Shown here one piece after another: positions 1 through 62,000 of a DNA stretch of 62,000 bases. The stretch spans positions 1 through 62,000 of the forward strand of contig CASHSZ010000091.1 in NCBI GenBank assembly GCA_949358305.1, written 5' to 3'. The stretch is from Strigamia acuminata (lineage: Eukaryota > Arthropoda > Chilopoda > Geophilomorpha > Linotaeniidae). The notes beneath the pieces are model-generated. The model was not told where the DNA came from. It did not search any database and worked only from the letters and a program-made list of their open reading frames with translations. The position numbers and the translations under genes are program-made. The first letter of the stretch is position 1; each line of letters starts with the position of its first letter.

Positions 1-2355
1 GTGCTAAGTCAACTGTGATGAGATCAAAAGTCTATTCTCCCAAATCATCGGTTAAATGTTTCTAAAACTTACATTGGAGCCTTCTACTAAGGTTTAAACA
101 CTATTTCTGAACATTCAGAGACATTGGTCTTGTGGTGTTTGTGCTAAGTCAACTGCGATGTAAAATAAGCTCAAAATTTTTTTTTCAAAATTTATTGCTT
201 AGGTGTTGCTAAAACTTATATTGAAGGCTTCTACTAAGGTTTAAACACTATTTCTGAACATTCAGAGACATTGGTCTTGTGGTGTTTGTGCTAAGTCAAC
301 TGCGATGTAAAATGAGCTCAACATTTTTTTTTCAAAATTTAATGCTTGGGTGTTGCTAAAACTTATATTGAAGGCTTCTACTAAGGTTTAAACACTATTT
401 CTGAACATTCAGAGACATTGGACTTGTGGTGTTTGTGCTAAGTCAACTGTGATGAGATCAAAAGTCTATTCTCCCAAATCATTGGTTGGATGTTTCTAAA
501 ACTTACATTGGAGCCTTCTACTAAGGTTTAAACACTATTTCTGAACATTCAGAGACATTGGTCTTGTGGTGTTTGTGCTAAGTCAACTGTGATGAGATCA
601 AAAGTCTATTCTCCCAAATCATTGGTTGGATGTTTCTAAAACTTACATTGGAGCCTTCTACTAAGGTTTAAACACTATTTCTGAACATTCAGAGACATTG
701 GTCTTGTGGTGTTTGTGCTAAGTCAACTGTGATGAGATCAAAAGTCTATTCTCCCAAATCATCGGTTGAATGTTTCTAAAACTTACATTGGAGCCTTCTA
801 CTAAGGTTTAAACACTATTTCTGAACATTCAGAGACATTGGTCTTGTGGTGTTTGTGCTAAGTCAACTGCGATGTAAAATGAGCTCAACATTTTTTTTTC
901 AAAATTTAATGCTTGGGTGTTGCTAAAACTTATATTGAAGGCTTCTACTAAGGTTTAAACACTATTTCTGAACATTCAGAGACATTGGACTTGTGGTGTT
1001 TGTGCTAAGTCAACTGTGATGAGATCAAAAGTCTATTCTCCCAAATCATTGGTTGGATGTTTCTAAAACTTACATTGGAGCCTTCTACTAAGGTTTAAAC
1101 ACTATTTCTGAACATTCAGAGACATTGGTCTTGTGGTGTTTGTGCTAAGTCAACTGTGATGAGATCAAAAGTCTATTCTCCCAAATCATCGGTTGGATGT
1201 TTCTAAAACTTACATTGGAGCCTTCTACTAAGGTTTAAACACTATTTCTGAACATTCAGAGACATTGGTCTTGTGGTGTTTGTGCTAAGTCAACTGTGAT
1301 GAGATCAAAAGTCTATTCTCCCAAATCATCGGTTGGATGTTTCTAAAACTTACATTGGAGCCTTCTACTAAGGTTTAAACACTATTTCTGAACATTCAGA
1401 GACATTGGTCTTGTGGTGTTTGTGCTAAGTCAACTGTGATGAGATCAAAAGTCTATTCTCCCAAATCATCGGTTGGATGTTTCTAAAACTTACATTGGAG
1501 CCTTCTACTAAGGTTTAAACACTATTTCTGAACATTCAGAGACATTGGTCTTGTGGTGTTTGTGCTAAGTCAACTGTGATGAGATCAAAAGTCTATTCTC
1601 CCAAATCATTGGTTGGATGTTTCTAAAACTTACATTGGAGCCTTCTACTAAGGTTTAAACACTATTTCTGAACATTCAGAGACATTGGTCTTGTGGTGTT
1701 TGTGCTAAGTCAACTGTGATGAGATCAAAAGTCTATTCTCCCAAATCATCGGTTAAATGTTTCTAAAACTTACATTGGAGCCTTCTACTAAGGTTTAAAC
1801 ACTATTTCTGAACATTCAGAGACATTGGTCTTGTGGTGTTTGTGCTAAGTCAACTGTGATGAGATCAAAAGTCTATTCTCCCAAATCATCGGTTGGATGT
1901 TTCTAAAACTTACATTGGAGCCTTCTACTAAGGTTTAAACACTATTTCTGAACATTCAGAGACATTGGACTTGTGGTGTTTGTGCTAAGTCAACTGCGAT
2001 GTGAAATAAGCTCAAAATTTTTTTTTCAAAATTTATTGTTTGGGTGTTGCTAAAACTTAGATTGAAGGCTTCTACTAAGGTTTAAACACTATTTCTGAAC
2101 ATTCAGAGACATTGGTCTTGTGGTGTTTGTGCTAAGTCAACTGCGATGTGAAATGAGCTCAAAATTTTTTTCTTCAAAATTTAATGCTTGGGTGTTGCTA
2201 AAACTTATATTGAAGGCTTCTACTAAGGTTTAAACACTATTTCTGAACATACAGAGACATTGGATTTGTGGTGTTTGTGCTAAGTAACTGTGATGAGATC
2301 AAAAGTCTATTCTCCCAAATCATTGCTTGGATGTTGCTAAAACTTACATTGAAGG

Positions 2356-5300
2356 CTTCTACTAAGGTTTAAACACTATTTCTGAACATTCAGAGACATT
2401 GGTCTTGTGGTGTTTATGCTAAGTCAACTGTGATGAGATCAAAAGTCTATTCTCCCAAATCATCGGTTGGATGTTTCTAAAACTTACATTGGAGCCTTCT
2501 ACTAAGGTTTAAACACTATTTCTGAACATTCAGAGACATTGGTCTTATGGTGTTTGTGCTAAGTCAACTGTGATGAGATCAAAAGTCTATTCTCCCAAAT
2601 CATCGGTTGAATGTTTCTAAAACTTACATTGGAGCCTTCTACTAAGGTTTAAACACTATTTCTGAACATTCAGAGACATTGGTCTTGTGATGTTTGTGCT
2701 AAGTCAACTGTGATGAGATCAAAAGTCTATTCTCCCAAATCATCAGTTGGATGTTTCTAAAACTTACATTGGAGCCTTCTACTAAGGTTTAAACACTATT
2801 TCTGAACATTTAGAGACATTGGTCTTGTGGTGTTTATGCTAAGTCAACTGTGATGAGATCAAAAGTCTATTCTCCCAAATCATCGGTTGGATGTTTCTAA
2901 AACTTACATTGGAGCCTTCTACTAAGGTTTAAACACTATTTCTGAACATTCAGAGACATTGGTCTTGTGGTGTTTGTGCTAAGTCAACTGTGATGAGATC
3001 AAAAGTCTATTCTCCCAAATCATCGGTTGAATGTTTCTAAAACTTACATTGGAGCCTTCTACTAAGGTTTAAACACTATTTCTGAACATTCAGAGACATT
3101 GGTCTTGTGGTGTTTGTGCTAAGTCAACTGTGATGAGATCAAAAGTCTATTCTCCCAAATCATCGGTTAAATGTTTCTAAAACTTACATTGGAGCCTTCT
3201 ACTAAGGTTTAAACACTATTTCTGAACATTCAGAGACATTGGTCTTGTGGTGTTTGTGCTAAGTCAACTGCGATGTAAAATAAGCTCAAAATTTTTTTTT
3301 CAAAATTTATTGCTTAGGTGTTGCTAAAACTTATATTGAAGGCTTCTACTAAGGTTTAAACACTATTTCTGAACATTCAGAGACATTGGTCTTGTGGTGT
3401 TTGTGCTAAGTCAACTGCGATGTAAAATGAGCTCAAAATTTTTTTTTCAAAATTTAATGCTTGGGTGTTGCTAAAACTTATATTGAAGGCTTCTACTAAG
3501 GTTTAAACACTATTTCTGAACATTCAGAGACATTGGACTTGTGGTGTTTGTGCTAAGTCAACTGTGATGAGATCAAAAGTCTATTCTCCCAAATCATTGG
3601 TTGGATGTTTCTAAAACTTACATTGGAGCCTTCTACTAAGGTTAAAACACTATTTCTGAACATTCAGAGACATTGGTCTTGTGGTGTTTGTGCTAAGTCA
3701 ACTGTGATGAGATCAAAAGTCTATTCTCCCAAATCATCGGTTGGATGTTTCTAAAACTTACATTGGAGCCTTCTACTAAGGTTTAAACACTATTTCTGAA
3801 CATTCAGAGACATTGGTCTTGTGGTGTTTGTGCTAAGTCAACTGTGATGAGATCAAAAGTCTATTCTCCCAAATCATTGGTTGGATGTTTCTAAAACTTA
3901 CATTGGAGCCTTCTACTAAGGTTTAAACACTATTTCTGAACATTCAGAGACATTGGTCTTGTGGTGTTTGTGCTAAGTCAACTGTGATGAGATCAAAAGT
4001 CTATTCTCCCAAATCATCGGTTGAATGTTTCTAAAACTTACATTGGAGCCTTCTACTAAGGTTTAAACACTATTTCTGAACATTCAGAGACATTGGTCTT
4101 GTGGTGTTTGTGCTAAGTCAACTGTGATGAGATCAAAAGTCTATTCTCCCAAATCATCGGTTAAATGTTATAAAACTTACATTGGAGCCTTCTACTAAGG
4201 TTTAAACACTATTTCTGAACATTCAGAGACATTGGTCTTGTGGTGTTTGTGCTAAGTCAACTGTGATGAGATCAAAAGTCTATTCTCCCAAATCATCGGT
4301 TGGATGTTTCTAAAACTTACATTGGAGCCTTCTACTAAGGTTTAAACACTATTTCTGAACATTCAGAGACATTGGTCTTGTGGTGTTTGTGCTAAGTCAA
4401 CTGTGATGAGATCAAAAGTCTATTCTCCCAAATCATTGGTTGGATGTTTCTAAAACTTACATTGGAGCCTTCTACTAAGGTTTAAACACTATTTCTGAAC
4501 ATTCAGAGACATTGGTCTTGTGGTGTTTGTGCTAAGTCAACTGTGATGAGATCAAAAGTCTATTCTCCCAAATCATCGGTTGGATGTTTCTAAAACTTAC
4601 ATTGGAGCCTTCTACTAAGGTTTAAACACTATTTCTGAACATTCAGAGACATTGGTCTTGTGGTGTTTGTGCTAAGTCAACTGTGATGAGATCAAAAGTC
4701 TATTCTCCCAAATCATCGGTTGGATGTTTCTAAAACTTACATTGGAGCCTTCTACTAAGGTTTAAACACTATTTCTGAACATTCAGAGACATTGGTCTTG
4801 TGGTGTTTGTGCTAAGTCAACTGTGATGAGATTAAAAGTCTATTCTCCCAAATCATTGGTTGGATGTTTCTAAAACTTACATTGGAGCCTTCTACTAAGG
4901 TTTAAACACTATTTCTGAACATTCAGAGACATTGGTCTTGTGGTGTTTGTGCTAAGTCAACTGTGATGAGATCAAAAGTCTATTCTCCCAAATCATCGGT
5001 TAAATGTTTCTAAAACTTACATTGGAGCCTTCTACTAAGGTTTAAACACTATTTCTGAACATTCAGAGACATTGGTCTTGTGGTGTTTGTGCTAAGTCAA
5101 CTGTGATGAGATCAAAAGTCTATTCTCCCAAATCATCGGTTGGATGTTTCTAAAACTTACATTGGAGCCTTCTACTAAGGTTTAAACACTATTTCTGAAC
5201 ATTCAGAGACATTGGACTTGTGGTGTTTGTGCTAAGTCAACTGCGATGTGAAATAAGCTCAAAATTTTTTTTTCAAAATTTATTGCTTGGGTGTTGCTAA

Positions 5301-7163
5301 AACTTAGATTGAAGGCTTCTACTAAGGTTTAAACACTATTTCTGAACATTCAGAGACATTGGTCTTGTGGTGTTTGTGCTAAGTCAACTGCGATGTGAAA
5401 TGAGCTCAAAATTTTTTTCTTCAAAATTTAATGCTTGGGTGTTGCTAAAACTTATATTGAAGGCTTCTACTAAGGTTTAAACACTATTTCTGAACATACA
5501 GAGACATTGGATTTGTGGTGTTTGTGCTAAGTAACTGTGATGAGATCAAAAGTCTATTCTCCCAAATCATTGCTTGGATGTTGCTAAAACTTACATTGAA
5601 GGCTTCTACTAAGGTTTAAACACTATTTCTGAACATTCAGAGACATTGGTCTTGTGGTGTTTATGCTAAGTCAACTGTGATGAGATCAAAAGTCTATTCT
5701 CCCAAATCATCGGTTGGATGTTTCTAAAACTTACATTGGAGCCTTCTACTAAGGTTTAAACACTATTTCTGAACATTCAGAGACATTGGTCTTATGGTGT
5801 TTGTGCTAAGTCAACTGTGATGAGATCAAAAGTCTATTCTCCCAAATCATCGGTTGAATGTTTCTAAAACTTACATTGGAGCCTTCTACTAAGGTTTAAA
5901 CACTATTTCTGAACATTCAGAGACATTGGTCTTGTGATGTTTGTGCTAAGTCAACTGTGATGAGATCAAAAGTCTATTCTCCCAAATCATCGGTTGGATG
6001 TTTCTAAAACTTACATTGGAGCTTTCTACTAAGGTTTAAACACTATTTCTGAACATTCAGAGACATTGGTCTTGTGGTGTTTGTGCTAAGTCAACTGCGA
6101 TGTGAAATAAGCTCAAAATTTTTTTTTCAAAATTTATTGCTTGGGTGTTGCTAAAACTTACATTGAAGGCTTCTACTAAGGTTTAAACACTATTTCTAAA
6201 CATTCAGAGACATTGGTCTTGTGGTGTTTGTGCTAAGTCAACTGCGATGTGAAATAAGCTCAAAATTTTTTTTTCAAAATTTATTGCTTGGGTGTTGCTA
6301 AAACTTACATTGAAGGCTTCTACTAAGGTTTAAACACTATTTCTAAACATTCAGAGACATTGGTCTTGTGGTGTTTGTGCTAAGTCAACTGTGATGAGAT
6401 CAAAAGTCTATTCTCCCAAATCATCGGTTGGATGTTTCTAAAACTTACATTGGAGCCTTCTACTAAGGTTTAAACACTATTTCTGAACATTCAGAGACAT
6501 TGGTCTTGTGGTGTTTGTGCTAAGTCAACTGCGATGTGAAATGAGCTCAAAATTTTTTTCTTCAAAATTTAATGCTTGGGTGTTGCTAAAACTTATATTG
6601 AAGGCTTCTACTAAGGTTTAAACACTATTTCTGAACATACAGAGACATTGGACTTGTGGTGTTTGTGCTAAGTAACTGTGATGAGATCAAAAGTCTATTC
6701 TCCCAAATCATTGCTTGGATGTTTCTAAAACTTACATTGAAGGCTTCTACTAAGGTTTAAACACTATTTCTGAACATTCAGAGACATTGGTCTTGTGGTG
6801 TTTATGCTAAGTCAACTGTGATGAGATCAAAAGTCTATTCTCCCAAATCATCGGTTGAATGTTTCTAAAACTTACATTGGAGCCTTCTACTAAGGTTTAA
6901 ACACTATTTCTGAACATTCAGAGACATTGGTCTTGTGGTGTTTGTGCTAAGTCAACTGTGATGAGATCAAAAGTCTATTCTCCCAAATCATTAGTTGGAT
7001 GTTTCTAAAACTTACATTGGAGCCTTCTACTAAGGTTTAAACACTATTTCTGAACATTCAGAGACATTGGTCTTGTGGTGTTTGTGCTAAGTCAACTGTG
7101 ATGAGATCAAAAGTCTATTCTCCCAAATCATCGGTTAAATGTTTCTAAAACTTACATTGGAGC
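2356..7163 (+). repeat. 4808-bp satellite block, copy 1
   Basis: Rare variants recur exactly 4808 bp downstream: the ATAAAAC deletion (4161 and 8969), GATTAAAAG (near 4830 and 9640), GAACATACAG with GGATTT (5498 and 10306) and GGTTAAAACAC (near 3640 and 8450). The match begins just after a G/C difference at 2355/7163. It is a higher-order block of more than 30 monomers duplicated in tandem. I saw no difference at the markers checked. Confidence 0.88.
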
Positions 7164-10100
7164 CTTCTACTAAGGTTTAAACACTATTTCTGAACATTCA
7201 GAGACATTGGTCTTGTGGTGTTTATGCTAAGTCAACTGTGATGAGATCAAAAGTCTATTCTCCCAAATCATCGGTTGGATGTTTCTAAAACTTACATTGG
7301 AGCCTTCTACTAAGGTTTAAACACTATTTCTGAACATTCAGAGACATTGGTCTTATGGTGTTTGTGCTAAGTCAACTGTGATGAGATCAAAAGTCTATTC
7401 TCCCAAATCATCGGTTGAATGTTTCTAAAACTTACATTGGAGCCTTCTACTAAGGTTTAAACACTATTTCTGAACATTCAGAGACATTGGTCTTGTGATG
7501 TTTGTGCTAAGTCAACTGTGATGAGATCAAAAGTCTATTCTCCCAAATCATCAGTTGGATGTTTCTAAAACTTACATTGGAGCCTTCTACTAAGGTTTAA
7601 ACACTATTTCTGAACATTTAGAGACATTGGTCTTGTGGTGTTTATGCTAAGTCAACTGTGATGAGATCAAAAGTCTATTCTCCCAAATCATCGGTTGGAT
7701 GTTTCTAAAACTTACATTGGAGCCTTCTACTAAGGTTTAAACACTATTTCTGAACATTCAGAGACATTGGTCTTGTGGTGTTTGTGCTAAGTCAACTGTG
7801 ATGAGATCAAAAGTCTATTCTCCCAAATCATCGGTTGAATGTTTCTAAAACTTACATTGGAGCCTTCTACTAAGGTTTAAACACTATTTCTGAACATTCA
7901 GAGACATTGGTCTTGTGGTGTTTGTGCTAAGTCAACTGTGATGAGATCAAAAGTCTATTCTCCCAAATCATCGGTTAAATGTTTCTAAAACTTACATTGG
8001 AGCCTTCTACTAAGGTTTAAACACTATTTCTGAACATTCAGAGACATTGGTCTTGTGGTGTTTGTGCTAAGTCAACTGCGATGTAAAATAAGCTCAAAAT
8101 TTTTTTTTCAAAATTTATTGCTTAGGTGTTGCTAAAACTTATATTGAAGGCTTCTACTAAGGTTTAAACACTATTTCTGAACATTCAGAGACATTGGTCT
8201 TGTGGTGTTTGTGCTAAGTCAACTGCGATGTAAAATGAGCTCAAAATTTTTTTTTCAAAATTTAATGCTTGGGTGTTGCTAAAACTTATATTGAAGGCTT
8301 CTACTAAGGTTTAAACACTATTTCTGAACATTCAGAGACATTGGACTTGTGGTGTTTGTGCTAAGTCAACTGTGATGAGATCAAAAGTCTATTCTCCCAA
8401 ATCATTGGTTGGATGTTTCTAAAACTTACATTGGAGCCTTCTACTAAGGTTAAAACACTATTTCTGAACATTCAGAGACATTGGTCTTGTGGTGTTTGTG
8501 CTAAGTCAACTGTGATGAGATCAAAAGTCTATTCTCCCAAATCATCGGTTGGATGTTTCTAAAACTTACATTGGAGCCTTCTACTAAGGTTTAAACACTA
8601 TTTCTGAACATTCAGAGACATTGGTCTTGTGGTGTTTGTGCTAAGTCAACTGTGATGAGATCAAAAGTCTATTCTCCCAAATCATTGGTTGGATGTTTCT
8701 AAAACTTACATTGGAGCCTTCTACTAAGGTTTAAACACTATTTCTGAACATTCAGAGACATTGGTCTTGTGGTGTTTGTGCTAAGTCAACTGTGATGAGA
8801 TCAAAAGTCTATTCTCCCAAATCATCGGTTGAATGTTTCTAAAACTTACATTGGAGCCTTCTACTAAGGTTTAAACACTATTTCTGAACATTCAGAGACA
8901 TTGGTCTTGTGGTGTTTGTGCTAAGTCAACTGTGATGAGATCAAAAGTCTATTCTCCCAAATCATCGGTTAAATGTTATAAAACTTACATTGGAGCCTTC
9001 TACTAAGGTTTAAACACTATTTCTGAACATTCAGAGACATTGGTCTTGTGGTGTTTGTGCTAAGTCAACTGTGATGAGATCAAAAGTCTATTCTCCCAAA
9101 TCATCGGTTGGATGTTTCTAAAACTTACATTGGAGCCTTCTACTAAGGTTTAAACACTATTTCTGAACATTCAGAGACATTGGTCTTGTGGTGTTTGTGC
9201 TAAGTCAACTGTGATGAGATCAAAAGTCTATTCTCCCAAATCATTGGTTGGATGTTTCTAAAACTTACATTGGAGCCTTCTACTAAGGTTTAAACACTAT
9301 TTCTGAACATTCAGAGACATTGGTCTTGTGGTGTTTGTGCTAAGTCAACTGTGATGAGATCAAAAGTCTATTCTCCCAAATCATCGGTTGGATGTTTCTA
9401 AAACTTACATTGGAGCCTTCTACTAAGGTTTAAACACTATTTCTGAACATTCAGAGACATTGGTCTTGTGGTGTTTGTGCTAAGTCAACTGTGATGAGAT
9501 CAAAAGTCTATTCTCCCAAATCATCGGTTGGATGTTTCTAAAACTTACATTGGAGCCTTCTACTAAGGTTTAAACACTATTTCTGAACATTCAGAGACAT
9601 TGGTCTTGTGGTGTTTGTGCTAAGTCAACTGTGATGAGATTAAAAGTCTATTCTCCCAAATCATTGGTTGGATGTTTCTAAAACTTACATTGGAGCCTTC
9701 TACTAAGGTTTAAACACTATTTCTGAACATTCAGAGACATTGGTCTTGTGGTGTTTGTGCTAAGTCAACTGTGATGAGATCAAAAGTCTATTCTCCCAAA
9801 TCATCGGTTAAATGTTTCTAAAACTTACATTGGAGCCTTCTACTAAGGTTTAAACACTATTTCTGAACATTCAGAGACATTGGTCTTGTGGTGTTTGTGC
9901 TAAGTCAACTGTGATGAGATCAAAAGTCTATTCTCCCAAATCATCGGTTGGATGTTTCTAAAACTTACATTGGAGCCTTCTACTAAGGTTTAAACACTAT
10001 TTCTGAACATTCAGAGACATTGGACTTGTGGTGTTTGTGCTAAGTCAACTGCGATGTGAAATAAGCTCAAAATTTTTTTTTCAAAATTTATTGCTTGGGT

Positions 10101-11971
10101 GTTGCTAAAACTTAGATTGAAGGCTTCTACTAAGGTTTAAACACTATTTCTGAACATTCAGAGACATTGGTCTTGTGGTGTTTGTGCTAAGTCAACTGCG
10201 ATGTGAAATGAGCTCAAAATTTTTTTCTTCAAAATTTAATGCTTGGGTGTTGCTAAAACTTATATTGAAGGCTTCTACTAAGGTTTAAACACTATTTCTG
10301 AACATACAGAGACATTGGATTTGTGGTGTTTGTGCTAAGTAACTGTGATGAGATCAAAAGTCTATTCTCCCAAATCATTGCTTGGATGTTGCTAAAACTT
10401 ACATTGAAGGCTTCTACTAAGGTTTAAACACTATTTCTGAACATTCAGAGACATTGGTCTTGTGGTGTTTATGCTAAGTCAACTGTGATGAGATCAAAAG
10501 TCTATTCTCCCAAATCATCGGTTGGATGTTTCTAAAACTTACATTGGAGCCTTCTACTAAGGTTTAAACACTATTTCTGAACATTCAGAGACATTGGTCT
10601 TATGGTGTTTGTGCTAAGTCAACTGTGATGAGATCAAAAGTCTATTCTCCCAAATCATCGGTTGAATGTTTCTAAAACTTACATTGGAGCCTTCTACTAA
10701 GGTTTAAACACTATTTCTGAACATTCAGAGACATTGGTCTTGTGATGTTTGTGCTAAGTCAACTGTGATGAGATCAAAAGTCTATTCTCCCAAATCATCG
10801 GTTGGATGTTTCTAAAACTTACATTGGAGCTTTCTACTAAGGTTTAAACACTATTTCTGAACATTCAGAGACATTGGTCTTGTGGTGTTTGTGCTAAGTC
10901 AACTGCGATGTGAAATAAGCTCAAAATTTTTTTTTCAAAATTTATTGCTTGGGTGTTGCTAAAACTTACATTGAAGGCTTCTACTAAGGTTTAAACACTA
11001 TTTCTAAACATTCAGAGACATTGGTCTTGTGGTGTTTGTGCTAAGTCAACTGCGATGTGAAATAAGCTCAAAATTTTTTTTTCAAAATTTATTGCTTGGG
11101 TGTTGCTAAAACTTACATTGAAGGCTTCTACTAAGGTTTAAACACTATTTCTAAACATTCAGAGACATTGGTCTTGTGGTGTTTGTGCTAAGTCAACTGT
11201 GATGAGATCAAAAGTCTATTCTCCCAAATCATCGGTTGGATGTTTCTAAAACTTACATTGGAGCCTTCTACTAAGGTTTAAACACTATTTCTGAACATTC
11301 AGAGACATTGGTCTTGTGGTGTTTGTGCTAAGTCAACTGCGATGTGAAATGAGCTCAAAATTTTTTTCTTCAAAATTTAATGCTTGGGTGTTGCTAAAAC
11401 TTATATTGAAGGCTTCTACTAAGGTTTAAACACTATTTCTGAACATACAGAGACATTGGACTTGTGGTGTTTGTGCTAAGTAACTGTGATGAGATCAAAA
11501 GTCTATTCTCCCAAATCATTGCTTGGATGTTTCTAAAACTTACATTGAAGGCTTCTACTAAGGTTTAAACACTATTTCTGAACATTCAGAGACATTGGTC
11601 TTGTGGTGTTTATGCTAAGTCAACTGTGATGAGATCAAAAGTCTATTCTCCCAAATCATCGGTTGAATGTTTCTAAAACTTACATTGGAGCCTTCTACTA
11701 AGGTTTAAACACTATTTCTGAACATTCAGAGACATTGGTCTTGTGGTGTTTGTGCTAAGTCAACTGTGATGAGATCAAAAGTCTATTCTCCCAAATCATT
11801 AGTTGGATGTTTCTAAAACTTACATTGGAGCCTTCTACTAAGGTTTAAACACTATTTCTGAACATTCAGAGACATTGGTCTTGTGGTGTTTGTGCTAAGT
11901 CAACTGTGATGAGATCAAAAGTCTATTCTCCCAAATCATCGGTTAAATGTTTCTAAAACTTACATTGGAGC
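7164..11971 (+). repeat. 4808-bp satellite block, copy 2
   Basis: This is the tandem partner of the block at 2356-7163. Matching at the 4808-bp offset continues to 12031, where TTTGTGCT replaces TTTATGCT (7224 against 12032). Such close similarity implies recent unequal exchange or replication-based amplification. Confidence 0.88.
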
Positions 11972-14586
11972 CTTCTACTAAGGTTTAAACACTATTTCTG
12001 AACATTCAGAGACATTGGTCTTGTGGTGTTTGTGCTAAGTCAACTGTGATGAGATCAAAAGTCTATTCTCCCAAATCATCGGTTGGATGTTTCTAAAACT
12101 TACATTGGAGCCTTCTACTAAGGTTTAAACACTATTTCTGAACATTCAGAGACATTGGTCTTGTGGTGTTTGTGCTAAGTCAACTGTGATGAGATCAAAA
12201 GTCTATTCTCCCAAATCATCGGTTAAATGTTTCTAAAACTTACATTGGAGCCTTCTACTAAGGTTTAAACACTATTTCTGAACATTCAGAGACATTGGTC
12301 TTGTGGTGTTTGTGCTAAGTCAACTGTGATGAGATCAAAAGTCTATTCTCCCAAATCATCGGTTGGATGTTTCTAAAACTTACATTGGAGCCTTCTACTA
12401 AGGTTTAAACACTATTTCTGAACATTCAGAGACATTGGACTTGTGGTGTTTGTGCTAAGTCAACTGCGATGTGAAATAAGCTCAAAATTTTTTTTTCAAA
12501 ATTTATTGCTTGGGTGTTGCTAAAACTTAGATTGAAGGCTTCTACTAAGGTTTAAACACTATTTCTGAACATTCAGAGACATTGGTCTTGTGGTGTTTGT
12601 GCTAAGTCAACTGCGATGTGAAATGAGCTCAAAATTTTTTTCTTCAAAATTTAATGCTTGGGTGTTGCTAAAACTTATATTGAAGGCTTCTACTAAGGTT
12701 TAAACACTATTTCTGAACATACAAAGACATTGGATTTGTGGTGTTTGTGCTAAGTAACTGTGATGAGATCAAAAGTCTATTCTCCCAAATCATTGCTTGG
12801 ATGTTGCTAAAACTTACATTGAAGGCTTCTACTAAGGTTTAAACACTATTTCTGAACATTCAGAGACATTGGTCTTGTGGTGTTTGTGCTAAGTCAACTG
12901 TGATGAGATCAAAAGTCTATTCTCCCAAATCATCGGTTGGATGTTTCTAAAACTTACATTGGAGCCTTCTACTAAGGTTTAAACACTATTTCTGAACATT
13001 CAGAGACATTGGTCTTGTGGTGTTTGTGCTAAGTCAACTGCGATGTGAAATGAGCTCAAAATTTTTTTCTTCAAAATTTAATGCTTGGGTGTTGCTAAAA
13101 CTTATATTGAAGGCTTCTACTAAGGTTTAAACACTATTTCTGAACATACAGAGACATTGGACTTGTGGTGTTTGTGCTAAGTAACTGTGATGAGATCAAA
13201 AGTCTATTCTCCCAAATCATTGCTTGGATGTTTCTAAAACTTACATTGAAGGCTTCTACTAAGGTTTAAACACTATTTCTGAACATTCAGAGACATTGGT
13301 CTTGTGGTGTTTATGCTAAGTCAACTGTGATGAGATCAAAAGTCTATTCTCCCAAATCATCGGTTGAATGTTTCTAAAACTTACATTGGAGCCTTCTACT
13401 AAGGTTTAAACACTATTTCTGAACATTCAGAGACATTGGTCTTGTGGTGTTTGTGCTAAGTCAACTGTGATGAGATCAAAAGTCTATTCTCCCAAATCAT
13501 TAGTTGGATGTTTCTAAAACTTACATTGGAGCCTTCTACTAAGGTTTAAACACTATTTCTGAACATTCAGAGACATTGGTCTTGTGGTGTTTGTGCTAAG
13601 TCAACTGTGATGAGATCAAAAGTCTATTCTCCCAAATCATCGGTTAAATGTTTCTAAAACTTACATTGGAGCCTTCTACTAAGGTTTAAACACTATTTCT
13701 GAACATTCAGAGACATTGGTCTTGTGGTGTTTGTGCTAAGTCAACTGTGATGAGATCAAAAGTCTATTCTCCCAAATCATCGGTTGGATGTTTCTAAAAC
13801 TTACATTGGAGCCTTCTACTAAGGTTTAAACACTATTTCTGAACATTCAGAGACATTGGTCTTGTGGTGTTTGTGCTAAGTCAACTGTGATGAGATCAAA
13901 AGTCTATTCTCCCAAATCATCGGTTAAATGTTTCTAAAACTTACATTGGAGCCTTCTACTAAGGTTTAAACACTATTTCTGAACATTCAGAGACATTGGT
14001 CTTGTGGTGTTTGTGCTAAGTCAACTGTGATGAGATCAAAAGTCTATTCTCCCAAATCATCGGTTGGATGTTTCTAAAACTTACATTGGAGCCTTCTACT
14101 AAGGTTTAAACACTATTTCTGAACATTCAGAGACATTGGACTTGTGGTGTTTGTGCTAAGTCAACTGCGATGTGAAATAAGCTCAAAATTTTTTTTTCAA
14201 AATTTATTGCTTGGGTGTTGCTAAAACTTAGATTGAAGGCTTCTACTAAGGTTTAAACACTATTTCTGAACATTCAGAGACATTGGTCTTGTGGTGTTTG
14301 TGCTAAGTCAACTGCGATGTGAAATGAGCTCAAAATTTTTTTCTTCAAAATTTAATGCTTGGGTGTTGCTAAAACTTATATTGAAGGCTTCTACTAAGGT
14401 TTAAACACTATTTCTGAACATACAAAGACATTGGATTTGTGGTGTTTGTGCTAAGTAACTGTGATGAGATCAAAAGTCTATTCTCCCAAATCATTGCTTG
14501 GATGTTGCTAAAACTTACATTGAAGGCTTCTACTAAGGTTTAAACACTATTTCTGAACATTCAGAGACATTGGTCTTGTGGTGTTT
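11152..14586 (+). repeat. 1701-bp tandem duplication in the satellite
   Basis: The rare marker ACAAAGACATTGGATTT occurs at 12721 and 14422, 1701 bp apart. Matching at this offset runs from about 11152/12853, where TTCTAAACATT differs from TTCTGAACATT, to 12885/14586, where TTTGTGCT differs from TTTATGCT. The related block at 21.5-23.2 kb holds only one copy. Confidence 0.8.
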
Positions 14587-17500
14587 ATGCTAAGTCAACT
14601 GTGATGAGATCAAAAGTCTATTCTCCCAAATCATCGGTTGGATGTTTCTAAAACTTACATTGGAGCCTTCTACTAAGGTTTAAACACTATTTCTGAACAT
14701 TCAGAGACATTGGTCTTATGGTGTTTGTGCTAAGTCAACTGTGATGAGATCAAAAGTCTATTCTCCCAAATCATCGGTTGAATGTTTCTAAAACTTACAT
14801 TGGAGCCTTCTACTAAGGTTTAAACACTATTTCTGAACATTCAGAGACATTGGTCTTGTGATGTTTGTGCTAAGTCAACTGTGATGAGATCAAAAGTCTA
14901 TTCTCCCAAATCATCGGTTGGATGTTTCTAAAACTTACATTGGAGCCTTCTACTAAGGTTTAAACACTATTTCTGAACATTCAGAGACATTGGTCTTGTG
15001 GTGTTTGTGCTAAGTCAACTGCGATGTGAAATAAGCTCAAAATTTTTTTTTCAAAATTTATTGCTTGGGTGTTGCTAAAACTTACATTGAAGGCTTCTAC
15101 TAAGGTTTAAACACTATTTCTAAACATTCAGAGACATTGGTCTTGTGGTGTTTGTGCTAAGTCAACTGCGATGTGAAATAAGCTCAAAATTTTTTTTTCA
15201 AAATTTATTGCTTGGGTGTTGCTAAAACTTACATTGAAGGCTTCTACTAAGGTTTAAACACTATTTCTAAACATTCAGAGACATTGGTCTTGTGGTGTTT
15301 GTGCTAAGTCAACTGTGATGAGATCAAAAGTCTATTCTCCCAAATCATCGGTTGGATGTTTCTAAAACTTACATTGGAGCCTTCTACTAAGGTTTAAACA
15401 CTATTTCTGAACATTCAGAGACATTGGTCTTGTGGTGTTTGTGCTAAGTCAACTGCGATGTGAAATGAGCTCAAAATTTTTTTCTTCAAAATTTAATGCT
15501 TGGGTGTTGCTAAAACTTATATTGAAGGCTTCTACTAAGGTTTAAACACTATTTCTGAACATACAGAGACATTGGACTTGTGGTGTTTGTGCTAAGTAAC
15601 TGTGATGAGATCAAAAGTCTATTCTCCCAAATCATTGCTTGGATGTTTCTAAAACTTACATTGAAGGCTTCTACTAAGGTTTAAACACTATTTCTGAACA
15701 TTCAGAGACATTGGTCTTGTGGTGTTTATGCTAAGTCAACTGTGATGAGATCAAAAGTCTATTCTCCCAAATCATCGGTTGAATGTTTCTAAAACTTACA
15801 TTGGAGCCTTCTACTAAGGTTTAAACACTATTTCTGAACATTCAGAGACATTGGTCTTGTGGTGTTTGTGCTAAGTCAACTGTGATGAGATCAAAAGTCT
15901 ATTCTCCCAAATCATTAGTTGGATGTTTCTAAAACTTACATTGGAGCCTTCTACTAAGGTTTAAACACTATTTCTGAACATTCAGAGACATTGGTCTTGT
16001 GGTGTTTGTGCTAAGTCAACTGTGATGAGATCAAAAGTCTATTCTCCCAAATCATCGGTTAAATGTTTCTAAAACTTACATTGGAGCCTTCTACTAAGGT
16101 TTAAACACTATTTCTGAACATTCAGAGACATTGGTCTTGTGGTGTTTGTGCTAAGTCAACTGTGATGAGATCAAAAGTCTATTCTCCCAAATCATCGGTT
16201 GGATGTTTCTAAAACTTACATTGGAGCCTTCTACTAAGGTTTAAACACTATTTCTGAACATTCAGAGACATTGGACTTGTGGTGTTTGTGCTAAGTCAAC
16301 TGCGATGTGAAATAAGCTCAAAATTTTTTTTTCAAAATTTATTGCTTGGGTGTTGCTAAAACTTAGATTGAAGGCTTCTACTAAGGTTTAAACACTATTT
16401 CTGAACATTCAGAGACATTGGTCTTGTGATGTTTGTGCTAAGTCAACTGCGATGTGAAATGAGCTCAAAATTTTTTTCTTCAAAATTTAATGCTTGGGTG
16501 TTGCTAAAACTTATATTGAAGGCTTCTACTAAGGTTTAAACACTATTTCTGAACATACAGAGACATTGGACTTGTGGTGTTTGTGCTAAGTAACTGTGAT
16601 GAGATCAAAAGTCTATTCTTCCAAATCATTGCTTGGATGTTGCTAAAACTTACATTGAAGGCTTCTACTAAGGTTTAAACACTATTTCTGAACATTCAGA
16701 GACATTGGTCTTGTGGTGTTTATGCTAAGTCAACTGTGATGAGATCAAAAGTCTATTCTCCCAAATCATCGGTTGAATGTTTCTAAAACTTACATTGGAG
16801 CCTTCTACTAAGGTTTAAACACTATTTCTGAACATTCAGAGACATTGGTCTTGTGGTGTTTGTGCTAAGTCAACTGTGATGAGATCAAAAGTCTATTCTC
16901 CCAAATCATCGGTTGGATGTTTCTAAAACTTACATTGGAGCCTTCTACTAAGGTTTAAACACTATTTCTGAACATTCAGAGACATTGGTCTTGTGGTGTT
17001 TGTGCTAAGTCAACTGCGATGTGAAATAAGCTCAAAATTTTTTTTTCAAAATTTATTGCTTGGGTGTTGCTAAAACTTACATTGAAGGCTTCTACTAAGG
17101 TTTAAACACTATTTCTAAACATTCAGAGACATTGGTCTTGTGGTGTTTGTGCTAAGTCAACTGTGATGAGATCAAAAGTCTATTCTCCCAAATCATCGGT
17201 TGGATGTTTCTAAAACTTACATTGGAGCCTTCTACTAAGGTTTAAACACTATTTCTGAACATTCAGAGACATTCGTCTTGTGGTGTTTGTGCTAAGTCAA
17301 CTGTGATGAGATCAAAAGTCTATTCTCCCAAATCATCGGTTAAATGTTTCTAAAACTTACATTGGAGCCTTCTACTAAGGTTTAAACACTATTTCTGAAC
17401 ATTCAGAGACATTGGTCTTGTGGTGTTTGTGCTAAGTCAACTGTGATGAGATCAAAAGTCTTTTCTCCCAAATCATCGGTTGGATGTTTCTAAAACTTAC

Positions 17501-19497
17501 ATTGGAGCCTTCTACTAAGGTTTAAACACTATTTCTGAACATTCAGAGACATTGGTCTTGTGGTGTTTGTGCTAAGTCAACTGTGAAGAGATCAAAAGTC
17601 TATTCTCCCAAATCATTAGTTGGATGTTTCTAAAACTTACATTGGAGCCTTCTACTAAGGTTTAAACACTATTTCTGAACATTCAGAGACATTGGTCTTG
17701 TGGTGTTTGTGCTAAGTCAACTGTGATGAGATCAAAAGTCTATTCTCCCAAATCATCGGTTAAATGTTTCTAAAACTTACATTGGAGCCTTCTACTAAGG
17801 TTTAAACACTATTTCTGAACATTCAGAGACATTGGTCTTGTGGTGTTTGTGCTAAGTCAACTGTGATGAGATCAAAAGTCTATTCTCCCAAATCATCGGT
17901 TGGATGTTTCTAAAACTTACATTGGAGCCTTCTACTAAGGTTTAAACACTATTTCTGAACGTTCAGAGACATTGGACTTGTGGTGTTTGTGCTAAGTCAA
18001 CTGCGATGTGAAATGAGCTCAAAATTTTTTTTTCAAAATTTATTGCTTGGGTGTTGCTAAAACTTAGATTGAAGGCTTCTACTAAGGTTTAAACACTATT
18101 TCTGAACATTCAGAGACATTGGTCTTGTGGTGTTTGTGCTAAGTCAACTGCGATGTGAAATGAGCTCAAAATTTTTTTCTTCAAAATTTAATGCTTGGGT
18201 GTTGCTAAAACTTATATTGAAGGCTTCTACTAAGGTTTAAACACTATTTCTGAACATACAGAGACATTGGACTTGTGGTGTTTGTGCTAAGTAACTGTGA
18301 TGAGATCAAAAGTCTATTCTCCCAAATCATTGCTTGGATGTTGCTAAAACTTACATTGAAGGCTTCTACTAAGGTTTAAACACTATTTCTGAACATTCAG
18401 AGACATTGGTCTTGTGGTGTTTATGCTAAGTCAACTGTGATGAGATCAAAAGTCTATTCTTCCAAATCATCAGTTGGATGTTTCTAAAACTTACATTGGA
18501 GCCTTCTACTAAGGTTTAAACACTATTTCTGAACATTCAGAGACATTGGTCTTATGGTGTTTGTGCTAAGTCAACTGTGATGAGATCAAAAGTCTATTCT
18601 CCCAAATCATCGGTTGAATGTTTCTAAAACTTACATTGGAGCCTTCTACTAAGGTTTAAACACTATTTCTGAACATTCAGAGACATTGGTCTTATGGTGT
18701 TTGTGCTAAGTCAACTGTGATGAGATCAAAAGTCTATTCTCCCAAATCATCGGTTGGATGTTTCTAAAACTTACATTGGAGCCTTCTACTAAGGTTTAAA
18801 CACTATTTCTGAACATTCAGAGACATTGGTCTTGTGGTGTTTGTGCTAAGTCAACTGTGATGAGATCAAAAGTCTATTCTCCCAAATCATCGGTTGAATG
18901 TTTCTAAAACTTACATTGGAGCCTTCTACTAAGGTTTAAACACTATTTCTGAACATTCAGAGACATTGGTCTTGTGGTGTTTGTGCTAAGTCAACTGTGA
19001 TGAGATCAAAAGTCTATTCTCCCAAATCATCGGTTGGATGTTTCTAAAACTTACATTGGAGCCTTCTACTAAGGTTTAAACACTATTTCTGAACATTCAG
19101 AGACATTGGACTTGTGGTGTTTGTGCTAAGTCAACTGCGGTGTAAAATGAGCTCAAAATTTTTTTTTCAAAATTTATTGCTTAGGTGTTGCTAAAACTTA
19201 TATTGAAGGCTTCTACTAAGGTTTAAACACTATTTCTGAACATTCAGAGACATTGGTCTTGTGGTGTTTGTGCTAAGTCAACTGCAATGTAAAATGAGCT
19301 CAAAATTTTTTTTTCAAAATTTAATGCTTGGGTGTTGCTAAAACTTATATTGAAGGCTTCTACTAAGGTTTAAACACTATTTCTGAACATTCAGAGACAT
19401 TGGACTTGTGGTGTTTGTGCTAAGTCAACTGTGATGAGATCAAAAGTCTATTCTCCCAAATCATTGGTTGGATGTTTCTAAAACTTACATTGGAGCT

Positions 19498-22400
19498 TTC
19501 TACTAAGGTTTAAACACTATTTCTGAACATTCAGAGACATTGGTCTTGTGGTGTTTGTGCTAAGTCAACTGTGATGAGATCAAAAGTCTATTCTCCCAAA
19601 TCATTGGTTGGATGTTTCTAAAACTTACATTGGAGCCTTCTACTAAGGTTTAAACACTATTTCTGAACATTCAGAGACATTGGTCTTGTGGTGTTTGTGC
19701 TAAGTCAACTGTGATGAGATCAAAAGTCTATTCTCCCAAATCATCGGTTGGATGTTTCTAAAACTTACATTGGAGCCTTCTACTAAGGTTTAAACACTAT
19801 TTCTGAACATTCAGAGACATTGGTCTTGTGGTGTTTGTGCTAAGTCAACTGTGATGAGATCAAAAGTCTATTCTCCCAAATCATCGGTTGGATGTTTCTA
19901 AAACTTACATTGGAGCCTTCTACTAAGGTTTAAACACTATTTCTGAACATTCAGAGACATTGGTCTTGTGGTGTTTGTGCTAAGTCAACTGTGATGAGAT
20001 TAAAAGTCTATTCTCCCAAATCATTGGTTGGATGTTTCTAAAACTTACATTGGAGCCTTCTACTAAGGTTTAAACACTATTTCTGAACATTCAGAGACAT
20101 TGGTCTTGTGGTGTTTGTGCTAAGTCAACTGTGATGAGATCAAAAGTCTATTCTCCCAAATCATCGGTTAAATGTTTCTAAAACTTACATTGGAGCCTTC
20201 TACTAAGGTTTAAACACTATTTCTGAACATTCAGAGACATTGGTCTTGTGGTGTTTGTGCTAAGTCAACTGTGATGAGATCAAAAGTCTATTCTCCCAAA
20301 TCATCGGTTGGATGTTTCTAAAACTTACATTGGAGCCTTCTACTAAGGTTTAAACACTATTTCTGAACATTCAGAGACATTGGACTTGTGGTGTTTGTGC
20401 TAAGTCAACTGCGATGTGAAATAAGCTCAAAATTTTTTTTTCAAAATTTATTGCTTGGGTGTTGCTAAAACTTAGATTGAAGGCTTCTACTAAGGTTTAA
20501 ACACTATTTCTGAACATTCAGAGACATTGGTCTTGTGGTGTTTGTGCTAAGTCAACTGCGATGTGAAATGAGCTCAAAATTTTTTTCTTCAAAATTTAAT
20601 GCTTGGGTGTTGCTAAAACTTATATTGAAGGCTTCTACTAAGGTTTAAACACTATTTCTGAACATACAGAGACATTGGATTTGTGGTGTTTGTGCTAAGT
20701 AACTGTGATGAGATCAAAAGTCTATTCTCCCAAATCATTGCTTGGATGTTGCTAAAACTTACATTGAAAGCTTCTACTAAGGTTTAAACACTATTTCTGA
20801 ACATTCAGAGACATTGGTCTTGTGGTGTTTATGCTAAGTCAACTGTGATGAGATCAAAAGTCTATTCTCCCAAATCATCGGTTGGATGTTTCTAAAACTT
20901 ACATTGGAGCCTTCTACTAAGGTTTAAACACTATTTCTGAACATTCAGAGACATTGGTCTTATGGTGTTTGTGCTAAGTCAACTGTGATGAGATCAAAAG
21001 TCTATTCTCCCAAATCATCGGTTGAATGTTTCTAAAACTTACATTGGAGCCTTCTACTAAGGTTTAAACACTATTTCTGAACATTCAGAGACATTGGTCT
21101 TGTGATGTTTGTGCTAAGTCAACTGTGATGAGATCAAAAGTCTATTCTCCCAAATCATCGGTTGGATGTTTCTAAAACTTACATTGGAGCTTTCTACTAA
21201 GGTTTAAACACTATTTCTGAACATTCAGAGACATTGGTCTTGTGGTGTTTGTGCTAAGTCAACTGCGATGTGAAATAAGCTCAAAATTTTTTTTTCAAAA
21301 TTTATTGCTTGGGTGTTGCTAAAACTTACATTGAAGGCTTCTACTAAGGTTTAAACACTATTTCTAAACATTCAGAGACATTGGTCTTGTGGTGTTTGTG
21401 CTAAGTCAACTGCGATGTGAAATAAGCTCAAAATTTTTTTTTCAAAATTTATTGCTTGGGTGTTGCTAAAACTTACATTGAAGGCTTCTACTAAGGTTTA
21501 AACACTATTTCTAAACATTCAGAGACATTGGTCTTGTGGTGTTTGTGCTAAGTCAACTGTGATGAGATCAAAAGTCTATTCTCCCAAATCATCGGTTGGA
21601 TGTTTCTAAAACTTACATTGGAGCCTTCTACTAAGGTTTAAACACTATTTCTGAACATTCAGAGACATTGGTCTTGTGGTGTTTGTGCTAAGTCAACTGC
21701 GATGTGAAATGAGCTCAAAATTTTTTTCTTCAAAATTTAATGCTTGGGTGTTGCTAAAACTTATATTGAAGGCTTCTACTAAGGTTTAAACACTATTTCT
21801 GAACATACAGAGACATTGGACTTGTGGTGTTTGTGCTAAGTAACTGTGATGAGATCAAAAGTCTATTCTCCCAAATCATTGCTTGGATGTTTCTAAAACT
21901 TACATTGAAGGCTTCTACTAAGGTTTAAACACTATTTCTGAACATTCAGAGACATTGGTCTTGTGGTGTTTATGCTAAGTCAACTGTGATGAGATCAAAA
22001 GTCTATTCTCCCAAATCATCGGTTGAATGTTTCTAAAACTTACATTGGAGCCTTCTACTAAGGTTTAAACACTATTTCTGAACATTCAGAGACATTGGTC
22101 TTGTGGTGTTTGTGCTAAGTCAACTGTGATGAGATCAAAAGTCTATTCTCCCAAATCATTAGTTGGATGTTTCTAAAACTTACATTGGAGCCTTCTACTA
22201 AGGTTTAAACACTATTTCTGAACATTCAGAGACATTGGTCTTGTGGTGTTTGTGCTAAGTCAACTGTGATGAGATCAAAAGTCTATTCTCCCAAATCATC
22301 GGTTAAATGTTTCTAAAACTTACATTGGAGCCTTCTACTAAGGTTTAAACACTATTTCTGAACATTCAGAGACATTGGTCTTGTGGTGTTTGTGCTAAGT

Positions 22401-25400
22401 CAACTGTGATGAGATCAAAAGTCTATTCTCCCAAATCATCGGTTGGATGTTTCTAAAACTTACATTGGAGCCTTCTACTAAGGTTTAAACACTATTTCTG
22501 AACATTCAGAGACATTGGTCTTGTGGTGTTTGTGCTAAGTCAACTGTGATGAGATCAAAAGTCTATTCTCCCAAATCATCGGTTAAATGTTTCTAAAACT
22601 TACATTGGAGCCTTCTACTAAGGTTTAAACACTATTTCTGAACATTCAGAGACATTGGTCTTGTGGTGTTTGTGCTAAGTCAACTGTGATGAGATCAAAA
22701 GTCTATTCTCCCAAATCATCGGTTGGATGTTTCTAAAACTTACATTGGAGCCTTCTACTAAGGTTTAAACACTATTTCTGAACATTCAGAGACATTGGAC
22801 TTGTGGTGTTTGTGCTAAGTCAACTGCGATGTGAAATAAGCTCAAAATTTTTTTTTCAAAATTTATTGCTTGGGTGTTGCTAAAACTTAGATTGAAGGCT
22901 TCTACTAAGGTTTAAACACTATTTCTGAACATTCAGAGACATTGGTCTTGTGGTGTTTGTGCTAAGTCAACTGCGATGTGAAATGAGCTCAAAATTTTTT
23001 TCTTCAAAATTTAATGCTTGGGTGTTGCTAAAACTTATATTGAAGGCTTCTACTAAGGTTTAAACACTATTTCTGAACATACAAAGACATTGGATTTGTG
23101 GTGTTTGTGCTAAGTAACTGTGATGAGATCAAAAGTCTATTCTCCCAAATCATTGCTTGGATGTTGCTAAAACTTACATTGAAGGCTTCTACTAAGGTTT
23201 AAACACTATTTCTGAACATTCAGAGACATTGGTCTTGTGGTGTTTATGCTAAGTCAACTGTGATGAGATCAAAAGTCTATTCTCCCAAATCATCGGTTGG
23301 ATGTTTCTAAAACTTACATTGGAGCCTTCTACTAAGGTTTAAACACTATTTCTGAACATTCAGAGACATTGGTCTTATGGTGTTTGTGCTAAGTCAACTG
23401 TGATGAGATCAAAAGTCTATTCTCCCAAATCATCGGTTGAATGTTTCTAAAACTTACATTGGAGCCTTCTACTAAGGTTTAAACACTATTTCTGAACATT
23501 CAGAGACATTGGTCTTGTGATGTTTGTGCTAAGTCAACTGTGATGAGATCAAAAGTCTATTCTCCCAAATCATCGGTTGGATGTTTCTAAAACTTACATT
23601 GGAGCCTTCTACTAAGGTTTAAACACTATTTCTGAACATTCAGAGACATTGGTCTTGTGGTGTTTGTGCTAAGTCAACTGCGATGTGAAATAAGCTCAAA
23701 ATTTTTTTTTCAAAATTTATTGCTTGGGTGTTGCTAAAACTTACATTGAAGGCTTCTACTAAGGTTTAAACACTATTTCTAAACATTCAGAGACATTGGT
23801 CTTGTGGTGTTTGTGCTAAGTCAACTGCGATGTGAAATAAGCTCAAAATTTTTTTTTCAAAATTTATTGCTTGGGTGTTGCTAAAACTTACATTGAAGGC
23901 TTCTACTAAGGTTTAAACACTATTTCTGAACATTCAGAGACATTGGTCTTGTGGTGTTTGTGCTAAGTCAACTGCGATGTGAAATGAGCTCAAAATTTTT
24001 TTCTTCAAAATTTAATGCTTGGGTGTTGCTAAAACTTATATTGAAGGCTTCTACTAAGGTTTAAACACTATTTCTGAACATACAGAGACATTGGACTTGT
24101 GGTGTTTGTGCTAAGTAACTGTGATGAGATCAAAAGTCTATTCTCCCAAATCATTGCTTGGATGTTTCTAAAACTTACATTGAAGGCTTCTACTAAGGTT
24201 TAAACACTATTTCTGAACATTCAGAGACATTGGTCTTGTGGTGTTTATGCTAAGTCAACTGTGATGAGATCAAAAGTCTATTCTCCCAAATCATCGGTTG
24301 AATGTTTCTAAAACTTACATTGGAGCCTTCTACTAAGGTTTAAACACTATTTCTGAACATTCAGAGACATTGGTCTTGTGGTGTTTGTGCTAAGTCAACT
24401 GTGATGAGATCAAAAGTCTATTCTCCCAAATCATTAGTTGGATGTTTCTAAAACTTACATTGGAGCCTTCTACTAAGGTTTAAACACTATTTCTGAACAT
24501 TCAGAGACATTGGTCTTGTGGTGTTTGTGCTAAGTCAACTGTGATGAGATCAAAAGTCTATTCTCCCAAATCATCGGTTAAATGTTTCTAAAACTTACAT
24601 TGGAGCCTTCTACTAAGGTTTAAACACTATTTCTGAACATTCAGAGACATTGGTCTTGTGGTGTTTGTGCTAAGTCAACTGTGATGAGATCAAAAGTCTA
24701 TTCTCCCAAATCATCGGTTGGATGTTTCTAAAACTTACATTGGAGCCTTCTACTAAGGTTTAAACACTATTTCTGAACATTCAGAGACATTGGACTTGTG
24801 GTGTTTGTGCTAAGTCAACTGCGATGTGAAATAAGCTCAAAATTTTTTTTTCAAAATTTATTGCTTGGGTGTTGCTAAAACTTAGATTGAAGGCTTCTAC
24901 TAAGGTTTAAACACTATTTCTGAACATTCAGAGACATTGGTCTTGTGATGTTTGTGCTAAGTCAACTGCGATGTGAAATGAGCTCAAAATTTTTTTCTTC
25001 AAAATTTAATGCTTGGGTGTTGCTAAAACTTATATTGAAGGCTTCTACTAAGGTTTAAACACTATTTCTGAACATACAGAGACATTGGACTTGTGGTGTT
25101 TGTGCTAAGTAACTGTGATGAGATCAAAAGTCTATTCTTCCAAATCATTGCTTGGATGTTGCTAAAACTTACATTGAAGGATTCTACTAAGGTTTAAACA
25201 CTATTTCTGAACATTCAGAGACATTGGTCTTGTGGTGTTTATGCTAAGTCAACTGTGATGAGATCAAAAGTCTATTCTCCCAAATCATCGGTTGAATGTT
25301 TCTAAAACTTACATTGGAGCCTTCTACTAAGGTTTAAACACTATTTCTGAACATTCAGAGACATTGGTCTTGTGGTGTTTGTGCTAAGTCAACTGTGATG

Positions 25401-26479
25401 AGATCAAAAGTCTATTCTCCCAAATCATCGGTTGGATGTTTCTAAAACTTACATTGGAGCCTTCTACTAAGGTTTAAACACTATTTCTGAACATTCAGAG
25501 ACATTGGTCTTGTGGTGTTTGTGCTAAGTCAACTGCGATGTGAAATAAGCTCAAAATTTTTTTTTCAAAATTTATTGCTTGGGTGTTGCTAAAACTTACA
25601 TTGAAGGCTTCTACTAAGGTTTAAACACTATTTCTAAACATTCAGAGACATTGGTCTTGTGGTGTTTGTGCTAAGTCAACTGTGATGAGATCAAAAGTCT
25701 ATTCTCCCAAATCATCGGTTGGATGTTTCTAAAACTTACATTGGAGCCTTCTACTAAGGTTTAAACACTATTTCTGAACATTCAGAGACATTCGTCTTGT
25801 GGTGTTTGTGCTAAGTCAACTGTGATGAGATCAAAAGTCTATTCTCCCAAATCATCGGTTAAATGTTTCTAAAACTTACATTGGAGCCTTCTACTAAGGT
25901 TTAAACACTATTTCTGAACATTCAGAGACATTGGTCTTGTGGTGTTTGTGCTAAGTCAACTGTGATGAGATCAAAAGTCTTTTCTCCCAAATCATCGGTT
26001 GGATGTTTCTAAAACTTACATTGGAGCCTTCTACTAAGGTTTAAACACTATTTCTGAACATTCAGAGACATTGGTCTTGTGGTGTTTGTGCTAAGTCAAC
26101 TGTGAAGAGATCAAAAGTCTATTCTCCCAAATCATTAGTTGGATGTTTCTAAAACTTACATTGGAGCCTTCTACTAAGGTTTAAACACTATTTCTGAACA
26201 TTCAGAGACATTGGTCTTGTGGTGTTTGTGCTAAGTCAACTGTGATGAGATCAAAAGTCTATTCTCCCAAATCATCGGTTAAATGTTTCTAAAACTTACA
26301 TTGGAGCCTTCTACTAAGGTTTAAACACTATTTCTGAACATTCAGAGACATTGGTCTTGTGGTGTTTGTGCTAAGTCAACTGTGATGAGATCAAAAGTCT
26401 ATTCTCCCAAATCATCGGTTGGATGTTTCTAAAACTTACATTGGAGCCTTCTACTAAGGTTTAAACACTATTTCTGAAC
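19498..26479 (+). repeat. Large segmental copy of the 9.1-18.0 kb satellite interval
   Basis: Positions 19498-23245 match 9138-12885 at an offset of 10360 bp, with one base difference noticed (GAAAGC near 20767). Downstream the match jumps to 14.4-15.3 kb (offset 8659) and then to about 15.4-17.96 kb (offset 8519). Shared markers there are TCTATTCTTCC, CATTCGTCTTG and GTGAAGAG. The first jump equals the 1701-bp duplication present only in the upstream copy. The second equals one 140-bp monomer missing here near 23.9 kb. The match ends at 17960/26479. Confidence 0.8.
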
Positions 26480-28089
26480 ATTCAGAGACATTGGACTTGT
26501 GGTGTTTGTGCTAAGTCAACTGCGGTGTAAAATGAGCTCAAAATTTTTTTTTCAAAATTTATTGCTTAGGTGTTGCTAAAACTTATATTGAAGGCTTCTA
26601 CTAAGGTTTAAACACTATTTCTGAACATTCAGAGACATTGGTCTTGTGGTGTTTGTGCTAAGTCAACTGCAATGTAAAATGAGCTCAAAATTTTTTTTTC
26701 AAAATTTAATGCTTGGGTGTTGCTAAAACTTATATTGAAGGCTTCTACTAAGGTTTAAACACTATTTCTGAACATTCAGAGACATTGGACTTGTGGTGTT
26801 TGTGCTAAGTCAACTGTGATGAGATCAAAAGTCTATTCTCCCAAATCATTGGTTGGATGTTTCTAAAACTTACATTGGAGCTTTCTACTAAGGTTTAAAC
26901 ACTATTTCTGAACATTCAGAGACATTGGTCTTGTGGTGTTTGTGCTAAGTCAACTGTGATGAGATCAAAAGTCTATTCTCCCAAATCATTGGTTGGATGT
27001 TTCTAAAACTTACATTGGAGCCTTCTACTAAGGTTTAAACACTATTTCTGAACATTCAGAGACATTGGTCTTGTGGTGTTTGTGCTAAGTCAACTGTGAT
27101 GAGATCAAAAGTCTATTCTCCCAAATCATCGGTTGAATGTTTCTAAAACTTACATTGGAGCCTTCTACTAAGGTTTAAACACTATTTCTGAACATTCAGA
27201 GACATTGGTCTTGTGGTGTTTGTGCTAAGTCAACTGTGATGAGATCAAAAGTCTATTCTCCCAAATCATCGGTTGAATGTTTCTAAAACTTACATTGGAG
27301 CCTTCTACTAAGGTTTAAACACTATTTCTGAACATACAGAGACATTGGACTTGTGGTGTTTGTGCTAAGTAACTGTGATGAGATCAAAAGTCTATTCTCC
27401 CAAATCATTGCTTGGATGTTGCTAAAACTTACATTGAAGGCTTCTACTAAGGTTTAAACACTATTTCTGAACATTCAGAGACATTGGTCTTGTGGTGTTT
27501 ATGCTAAGTCAACTGTGATGAGATCAAAAGTCTATTCTCCCAAATCATCGGTTGAATGTTTCTAAAACTTACATTGGAGCCTTCTACTAAGGTTTAAACA
27601 CTATTTCTGAACATTCAGAGACATTGGTCTTGTGGTGTTTGTGCTAAGTCAACTGTGATGAGATCAAAAGTCTATTCTCCCAAATCATCGGTTGGATGTT
27701 TCTAAAACTTACATTGGAGCCTTCTACTAAGGTTTAAACACTATTTCTGAACATTCAGAGACATTGGTCTTGTGGTGTTTGTGCTAAGTCAACTGCGATG
27801 TGAAATAAGCTCAAAATTTTTTTTTCAAAATTTATTGCTTGGGTGTTGCTAAAACTTACATTAAAGGCTTCTACTTAGGTTTAAACACTATTTCTAAACA
27901 TTCAGAGACATTGGTCTTGTGGTGTTTGTGCTAAGTCAACTGTGATGAGATCAAAAGTCTTTTCTCCCAAATCATCGGTTGGATGTTTCTAAAACTTACA
28001 TTGGAGCCTTCTACTAAGGTTTAAACACTATTTCTGAACATTCAGAGACATTGGTCTTGTGGTGTTTGTGCTAAGTCAACTGTGATGAG

Positions 28090-29700
28090 ATCAAAAGTCT
28101 ATTCTCCCAAATCATTAGTTGGATGTTTCTAAAACTTACATTGGAGCCTTCTACTAAGGTTTAAACACTATTTCTGAACATTCAGAGACATTGGTCTTGT
28201 GGTGTTTGTGCTAAGTCAACTGTGATGAGATCAAAAGTCTATTCTCCCAAATCATCGGTTAAATGTTTCTAAAACTTACATTGGAGCCTTCTACTAAGGT
28301 TTAAACACTATTTCTGAACATTCAGAGACATTGGTCTTGTGGTGTTTGTGCTAAGTCAACTGTGATGAGATCAAAAGTCTATTCTCCCAAATCATCGGTT
28401 GGATGTTTCTAAAACTTACATTGGAGCCTTCTACTAAGGTTTAAACACTATTTCTGAACGTTCAGAGACATTGGACTTGTGGTGTTTGTGCTAAGTCAAC
28501 TGCGATGTGAAATGAGCTCAAAATTTTTTTTTCAAAATTTATTGCTTGGGTGTTGCTAAAACTTAGATTGAAGGCTTCTACTAAGGTTTAAACACTATTT
28601 CTGAACATTCAGAGACATTGGTCTTGTGGTGTTTGTGCTAAGTCAACTGCGATGTGAAATGAGCTCAAAATTTTTTTCTTCAAAATTTAATGCTTGGGTG
28701 TTGCTAAAACTTATATTGAAGGCTTCTACTAAGGTTTAAACACTATTTCTGAACATACAGAGACATTGGACTTGTGGTGTTTGTGCTAAGTAACTGTGAT
28801 GAGATCAAAAGTCTATTCTCCCAAATCATTGCTTGGATGTTGCTAAAACTTACATTGAAGGCTTCTACTAAGGTTTAAACACTATTTCTGAACATTCAGA
28901 GACATTGGTCTTGTGGTGTTTATGCTAAGTCAACTGTGATGAGATCAAAAGTCTATTCTCCCAAATCATCAGTTGGATGTTTCTAAAACTTACATTGGAG
29001 CCTTCTACTAAGGTTTAAACACTATTTCTGAACATTCAGAGACATTGGTCTTATGGTGTTTGTGCTAAGTCAACTGTGATGAGATCAAAAGTCTATTCTC
29101 CCAAATCATCGGTTGAATGTTTCTAAAACTTACATTGGAGCCTTCTACTAAGGTTTAAACACTATTTCTGAACATTCAGAGACATTGGTCTTGTGGTGTT
29201 TGTGCTAAGTCAACTGTGATGAGATCAAAAGTCTATTCTCCCAAATCATCGGTTGGATGTTTCTAAAACTTACATTGGAGCCTTCTACTAAGGTTTAAAC
29301 ACTATTTCTGAACATTCAGAGACATTGGTCTTGTGGTGTTTGTGCTAAGTCAACTGTGATGAGATCAAAAGTCTATTCTCCCAAATCATCGGTTGAATGT
29401 TTCTAAAACTTACATTGGAGCCTTCTACTAAGGTTTAAACACTATTTCTGAACATTCAGAGACATTGGTCTTGTGGTGTTTGTGCTAAGTCAACTGTGAT
29501 GAGATCAAAAGTCTATTCTCCCAAATCATCGGTTGGATGTTTCTAAAACTTACATTGGAGCCTTCTACTAAGGTTTAAACACTATTTCTGAACATTCAGA
29601 GACATTGGACTTGTGGTGTTTGTGCTAAGTCAACTGCGGTGTAAAATGAGCTCAAAATTTTTTTTTCAAAATTTATTGCTTAGGTGTTGCTAAAACTTAT
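28090..29700 (+). repeat. Satellite block repeated from 17.6-19.2 kb
   Basis: The private variant GAACGTTCAG at 17961 recurs at 28460, an offset of 10499 bp. The monomer order then matches up to the GCGGTGTAAAATGAG monomer (19137 and 29636). The boundaries are approximate. One marker differs: TTATGG near 18692 is TTGTGG here. Confidence 0.7.
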
Positions 29701-29773
29701 ATTGAAGGCTTCTACTAAGGTTTAAACACTATTTCTGAACATTCAGAGACATTGGTCTTGTGGTGTTTGTGCT

Positions 29774-29777
29774 AAGT
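29774..29777. repeat. Target-site duplication AAGT, left copy
   Basis: AAGT ends the interrupted satellite monomer and recurs at 31271-31274. Joining the flanks regenerates the normal satellite string GCTAAGTCAACTGC. Confidence 0.88.
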
Positions 29778-30128
29778 TGTTGCGGTCTGTCAACACCAAA
29801 CAGCTAGGAATGGGGTTGGGGCTATTTGAATTTCCCGCCTCTAAAAACTCAAGTGATCGTATTGTTAAATTCGTACGAAAACCGCGCTGAGAACACAAAT
29901 CCGCACTGAAAACTATTGTTGAATGCATGGAGCATTGATGGGAACACCGTTGATTAATATCCAATGGAGTGCTGAATCAATGGCTAATCCAGGGAAAGGC
30001 TTAACTACTCGCGCCACATTGCTTAAATAACATGAAACGGGAGTAAAATTAAAAACAACTTCTTTAATCTAAGTTAAACAGAAGAGTGATGAAAATACAT
30101 CAATTACATTGGTTCTTTTGGAACCGCA

Positions 30129-30136
30129 CATGCGCA
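30129..30136. promoter_or_regulatory. NRF1-like half site CATGCGCA in solo LTR
   Basis: CATGCGCA resembles half of the NRF1 palindrome. It lies about 60 bp before the X-box-like motif. The call rests on sequence match alone. Confidence 0.25.
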
Positions 30137-30196
30137 GTAACCATTACGGCACGCGCCAAGCCGATAGCGGCGAAATACAATAACAAAAGAAACTCC

Positions 30197-30210
30197 GTTG
30201 TCATAGCAAC
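30197..30210. promoter_or_regulatory. X-box-like palindrome in solo LTR
   Basis: GTTGTCATAGCAAC differs from the classical RFX-bound palindrome by two transitions. It sits in a longer inverted repeat, CTCCGTTG (30193-30200) and CAACGGAG (30207-30214). It could be an RFX site or only a hairpin. Confidence 0.35.
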
Positions 30211-30368
30211 GGAGGAAACGAAATCACAGCAAAGTTGTAGTTACATAAAAACTGCACGAAATAAAGATTGTGACATACTAAAATGATCACAAGAATACCA
30301 GGAATATTTAATCTAATCACAACAATAAGATCTGAAAAGTAAAACAGTGCAAACGGAGCAAAAACAAT

Positions 30369-30387
30369 GATCGTCAAGCAGACGATC
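30369..30387. other. Perfect 7-bp hairpin in solo LTR
   Basis: GATCGTC, a 5-nt loop AAGCA, then GACGATC. The stem is perfect. Function is unknown. Confidence 0.5.
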
Positions 30388-30753
30388 GAGACAGCCAATC
30401 AGCGTCAAGCAAAATGATGTCATCAAAACATTTGAATTCCGAACGGAATAAAAATGCAAAAATAGCAAAGAATACAGGTGAAAACACTTCGAAATGAAAT
30501 AATAAATAAGTATAATAGTATAATAAATTCAAAGCAAACGATTACATCATCAAAATTGCCGATAAATCAACATGGCGCCCAACGGTCACCTAATCGGCGG
30601 CAAAGCAACACAGTTTGAAAATACAAGTTTAAGATTTGAATAAAAACACCTGACAATGTTGAAATAAATATAGGAAATATAATTTCCCGAACAAAACCAC
30701 ACTATTTAATCAAAACTACACAGAAATGGATCGTAACACGAACGAAACGAACA

Positions 30754-30784
30754 TCGTCGGCCGCGCCCATATGGTGGCCGACGA
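30754..30784. other. GC-rich 9-bp hairpin in solo LTR
   Basis: TCGTCGGCC at 30754-30762 pairs with GGCCGACGA at 30776-30784 across a 13-nt loop. It is a conspicuous GC-rich island in AT-rich DNA and could be a structured RNA element of the LTR. Confidence 0.5.
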
Positions 30785-30954
30785 CGAACGTTCGTAACGA
30801 CGAAACGAAAACTCTATGACAAAATCTGAGCACACCAAACGAAAGAGCACACCGGAATTAGTACAAAACAATACTAAAACACAACAAAACTACCATAAAA
30901 AGGTGAAAACGAAACGTTAGAAGTTCTGAAATAATAAGACTAGGAATTGAAAAA

Positions 30955-30962
30955 TGACGTCA
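30955..30962. promoter_or_regulatory. Perfect CRE palindrome TGACGTCA
   Basis: This is a full CREB/ATF consensus octamer inside the solo LTR. A decayed relative, TGATGTCATCA, lies at 30415-30425. Binding-site identity is inferred from sequence only. Confidence 0.4.
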
Positions 30963-31270
30963 CGCGTATAGCGTAACTGTGCTGCATTTCGACGAATGCA
31001 CTCAAAAATGCCGTACAACAAGAAAAATGCATTAGAATTGATAAAATAAAACAAAATACGCAATAAAATACTGAAAATAAGTGACAATAAATTGAATTAT
31101 CCCATTTCACAACACTAAAACACTAAATAACATTGAAAAAGTTTAATAAGTCAAAATTCCTGCAAAGTGAAAAATAAAACACTAAAGGAAAATTAAACAA
31201 ATCAAAGCAAATTAGTAATATTTATTGACACAATCTCAGCACAACAATTCTTCCACGCTGTCTTGCAACA

Positions 31271-31413
31271 AAGTCAACTGCAATGTAAAATAAGCTCAAA
31301 ATTTTTTTTTCAAAATTTAATGCTTGGGTGTTGCTAAAACTTATATTGAAGGCTTCTACTAAGGTTTAAACACTATTTCTGAACATTCAGAGACATTGGA
31401 CTTGTGGTGTTTG
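31271..31413 (+). repeat. Single satellite monomer between the two insertions
   Basis: A type B monomer begins with AAGT, the right target duplication of the solo LTR, and ends with TTTG, the left target duplication of the next element. Its AACTGCAATGTAAAAT motif matches monomers near 19.28 kb and 26.66 kb. The distance between the two target sites is 139 bp both here and in the uninterrupted copy at 26660-26799. Confidence 0.95.
31410..31413. repeat. Target-site duplication TTTG, left copy
   Basis: TTTG precedes the 5' LTR and recurs at 37097-37100. Joining the flanks restores the satellite string GGTGTTTGTGCTAAG. Confidence 0.92.
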
Positions 31414-31607
31414 TGTTTCGAGCAACAGAAAGGAGGAAAGAGAGACCACAACTGCTCGTCAATTTGATAGTAGTTTGATTTTATGTGTTCGAAAATGTAA
31501 AGAAGAGTTACTAATTTTGGTCTTATAATTGTATTATTTATTTAGCAAATATCTAATCTTTTTCTGTTGTAATAGGAATTTTACATGTCTTTTTTGTGTG
31601 CCAATTT

Positions 31608-31612
31608 TCAGT
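31608..31612 (+). promoter_or_regulatory. Candidate initiator TCAGT in 5' LTR
   Basis: TCAGT matches the arthropod initiator core. If transcription starts here, R would include the ATTAAA at 31899-31904, a workable order for an LTR. A second TCAGT at 32046-32050, followed by ATAGG, is an alternative but would leave ATTAAA upstream of the start. No strong TATA box is evident. Confidence 0.3.
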
Positions 31613-31898
31613 AAAGACAATGTTTGTTAGGTATTTTATCTCTTAGAATGACAAGGTCAAGGTTTAGGAATTTTTAGTCTTGTTTTCCAATGATTTCTGT
31701 TAATTTTAAGTTGATTTTATCTCTATTATGAGGCACAATGCAAGCTTTAACTTATGTTATTTATGAATTTAGTCACTAGGTGCCTCATGAGTTTGTTGTT
31801 GCTATAGAATTGTTGTTGTTATGAAGTTGTTACACTCTTGTTATGAAGAATTAGATGTAGTTAAGTTGAATTTGCCTCCATGTTAATGTTTTGAAATG

Positions 31899-31904
31899 AT
31901 TAAA
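31899..31904 (+). terminator. Candidate poly(A) signal ATTAAA in the LTR
   Basis: ATTAAA is the common variant of the polyadenylation hexamer. The equivalent in the 3' LTR is at 36867-36872, where it would act to end the element's RNA. It is a short motif in AT-rich DNA, so support is limited. Confidence 0.3.
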
Positions 31905-32132
31905 AGCATTATCTGGATTTTTCTACACAAAGGTTTATTTTATTCAACATCCAACATGTGTGAGTAGGGAAATTTAACCCCAAACTCCCTGGAGCAGCTC
32001 CCCACAAGATCCAGTGCAGAAACTCAAGTCAACTCATTTCTCCTCTCAGTATAGGCCTATGGGAAATTTGCCAAGAATTCCCCATCGCGTTACAACTCGT
32101 CGCATCACGGCAGTGGCGAGTTGCAACATTTT

Positions 32133-32146
32133 TGGTACCGTGACCC
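32133..32146 (+). other. Primer-binding-site candidate
   Basis: TGGTACCGTGACCC begins 4 nt after the 5' LTR. It starts with TGG, complementary to the CCA end of a tRNA, as expected for minus-strand primer binding. I cannot assign the tRNA with confidence. Confidence 0.65.
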
Positions 32147-33298
32147 AAGGATTTTGTTGTTGCCAACCAGGATTTTCGTCCAGTTTTTCCAGTGGATTTC
32201 AGTGCACGTCATTGCATTTTTAGCCAGGTGTGTGACGTCGATTTCACGGTGATTTGCGTGTGTGTTCCCAGCTTCACAGTGAGGCAGTGTGTGGCATCTA
32301 GTTCGCAGTAAGCAGTGTGTGGTGCCGATTTTCGTGGTGTGAAGTGTGTGACAACAAGTTTTTTGATTTATTTCCACTGGATTATTGTCGCCAATTGCGA
32401 CAGAAGTGTGTTTGTGCTGTGTCGTCCTTCGCAGGCGTCAGGGAGTTGATTCGTCAGTGGATTTTATGTCAAGTGTAACGAGTTCGGAGTCCTTCTACTG
32501 TGGCGGTCAACATAAGGAGACAAGCAAGCGATTTCCTGGTCAACAATTTGAGAAACACAACGCAATGTCAATCTTCAAGTTTATCTGCAGCTGAAAAAAG
32601 AACAAGATTAATTTTAATTCAATTGCTGTTAGAATTTAAGAATTATATTTACTGAAATTAATTCTTTGTCTAATTTTCCAAGGGAGTTTCTGCCAATTTC
32701 GAGCTGTATTTGGGGAGTTTAAAAGGGGTTTTTTTTCATGTCAATAAGTTTGAATATCAAGTTATTATCTCTTTTGTGCGGGGCTATTATTAAATATAGC
32801 TATTATCTCTATTGTGCGGCGCTATTGTATATGATAGCTATTATCTCTTTTGTGCGGCGCTATTATTAAATATAGCTATTATCTCTTTGTGCGGGGTTAT
32901 TGTAAAATATAACTATTTATCTCTTTTGTGCAGTGTTATTGTAAAAGATAACTATTTATCTCGGTTGTGCGGTTAGATATTGAATATTAATTTCGAATTA
33001 AGTGCATTTTGGGGGAATTATCTAGATATTTATGCGGATAAGTTCATTTGTGCGGTCAATAATTCCGTCCCAGTGTATTACGTATAGTGTGTTAAGTCAA
33101 TTTGTCTGTAGTATTCCGGAGTTGAGTTTAGCATTTTATTTCGAGGTCGTTTTTCATTTGCACACCGCATTTGAATTAACGTTAAGCAAGTATAAGTAAG
33201 AGTCTGTGAAGTTCGGAGAATATTCGTGGGAATTTAATTCGCAGTTATTGAGTTGTTGAATAGAATTTTTATTCTCATTCTCTCTTTCTCGAGAATAA
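32147..33298 (+). other. Leader of the retrotransposon (5' UTR)
   Basis: About 1.15 kb between the primer-binding site and the Gag start, with no convincing gene. It contains an upstream ATG at 32466 opening a 42-codon frame that stops at 32594, which might reduce scanning to the main start. It also contains a 38-bp tandem repeat (32763-32980). A packaging signal would be expected here but cannot be recognised. Confidence 0.75.
32763..32980 (+). repeat. 38-bp minisatellite in the leader, about six units
   Basis: TATCT recurs at 32766, 32804, 32842, 32880, 32918 and 32957, steps of 38 (once 39) bp. Each unit carries TTATCTC, then a TTGTGCGG-like box (GTGCAG in the fifth), mostly followed by TATTAT or TATTGTA; the last unit ends earlier. 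The units have diverged, so the repeat is older than the element's insertion. It could form repeated RNA structures or act as an enhancer or packaging element; function is unknown. Confidence 0.85.
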
Positions 33299-36200
33299 AT
33301 GGCAACTGCGGCTGGTTTGACCACGGAAGCAGCGGAAGAGAAAGAAACACAATGGCAAGCCAAGGCCCAAGGAGCAGAGGATCTGCTCTTGACATCTGCA
33401 AACGTTCTCGACGGGGGTGAGCTTGAAGCTCTCCACGCAACAATAGATGCGCAGTTGAGTGACCTTATTGATGAGCTCGCTGTCTTTAAAGACAAAATAG
33501 AACGTTCAGATTACCTGCTTGGTTTGAGACGTCTTGAAGACATTAGGACAAAGGTCAATCTTCTTAAGCAAAGGACAAAGTTTTCGAAGCAGATGCAGGA
33601 CAAGTTTGGGGCCCATCCAGGCGGCAATACGTTAATGAATTCGGGATTTCTGAACAACTCATCAATCATATCACGGAAGACTACAAAGCTTCCAAAGCTG
33701 ACTCTTCAGAAATTTGACGGGAATCCGATGGAGTATAAGAGCTTCATGGATATGTTTTCAACCACAGTTGACGCCGATGCCGAGTTATCGAACGTCGAAA
33801 AACTTCAATATCTTAAATCAAGCTGTATCGGGGAAGCTGAAGTGGCGATTAAGTCGTACCCACTTACTAACGATTCGTATTTAATGGCACTTAGCAGTTT
33901 AGAAGGACTTTTTGGGTCAGAAGTAGCCCAAAAGAACGCTCTGGCGAGGAAAATTCGTGAAGCCGAAGCAGTTAAAGATTTGTACCCAATCCAGCCGGTA
34001 AAATCTCTATTGACGTCCCTCACCGGTGCTTTCCGAACATTAGAACAGTTGAAGTTCCCAGTTACGACTACTGGATTATTTCTAATCCCGGAATTATTGC
34101 GGAAGTTTCCACCGGAATTGGGAAGACGATTTCATAGGATTTACAAAGGAAACGTAGAAAACGTTAATTTATTTCTCGAATTTGTAGCAAGCGAAGTCAG
34201 AGTAGCAGAATTATCAGACGATAGCGTATTTACCAGTCAGAAAGTCACCAAGAAAAGTGAGAAACCAGCAACTAGAGAGCAAAAAGAAGAATTACGAGGG
34301 ACCATGTCATCTTGCGCGGTTGCGCAAAATACGTCATTCGGGTCCAATACGAAAGAATCATTCAAACCAAAATCAGGTCCAGTCCGGAAATTGATCTGTG
34401 CCTTCTGTGAAGGAGATCATTTTAACAATAATTGCGACGCAAATCTGGAAGTTTCGGAGAAATACGACATCGTTAAGCGAAAACGTCTATGCTTTAATTG
34501 CCTGAGACCAAGCCATACAGTGGGTAACTGCCCTGTAAAATTTTGTTGCCGATCATGCGGTGGTCGACACCATTCTTCAATTTGTAACAGAGGTCATGCG
34601 GAAAAGCCAACTGATACCAAAGAAGAGAACGTCTCCGCCAACGTCTCGTTGTCGGTCTCAAGTGACGTCCAGCTAATGGTTTTCACAGCCTTGTTCGTCC
34701 GAAAGAGTGGCAAAACAATCCCAGTTCGTGGATTACTCGATCCGGGTAGTCATCGTTCATATATTACGAAGCGGTTAGCAAAGAAATTACACCTAAACAA
34801 GATTGAGACGTATCACACCATGACCCAGTGTCTGCTGAACAAGGAACCAGTTCCTACAACTCATGACGTGTTTAGATTCGAGTTGCAGTCTCGTCACGAC
34901 AAGCAGAAAGTGTCTGTATTTGCTCTTGATATCGACACACTTCCCAATATAAAGGGAGTGGTAAATCACCAGACGCTGCAACAAATCAAGTCGTTTAATC
35001 TTGAGATGGCAGAACCACATCCCTCCGTGTCGGATGAGGTAGATGTCTTGATCGGAAGCGGAGCATGGTGGAAAATAATTCAAGCGGGAACGAAGAGAAT
35101 TAGTCCAGAATTAGGAATGATGAAAACAGTTTTTGGATGGATTTTAAACGGACGAATTAACTCAAAAGAGCCTTCCATCTACAAAGACGATATCTCACTG
35201 GGAGATGTATCGTGTATGGCGATCGATTCTGGAAAGAAGATGACTTTCAACACTTCAAAAAAGGACAAAGGCGGGTTTGGACAGGCGAATTCCACATCAA
35301 TGCCCGACGAGAAAAGCGAAAAGGGTGGAGTACGAGCAAAAGGCGTCATCGCTTCTCGTTTTGCCGCGAGCCGCTCTAGCGAGCTGGAGGTACGGCATCC
35401 TGACGTCCCCATCGAATTGGAAATGGATGGAAAGCGGACGTTTAAAGGGATAAGGTCGGGCAAGATGGCGATTTCTCAGAGTCCTGACACACTGGAGTCT
35501 ACGGAAAAGAAAGGAGAATTTCCGAAAAATTTCAAAAAAGATGAAGAAAAGGGTTTAAGTAAATGGAGGAAGATATTGAAATGGAGTCGCAAGAAACTCA
35601 CCAATTCGCACAGAAGATCAAATGCAGTCACAAAGGCCACGGGAAATATACATTTAGTAATTGGCCCAATGTTTTCTGGAAAAACTACTGCTTTACTTAA
35701 TGTAATCCGAAATGAAGAAGAAAATTCTTGCCTGCTTGTTAAGCATTTGACAGACGTTAGATATAGTAAAGATGAAATGGTTAGCCACACCGGACAACGA
35801 CGTCCAGCGGTTCGGGTCGCGTTGTTACAGGAAATCAAGAAAATTGCGGAGTCGGTCAAGACGATAGGTATCGACGAAGGGCAATTTTTCGGAGACATCG
35901 ATTCGTTTTCCGACAAAATGGCGAACGAAGGAAAGAATGTAATAATTGCCGCTTTAAATGGTGATTTTAAGAGACAGGAATTCAAGGCAGTATCTAATCT
36001 CATTCCACTAGCGGAAACTATTGTCAAACTTCATGCCAAATGCCACTTTTGTGGAAACCAAGCGTCATTCACCAAACGAATATCGGGCGAAACGCAAGTT
36101 CAGGTTGTAGGAGGAGAGGAGAAATACAAGCCGACGTGTCGTACCTGTTTTCAGAAATCAATCAATTCTATAGAAGTCAAGAGAAAGCTAATTAATGAAG

Positions 36201-36307
36201 CGGCACATTTAAGTTTAGCGATTTTGAATCGAAGATTACCTCCATGGGTGGCCAGTTTGATCCGCAAAAAAAATTGCGCTTACCTTAAGGAGTCATTAGG
36301 GAGCTGA
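33299..36307 (+). CDS. Gag-protease-thymidine kinase polyprotein
   Basis: A 1002-aa polyprotein of a BEL/Pao-type retrotransposon. The ATG follows an in-frame TAA directly and has a strong context (A at -3, G at +4), so the start is secure. Order: N-terminal helical region (1-125); DUF1759-like Gag with KLPKLTLQKFDGNPMEYKSF (130-149); three zinc knuckles (C367-C379, C398-C411, C417-C429); DUF1758-like aspartic protease (about 460-622), its active-site box reading LLDPGSHRSYI with Asp481; a 160-residue linker rich in charged residues; a thymidine kinase domain (783-953) with P-loop GPMFSGKT (789-796), IDEGQFF with Glu860, four zinc cysteines (915, 918, 947, 950) and the lasso segment GGEEKYKP (938-945); and a 49-residue tail. 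Family knowledge: type II TK phosphorylates thymidine with ATP. RT, RNase H and integrase are absent. Oddity: DPG replaces the usual D-S/T-G of the protease. Whether the kinase is cleaved free or acts inside particles is unknown. Confidence 0.95.
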   Translation: MATAAGLTTEAAEEKETQWQAKAQGAEDLLLTSANVLDGGELEALHATIDAQLSDLIDELAVFKDKIERSDYLLGLRRLEDIRTKVNLLKQRTKFSKQMQDKFGAHPGGNTLMNSGFLNNSSIISRKTTKLPKLTLQKFDGNPMEYKSFMDMFSTTVDADAELSNVEKLQYLKSSCIGEAEVAIKSYPLTNDSYLMALSSLEGLFGSEVAQKNALARKIREAEAVKDLYPIQPVKSLLTSLTGAFRTLEQLKFPVTTTGLFLIPELLRKFPPELGRRFHRIYKGNVENVNLFLEFVASEVRVAELSDDSVFTSQKVTKKSEKPATREQKEELRGTMSSCAVAQNTSFGSNTKESFKPKSGPVRKLICAFCEGDHFNNNCDANLEVSEKYDIVKRKRLCFNCLRPSHTVGNCPVKFCCRSCGGRHHSSICNRGHAEKPTDTKEENVSANVSLSVSSDVQLMVFTALFVRKSGKTIPVRGLLDPGSHRSYITKRLAKKLHLNKIETYHTMTQCLLNKEPVPTTHDVFRFELQSRHDKQKVSVFALDIDTLPNIKGVVNHQTLQQIKSFNLEMAEPHPSVSDEVDVLIGSGAWWKIIQAGTKRISPELGMMKTVFGWILNGRINSKEPSIYKDDISLGDVSCMAIDSGKKMTFNTSKKDKGGFGQANSTSMPDEKSEKGGVRAKGVIASRFAASRSSELEVRHPDVPIELEMDGKRTFKGIRSGKMAISQSPDTLESTEKKGEFPKNFKKDEEKGLSKWRKILKWSRKKLTNSHRRSNAVTKATGNIHLVIGPMFSGKTTALLNVIRNEEENSCLLVKHLTDVRYSKDEMVSHTGQRRPAVRVALLQEIKKIAESVKTIGIDEGQFFGDIDSFSDKMANEGKNVIIAALNGDFKRQEFKAVSNLIPLAETIVKLHAKCHFCGNQASFTKRISGETQVQVVGGEEKYKPTCRTCFQKSINSIEVKRKLINEAAHLSLAILNRRLPPWVASLIRKKNCAYLKESLGS
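33689..34213 (+). other. Gag domain (DUF1759-like) in the polyprotein
   Basis: Residues 131-305. The LPKL...F-G-P-Y-F pattern followed by EKLQYLKSSCIGEA and LEGLFG is typical of BEL/Pao Gag proteins, which assemble virus-like particles. The region appears complete and unbroken. Confidence 0.88.
34397..34585 (+). other. Three zinc knuckles (nucleocapsid)
   Basis: Residues 367-429. The spacings are C-X2-C-X3-H-X4-C, C-X2-C-X4-H-X4-C and C-X2-C-X3-H-X4-C. All Cys and His ligands are present. They are expected to bind element RNA for packaging. Confidence 0.88.
34676..35164 (+). other. Retropepsin-like protease (DUF1758-like)
   Basis: Residues about 460-622: the active-site loop at 478-488, the second motif VDVLIGSGAWW (581-591) and the terminal FGWILNG (612-618) that typically closes this domain in BEL/Pao. 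The catalytic triplet is D481-P482-G483. Pro482 is encoded CCG, one transition from the Ser codon TCG. Activity is doubtful. Confidence 0.83.
35645..36157 (+). other. Type II thymidine kinase (TK1-like) domain
   Basis: Residues 783-953, about 171 aa, the full catalytic core of the TK1 family. Walker A is GPMFSGKT; the DTRY-like position reads TDVRYSKDE (818-826); the catalytic glutamate is in IDEGQFF; AALNGDFKR (884-892) follows; NLIPLAETIVKL (900-911) leads to CHFCG; and the lasso precedes CRTC. No intron, frameshift or lost motif is visible. The reaction is thymidine + ATP to dTMP + ADP, feeding dTTP. No KEN degradation box, known from vertebrate TK1, is present in the tail. Source (host gene or DNA virus) is unresolved. 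Confidence 0.93.
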
Positions 36308-36381
36308 TCCTAGGTGGATGAGAAGTTTTCAGATTGCTAAGAGGTTCTTCTTCACCTTCTTTTCTTTTCGGCGGCAATCTC
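36308..36381 (+). other. Short 3' non-coding segment before the 3' LTR
   Basis: 74 bp between the stop codon and the 3' LTR. A pyrimidine-rich run (TTCTTCTTCACCTTC and following) occupies the middle. The last bases, GGCGGCAATCTC, are not a polypurine tract, although plus-strand priming normally needs one here. Confidence 0.75.
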
Positions 36382-37096
36382 TGTTTCGAGCAACAGAAAG
36401 GAGGAAAGAGAGACCACAACTGCTCGTCAATTTGATAGTAGTTTGATTTTATGTGTTCGAAAATGTAAAGAAGAGTTACTAATTTTGGTCTTATAATTGT
36501 ATTATTTATTTAGCAAATATCTAATCTTTTTCTGTTGTAATAGGAATTTTACATGTCTTTTTTGTGTGCCAATTTTCAGTAAAGACAATGTTTGTTAGGT
36601 ATTTTATCTCTTAGAATGACAAGGTCAAGGTTTAGGAATTTTTAGTCTTGTTTTCCAATGATTTCTGTTAATTTTAAGTTGATTTTATCTCTATTATGAG
36701 GCACAATGCAAGCTTTAACTTATGTTATTTATGAATTTAGTCACTAGGTGCCTCATGAGTTTGTTGTTGCTATAGAATTGTTGTTGTTATGAAGTTGTTA
36801 CACTCTTGTTATGAAGAATTAGATGTAGTTAAGTTGAATTTGCCTCCATGTTAATGTTTTGAAATGATTAAAAGCATTATCTGGATTTTTCTACACAAAG
36901 GTTTATTTTATTCAACATCCAACATGTGTGAGTAGGGAAATTTAACCCCAAACTCCCTGGAGCAGCTCCCCACAAGATCCAGTGCAGAAACTCAAGTCAA
37001 CTCATTTCTCCTCTCAGTATAGGCCTATGGGAAATTTGCCAAGAATTCCCCATCGCGTTACAACTCGTCGCATCACGGCAGTGGCGAGTTGCAACA
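36382..37096 (+). repeat. 3' LTR (715 bp)
   Basis: The same length and, by eye, the same sequence as the 5' LTR throughout, at an offset of 4968 bp. It ends GTTGCAACA directly before the TTTG target duplication. Confidence 0.96.
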
Positions 37097-39060
37097 TTTG
37101 TGCTAAGTCAACTGTGATGAGATCAAAAGTCTATTCTCCCAAATCATTGGTTGGATGTTTCTAAAACTTACATTGGAGCTTTCTACTAAGGTTTAAACAC
37201 TATTTCTGAACATTCAGAGACATTGGTCTTGTGGTGTTTGTGCTAAGTCAACTGTGATGAGATCAAAAGTCTATTCTCCCAAATCATTGGTTGGATGTTT
37301 CTAAAACTTACATTGGAGCCTTCTACTAAGGTTTAAACACTATTTCTGAACATTCAGAGACATTGGTCTTGTGGTGTTTGTGCTAAGTCAACTGTGATGA
37401 GATCAAAAGTCTATTCTCCCAAATCATCGGTTGAATGTTTCTAAAACTTACATTGGAGCCTTCTACTAAGGTTTAAACACTATTTCTGAACATTCAGAGA
37501 CATTGGTCTTGTGGTGTTTGTGCTAAGTCAACTGTGATGAGATCAAAAGTCTATTCTCCCAAATCATCGGTTAAATGTTTCTAAAACTTACATTGGAGCC
37601 TTCTACTAAGGTTTAAACACTATTTCTGAACATTCAGAGACATTGGTCTTGTGGTGTTTGTGCTAAGTCAACTGTGATGAGATCAAAAGTCTATTCTCCC
37701 AAATCATCGGTTGGATGTTTCTAAAACTTACATTGGAGCCTTCTACTAAGGTTTAAACACTATTTCTGAACATTCAGAGACATTGGTCTTGTGGTGTTTG
37801 TGCTAAGTCAACTGTGATGAGATCAAAAGTCTATTCTCCCAAATCATCGGTTGGATGTTTCTAAAACTTACATTGGAGCCTTCTACTAAGGTTTAAACAC
37901 TATTTCTGAACATTCAGAGACATTGGACTTGTGGTGTTTGTGCTAAGTCAACTGCGATGTAAAATGAGCTCAAAATTTTTTTTTCAAAATTTATTGCTTA
38001 GGTGTTGCTAAAACTTATATTGAAGGCTTCTACTAAGGTTTAAACACTATTTCTGAACATTCAGAGACATTGGTCTTGTGGTGTTTGTGCTAAGTCAACT
38101 GTGATGAGATCAAAAGTCTATTCTCCCAAATCATTGGTTGGATGTTTCTAAAACTTACATTGGAGCCTTCTACTAAGGTTTAAACACTATTTCTGAACAT
38201 TCAGAGACATTGGTCTTGTGGTGTTTGTGCTAAGTCAACTGTGATGAGATCAAAAGTCTATTCTCCCAAATCATCGGTTGAATGTTTCTAAAACTTACAT
38301 TGGAGCCTTCTACTAAGGTTTAAACACTATTTCTGAACATTCAGAGACATTGGTCTTGTGGTGTTTGTGCTAAGTCAACTGTGATGAGATCAAAAGTCTA
38401 TTCTCCCAAATCATCGGTTAAATGTTATAAAACTTACATTGGAGCCTTCTACTAAGGTTTAAACACTATTTCTGAACATTCAGAGACATTGGTCTTGTGG
38501 TGTTTGTGCTAAGTCAACTGTGATGAGATCAAAAGTCTATTCTCCCAAATCATCGGTTGGATGTTTCTAAAACTTACATTGGAGCCTTCTACTAAGGTTT
38601 AAACACTATTTCTGAACATTCAGAGACATTGGTCTTGTGGTGTTTGTGCTAAGTCAACTGTGATGAGATCAAAAGTCTATTCTCCCAAATCATTGGTTGG
38701 ATGTTTCTAAAACTTACATTGGAGCCTTCTACTAAGGTTTAAACACTATTTCTGAACATTCAGAGACATTGGTCTTGTGGTGTTTGTGCTAAGTCAACTG
38801 TGATGAGATCAAAAGTCTATTCTCCCAAATCATCGGTTGGATGTTTCTAAAACTTACATTGGAGCCTTCTACTAAGGTTTAAACACTATTTCTGAACATT
38901 CAGAGACATTGGACTTGTGGTGTTTGTGCTAAGTCAACTGCGATGTAAAATGAGCTCAAAATTTTTTTTTCAAAATTTATTGCTTAGGTGTTGCTAAAAC
39001 TTATATTGAAGGCTTCTACTAAGGTTTAAACACTATTTCTGAACATTCAGAGACATTGGT

Positions 39061-42000
39061 CTTGTGGTGTTTGTGCTAAGTCAACTGCGATGTAAAATGA
39101 GCTCAAAATTTTTTTTTCAAAATTTAATGCTTGGGTGTTGCTAAAACTTATATTGAAGGCTTCTACTAAGGTTTAAACACTATTTCTGAACATTCAGAGA
39201 CATTGGTCTTGTGGTGTTTGTGCTAAGTCAACTGTGATGAGATCAAAAGTCTATTCTCCCAAATCATTGGTTGGATGTTTCTAAAACTTACATTGGAGCC
39301 TTCTACTAAGGTTTAAACACTATTTCTGAACATTCAGAGACATTGGTCTTGTGGTGTTTGTGCTAAGTCAACTGTGATGAAATCAAAAGTCTATTCTCCC
39401 AAATCATCGGTTAAATGTTTCTAAAACTTACATTGGAGCCTTCTACTAAGGTTTAAACACTATTTCTGAACATTCAGAGACATTGGTCTTGTGGTGTTTG
39501 TGCTAAGTCAACTGTGATGAGATCAAAAGTCTATTCTCCCAAATCATCGGTTGGATGTTTCTAAAACTTACATTGGAGCCTTCTACTAAGGTTTAAACAC
39601 TATTTCTGAACATTCAGAGACATTCGACTTGTGGTGTTTGTGCTAAGTCAACTGCGATGTGAAATGAGCTCAAAATTTTTTTTTCAAAATTTATTGCTTG
39701 GGTGTTGCTAAAACTTAGATTGAAGGCTTCTACTAAGGTTTAAACACTATTTCTGAACATTCAGAGACATTGGTCTTGTGGTGTTTGTGCTAAGTCAACT
39801 GCGATGTGAAATGAGCTCAAAATTTTTTTCTTCAAAATTTAATGCTTGGGTGTTGCTAAAACTTATATTGAAGGCTTCTACTAAGGTTTAAACACTATTT
39901 CTGAACATACAGAGACATTGGACTTGTGGTGTTTGTGCTAAGTAACTGTGATGAGATCAAAAGTCTATTCTCCCAAATCATTGCTTGGATGTTGCTAAAA
40001 CTTACATTGAAGGCTTCTACTAAGGTTTAAACACTATTTCTGAACATTCAGAGACATTGGTCTTGTGGTGTTTGTGCTAAGTCAACTGTGATAAGATCAA
40101 AAGTCTATTCTCCCAAATCATCGGTTGGATGTTTCTAAAACTTACATTGGAGCCTTCTACTAAGGTTTAAACACTATTTCTGAACATTCAGAGACATTGG
40201 TCTTATGGTGTTTGTGCTAAGTCAACTATGATGAGATCAAAAGTCTATTCTCCCAAATCATCGGTTGAATGTTTCTAAAACTTACATTGGAGCCTTCTAC
40301 TAAGGTTTAAACACTATTTCTGAACATTCAGAGACATTGGTCTTGTGGTGTTTGTGCTAAGTCAACTGTGATGAGATCAAAAGTCTATTCTCCCAAATCA
40401 TCGGTTGGATGTTTCTAAAACTTACATTGGAGCCTTCTACTAAGGTTTAAACACTATTTCTGAACATTCAGAGACATTGGACTTGTGGTGTTTGTGCTAA
40501 GTCAACTGCGATGTGAAATGAGCTCAAAATTTTTTTTTCAAAATTTATTGCTTAGGTGTTGCTAAAACTTAGATTGAAGGCTTCTACTAAGGTTTAAACA
40601 CTATTTCTGAACATTCAGAGACATTGGTCTTGTGGTGTTTGTGCTAAGTCAACTGCGATGTGAAATGAGCTCAAAATTTTTTTCTTCAAAATTTAATGCT
40701 TGGGTGTTGCTAAAACTTATATTGAAGGCTTCTACTAAGGTTTAAACACTATTTCTGAACATACAGAGACATTGGACTTGTGGTGTTTGTGCTAAGTAAC
40801 TGTGATGAGATCAAAAGTCTATTCTCCCAAATCATTGCTTGGATGTTGCTAAAACTTACATTGAAGGCTTCTACTAAGGTTTAAACACTATTTCTGAACA
40901 TTCAGAGACATTGGTCTTGTGGTGTTTGTGCTAAGTCAACTGTGATGAGATCAAAAGTCTATTCTCCCAAATCATCGGTTGGATGTTTCTAAAACTTACA
41001 TTGGAGCCTTCTACTAAGGTTTAAACACTATTTCTGAACATTCAGAGACATTGGTCTTATGGTGTTTGTGCTAAGTCAACTATGATGAGATCAAAAGTCT
41101 ATTCTCCCAAATCATCGGTTGAATGTTTCTAAAACTTACATTGGAGCCTTCTACTAAGGTTTAAACACTATTTCTGAACATTCAGAGACATTGGTCTTGT
41201 GGTGTTTGTGCTAAGTCAACTGTGATGAGATCAAAAGTCTATTCTCCCAAATCATCGATTGGATGTTTCTAAAACTTACATTGGAGCCTTCTACTAAGGT
41301 TTAAACACTATTTCTGAACATTCAGAGACATTGGACTTGTGGTGTTTGTGCTAAGTCAACTGCGATGTGAAATGAGCTCAAAATTTTTTTTTCAAAATTT
41401 ATTGCTTAGGTGTTGCTAAAACTTATATTGAAGGCTTCTACTAAGGTTTAAACACTATTTCTGAACATTCAGAGACATTGGACTTGTGGTGTTTGTGCTA
41501 AGTCAACTGCGATGTAAAATGAGCTCAAAATTTTTTTTTCAAAATTTAATGCTTGGGTGTTGCTAAAACTTATATTGAAGGCTTCTACTAAGGTTTAAAC
41601 ACTATTTCTGAACATTCAGAGACATTGGTCTTGTGGTGTTTGTGCTAAGTCAACTGTGATGAGATCAAAAGTCTATTCTCCCAAATCATTGGTTGGATGT
41701 TTCTAAAACTTACATTGGAGCCTTCTACTAAGGTTTAAACACTATTTCTGAACATTCAGAGACATTGGTCTTGTGGTGTTTGTGCTAAGTCAACTGTGAT
41801 GAAATCAAAAGTCTATTCTCCCAAATCATCGGTTAAATGTTTCTAAAACTTACATTGGAGCCTTCTACTAAGGTTTAAACACTATTTCTGAACATTCAGA
41901 GACATTGGTCTTGTGGTGTTTGTGCTAAGTCAACTGTGATGAGATCAAAAGTCTATTCTCCCAAATCATCGGTTGGATGTTTCTAAAACTTACATTGGAG

Positions 42001-43901
42001 CCTTCTACTAAGGTTTAAACACTATTTCTGAACATTCAGAGACATTCGACTTGTGGTGTTTGTGCTAAGTCAACTGCGATGTGAAATGAGCTCAAAATTT
42101 TTTTTTCAAAATTTATTGCTTGGGTGTTGCTAAAACTTAGATTGAAGGCTTCTACTAAGGTTTAAACACTATTTCTGAACATTCAGAGACATTGGTCTTG
42201 TGGTGTTTGTGCTAAGTCAACTGCGATGTGAAATGAGCTCAAAATTTTTTTCTTCAAAATTTAATGCTTGGGTGTTGCTAAAACTTATATTGAAGGCTTC
42301 TACTAAGGTTTAAACACTATTTCTGAACATACAGAGACATTGGACTTGTGGTGTTTGTGCTAAGTAACTGTGATGAGATCAAAAGTCTATTCTCCCAAAT
42401 CATTGCTTGGATGTTGCTAAAACTTACATTGAAGGCTTCTACTAAGGTTTAAACACTATTTCTGAACATTCAGAGACATTGGTCTTGTGGTGTTTGTGCT
42501 AAGTCAACTGTGATAAGATCAAAAGTCTATTCTCCCAAATCATCGGTTGGATGTTTCTAAAACTTACATTGGAGCCTTCTACTAAGGTTTAAACACTATT
42601 TCTGAACATTCAGAGACATTGGTCTTATGGTGTTTGTGCTAAGTCAACTATGATGAGATCAAAAGTCTATTCTCCCAAATCATCGGTTGAATGTTTCTAA
42701 AACTTACATTGGAGCCTTCTACTAAGGTTTAAACACTATTTCTGAACATTCAGAGACATTGGTCTTGTGGTGTTTGTGCTAAGTCAACTGTGATGAGATC
42801 AAAAGTCTATTCTCCCAAATCATCGGTTGGATGTTTCTAAAACTTACATTGGAGCCTTCTACTAAGGTTTAAACACTATTTCTGAACATTCAGAGACATT
42901 GGACTTGTGGTGTTTGTGCTAAGTCAACTGCGATGTGAAATGAGCTCAAAATTTTTTTTTCAAAATTTATTGCTTAGGTGTTGCTAAAACTTAGATTGAA
43001 GGCTTCTACTAAGGTTTAAACACTATTTCTGAACATTCAGAGACATTGGTCTTGTGGTGTTTGTGCTAAGTCAACTGCGATGTGAAATGAGCTCAAAATT
43101 TTTTTCTTCAAAATTTAATGCTTGGGTGTTGCTAAAACTTATATTGAAGGCTTCTACTAAGGTTTAAACACTATTTCTGAACATACAGAGACATTGGACT
43201 TGTGGTGTTTGTGCTAAGTAACTGTGATGAGATCAAAAGTCTATTCTCCCAAATCATTGCTTGGATGTTGCTAAAACTTACATTGAAGGCTTCTACTAAG
43301 GTTTAAACACTATTTCTGAACATTCAGAGACATTGGTCTTGTGGTGTTTGTGCTAAGTCAACTGTGATGAGATCAAAAGTCTATTCTCCCAAATCATCGG
43401 TTGGATGTTTCTAAAACTTACATTGGAGCCTTCTACTAAGGTTTAAACACTATTTCTGAACATTCAGAGACATTGGTCTTATGGTGTTTGTGCTAAGTCA
43501 ACTATGATGAGATCAAAAGTCTATTCTCCCAAATCATCGGTTGAATGTTTCTAAAACTTACATTGGAGCCTTCTACTAAGGTTTAAACACTATTTCTGAA
43601 CATTCAGAGACATTGGTCTTGTGGTGTTTGTGCTAAGTCAACTGTGATGAGATCAAAAGTCTATTCTCCCAAATCATCGATTGGATGTTTCTAAAACTTA
43701 CATTGGAGCCTTCTACTAAGGTTTAAACACTATTTCTGAACATTCAGAGACATTGGACTTGTGGTGTTTGTGCTAAGTCAACTGCGATGTGAAATGAGCT
43801 CAAAATTTTTTTTTCAAAATTTATTGCTTAGGTGTTGCTAAAACTTATATTGAAGGCTTCTACTAAGGTTTAAACACTATTTCTGAACATTCAGAGACAT
43901 T
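39061..43901 (+). repeat. 2422-bp satellite tandem duplication
   Basis: Rare markers recur 2422 bp apart: GATGAAATCAAAAG (aligned position 39381 and 41803) and CATTCGACTT (39621 and 42043). Matching covers 39061-41479 against 41483-43901, bounded by GGTCTT/GGACTT and CATTGG/CATTAG differences. Confidence 0.82.
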
Positions 43902-46900
43902 AGACTTGTGGTGTTTGTGCTAAGTCAACTGTGATGAGATCAAAAGTTTATTCTCCCAAATCATTCGTTGGATGTTTCTAAAACTTACATTGGAGCCTTC
44001 TACTAAGGTTTAAACACTATTTCTGAACATTCAGAGACATTGGTCTTGTGGTGTTTGTGCTAAGTCAACTGTGATGAGATCAAAAGTCTATTCTCCCAAA
44101 TCATCGGTTAAATGTTATAAAACTTACATTGGAGCCTTCTACTAAGGTTTAAACACTATTTCTGAACATTCAGAGACATTGGTCTTGTGGTGTTTGTGCT
44201 AAGTCAACTGTGATGAGATCAAAAGTCTATTCTCCCAAATCATCGGTTAAATGTTTCTAAAACTTACATTGGAGCCTTCTACTAAGGTTTAAACACTATT
44301 TCTGAACATTCAGAGACATTGGACTTGTGGTGTTTGTGCTAAGTAACTGTGATGAGATCAAAAGTCTATTCTCCCAAATCATTGCTTGGATGTTGCTAAA
44401 ACTTACATTGAAGGCTTCTACTAAGGTTTAAACACTATTTCTGAACATTCAGAGACATTGGTCTTGTGGTGTTTGTGCTAAGTCAACTGTGATGAGATCA
44501 AAGTCTATTCTCCCAAATCATCGGTTGGATGTTTCTAAAACTTACATTGGAGCCTTCTACTAAGGTTTAAACACTATTTCTGAACATTCAGAGACATTGG
44601 TCTTATGGTGTTTGTGCTAAGTCAACTATGATGAGATCAAAAGTCTATTCTCCCAAATCATCGGTTGAATGTTTCTAAAACTTACATTGGAGCCTTCTAC
44701 TAAGGTTTAAACACTATTTCTGAACATTCAGAGACATTGGACTTGTGGTGTTTGTGCTAAGTCAACTGCGATGTAAAATGAGCTCAAAATTTTTTTTTCA
44801 AAATTTATTGCTTAGGTGTTGCTAAAACTTATATTGAAGGCTTCTACTAAGGTTTAAACACTATTTCTGAACATTCAGAGACATTGGTCTTGTGGTGTTT
44901 GTGCTAAGTCAACTGTGATGAGATCAAAAGTCTATTCTCCCAAATCATCGGTTAAATGTTATAAAACTTACATTGGAGCCTTCTACTAAGGTTTAAACAC
45001 TATTTCTGAACATTCAGAGACATTGGTCTTGTGGTGTTTGTGCTAAGTCAACTGTGATGAGATCAAAAGTCTATTCTCCCAAATCATCGGTTAAATGTTT
45101 CTAAAACTTACATTGGAGCCTTCTACTAAGGTTTAAACACTATTTCTGAACATTCAGAGACATTGGACTTGTGGTGTTTGTGCTAAGTAACTGTGATGAG
45201 ATCAAAAGTCTATTCTCCCAAATCATTGCTTGGATGTTGCTAAAACTTACATTGAAGGCTTCTACTAAGGTTTAAACACTATTTCTGAACATTCAGAGAC
45301 ATTGGTCTTGTGGTGTTTGTGCTAAGTCAACTGTGATGAGATCAAAGTCTATTCTCCCAAATCATCGGTTGGATGTTTCTAAAACTTACATTGGAGCCTT
45401 CTACTAAGGTTTAAACACTATTTCTGAACATTCAGAGACATTGGTCTTATGGTGTTTGTGCTAAGTCAACTATGATGAGATCAAAAGTCTATTCTCCCAA
45501 ATCATCGGTTGAATGTTTCTAAAACTTACATTGGAGCCTTCTACTAAGGTTTAAACACTATTTCTGAACATTCAGAGACATTGGACTTGTGGTGTTTGTG
45601 CTAAGTCAACTGCGATGTAAAATGAGCTCAAAATTTTTTTTTCAAAATTTATTGCTTAGGTGTTGCTAAAACTTATATTGAAGGCTTCTACTAAGGTTTA
45701 AACACTATTTCTGAACATTCAGAGACATTGGTCTTGTGGTGTTTGTGCTAAGTCAACTGTGATGAGATCAAAAGTCTATTCTCCCAAATCATCGGTTAAA
45801 TGTTTCTAAAACTTACATTGGAGCCTTCTACTAAGGTTTAAACACTATTTCTGAACATTCAGAGACATTGGTCTTGTGGTGTTTGTGCTAAGTCAACTGT
45901 GATGAGATCAAAAGTCTATTCTCCCAAATCATTGGTTGGATGTTTCTAAAACTTACATTGGAGCCTTCTACTAAGGTTTAAACACTATTTCTGAACATTC
46001 AGAGACATTGGTCTTGTGGTGTTTGTGCTAAGTCAACTGTGATGAGATCAAAAGTCTATTCTCCCAAATCATCGGTTAAATGTTTCTAAAACTTACATTG
46101 GAGCCTTCTACTAAGGTTTAAACACTATTTCTGAACATTCAGAGACATTGGTCTTGTGGTGTTTGTGCTAAGTCAACTGTGATGAGATCAAAAGTCTATT
46201 CTCCCAAATCATCGGTTGGATTTTTCTAAAACTTACATTGGAGCCTTCTACTAAGGTTTAAACACTATTTCTGAACATTCAGAGACATTGGTCTTGTGGT
46301 GTTTGTGCTAAGTCAACTGTGATGAGATCAAAAGTCTATTCTCCCAAATCATCGGTTAAATGTTTCTAAAACTTACATTGGAGCCTTCTACTAAGGTTTA
46401 AACACTATTTCTGAACATTCAGAGACATTGGTCTTGTGGTGTTTGTGCTAAGTCAACTGTGATGAGATCAAAAGTCTATTCTCCCAAATCATTGGTTGGA
46501 TGTTTCTAAAACTTACATTGGAGCCTTCTACTAAGGTTTAAACACTATTTCTGAACATTCAGAGACATTGGTCTTGTGGTGTTTGTGCTAAGTCAACTGT
46601 GATGAGATCAAAAGTCTATTCTCCCAAATCATCGGTTAAATGTTTCTAAAACTTACATTGGAGCCTTCTACTAAGGTTTAAACACTATTTCTGAACATTC
46701 AGAGACATTGGTCTTGTGGTGTTTGTGCTAAGTCAACTGTGATGAGATCAAAAGTCTATTCTCCCAAATCATCGGTTGGATGTTTCTAAAACTTACATTG
46801 GAGCCTTCTACTAAGGTTTAAACACTATTTCTGAACATTCAGAGACATTGGACTTGTGGTGTTTGTGCTAAGTCAACTGCGATGTGAAATGAGCTCAAAA

Positions 46901-49900
46901 TTTTTTTTTCAAAATTTATTGCTTGGGTGTTGCTAAAACTTAGATTGAAGGCTTCTACTAAGGTTTAAACACTATTTCTGAACATTCAGAGACATTGGTC
47001 TTGTGGTGTTTGTGCTAAGTCAACTGCGATGTGAAATGAGCTCAAAATTTTTTTCTTCAAAATTTAATGCTTGGGTGTTGCTAAAACTTATATTGAAGGC
47101 TTCTACTAAGGTTTAAACACTATTTCTGAACATACAGAGACATTGGACTTGTGGTGTTTGTGCTAAGTAACTGTGATGAGATCAAAAGTCTATTCTCCCA
47201 AATCATTGCTTGGATGTTGCTAAAACTTACATTGAAGGCTTCTACTAAGGTTTAAACACTATTTCTGAACATTCAGAGACATTGGTCTTGTGGTGTTTGT
47301 GCTAAGTCAACTGTGATAAGATCAAAAGTCTATTCTCCCAAATCATCGGTTGGATGTTTCTAAAACTTACATTGGAGCCTTCTACTAAGGTTTAAACACT
47401 ATTTCTGAACATTCAGAGACATTGGTCTTATGGTGTTTGTGCTAAGTCAACTATGATGAGATCAAAAGTCTATTCTCCCAAATCATCGGTTGAATGTTTC
47501 TAAAACTTACATTGGAGCCTTCTACTAAGGTTTAAACACTATTTCTGAACATTCAGAGACATTGGTCTTGTGGTGTTTGTGCTAAGTCAACTGTGATGAG
47601 ATCAAAAGTCTATTCTCCCAAATCATCGGTTGGATGTTTCTAAAACTTACATTGGAGCCTTCTACTAAGGTTTAAACACTATTTCTGAACATTCAGAGAC
47701 ATTGGACTTGTGGTGTTTGTGCTAAGTCAACTGCGATGTGAAATGAGCTCAAAATTTTTTTTTCAAAATTTATTGCTTAGGTGTTGCTAAAACTTAGATT
47801 GAAGGCTTCTACTAAGGTTTAAACACTATTTCTGAACATTCAGAGACATTGGTCTTGTGGTGTTTGTGCTAAGTCAACTGCGATGTGAAATGAGCTCAAA
47901 ATTTTTTTCTTCAAAATTTAATGCTTGGGTGTTGCTAAAACTTATATTGAAGGCTTCTACTAAGGTTTAAACACTATTTCTGAACATACAGAGACATTGG
48001 ACTTGTGGTGTTTGTGCTAAGTAACTGTGATGAGATCAAAAGTCTATTCTCCCAAATCATTGCTTGGATGTTGCTAAAACTTACATTGAAGGCTTCTACT
48101 AAGGTTTAAACACTATTTCTGAACATTCAGAGACATTGGTCTTGTGGTGTTTGTGCTAAGTCAACTGTGATGAGATCAAAAGTCTATTCTCCCAAATCAT
48201 CGGTTGGATGTTTCTAAAACTTACATTGGAGCCTTCTACTAAGGTTTAAACACTATTTCTGAACATTCAGAGACATTGGTCTTATGGTGTTTGTGCTAAG
48301 TCAACTATGATGAGATCAAAAGTCTATTCTCCCAAATCATCGGTTGAATGTTTCTAAAACTTACATTGGAGCCTTCTACTAAGGTTTAAACACTATTTCT
48401 GAACATTCAGAGACATTGGTCTTGTGGTGTTTGTGCTAAGTCAACTGTGATGAGATCAAAAGTCTATTCTCCCAAATCATCGATTGGATGTTTCTAAAAC
48501 TTACATTGGAGCCTTCTACTAAGGTTTAAACACTATTTCTGAACATTCAGAGACATTGGACTTGTGGTGTTTGTGCTAAGTCAACTGCGATGTGAAATGA
48601 GCTCAAAATTTTTTTTTCAAAATTTATTGCTTAGGTGTTGCTAAAACTTATATTGAAGGCTTCTACTAAGGTTTAAACACTATTTCTGAACATTCAGAGA
48701 CATTAGACTTGTGGTGTTTGTGCTAAGTCAACTGTGATGAGATCAAAAGTTTATTCTCCCAAATCATTCGTTGGATGTTTCTAAAACTTACATTGGAGCC
48801 TTCTACTAAGGTTTAAACACTATTTCTGAACATTCAGAGACATTGGTCTTGTGGTGTTTGTGCTAAGTCAACTGTGATGAGATCAAAAGTCTATTCTCCC
48901 AAATCATCGGTTAAATGTTATAAAACTTACATTGGAGCCTTCTACTAAGGTTTAAACACTATTTCTGAACATTCAGAGACATTGGTCTTGTGGTGTTTGT
49001 GCTAAGTCAACTGTGATGAGATCAAAAGTCTATTCTCCCAAATCATCGGTTAAATGTTTCTAAAACTTACATTGGAGCCTTCTACTAAGGTTTAAACACT
49101 ATTTCTGAACATTCAGAGACATTGGACTTGTGGTGTTTGTGCTAAGTAACTGTGATGAGATCAAAAGTCTATTCTCCCAAATCATTGCTTGGATGTTGCT
49201 AAAACTTACATTGAAGGCTTCTACTAAGGTTTAAACACTATTTCTGAACATTCAGAGACATTGGTCTTGTGGTGTTTGTGCTAAGTCAACTGTGATGAGA
49301 TCAAAGTCTATTCTCCCAAATCATCGGTTGGATGTTTCTAAAACTTACATTGGAGCCTTCTACTAAGGTTTAAACACTATTTCTGAACATTCAGAGACAT
49401 TGGTCTTATGGTGTTTGTGCTAAGTCAACTATGATGAGATCAAAAGTCTATTCTCCCAAATCATCGGTTGAATGTTTCTAAAACTTACATTGGAGCCTTC
49501 TACTAAGGTTTAAACACTATTTCTGAACATTCAGAGACATTGGACTTGTGGTGTTTGTGCTAAGTCAACTGCGATGTAAAATGAGCTCAAAATTTTTTTT
49601 TCAAAATTTATTGCTTAGGTGTTGCTAAAACTTATATTGAAGGCTTCTACTAAGGTTTAAACACTATTTCTGAACATTCAGAGACATTGGTCTTGTGGTG
49701 TTTGTGCTAAGTCAACTGTGATGAGATCAAAAGTCTATTCTCCCAAATCATCGGTTAAATGTTATAAAACTTACATTGGAGCCTTCTACTAAGGTTTAAA
49801 CACTATTTCTGAACATTCAGAGACATTGGTCTTGTGGTGTTTGTGCTAAGTCAACTGTGATGAGATCAAAAGTCTATTCTCCCAAATCATCGGTTAAATG

Positions 49901-50560
49901 TTTCTAAAACTTACATTGGAGCCTTCTACTAAGGTTTAAACACTATTTCTGAACATTCAGAGACATTGGACTTGTGGTGTTTGTGCTAAGTAACTGTGAT
50001 GAGATCAAAAGTCTATTCTCCCAAATCATTGCTTGGATGTTGCTAAAACTTACATTGAAGGCTTCTACTAAGGTTTAAACACTATTTCTGAACATTCAGA
50101 GACATTGGTCTTGTGGTGTTTGTGCTAAGTCAACTGTGATGAGATCAAAGTCTATTCTCCCAAATCATCGGTTGGATGTTTCTAAAACTTACATTGGAGC
50201 CTTCTACTAAGGTTTAAACACTATTTCTGAACATTCAGAGACATTGGTCTTATGGTGTTTGTGCTAAGTCAACTATGATGAGATCAAAAGTCTATTCTCC
50301 CAAATCATCGGTTGAATGTTTCTAAAACTTACATTGGAGCCTTCTACTAAGGTTTAAACACTATTTCTGAACATTCAGAGACATTGGACTTGTGGTGTTT
50401 GTGCTAAGTCAACTGCGATGTAAAATGAGCTCAAAATTTTTTTTTCAAAATTTATTGCTTAGGTGTTGCTAAAACTTATATTGAAGGCTTCTACTAAGGT
50501 TTAAACACTATTTCTGAACATTCAGAGACATTGGTCTTGTGGTGTTTGTGCTAAGTCAAC
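42050..50560 (+). repeat. Satellite block repeated at a 4803-bp offset
   Basis: Markers at a constant 4803-bp offset: GATAAG (42512 and 47315), ATCGATTGG (43676 and 48479), CATTAGACTT (43901 and 48704) and GATCAAAGTC (44496 and 49299; 45340 and 50143). About 3.7 kb is shared: roughly 42.05-45.76 kb against 46.85-50.56 kb. Confidence 0.8.
44060..45740 (+). repeat. 844-bp higher-order repeat, two units
   Basis: The 6-monomer unit is 139+140+139+139+140+147 bp, marked by GATCAAAGTC at 44496 and 45340. The order is ATAAAAC type, GGTTAAATG, AAGTAACTG, GATCAAAG, TCAACTATG and a type B monomer. Edges are approximate. Confidence 0.78.
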
Positions 50561-53500
50561 TGTGATGAGATCAAAAGTCTATTCTCCCAAATCATCGGTT
50601 AAATGTTATAAAACTTACATTGGAGCCTTCTACTAAGGTTTAAACACTATTTCTGAACATTCAGAGACATTGGTCTTGTGGTGTTTGTGCTAAGTCAACT
50701 GTGATGAGATCAAAAGTCTATTCTCCCAAATCATCGGTTAAATGTTTCTAAAACTTACATTGGAGCCTTCTACTAAGGTTTAAACACTATTTCTGAACAT
50801 TCAGAGACATTGGACTTGTGGTGTTTGTGCTAAGTAACTGTGATGAGATCAAAAGTCTATTCTCCCAAATCATTGCTTGGATGTTGCTAAAACTTACATT
50901 GAAGGCTTCTACTAAGGTTTAAACACTATTTCTGAACATTCAGAGACATTGGTCTTGTGGTGTTTGTGCTAAGTCAACTGTGATGAGATCAAAGTCTATT
51001 CTCCCAAATCATCGGTTGGATGTTTCTAAAACTTACATTGGAGCCTTCTACTAAGGTTTAAACACTATTTCTGAACATTCAGAGACATTGGTCTTATGGT
51101 GTTTGTGCTAAGTCAACTATGATGAGATCAAAAGTCTATTCTCCCAAATCATCGGTTGAATGTTTCTAAAACTTACATTGGAGCCTTCTACTAAGGTTTA
51201 AACACTATTTCTGAACATTCAGAGACATTGGTCTTGTGGTGTTTGTGCTAAGTCAACTGTGATGAGATCAAAAGTCTATTCTCCCAAATCATCGGTTAAA
51301 TGTTATAAAACTTACATTGGAGCCTTCTACTAAGGTTTAAACACTATTTCTGAACATTCAGAGACATTGGTCTTGTGGTGTTTGTGCTAAGTCAACTGTG
51401 ATGAGATCAAAAGTCTATTCTCCCAAATCATCGGTTAAATGTTTCTAAAACTTACATTGGAGCCTTCTACTAAGGTTTAAACACTATTTCTGAACATTCA
51501 GAGACATTGGACTTGTGGTGTTTGTGCTAAGTAACTGTGATGAGATCAAAAGTCTATTCTCCCAAATCATTGCTTGGATGTTGCTAAAACTTACATTGAA
51601 GGCTTCTACTAAGGTTTAAACACTATTTCTGAACATTCAGAGACATTGGTCTTGTGGTGTTTGTGCTAAGTCAACTGTGATGAGATCAAAGTCTATTCTC
51701 CCAAATCATCGGTTGGATGTTTCTAAAACTTACATTGGAGCCTTCTACTAAGGTTTAAACACTATTTCTGAACATTCAGAGACATTGGTCTTATGGTGTT
51801 TGTGCTAAGTCAACTATGATGAGATCAAAAGTCTATTCTCCCAAATCATCGGTTGAATGTTTCTAAAACTTACATTGGAGCCTTCTACTAAGGTTTAAAC
51901 ACTATTTCTGAACATTCAGAGACATTGGACTTGTGGTGTTTGTGCTAAGTCAACTGCGATGTAAAATGAGCTCAAAATTTTTTTTTCAAAATTTATTGCT
52001 TAGGTGTTGCTAAAACTTATATTGAAGGCTTCTACTAAGGTTTAAACACTATTTCTGAACATTCAGAGACATTGGTCTTGTGGTGTTTGTGCTAAGTCAA
52101 CTGTGATGAGATCAAAAGTCTATTCTCCCAAATCATCGGTTAAATGTTATAAAACTTACATTGGAGCCTTCTACTAAGGTTTAAACACTATTTCTGAACA
52201 TTCAGAGACATTGGTCTTGTGGTGTTTGTGCTAAGTCAACTGTGATGAGATCAAAAGTCTATTCTCCCAAATCATCGGTTAAATGTTTCTAAAACTTACA
52301 TTGGAGCCTTCTACTAAGGTTTAAACACTATTTCTGAACATTCAGAGACATTGGACTTGTGGTGTTTGTGCTAAGTAACTGTGATGAGATCAAAAGTCTA
52401 TTCTCCCAAATCATTGCTTGGATGTTGCTAAAACTTACATTGAAGGCTTCTACTAAGGTTTAAACACTATTTCTGAACATTCAGAGACATTGGTCTTGTG
52501 GTGTTTGTGCTAAGTCAACTGTGATGAGATCAAAGTCTATTCTCCCAAATCATCGGTTGGATGTTTCTAAAACTTACATTGGAGCCTTCTACTAAGGTTT
52601 AAACACTATTTCTGAACATTCAGAGACATTGGTCTTATGGTGTTTGTGCTAAGTCAACTATGATGAGATCAAAAGTCTATTCTCCCAAATCATCGGTTGA
52701 ATGTTTCTAAAACTTACATTGGAGCCTTCTACTAAGGTTTAAACACTATTTCTGAACATTCAGAGACATTGGACTTGTGGTGTTTGTGCTAAGTCAACTG
52801 CGATGTAAAATGAGCTCAAAATTTTTTTTTCAAAATTTATTGCTTAGGTGTTGCTAAAACTTATATTGAAGGCTTCTACTAAGGTTTAAACACTATTTCT
52901 GAACATTCAGAGACATTGGTCTTGTGGTGTTTGTGCTAAGTCAACTGTGATGAGATCAAAAGTCTATTCTCCCAAATCATCGGTTAAATGTTATAAAACT
53001 TACATTGGAGCCTTCTACTAAGGTTTAAACACTATTTCTGAACATTCAGAGACATTGGTCTTGTGGTGTTTGTGCTAAGTCAACTGTGATGAGATCAAAA
53101 GTCTATTCTCCCAAATCATCGGTTAAATGTTTCTAAAACTTACATTGGAGCCTTCTACTAAGGTTTAAACACTATTTCTGAACATTCAGAGACATTGGAC
53201 TTGTGGTGTTTGTGCTAAGTAACTGTGATGAGATCAAAAGTCTATTCTCCCAAATCATTGCTTGGATGTTGCTAAAACTTACATTGAAGGCTTCTACTAA
53301 GGTTTAAACACTATTTCTGAACATTCAGAGACATTGGTCTTGTGGTGTTTGTGCTAAGTCAACTGTGATGAGATCAAAGTCTATTCTCCCAAATCATCGG
53401 TTGGATGTTTCTAAAACTTACATTGGAGCCTTCTACTAAGGTTTAAACACTATTTCTGAACATTCAGAGACATTGGTCTTATGGTGTTTGTGCTAAGTCA

Positions 53501-53760
53501 ACTATGATGAGATCAAAAGTCTATTCTCCCAAATCATCGGTTGAATGTTTCTAAAACTTACATTGGAGCCTTCTACTAAGGTTTAAACACTATTTCTGAA
53601 CATTCAGAGACATTGGACTTGTGGTGTTTGTGCTAAGTCAACTGCGATGTAAAATGAGCTCAAAATTTTTTTTTCAAAATTTATTGCTTAGGTGTTGCTA
53701 AAACTTATATTGAAGGCTTCTACTAAGGTTTAAACACTATTTCTGAACATTCAGAGACAT
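48860..53760 (+). repeat. 844-bp higher-order repeat, six units
   Basis: GATCAAAGTC falls at 49299, 50143, 50987, 51684, 52528 and 53372. The spacing is 844 bp except for one step of 697 bp, exactly one 147-bp type B monomer short. This is a regular hexameric higher-order repeat of the alphoid kind in organisation, though not in sequence. Confidence 0.83.
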
Positions 53761-56700
53761 TGGTCTTGTGGTGTTTGTGCTAAGTCAACTGTGATGAGAT
53801 CAAAAGTCTATTCTCCCAAATCATCGGTTAAATGTTTCTAAAACTTACATTGGAGCCTTCTACTAAGGTTTAAACACTATTTCTGAACATTCAGAGACAT
53901 TGGTCTTGTGGTGTTTGTGCTAAGTCAACTGTGATGAGATCAAAAGTCTATTCTCCCAAATCATTGGTTGGATGTTTCTAAAACTTACATTGGAGCCTTC
54001 TACTAAGGTTTAAACACTATTTCTGAACATTCAGAGACATTGGTCTTGTGGTGTTTGTGCTAAGTCAACTGTGATGAGATCAAAAGTCTATTCTCCCAAA
54101 TCATCGGTTAAATGTTTCTAAAACTTACATTGGAGCCTTCTACTAAGGTTTAAACACTATTTCTGAACATTCAGAGACATTGGTCTTGTGGTGTTTGTGC
54201 TAAGTCAACTGTGATGAGATCAAAAGTCTATTCTCCCAAATCATCGGTTGGATGTTTCTAAAACTTACATTGGAGCCTTCTACTAAGGTTTAAACACTAT
54301 TTCTGAACATTCAGAGACATTGGTCTTGTGGTGTTTGTGCTAAGTCAACTGTGATGAGATCAAAAGTCTATTCTCCCAAATCATCGGTTGAATGTTTCTA
54401 AAACTTACATTGGAGCCTTCTACTAAGGTTTAAACACTATTTCTGAACATTCAGAGACATTGGTCTTGTGGTGTTTGTGCTAAGTCAACTGTGATGAGAT
54501 CAAAAGTCTATTCTCCCAAATCATCGGTTAAATGTTTCTAAAACTTACATTGGAGCCTTCTACTAAGGTTTAAACACTATTTCTGAACATTCAGAGACAT
54601 TGGTCTTGTGGTGTTTGTGCTAAGTCAACTGTGATGAGATCAAAAGTCTATTCTCCCAAATTATTGGTTGGATGTTTCTAAAACTTACATTGGAGCCTTC
54701 TACTAAGGTTTAAACACTATTTCTGAACATTCAGAGACATTGGTCTTGTGGTGTTTGTGCTAAGTCAACTGTGATGAGATCAAAAGTCTATTCTCCCAAA
54801 TCATCGGTTAAATGTTTCTAAAACTTACATTGGAGCCTTCTACTAAGGTTTAAACACTATTTCTGAACATTCAGAGACATTGGTCTTGTGGTGTTTGTGC
54901 TAAGTCAACTGTGATGAGATCAAAAGTCTATTCTCCCAAATCATCGGTTGGATGTTTCTAAAACTTACATTGGAGCCTTCTACTAAGGTTTAAACACTAT
55001 TTCTGAACATTCAGAGACATTGGTCTTGTGGTGTTTGTGCTAAGTCAACTGTGATGAGATCAAAAGTCTATTCTCCCAAATCATTGGTTGGATGTTTCTA
55101 AAACTTACATTGGAGCCTTCTACTAAGGTTTAAACACTATTTCTGAACATTCAGAGACATTGGTCTTGTGGTGTTTGTGCTAAGTCAACTGTGATGAGAT
55201 CAAAAGTCTATTCTCCCAAATCATCGGTTAAATGTTTCTAAAACTTACATTGGAGCCTTCTACTAAGGTTTAAACACTATTTCTGAACATTCAGAGACAT
55301 TGGTCTTGTGGTGTTTGTGCTAAGTCAACTGTGATGAGATCAAAAGTCTATTCTCCCAAATCATCGGTTGGATGTTTCTAAAACTTACATTGGAGCCTTC
55401 TACTAAGGTTTAAACACTATTTCTGAACATTCAGAGACATTGGACTTGTGGTGTTTGTGCTAAGTCAACTGCGATGTGAAATGAGCTCAAAATTTTTTTT
55501 TCAAAATTTATTGCTTGGGTGTTGCTAAAACTTAGATTGAAGGCTTCTACTAAGGTTTAAACACTATTTCTGAACATTCAGAGACATTGGTCTTGTGGTG
55601 TTTGTGCTAAGTCAACTGCGATGTGAAATGAGCTCAAAATTTTTTTCTTCAAAATTTAATGCTTGGGTGTTGCTAAAACTTATATTGAAGGCTTCTACTA
55701 AGGTTTAAACACTATTTCTGAACATACAGAGACATTGGACTTGTGGTGTTTGTGCTAAGTAACTGTGATGAGATCAAAAGTCTATTCTCCCAAATCATTG
55801 CTTGGATGTTGCTAAAACTTACATTGAAGGCTTCTACTAAGGTTTAAACACTATTTCTGAACATTCAGAGACATTGGTCTTGTGGTGTTTGTGCTAAGTC
55901 AACTGTGATGAGATCAAAAGTCTATTCTCCCAAATCATCGGTTGAATGTTTTTAAAACTTACATTGGAGCCTTCTACTAAGGTTTAAACACTATTTCTGA
56001 ACATTCAGAGACATTGGTCTTGTGGTGTTTGTGCTAAGTCAACTGTGATGAGATCAAAAGTCTATTCTCCCAAATCATCGGTTAAATGTTTCTAAAACTT
56101 ACATTGGAGCCTTCTACTAAGGTTTAAACACTATTTCTGAACATTCAGAGACATTGGTCTTGTGGTGTTTGTGCTAAGTCAACTGTGATGAGATCAAAAG
56201 TCTATTCTCCCAAATCATTGGTTGGATGTTTCTAAAACTTACATTGGAGCCTTCTACTAAGGTTTAAACACTATTTTTGAACATTCAGAGACATTGGTCT
56301 TGTGGTGTTTGTGCTAAGTCAACTGTGATGAGATCAAAAGTCTATTCTCCCAAATCATCGGTTAAATGTTTCTAAAACTTACATTGGAGCCTTCTACTAA
56401 GGTTTAAACACTATTTCTGAACATTCAGAGACATTGGTCTTGTGGTGTTTGTGCTAAGTCAACTGTGATGAGATCAAAAGTCTATTCTCCCAAATCATCG
56501 GTTGGATGTTTCTAAAACTTACATTGGAGCCTTCTACTAAGGTTTAAACACTATTTCTGAACATTCAGAGACATTGGACTTGTGGTGTTTGTGCTAAGTC
56601 AACTGCGATGTGAAATGAGCTCAAAATTTTTTTCTTCAAAATTTAATGCTTGGGTGTTGCTAAAACTTATATTGAAGGCTTCTACTAAGGTTTAAACACT

Positions 56701-59700
56701 ATTTCTGAACATACAGAGACATTGGACTTGTGGTGTTTGTGCTAAGTAACTGTGATGAGATCAAAAGTCTATTCTCCCAAATCATTGCTTGGATGTTGCT
56801 AAAACTTACATTGAAGGCTTCTACTAAGGTTTAAACACTATTTCTGAACATTCAGAGACATTGGTCTTGTGGTGTTTCTGCTAAGTCAACTGTGATGAGA
56901 TCAAAAGTCTATTCTTCCAAATCATCGGTTAAATGTTATAAAACTTACATTGGAGCCTTCTACTAAGGTTTAAACACTATTTCTGAACATTCAGAGACAT
57001 TGGTCTTGTGGTGTTTGTGCTAAGTCAACTGTGATGAGATCAAAAGTCTATTCTCCCAAATCATCGGTTGGATGTTTCTAAAACTTACATTGGAGCCTTC
57101 TACTAAGGTTTAAACACTATTTCTGAACATTCAGAGACATTGGACTTGTGGTGTTTGTGCTAAGTCAACTGCGATGTAAAATGAGCTCAAAATTTTTTTT
57201 TCAAAATTTATTGCTTAGGTGTTGCTAAAACTTATATTGAAGGCTTCTACTAAGGTTTAAACACTATTTCTGAACATTCAGAGACATTGGTCTTGTGGTG
57301 TTTGTGCTAAGTCAACTGTGATGAGATCAAAAGTCTATTCTCCCAAATCATTGGTTGGATGTTTCTAAAACTTACATTGGAGCCTTCTACTAAGGTTTAA
57401 ACACTATTTCTGAACATTCAGAGACATTGGTCTTGTGGTGTTTGTGCTAAGTCAACTGTGATGAGATCAAAAGTCTATTCTCCCAAATCATCGGTTGAAT
57501 GTTTCTAAAACTTACATTGGACCCTTCTACTAAGGTTTAAACACTATTTCTGAACATTCAGAGACATTGGTCTTGTGGTGTTTGTGCTAAGTCAACTGTG
57601 ATGAGATCAAAAGTCTATTCTCCCAAATCATCGGTTAAATGTTATAAAACTTACATTGGAGCCTTCTACTAAGGTTTAAACACTATTTCTGAACATCAGA
57701 GACATTGGTCTTGTGGTGTTTGTGCTAAGTCAACTGTGATGAGATCAAAAGTCTATTCTCCCAAATCATCAGTTGGATGTTTCTAAAACTTACATTGGAG
57801 CCTTCTACTAAGGTTTAAACACTATTTCTGAACATTCAGAGACATTGGTCTTGTGGTGTTTGTGCTAAGTCAACTGTGATGAGATCAAAAGTCTATTCTC
57901 CCAAATCATTGGTTGGATGTTTCTAAAACTTACATTGGAGCCTTCTACTAAGGTTTAAACACTATTTCTGAACATTCAGAGACATTGGTCTTGTGGTGTT
58001 TGTGCTAAGTCAACTGTGATGAGATCAAAAGTCTATTCTCCCAAATCATCGGTTGGATGTTTCTAAAACTTACATTGGAGCCTTCTACTAAGGTTTAAAC
58101 ACTATTTCTGAACATTCAGAGACATTGGACTTGTGGTGTTTGTGCTAAGTCAACTGCGATGTAAAATGAGCTCAAAATTTTTTTTTCAAAATTTATTGCT
58201 TAGGTGTTGCTAAAACTTATATTGAAGGCTTCTACTAAGGTTTAAACACTATTTCTGAACATTCAGAGACATTGGTCTTGTGGTGTTTGTGCTAAGTCAA
58301 CTGCGATGTAAAATGAGCTCAAAATTTTTTTTTCAAAATTTAATGCTTGGGTGTTGCTAAAACTTATATTGAAGGCTTCTACTAAGGTTTAAACACTATT
58401 TCTGAACATTCAGAGACATTGGTCTTGTGGTGTTTGTGCTAAGTCAACTGTGATGAGATCAAAAGTCTATTCTCCCAAATCATTGGTTGGATGTTTCTAA
58501 AACTTACATTGGAGCCTTCTACTAAGGTTTAAACACTATTTCTGAACATTCAGAGACATTGGTCTTGTGGTGTTTGTGCTAAGTCAACTGTGATGAGATC
58601 AAAAGTCTATTCTCCCAAATCATCGGTTAAATGTTTCTAAAACTTACATTGGAGCCTTCTACTAAGGTTTAAACACTATTTCTGAACATTCAGAGACATT
58701 GGTCTTGTGGTGTTTGTGCTAAGTCAACTGTGATGAGATCAAAAGTCTATTCTCCCAAATCATCGGTTGGATGTTTCTAAAACTTACATTGGAGCCTTCT
58801 ACTAAGGTTTAAACACTATTTCTGAACATTCAGAGACATTGGACTTGTGGTGTTTGTGCTAAGTCAACTGCGATGTGAAATGAGCTCAAAATTTTTTTTT
58901 CAAAATTTATTGCTTGGGTGTTGCTAAAACTTAGATTGAAGGCTTCTACTAAGGTTTAAACACTATTTCTGAACATTCAGAGACATTGGTCTTGTGGTGT
59001 TTGTGTTAAGTCAACTGTGATGAGATCAAAAGTCTATTCTCCCAAATCATCGGTTGGATGTTTCTAAAACTTACATTGGAGCCTTCTACTAAGGTTTAAA
59101 CACTATTTCTGAACATTCAGAGACATTGGTCTTATGGTGTTTGTGCTAAGTCAACTGCGATGTGAAATGAGCTCAAAATTTTTTCTTCAAAATTTAATGC
59201 TTGGGTGTTGCTAAAACTTATATTGAAGGCTTCTACTAAGGTTTAAACACTATTTCTGAACATACAGAGACATTGGACTTGTGGTGTTTGTGCTAAGTAA
59301 CTGTGATGAGATCAAAAGTCTATTCTCCCAAATCATTGCTTGGATGTTGCTAAAACTTACATTGAAGGCTTCTACTAAGGTTTAAACACTATTTCTGAAC
59401 ATTCAGAGACATTGGTCTTGTGGTGTTTGTGCTAAGTCAACTGTGATGAGATCAAAAGTCTATTCTCCCAAATCATCGGTTGAATGTTTCTAAAACTTAC
59501 ATTGGAGCCTTCTACTAAGGTTTAAACACTATTTCTGAACATTCAGAGACATTGGTCTTGTGGTGTTTGTGCTAAGTCAACTGTGATGAGATCAAAAGTC
59601 TATTCTCCCAAATCATCGGTTAAATGTTTCTAAAACTTACATTGGAGCCTTCTACTAAGGTTTAAACACTATTTCTGAACATTCAGAGACATTGGTCTTG

Positions 59701-62000
59701 TGGTGTTTGTGCTAAGTCAACTGTGATGAGATCAAAAGTCTATTCTCCCAAATCATTGGTTGGATGTTTCTAAAACTTACATTGGAGCCTTCTACTAAGG
59801 TTTAAACACTATTTCTGAACATTCAGAGACATTGGTCTTGTGGTGTTTGTGCTAAGTCAACTGTGATGAGATCAAAAGTCTATTCTCCCAAATCATCGGT
59901 TAAATGTTTCTAAAACTTACATTGGAGCCTTCTACTAAGGTTTAAACACTATTTCTGAACATTCAGAGACATTGGTCTTGTGGTGTTTGTGCTAAGTCAA
60001 CTGTGATGAGATCAAAAGTCTATTCTCCCAAATCATCGGTTGGATGTTTCTAAAACTTACATTGGAGCCTTCTACTAAGGTTTAAACACTATTTCTGAAC
60101 ATTCAGAGACATTGGACTTGTGGTGTTTGTGCTAAGTCAACTGCGATGTGAAATGAGCTCAAAATTTTTTTTTCAAAATTTATTGCTTGGGTGTTGCTAA
60201 AACTTAGATTGAAGGCTTCTACTAAGGTTTAAACACTATTTCTGAACATTCAGAGACATTGGTCTTGTGGTGTTTGTGCTAAGTCAACTGCGATGTGAAA
60301 TGAGCTCAAAATTTTTTTCTTCAAAATTTAATGCTTGGGTGTTGCTAAAACTTATATTGAAGGCTTCTACTAAGGTTTAAACACTATTTCTGAACATACA
60401 GAGACATTGGACTTGTGGTGTTTGTGCTAAGTAACTGTGATGAGATCAAAAGTCTATTCTCCCAAATCATTGCTTGGATGTTGCTAAAACTTACATTGAA
60501 GGCTTCTACTAAGGTTTAAACACTATTTCTGAACATTCAGAGACATTGGTCTTGTGGTGTTTGTGCTAAGTCAACTGTGATGAGATCAAAAGTCTATTCT
60601 CCCAAATCATCGGTTGGATGTTTCTAAAACTTACATTGGAGCCTTCTACTAAGGTTTAAACACTATTTCTGAACATTCAGAGACATTGGTCTTATGGTGT
60701 TTGTGCTAAGTCAACTATGATGAGATCAAAAGTCTATTCTCCCAAATCATCGGTTGAATGTTTCTAAAACTTACATTGGAGCCTTCTACTAAGATTTAAA
60801 CACTATTTCTGAACATTCAGAGACATTGGTCTTGTGGTGTTTGTGCTAAGTCAACTGTGATGAGATCAAAAGTCTATTCTCCCAAATCATCGGTTGGATG
60901 TTTCTAAAACTTACATTGGAGCCTTCTACTAAGGTTTAAACACTATTTCTGAACATTCAGAGACATTGGACTTGTGGTGTTTGTGCTAAGTCAACTGCGA
61001 TGTGAAATGAGCTCAAAATTTTTTTTTCAAAATTTATTGCTTAGGTGTTGCTAAAACTTAGATTGAAGGCTTCTACTAAGGTTTAAACACTATTTCTGAA
61101 CATTCAGAGACATTGGTCTTGTGGTGTTTGTGCTAAGTCAACTGCGATGTGAAATGAGCTCAAAATTTTTTTCTTCAAAATTTAATGCTTGGGTGTTGCT
61201 AAAACTTATATTGAAGGCTTCTACTAAGGTTTAAACACTATTTCTGAACATACAGAGACATTGGACTTGTGGTGTTTGTGCTAAGTAACTGTGATGAGAT
61301 CAAAAGTCTATTCTCCCAAATCATTGCTTGGATGTTGCTAAAACTTACATTGAAGGCTTCTACTAAGGTTTAAACACTATTTCTGAACATTCAGAGACAT
61401 TGGTCTTGTGGTGTTTGTGCTAAGTCAACTGTGATGAGATCAAAAGTCTATTCTCCCAAATCATCGGTTGGATGTTTCTAAAACTTACATTGGAGCCTTC
61501 TACTAAGGTTTAAACACTATTTCTGAACATTCAGAGACATTGGTCTTATGGTGTTTGTGCTAAGTCAACTATGATGAGATCAAAAGTCTATTCTCCCAAA
61601 TCATCGGTTGAATGTTTCTAAAACTTACATTGGAGCCTTCTACTAAGGTTTAAACACTATTTCTGAACATTCAGAGACATTGGTCTTGTGGTGTTTGTGC
61701 TAAGTCAACTGTGATGAGATCAAAAGTCTATTCTCCCAAATCATCGGTTGGATGTTTCTAAAACTTACATTGGAGCCTTCTACTAAGGTTTAAACACTAT
61801 TTCTGAACATTCAGAGACATTGGACTTGTGGTGTTTGTGCTAAGTCAACTGCGATGTGAAATGAGCTCAAAATTTTTTTTTCAAAATTTATTGCTTAGGT
61901 GTTGCTAAAACTTATATTGAAGGCTTCTACTAAGGTTTAAACACTATTTCTGAACATTCAGAGACATTAGACTTGTGGTGTTTGTGCTAAGTCAACTGTG

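Follow-up and report, generated by a model that had tools for sequence, protein, structure and literature searches.

We found that a BEL/Pao-type long terminal repeat (LTR) retrotransposon in the genome of the centipede Strigamia acuminata carries a complete TK1-type thymidine kinase (TK) where an autonomous BEL element of the same genome carries its pol domains. The existence of a family of captured-TK elements is close to certain. The explanation that we prefer, to which we give a probability of roughly 0.6, is that the element is a non-autonomous BEL/Pao retrotransposon in which captured TK1 replaces pol, that the fusion of TK to Gag and protease (PR) supplies dTMP, and that helper BEL elements provide reverse transcriptase (RT) and integrase. 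Within this explanation, the metabolic role of the TK is the uncertain step.

The window (the whole stretch analyzed, positions 1 to 62,000 of contig CASHSZ010000091.1, forward strand) contains 54,768 bases covered by a 300-bp satellite piece, and its only satellite-free stretches longer than 100 bp lie at 29778–31328 and 31416–37096. The second of these is the TK element, which extends from 31414 to 37096 and is bounded by two 715-bp LTRs, noted as matching in the first-pass annotation and in fact identical, and by a 4-bp target-site duplication (TSD), TTTG. The host DNA of the insertion is a satellite array with a unit of about 140 bp, and TTTG lies within a satellite unit on both sides. The LTR ends read TGTT...AACA, so the element has the TG...CA ends and the short TSD (usually 4–6 bp) that characterize BEL/Pao elements. 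Its features are as follows.

31410..31413, no strand: left copy of the TSD TTTG, inside a 140-bp satellite unit (flank comparison)
31414..32128, + strand: 5' LTR, 715 bp, TGTT...AACA, identical to the 3' LTR (LTR comparison)
32133..32150, + strand: primer-site-like stretch TGGTACCGTGACCCAAGG, 4 nt past the LTR (sequence comparison)
32151..33298, + strand: untranslated leader, with TK at most 5 kb downstream in 36 of 40 scored genome copies (genome search)
33299..36307, + strand: single Gag-PR-TK frame, 1002 codons plus stop (open reading frame)
33713..34144, + strand: Gag domain DUF1759, residues 139–282 (Pfam)
34397..34585, + strand: three Cys/His knuckle-like motifs, residues 367–379, 398–411, and 416–429 (motif placement)
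34733..35152, + strand: aspartic-protease-like region (DUF1758), from LLDPGSHRSY at 479–488 to FGWILNG at 612–618 (profile and BEL homology)
35222..35632, + strand: linker, residues 642–778, weakly conserved (25.6% identity between families A and B; alignments)
35633..36148, + strand: TK1-type thymidine kinase, residues 779–950 (Pfam, structure comparison, selection)
36149..36304, + strand: C-terminal tail, two predicted helices, common to families A, B, and C (model and alignment)
36382..37096, + strand: 3' LTR, 715 bp (LTR comparison)
37097..37100, no strand: right copy of the TSD TTTG (flank comparison)

The frame at 33299–36307, which encodes 1002 amino acids, is the only long frame on the + strand and contains, in order, a BEL/Pao Gag, a protease-like region, a linker, the complete TK, and a helical tail. 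The Gag domain matches Pfam DUF1759 (E = 3.9e-15), as expected for a Gag of the BEL type, and three Cys/His motifs follow that we take to be of the knuckle type. Both protease profiles score below their curated cut-offs (DUF1758, E = 6.8e-4, 19.8 bits against a cut-off of 22; Asp_protease_2, E = 6.7e-5, just below), but the protease reading is supported by collinear homology to the Gag-PR of an autonomous BEL element. The proposal that TK lies in one frame downstream of Gag and protease was borne out, with the protease the weaker part. We considered whether the DPG motif of the protease is a sign of decay and rejected this, because both BEL elements read from the same genome also carry DPG. 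A Pfam domain search of the 1002-residue frame found no RT, RNase H, or integrase domain, a feature that the first-pass annotation had missed. An Rfam scan of 29700–37200 gave no matches.

For comparison, we used an autonomous BEL copy on C1 whose LTR pair (about 920 bp) is 98.4% identical. The first piece of its frame contains DUF1759, DUF1758, RVT_1, and Peptidase_A17, and the adjoining piece contains an integrase zinc domain and DUF5641. In a BLASTP alignment with this copy, residues 8–641 of the window frame align at 36% identity, and the alignment ends just past FGWILNG. Beyond residue ~641, the autonomous copy enters RT, whereas the window element has a 137-residue linker followed by TK. 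Because the BEL homology stops where the autonomous copy enters RT, TK stands in the place of pol, and the window element, which lacks the RT-RNase H-integrase set, is a non-autonomous BEL/Pao derivative.

The TK domain, described at the outset as a complete TK1-like domain, is complete on closer analysis. The Pfam TK profile matches residues 782–951 over all of its 176 positions (E = 1.5e-54), and the P-loop (GPMFSGKT, 789–796), IDEGQFF (858–864), and the two zinc pairs (CHFC/CRTC, 915–918 and 947–950) are all in place. The 24 columns that are invariant across 69 aligned TKs, the window TK included, are also kept in two family B copies and in family C. The solved structure closest in sequence is human TK1 (1xbt, E = 7.4e-45). 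An AlphaFold2 model of residues 770–1002 has a mean pLDDT of 79.6 and a pTM of 0.54, with two loops under 50 and a tail of two helices, and a Foldseek search with this model placed human TK1 chains at the top (E = 5e-15), consistent with the TK1 fold. The whole model superposes poorly on human TK1 (TM score 0.62 by target length and 0.44 by query length, rmsd ~11 Å), and so the fold match leans on the sequence. The window TK is therefore apparently an intact enzyme of the TK1 type, for which kinase activity is predicted from its sequence.

We searched the genome with the TK as query and scored 150 of 200 candidates; counts were made by hand, and copy numbers are lower bounds. At least 97 TK matches belong to three related LTR-element families, which we call A (44), B (52), and C (1). 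Identity to the window TK is 93%–100% in family A (11 contigs), 80% in C, and 55%–58% in B, and 84 of the 97 matches (37 A and 47 B) lie in frames of 995–1013 amino acids with no stop in the match. The remaining 53 of the 150 fall into classes D (5 matches), E (45), and F (3), and in the copies of these classes that we read, TK lies outside any Gag frame. A search with the Gag-PR part (70 scored of 1273 candidates) returned, judged by identity, only copies of A (98%–100%) or B (59%) and one 89% copy on C7. In the C7 copy, an in-frame deletion of residues ~749–886 has removed the P-loop half of TK and the frame is still open, evidence that a copy can persist and stay open without an intact TK.

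All but one of the 30 family A loci compared are open across 489–500 upstream codons and the whole TK, and the other is rearranged upstream. Their right junctions show 22 different flanks, plus two that enter another internal region and represent tandem copies. Both junctions are known for 15 copies (the window copy plus 14), and 13 of these have exact duplications of 4–5 bp; in the other two junction pairs, the match is limited to 2 bp, or to 4 bp of which one is mismatched. As L015 and L019 share a site, and L005, L007, and L008 share another, the 15 copies represent 12 distinct insertion sites, 10 of which have exact 4–5 bp duplications. Chance or misassembly is excluded, because dozens of copies have equally long frames and, in those that were read, an identical order of parts. 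We thus rejected an assembly artefact, a chance join, or a lone insertion as the source of the arrangement, and the view of the first-pass annotation that a BEL/Pao LTR element captured a TK is supported by a join that recurs in dozens of copies at distinct sites.

Searches of the genome with the LTR (40 scored of 101 candidates, 69 matches) and the leader (40 scored of 52 candidates) found no autonomous, pol-bearing sister that shares the LTR or the leader. A TK lies within 5 kb downstream of 36 of the 40 scored leader matches, which runs against the possibility that the relatives of the window element lack TK. Two of the four exceptions are truncated TK elements (L067 and L068), and the other two have a TK match 9–10 kb away.

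Comparison of families A and B gave identities of 58.4% for Gag-PR (residues 249–641), 25.6% for the linker, 55.8% for TK, and 51.2% for the tail. Copy C is an A-like element whose Gag is interrupted by the autonomous BEL copy on C1 described above, an insertion flanked on each side by GAAC. The Gag of copy C is 96.8% identical to that of A before the insertion and ~74% after it, and this unevenness suggests recombination between TK elements. We calculated dN/dS by the Nei-Gojobori method on the natural frames. Between A and the single C copy (dS 0.57–1.47), dN/dS is 0.105 for the Gag part, 0.075 for PR, 0.408 for the linker, 0.111 for TK (dS about 1), and 0.316 for the tail; in this comparison, purifying selection constrains TK as strongly as it does Gag. 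As dS is saturated between A and B, and also between C and B, in every part except the linker, selection of this strength was measured only for A versus C. Within family B (L032 versus L034), TK dN/dS is 0.229, from 13 differences, and among the 11 distinct TK sequences at 30 family A loci, 10 codons vary only silently and 5 show replacements.

An element of this kind would need a helper. We searched for BEL pol with one piece of RT, and by hand count 41 of the 67 matches scored (of 1108 candidates) lie in frames of at least 1763 amino acids without a stop. These matches form two main identity bands, at 92%–100% and 64%–66%. The sequence TTTGGTACCGTGA of the primer-site-like stretch is common to the window element, TK family B, and one autonomous BEL copy. 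One copy of the 64%–66% band has a Gag-PR 38.9% identical to that of A and, as in A, TTTTTGGTACCGTGA upstream of Gag; the copy read from the 92%–100% band has a different stretch at this position. The shared stretch suggests a common primer, and it suggests that elements of the 64%–66% band are the better helper candidates. A search with a tRNA-like pattern gave three matches against six for the control, and so yielded no tRNA for the presumed primer site.

To place the captured TK, we built trees with the other TK copies of the genome and with public proteins, among them the poxviruses that the first-pass annotation had wanted included. In a 47-row tree, A–C join the other TK copies of the genome (support 100/97). 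In a 127-row tree, A, B, and C fall on the same side of a branch (100/95) as classes D, E, and F, and four labelled poxviruses stand apart; the branches are long, and because its 120 public proteins were chosen as the best matches of A, this tree may miss relatives nearer to D–F. These public TKs are 42%–51% identical to the window TK. Approximately unbiased (AU) tests on the 47 rows rejected a grouping of A–C with spider TK (p-AU = 0.025). A transcript from the animal's own lineage is the source that we favour. Animal TK1 genes have introns, and each TK class that we read is one uninterrupted frame, which is what a reverse-transcribed source would give. An intron-bearing host TK1 was not seen among the 150 candidates scored of 200 and of 202, lists that repeat copies fill. 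Derivation from a DNA virus, for example one like a poxvirus, is very unlikely. It draws on the AU test, in which a grouping of A–C with poxviruses is not rejected (p-AU = 0.241), and on the TKs of avian and reptile poxviruses among the public proteins, which at 45%–48% identity are no more distant from the window TK than many animal TK1s are; however, the best trees join A–C to the other TKs of the genome, and none of the 80 viral-contig relatives retained exceeds 37% identity in its best segment.

Three TK classes fall outside the LTR families. Class E (L041, L042, L046, and L047 read) consists of near-identical, intronless 190-residue TK frames in dispersed repeats, with similarity that extends to the ends of the 10-kb stretches compared; two other frames near the TK have no Pfam match, and a third is a copia-type RT. 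The TK frames of class F (L038, L039, and L040) are ~79% identical to class E and lie in stretches of ~42%–59% GC beside N runs, and ten further TK matches fall in the same score band. Class D (L035, L036, L037, L044, and L045) comprises five copies of a 221–239-residue TK frame embedded in several kb of repeated DNA, with a 434-residue frame without a Pfam match adjoining TK in two copies. As the class most like spider TK1 (51%–52%), D is possibly a cellular TK gene.

The explanation that we prefer would begin with a spliced TK mRNA, captured by template switching with the loss of pol, as in retroviral capture of host mRNAs. The LTR transcript would then yield a Gag-PR-TK polyprotein, TK would be carried with Gag into particles, and the active kinase would raise dTMP locally where or when thymidylate is scarce, making dTTP less limiting, while cDNA synthesis and integration would be performed by the enzymes of co-resident autonomous BEL elements. 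The first-pass annotation had proposed that the element supplies dTMP for cDNA synthesis in cells with poor thymidylate pools. This needs amending, because an element in which no polymerase or integrase is found could not make its own cDNA, and any dTMP would serve reverse transcription by the enzymes of other elements. A benefit from dTMP is plausible, given the purifying selection on TK and the parallel with dUTPase-bearing retroelements, which supports the direction of the mechanism. Against our explanation we count the C7 copy with half a TK, the tRNA result, the measurement of strong selection from a single A versus C pair, the poor overall superposition of the TK model, and the two further phosphorylations needed to convert dTMP to dTTP. 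We put forward only tentatively a division of labour in which the pol-less A and B elements supply thymidylate and the autonomous BELs supply RT and integrase, in shared particles or cells; the TK element would then be a metabolic helper, more than a mere parasite.

TK might instead be kept for a non-catalytic role, its oligomer-forming fold aiding Gag assembly or stability and substituting for the missing Pol part. The fusion of TK to Gag-PR in the copies read and the helical tail common to the three families fit such a role, and the dUTPase-related gene of bovine immunodeficiency virus can reportedly be needed without activity (PMC4261571). Scaffold use alone would not require the invariant residues, including the P-loop and zinc cysteines, which the B and C copies that we compared have all retained, and we consider this reading unlikely. 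We find it less likely again that TK was captured by accident and is useless, with the LTR, leader, and Gag signals sufficing for mobilization in trans. An element in which no pol was found depends on others anyway, and one copy has lost half of its TK to an in-frame deletion, but TK has a dN/dS of 0.11 at dS ~1, like Gag, while the adjoining linker has 0.41. That TK benefits the animal, for example by supplying dTTP in the germline or embryo, with the family heading to domestication, is hard to credit at all: the matches in LTR families are numerous (at least 97) and non-LTR TK repeats are also abundant, but the copies are dispersed, most of those checked are flanked by TSDs, and selection acts on Gag and PR as it does on TK, all of which fits selection at the level of the element.

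Elements of the TR-GAG, LARD, and maize Bs1 types have their own LTRs and sometimes their own Gag and are mobilized in trans, and Bs1 holds host gene fragments; we know of none in which a complete enzyme, maintained by purifying selection, is fused to Gag-PR. Gag-onc retroviruses have captured host coding sequence and in most cases lost internal domains. Endogenous retroviruses (ERVs) that capture host mRNAs, such as CrocERV31 with nectin3, are likewise reported to gain host coding sequence in a process that usually deletes part of the internal coding domains (PMC4299795). These are retroviruses, whereas here a BEL/Pao element has acquired an enzyme that is conserved at dS near 1 and has multiplied within two multi-copy families. 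The closest metabolic parallel is provided by LTR retroelements with a dUTPase (rotifer Juno, Vesta, and TelKA, fungal and planarian elements, and betaretroviruses), in which a thymidylate-pool enzyme adjoins the protease in the polyprotein (PMC5408684, PMC6431247, PMC4531489). In rotifer elements, the dUTPase is placed between PR and RT (PMC5408684), an arrangement also described for planarian, fungal, and rotifer elements (PMC6431247), and dUTPase is reported to be important for non-primate lentiviruses in non-dividing cells (PMC4531489). Their enzyme thus sits beside RT, whereas here a kinase of another family replaces RT, RNase H, and integrase. The window element shares with BEL/Pao elements (Belpaoviridae) the DUF1759 Gag, the 4–5 bp TSD, the TG...CA LTR ends, and, less certainly, the DUF1758-like protease, and differs from them in having TK and no RT, RNase H, or integrase that we could find.

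In agreement with the first-pass annotation, which knew of no such BEL/Pao element, our searches of open-licence full texts returned no TK-bearing LTR retrotransposon, as judged by titles and the starts of abstracts. A TK-word search of public proteins of 0.55–1.75 times 1002 amino acids gave 848 candidates, with no Gag-TK fusion at E ≤ 1e-5, a result that we count as weak because such databases seldom hold transposon proteins. As no description was found, the Gag-PR-TK arrangement appears to be a previously undescribed form of pol-less LTR retrotransposon with a captured enzyme, and it would be an unusual example of several element families maintaining a metabolic enzyme that was acquired by capture. 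The dUTPase retroelements point to thymidylate supply as a limit on reverse transcription in some cells, and a pol-less mobile element that keeps TK under strong selection would offer a natural test of this idea.

TK elements and intact autonomous BEL frames share blocks of the genome (C8 6.8–7.7 Mb, the last 3 Mb of C1, and parts of C5 and C13), and the flanks in these blocks, where read, are often the 140-bp satellite. Insertion may be targeted to, or tolerated in, these blocks. One family B copy (L043, C6:15212500-15222000), which has one TGA and is 5'-truncated near the start codon, is nested in another BEL element with a 138-bp repeat alongside. In the window, a 1493-bp insertion at 29778–31270, without a long frame, has TGTTG...CAACA ends and AAGT on both sides within the satellite, and it looks like the solo LTR of another element.
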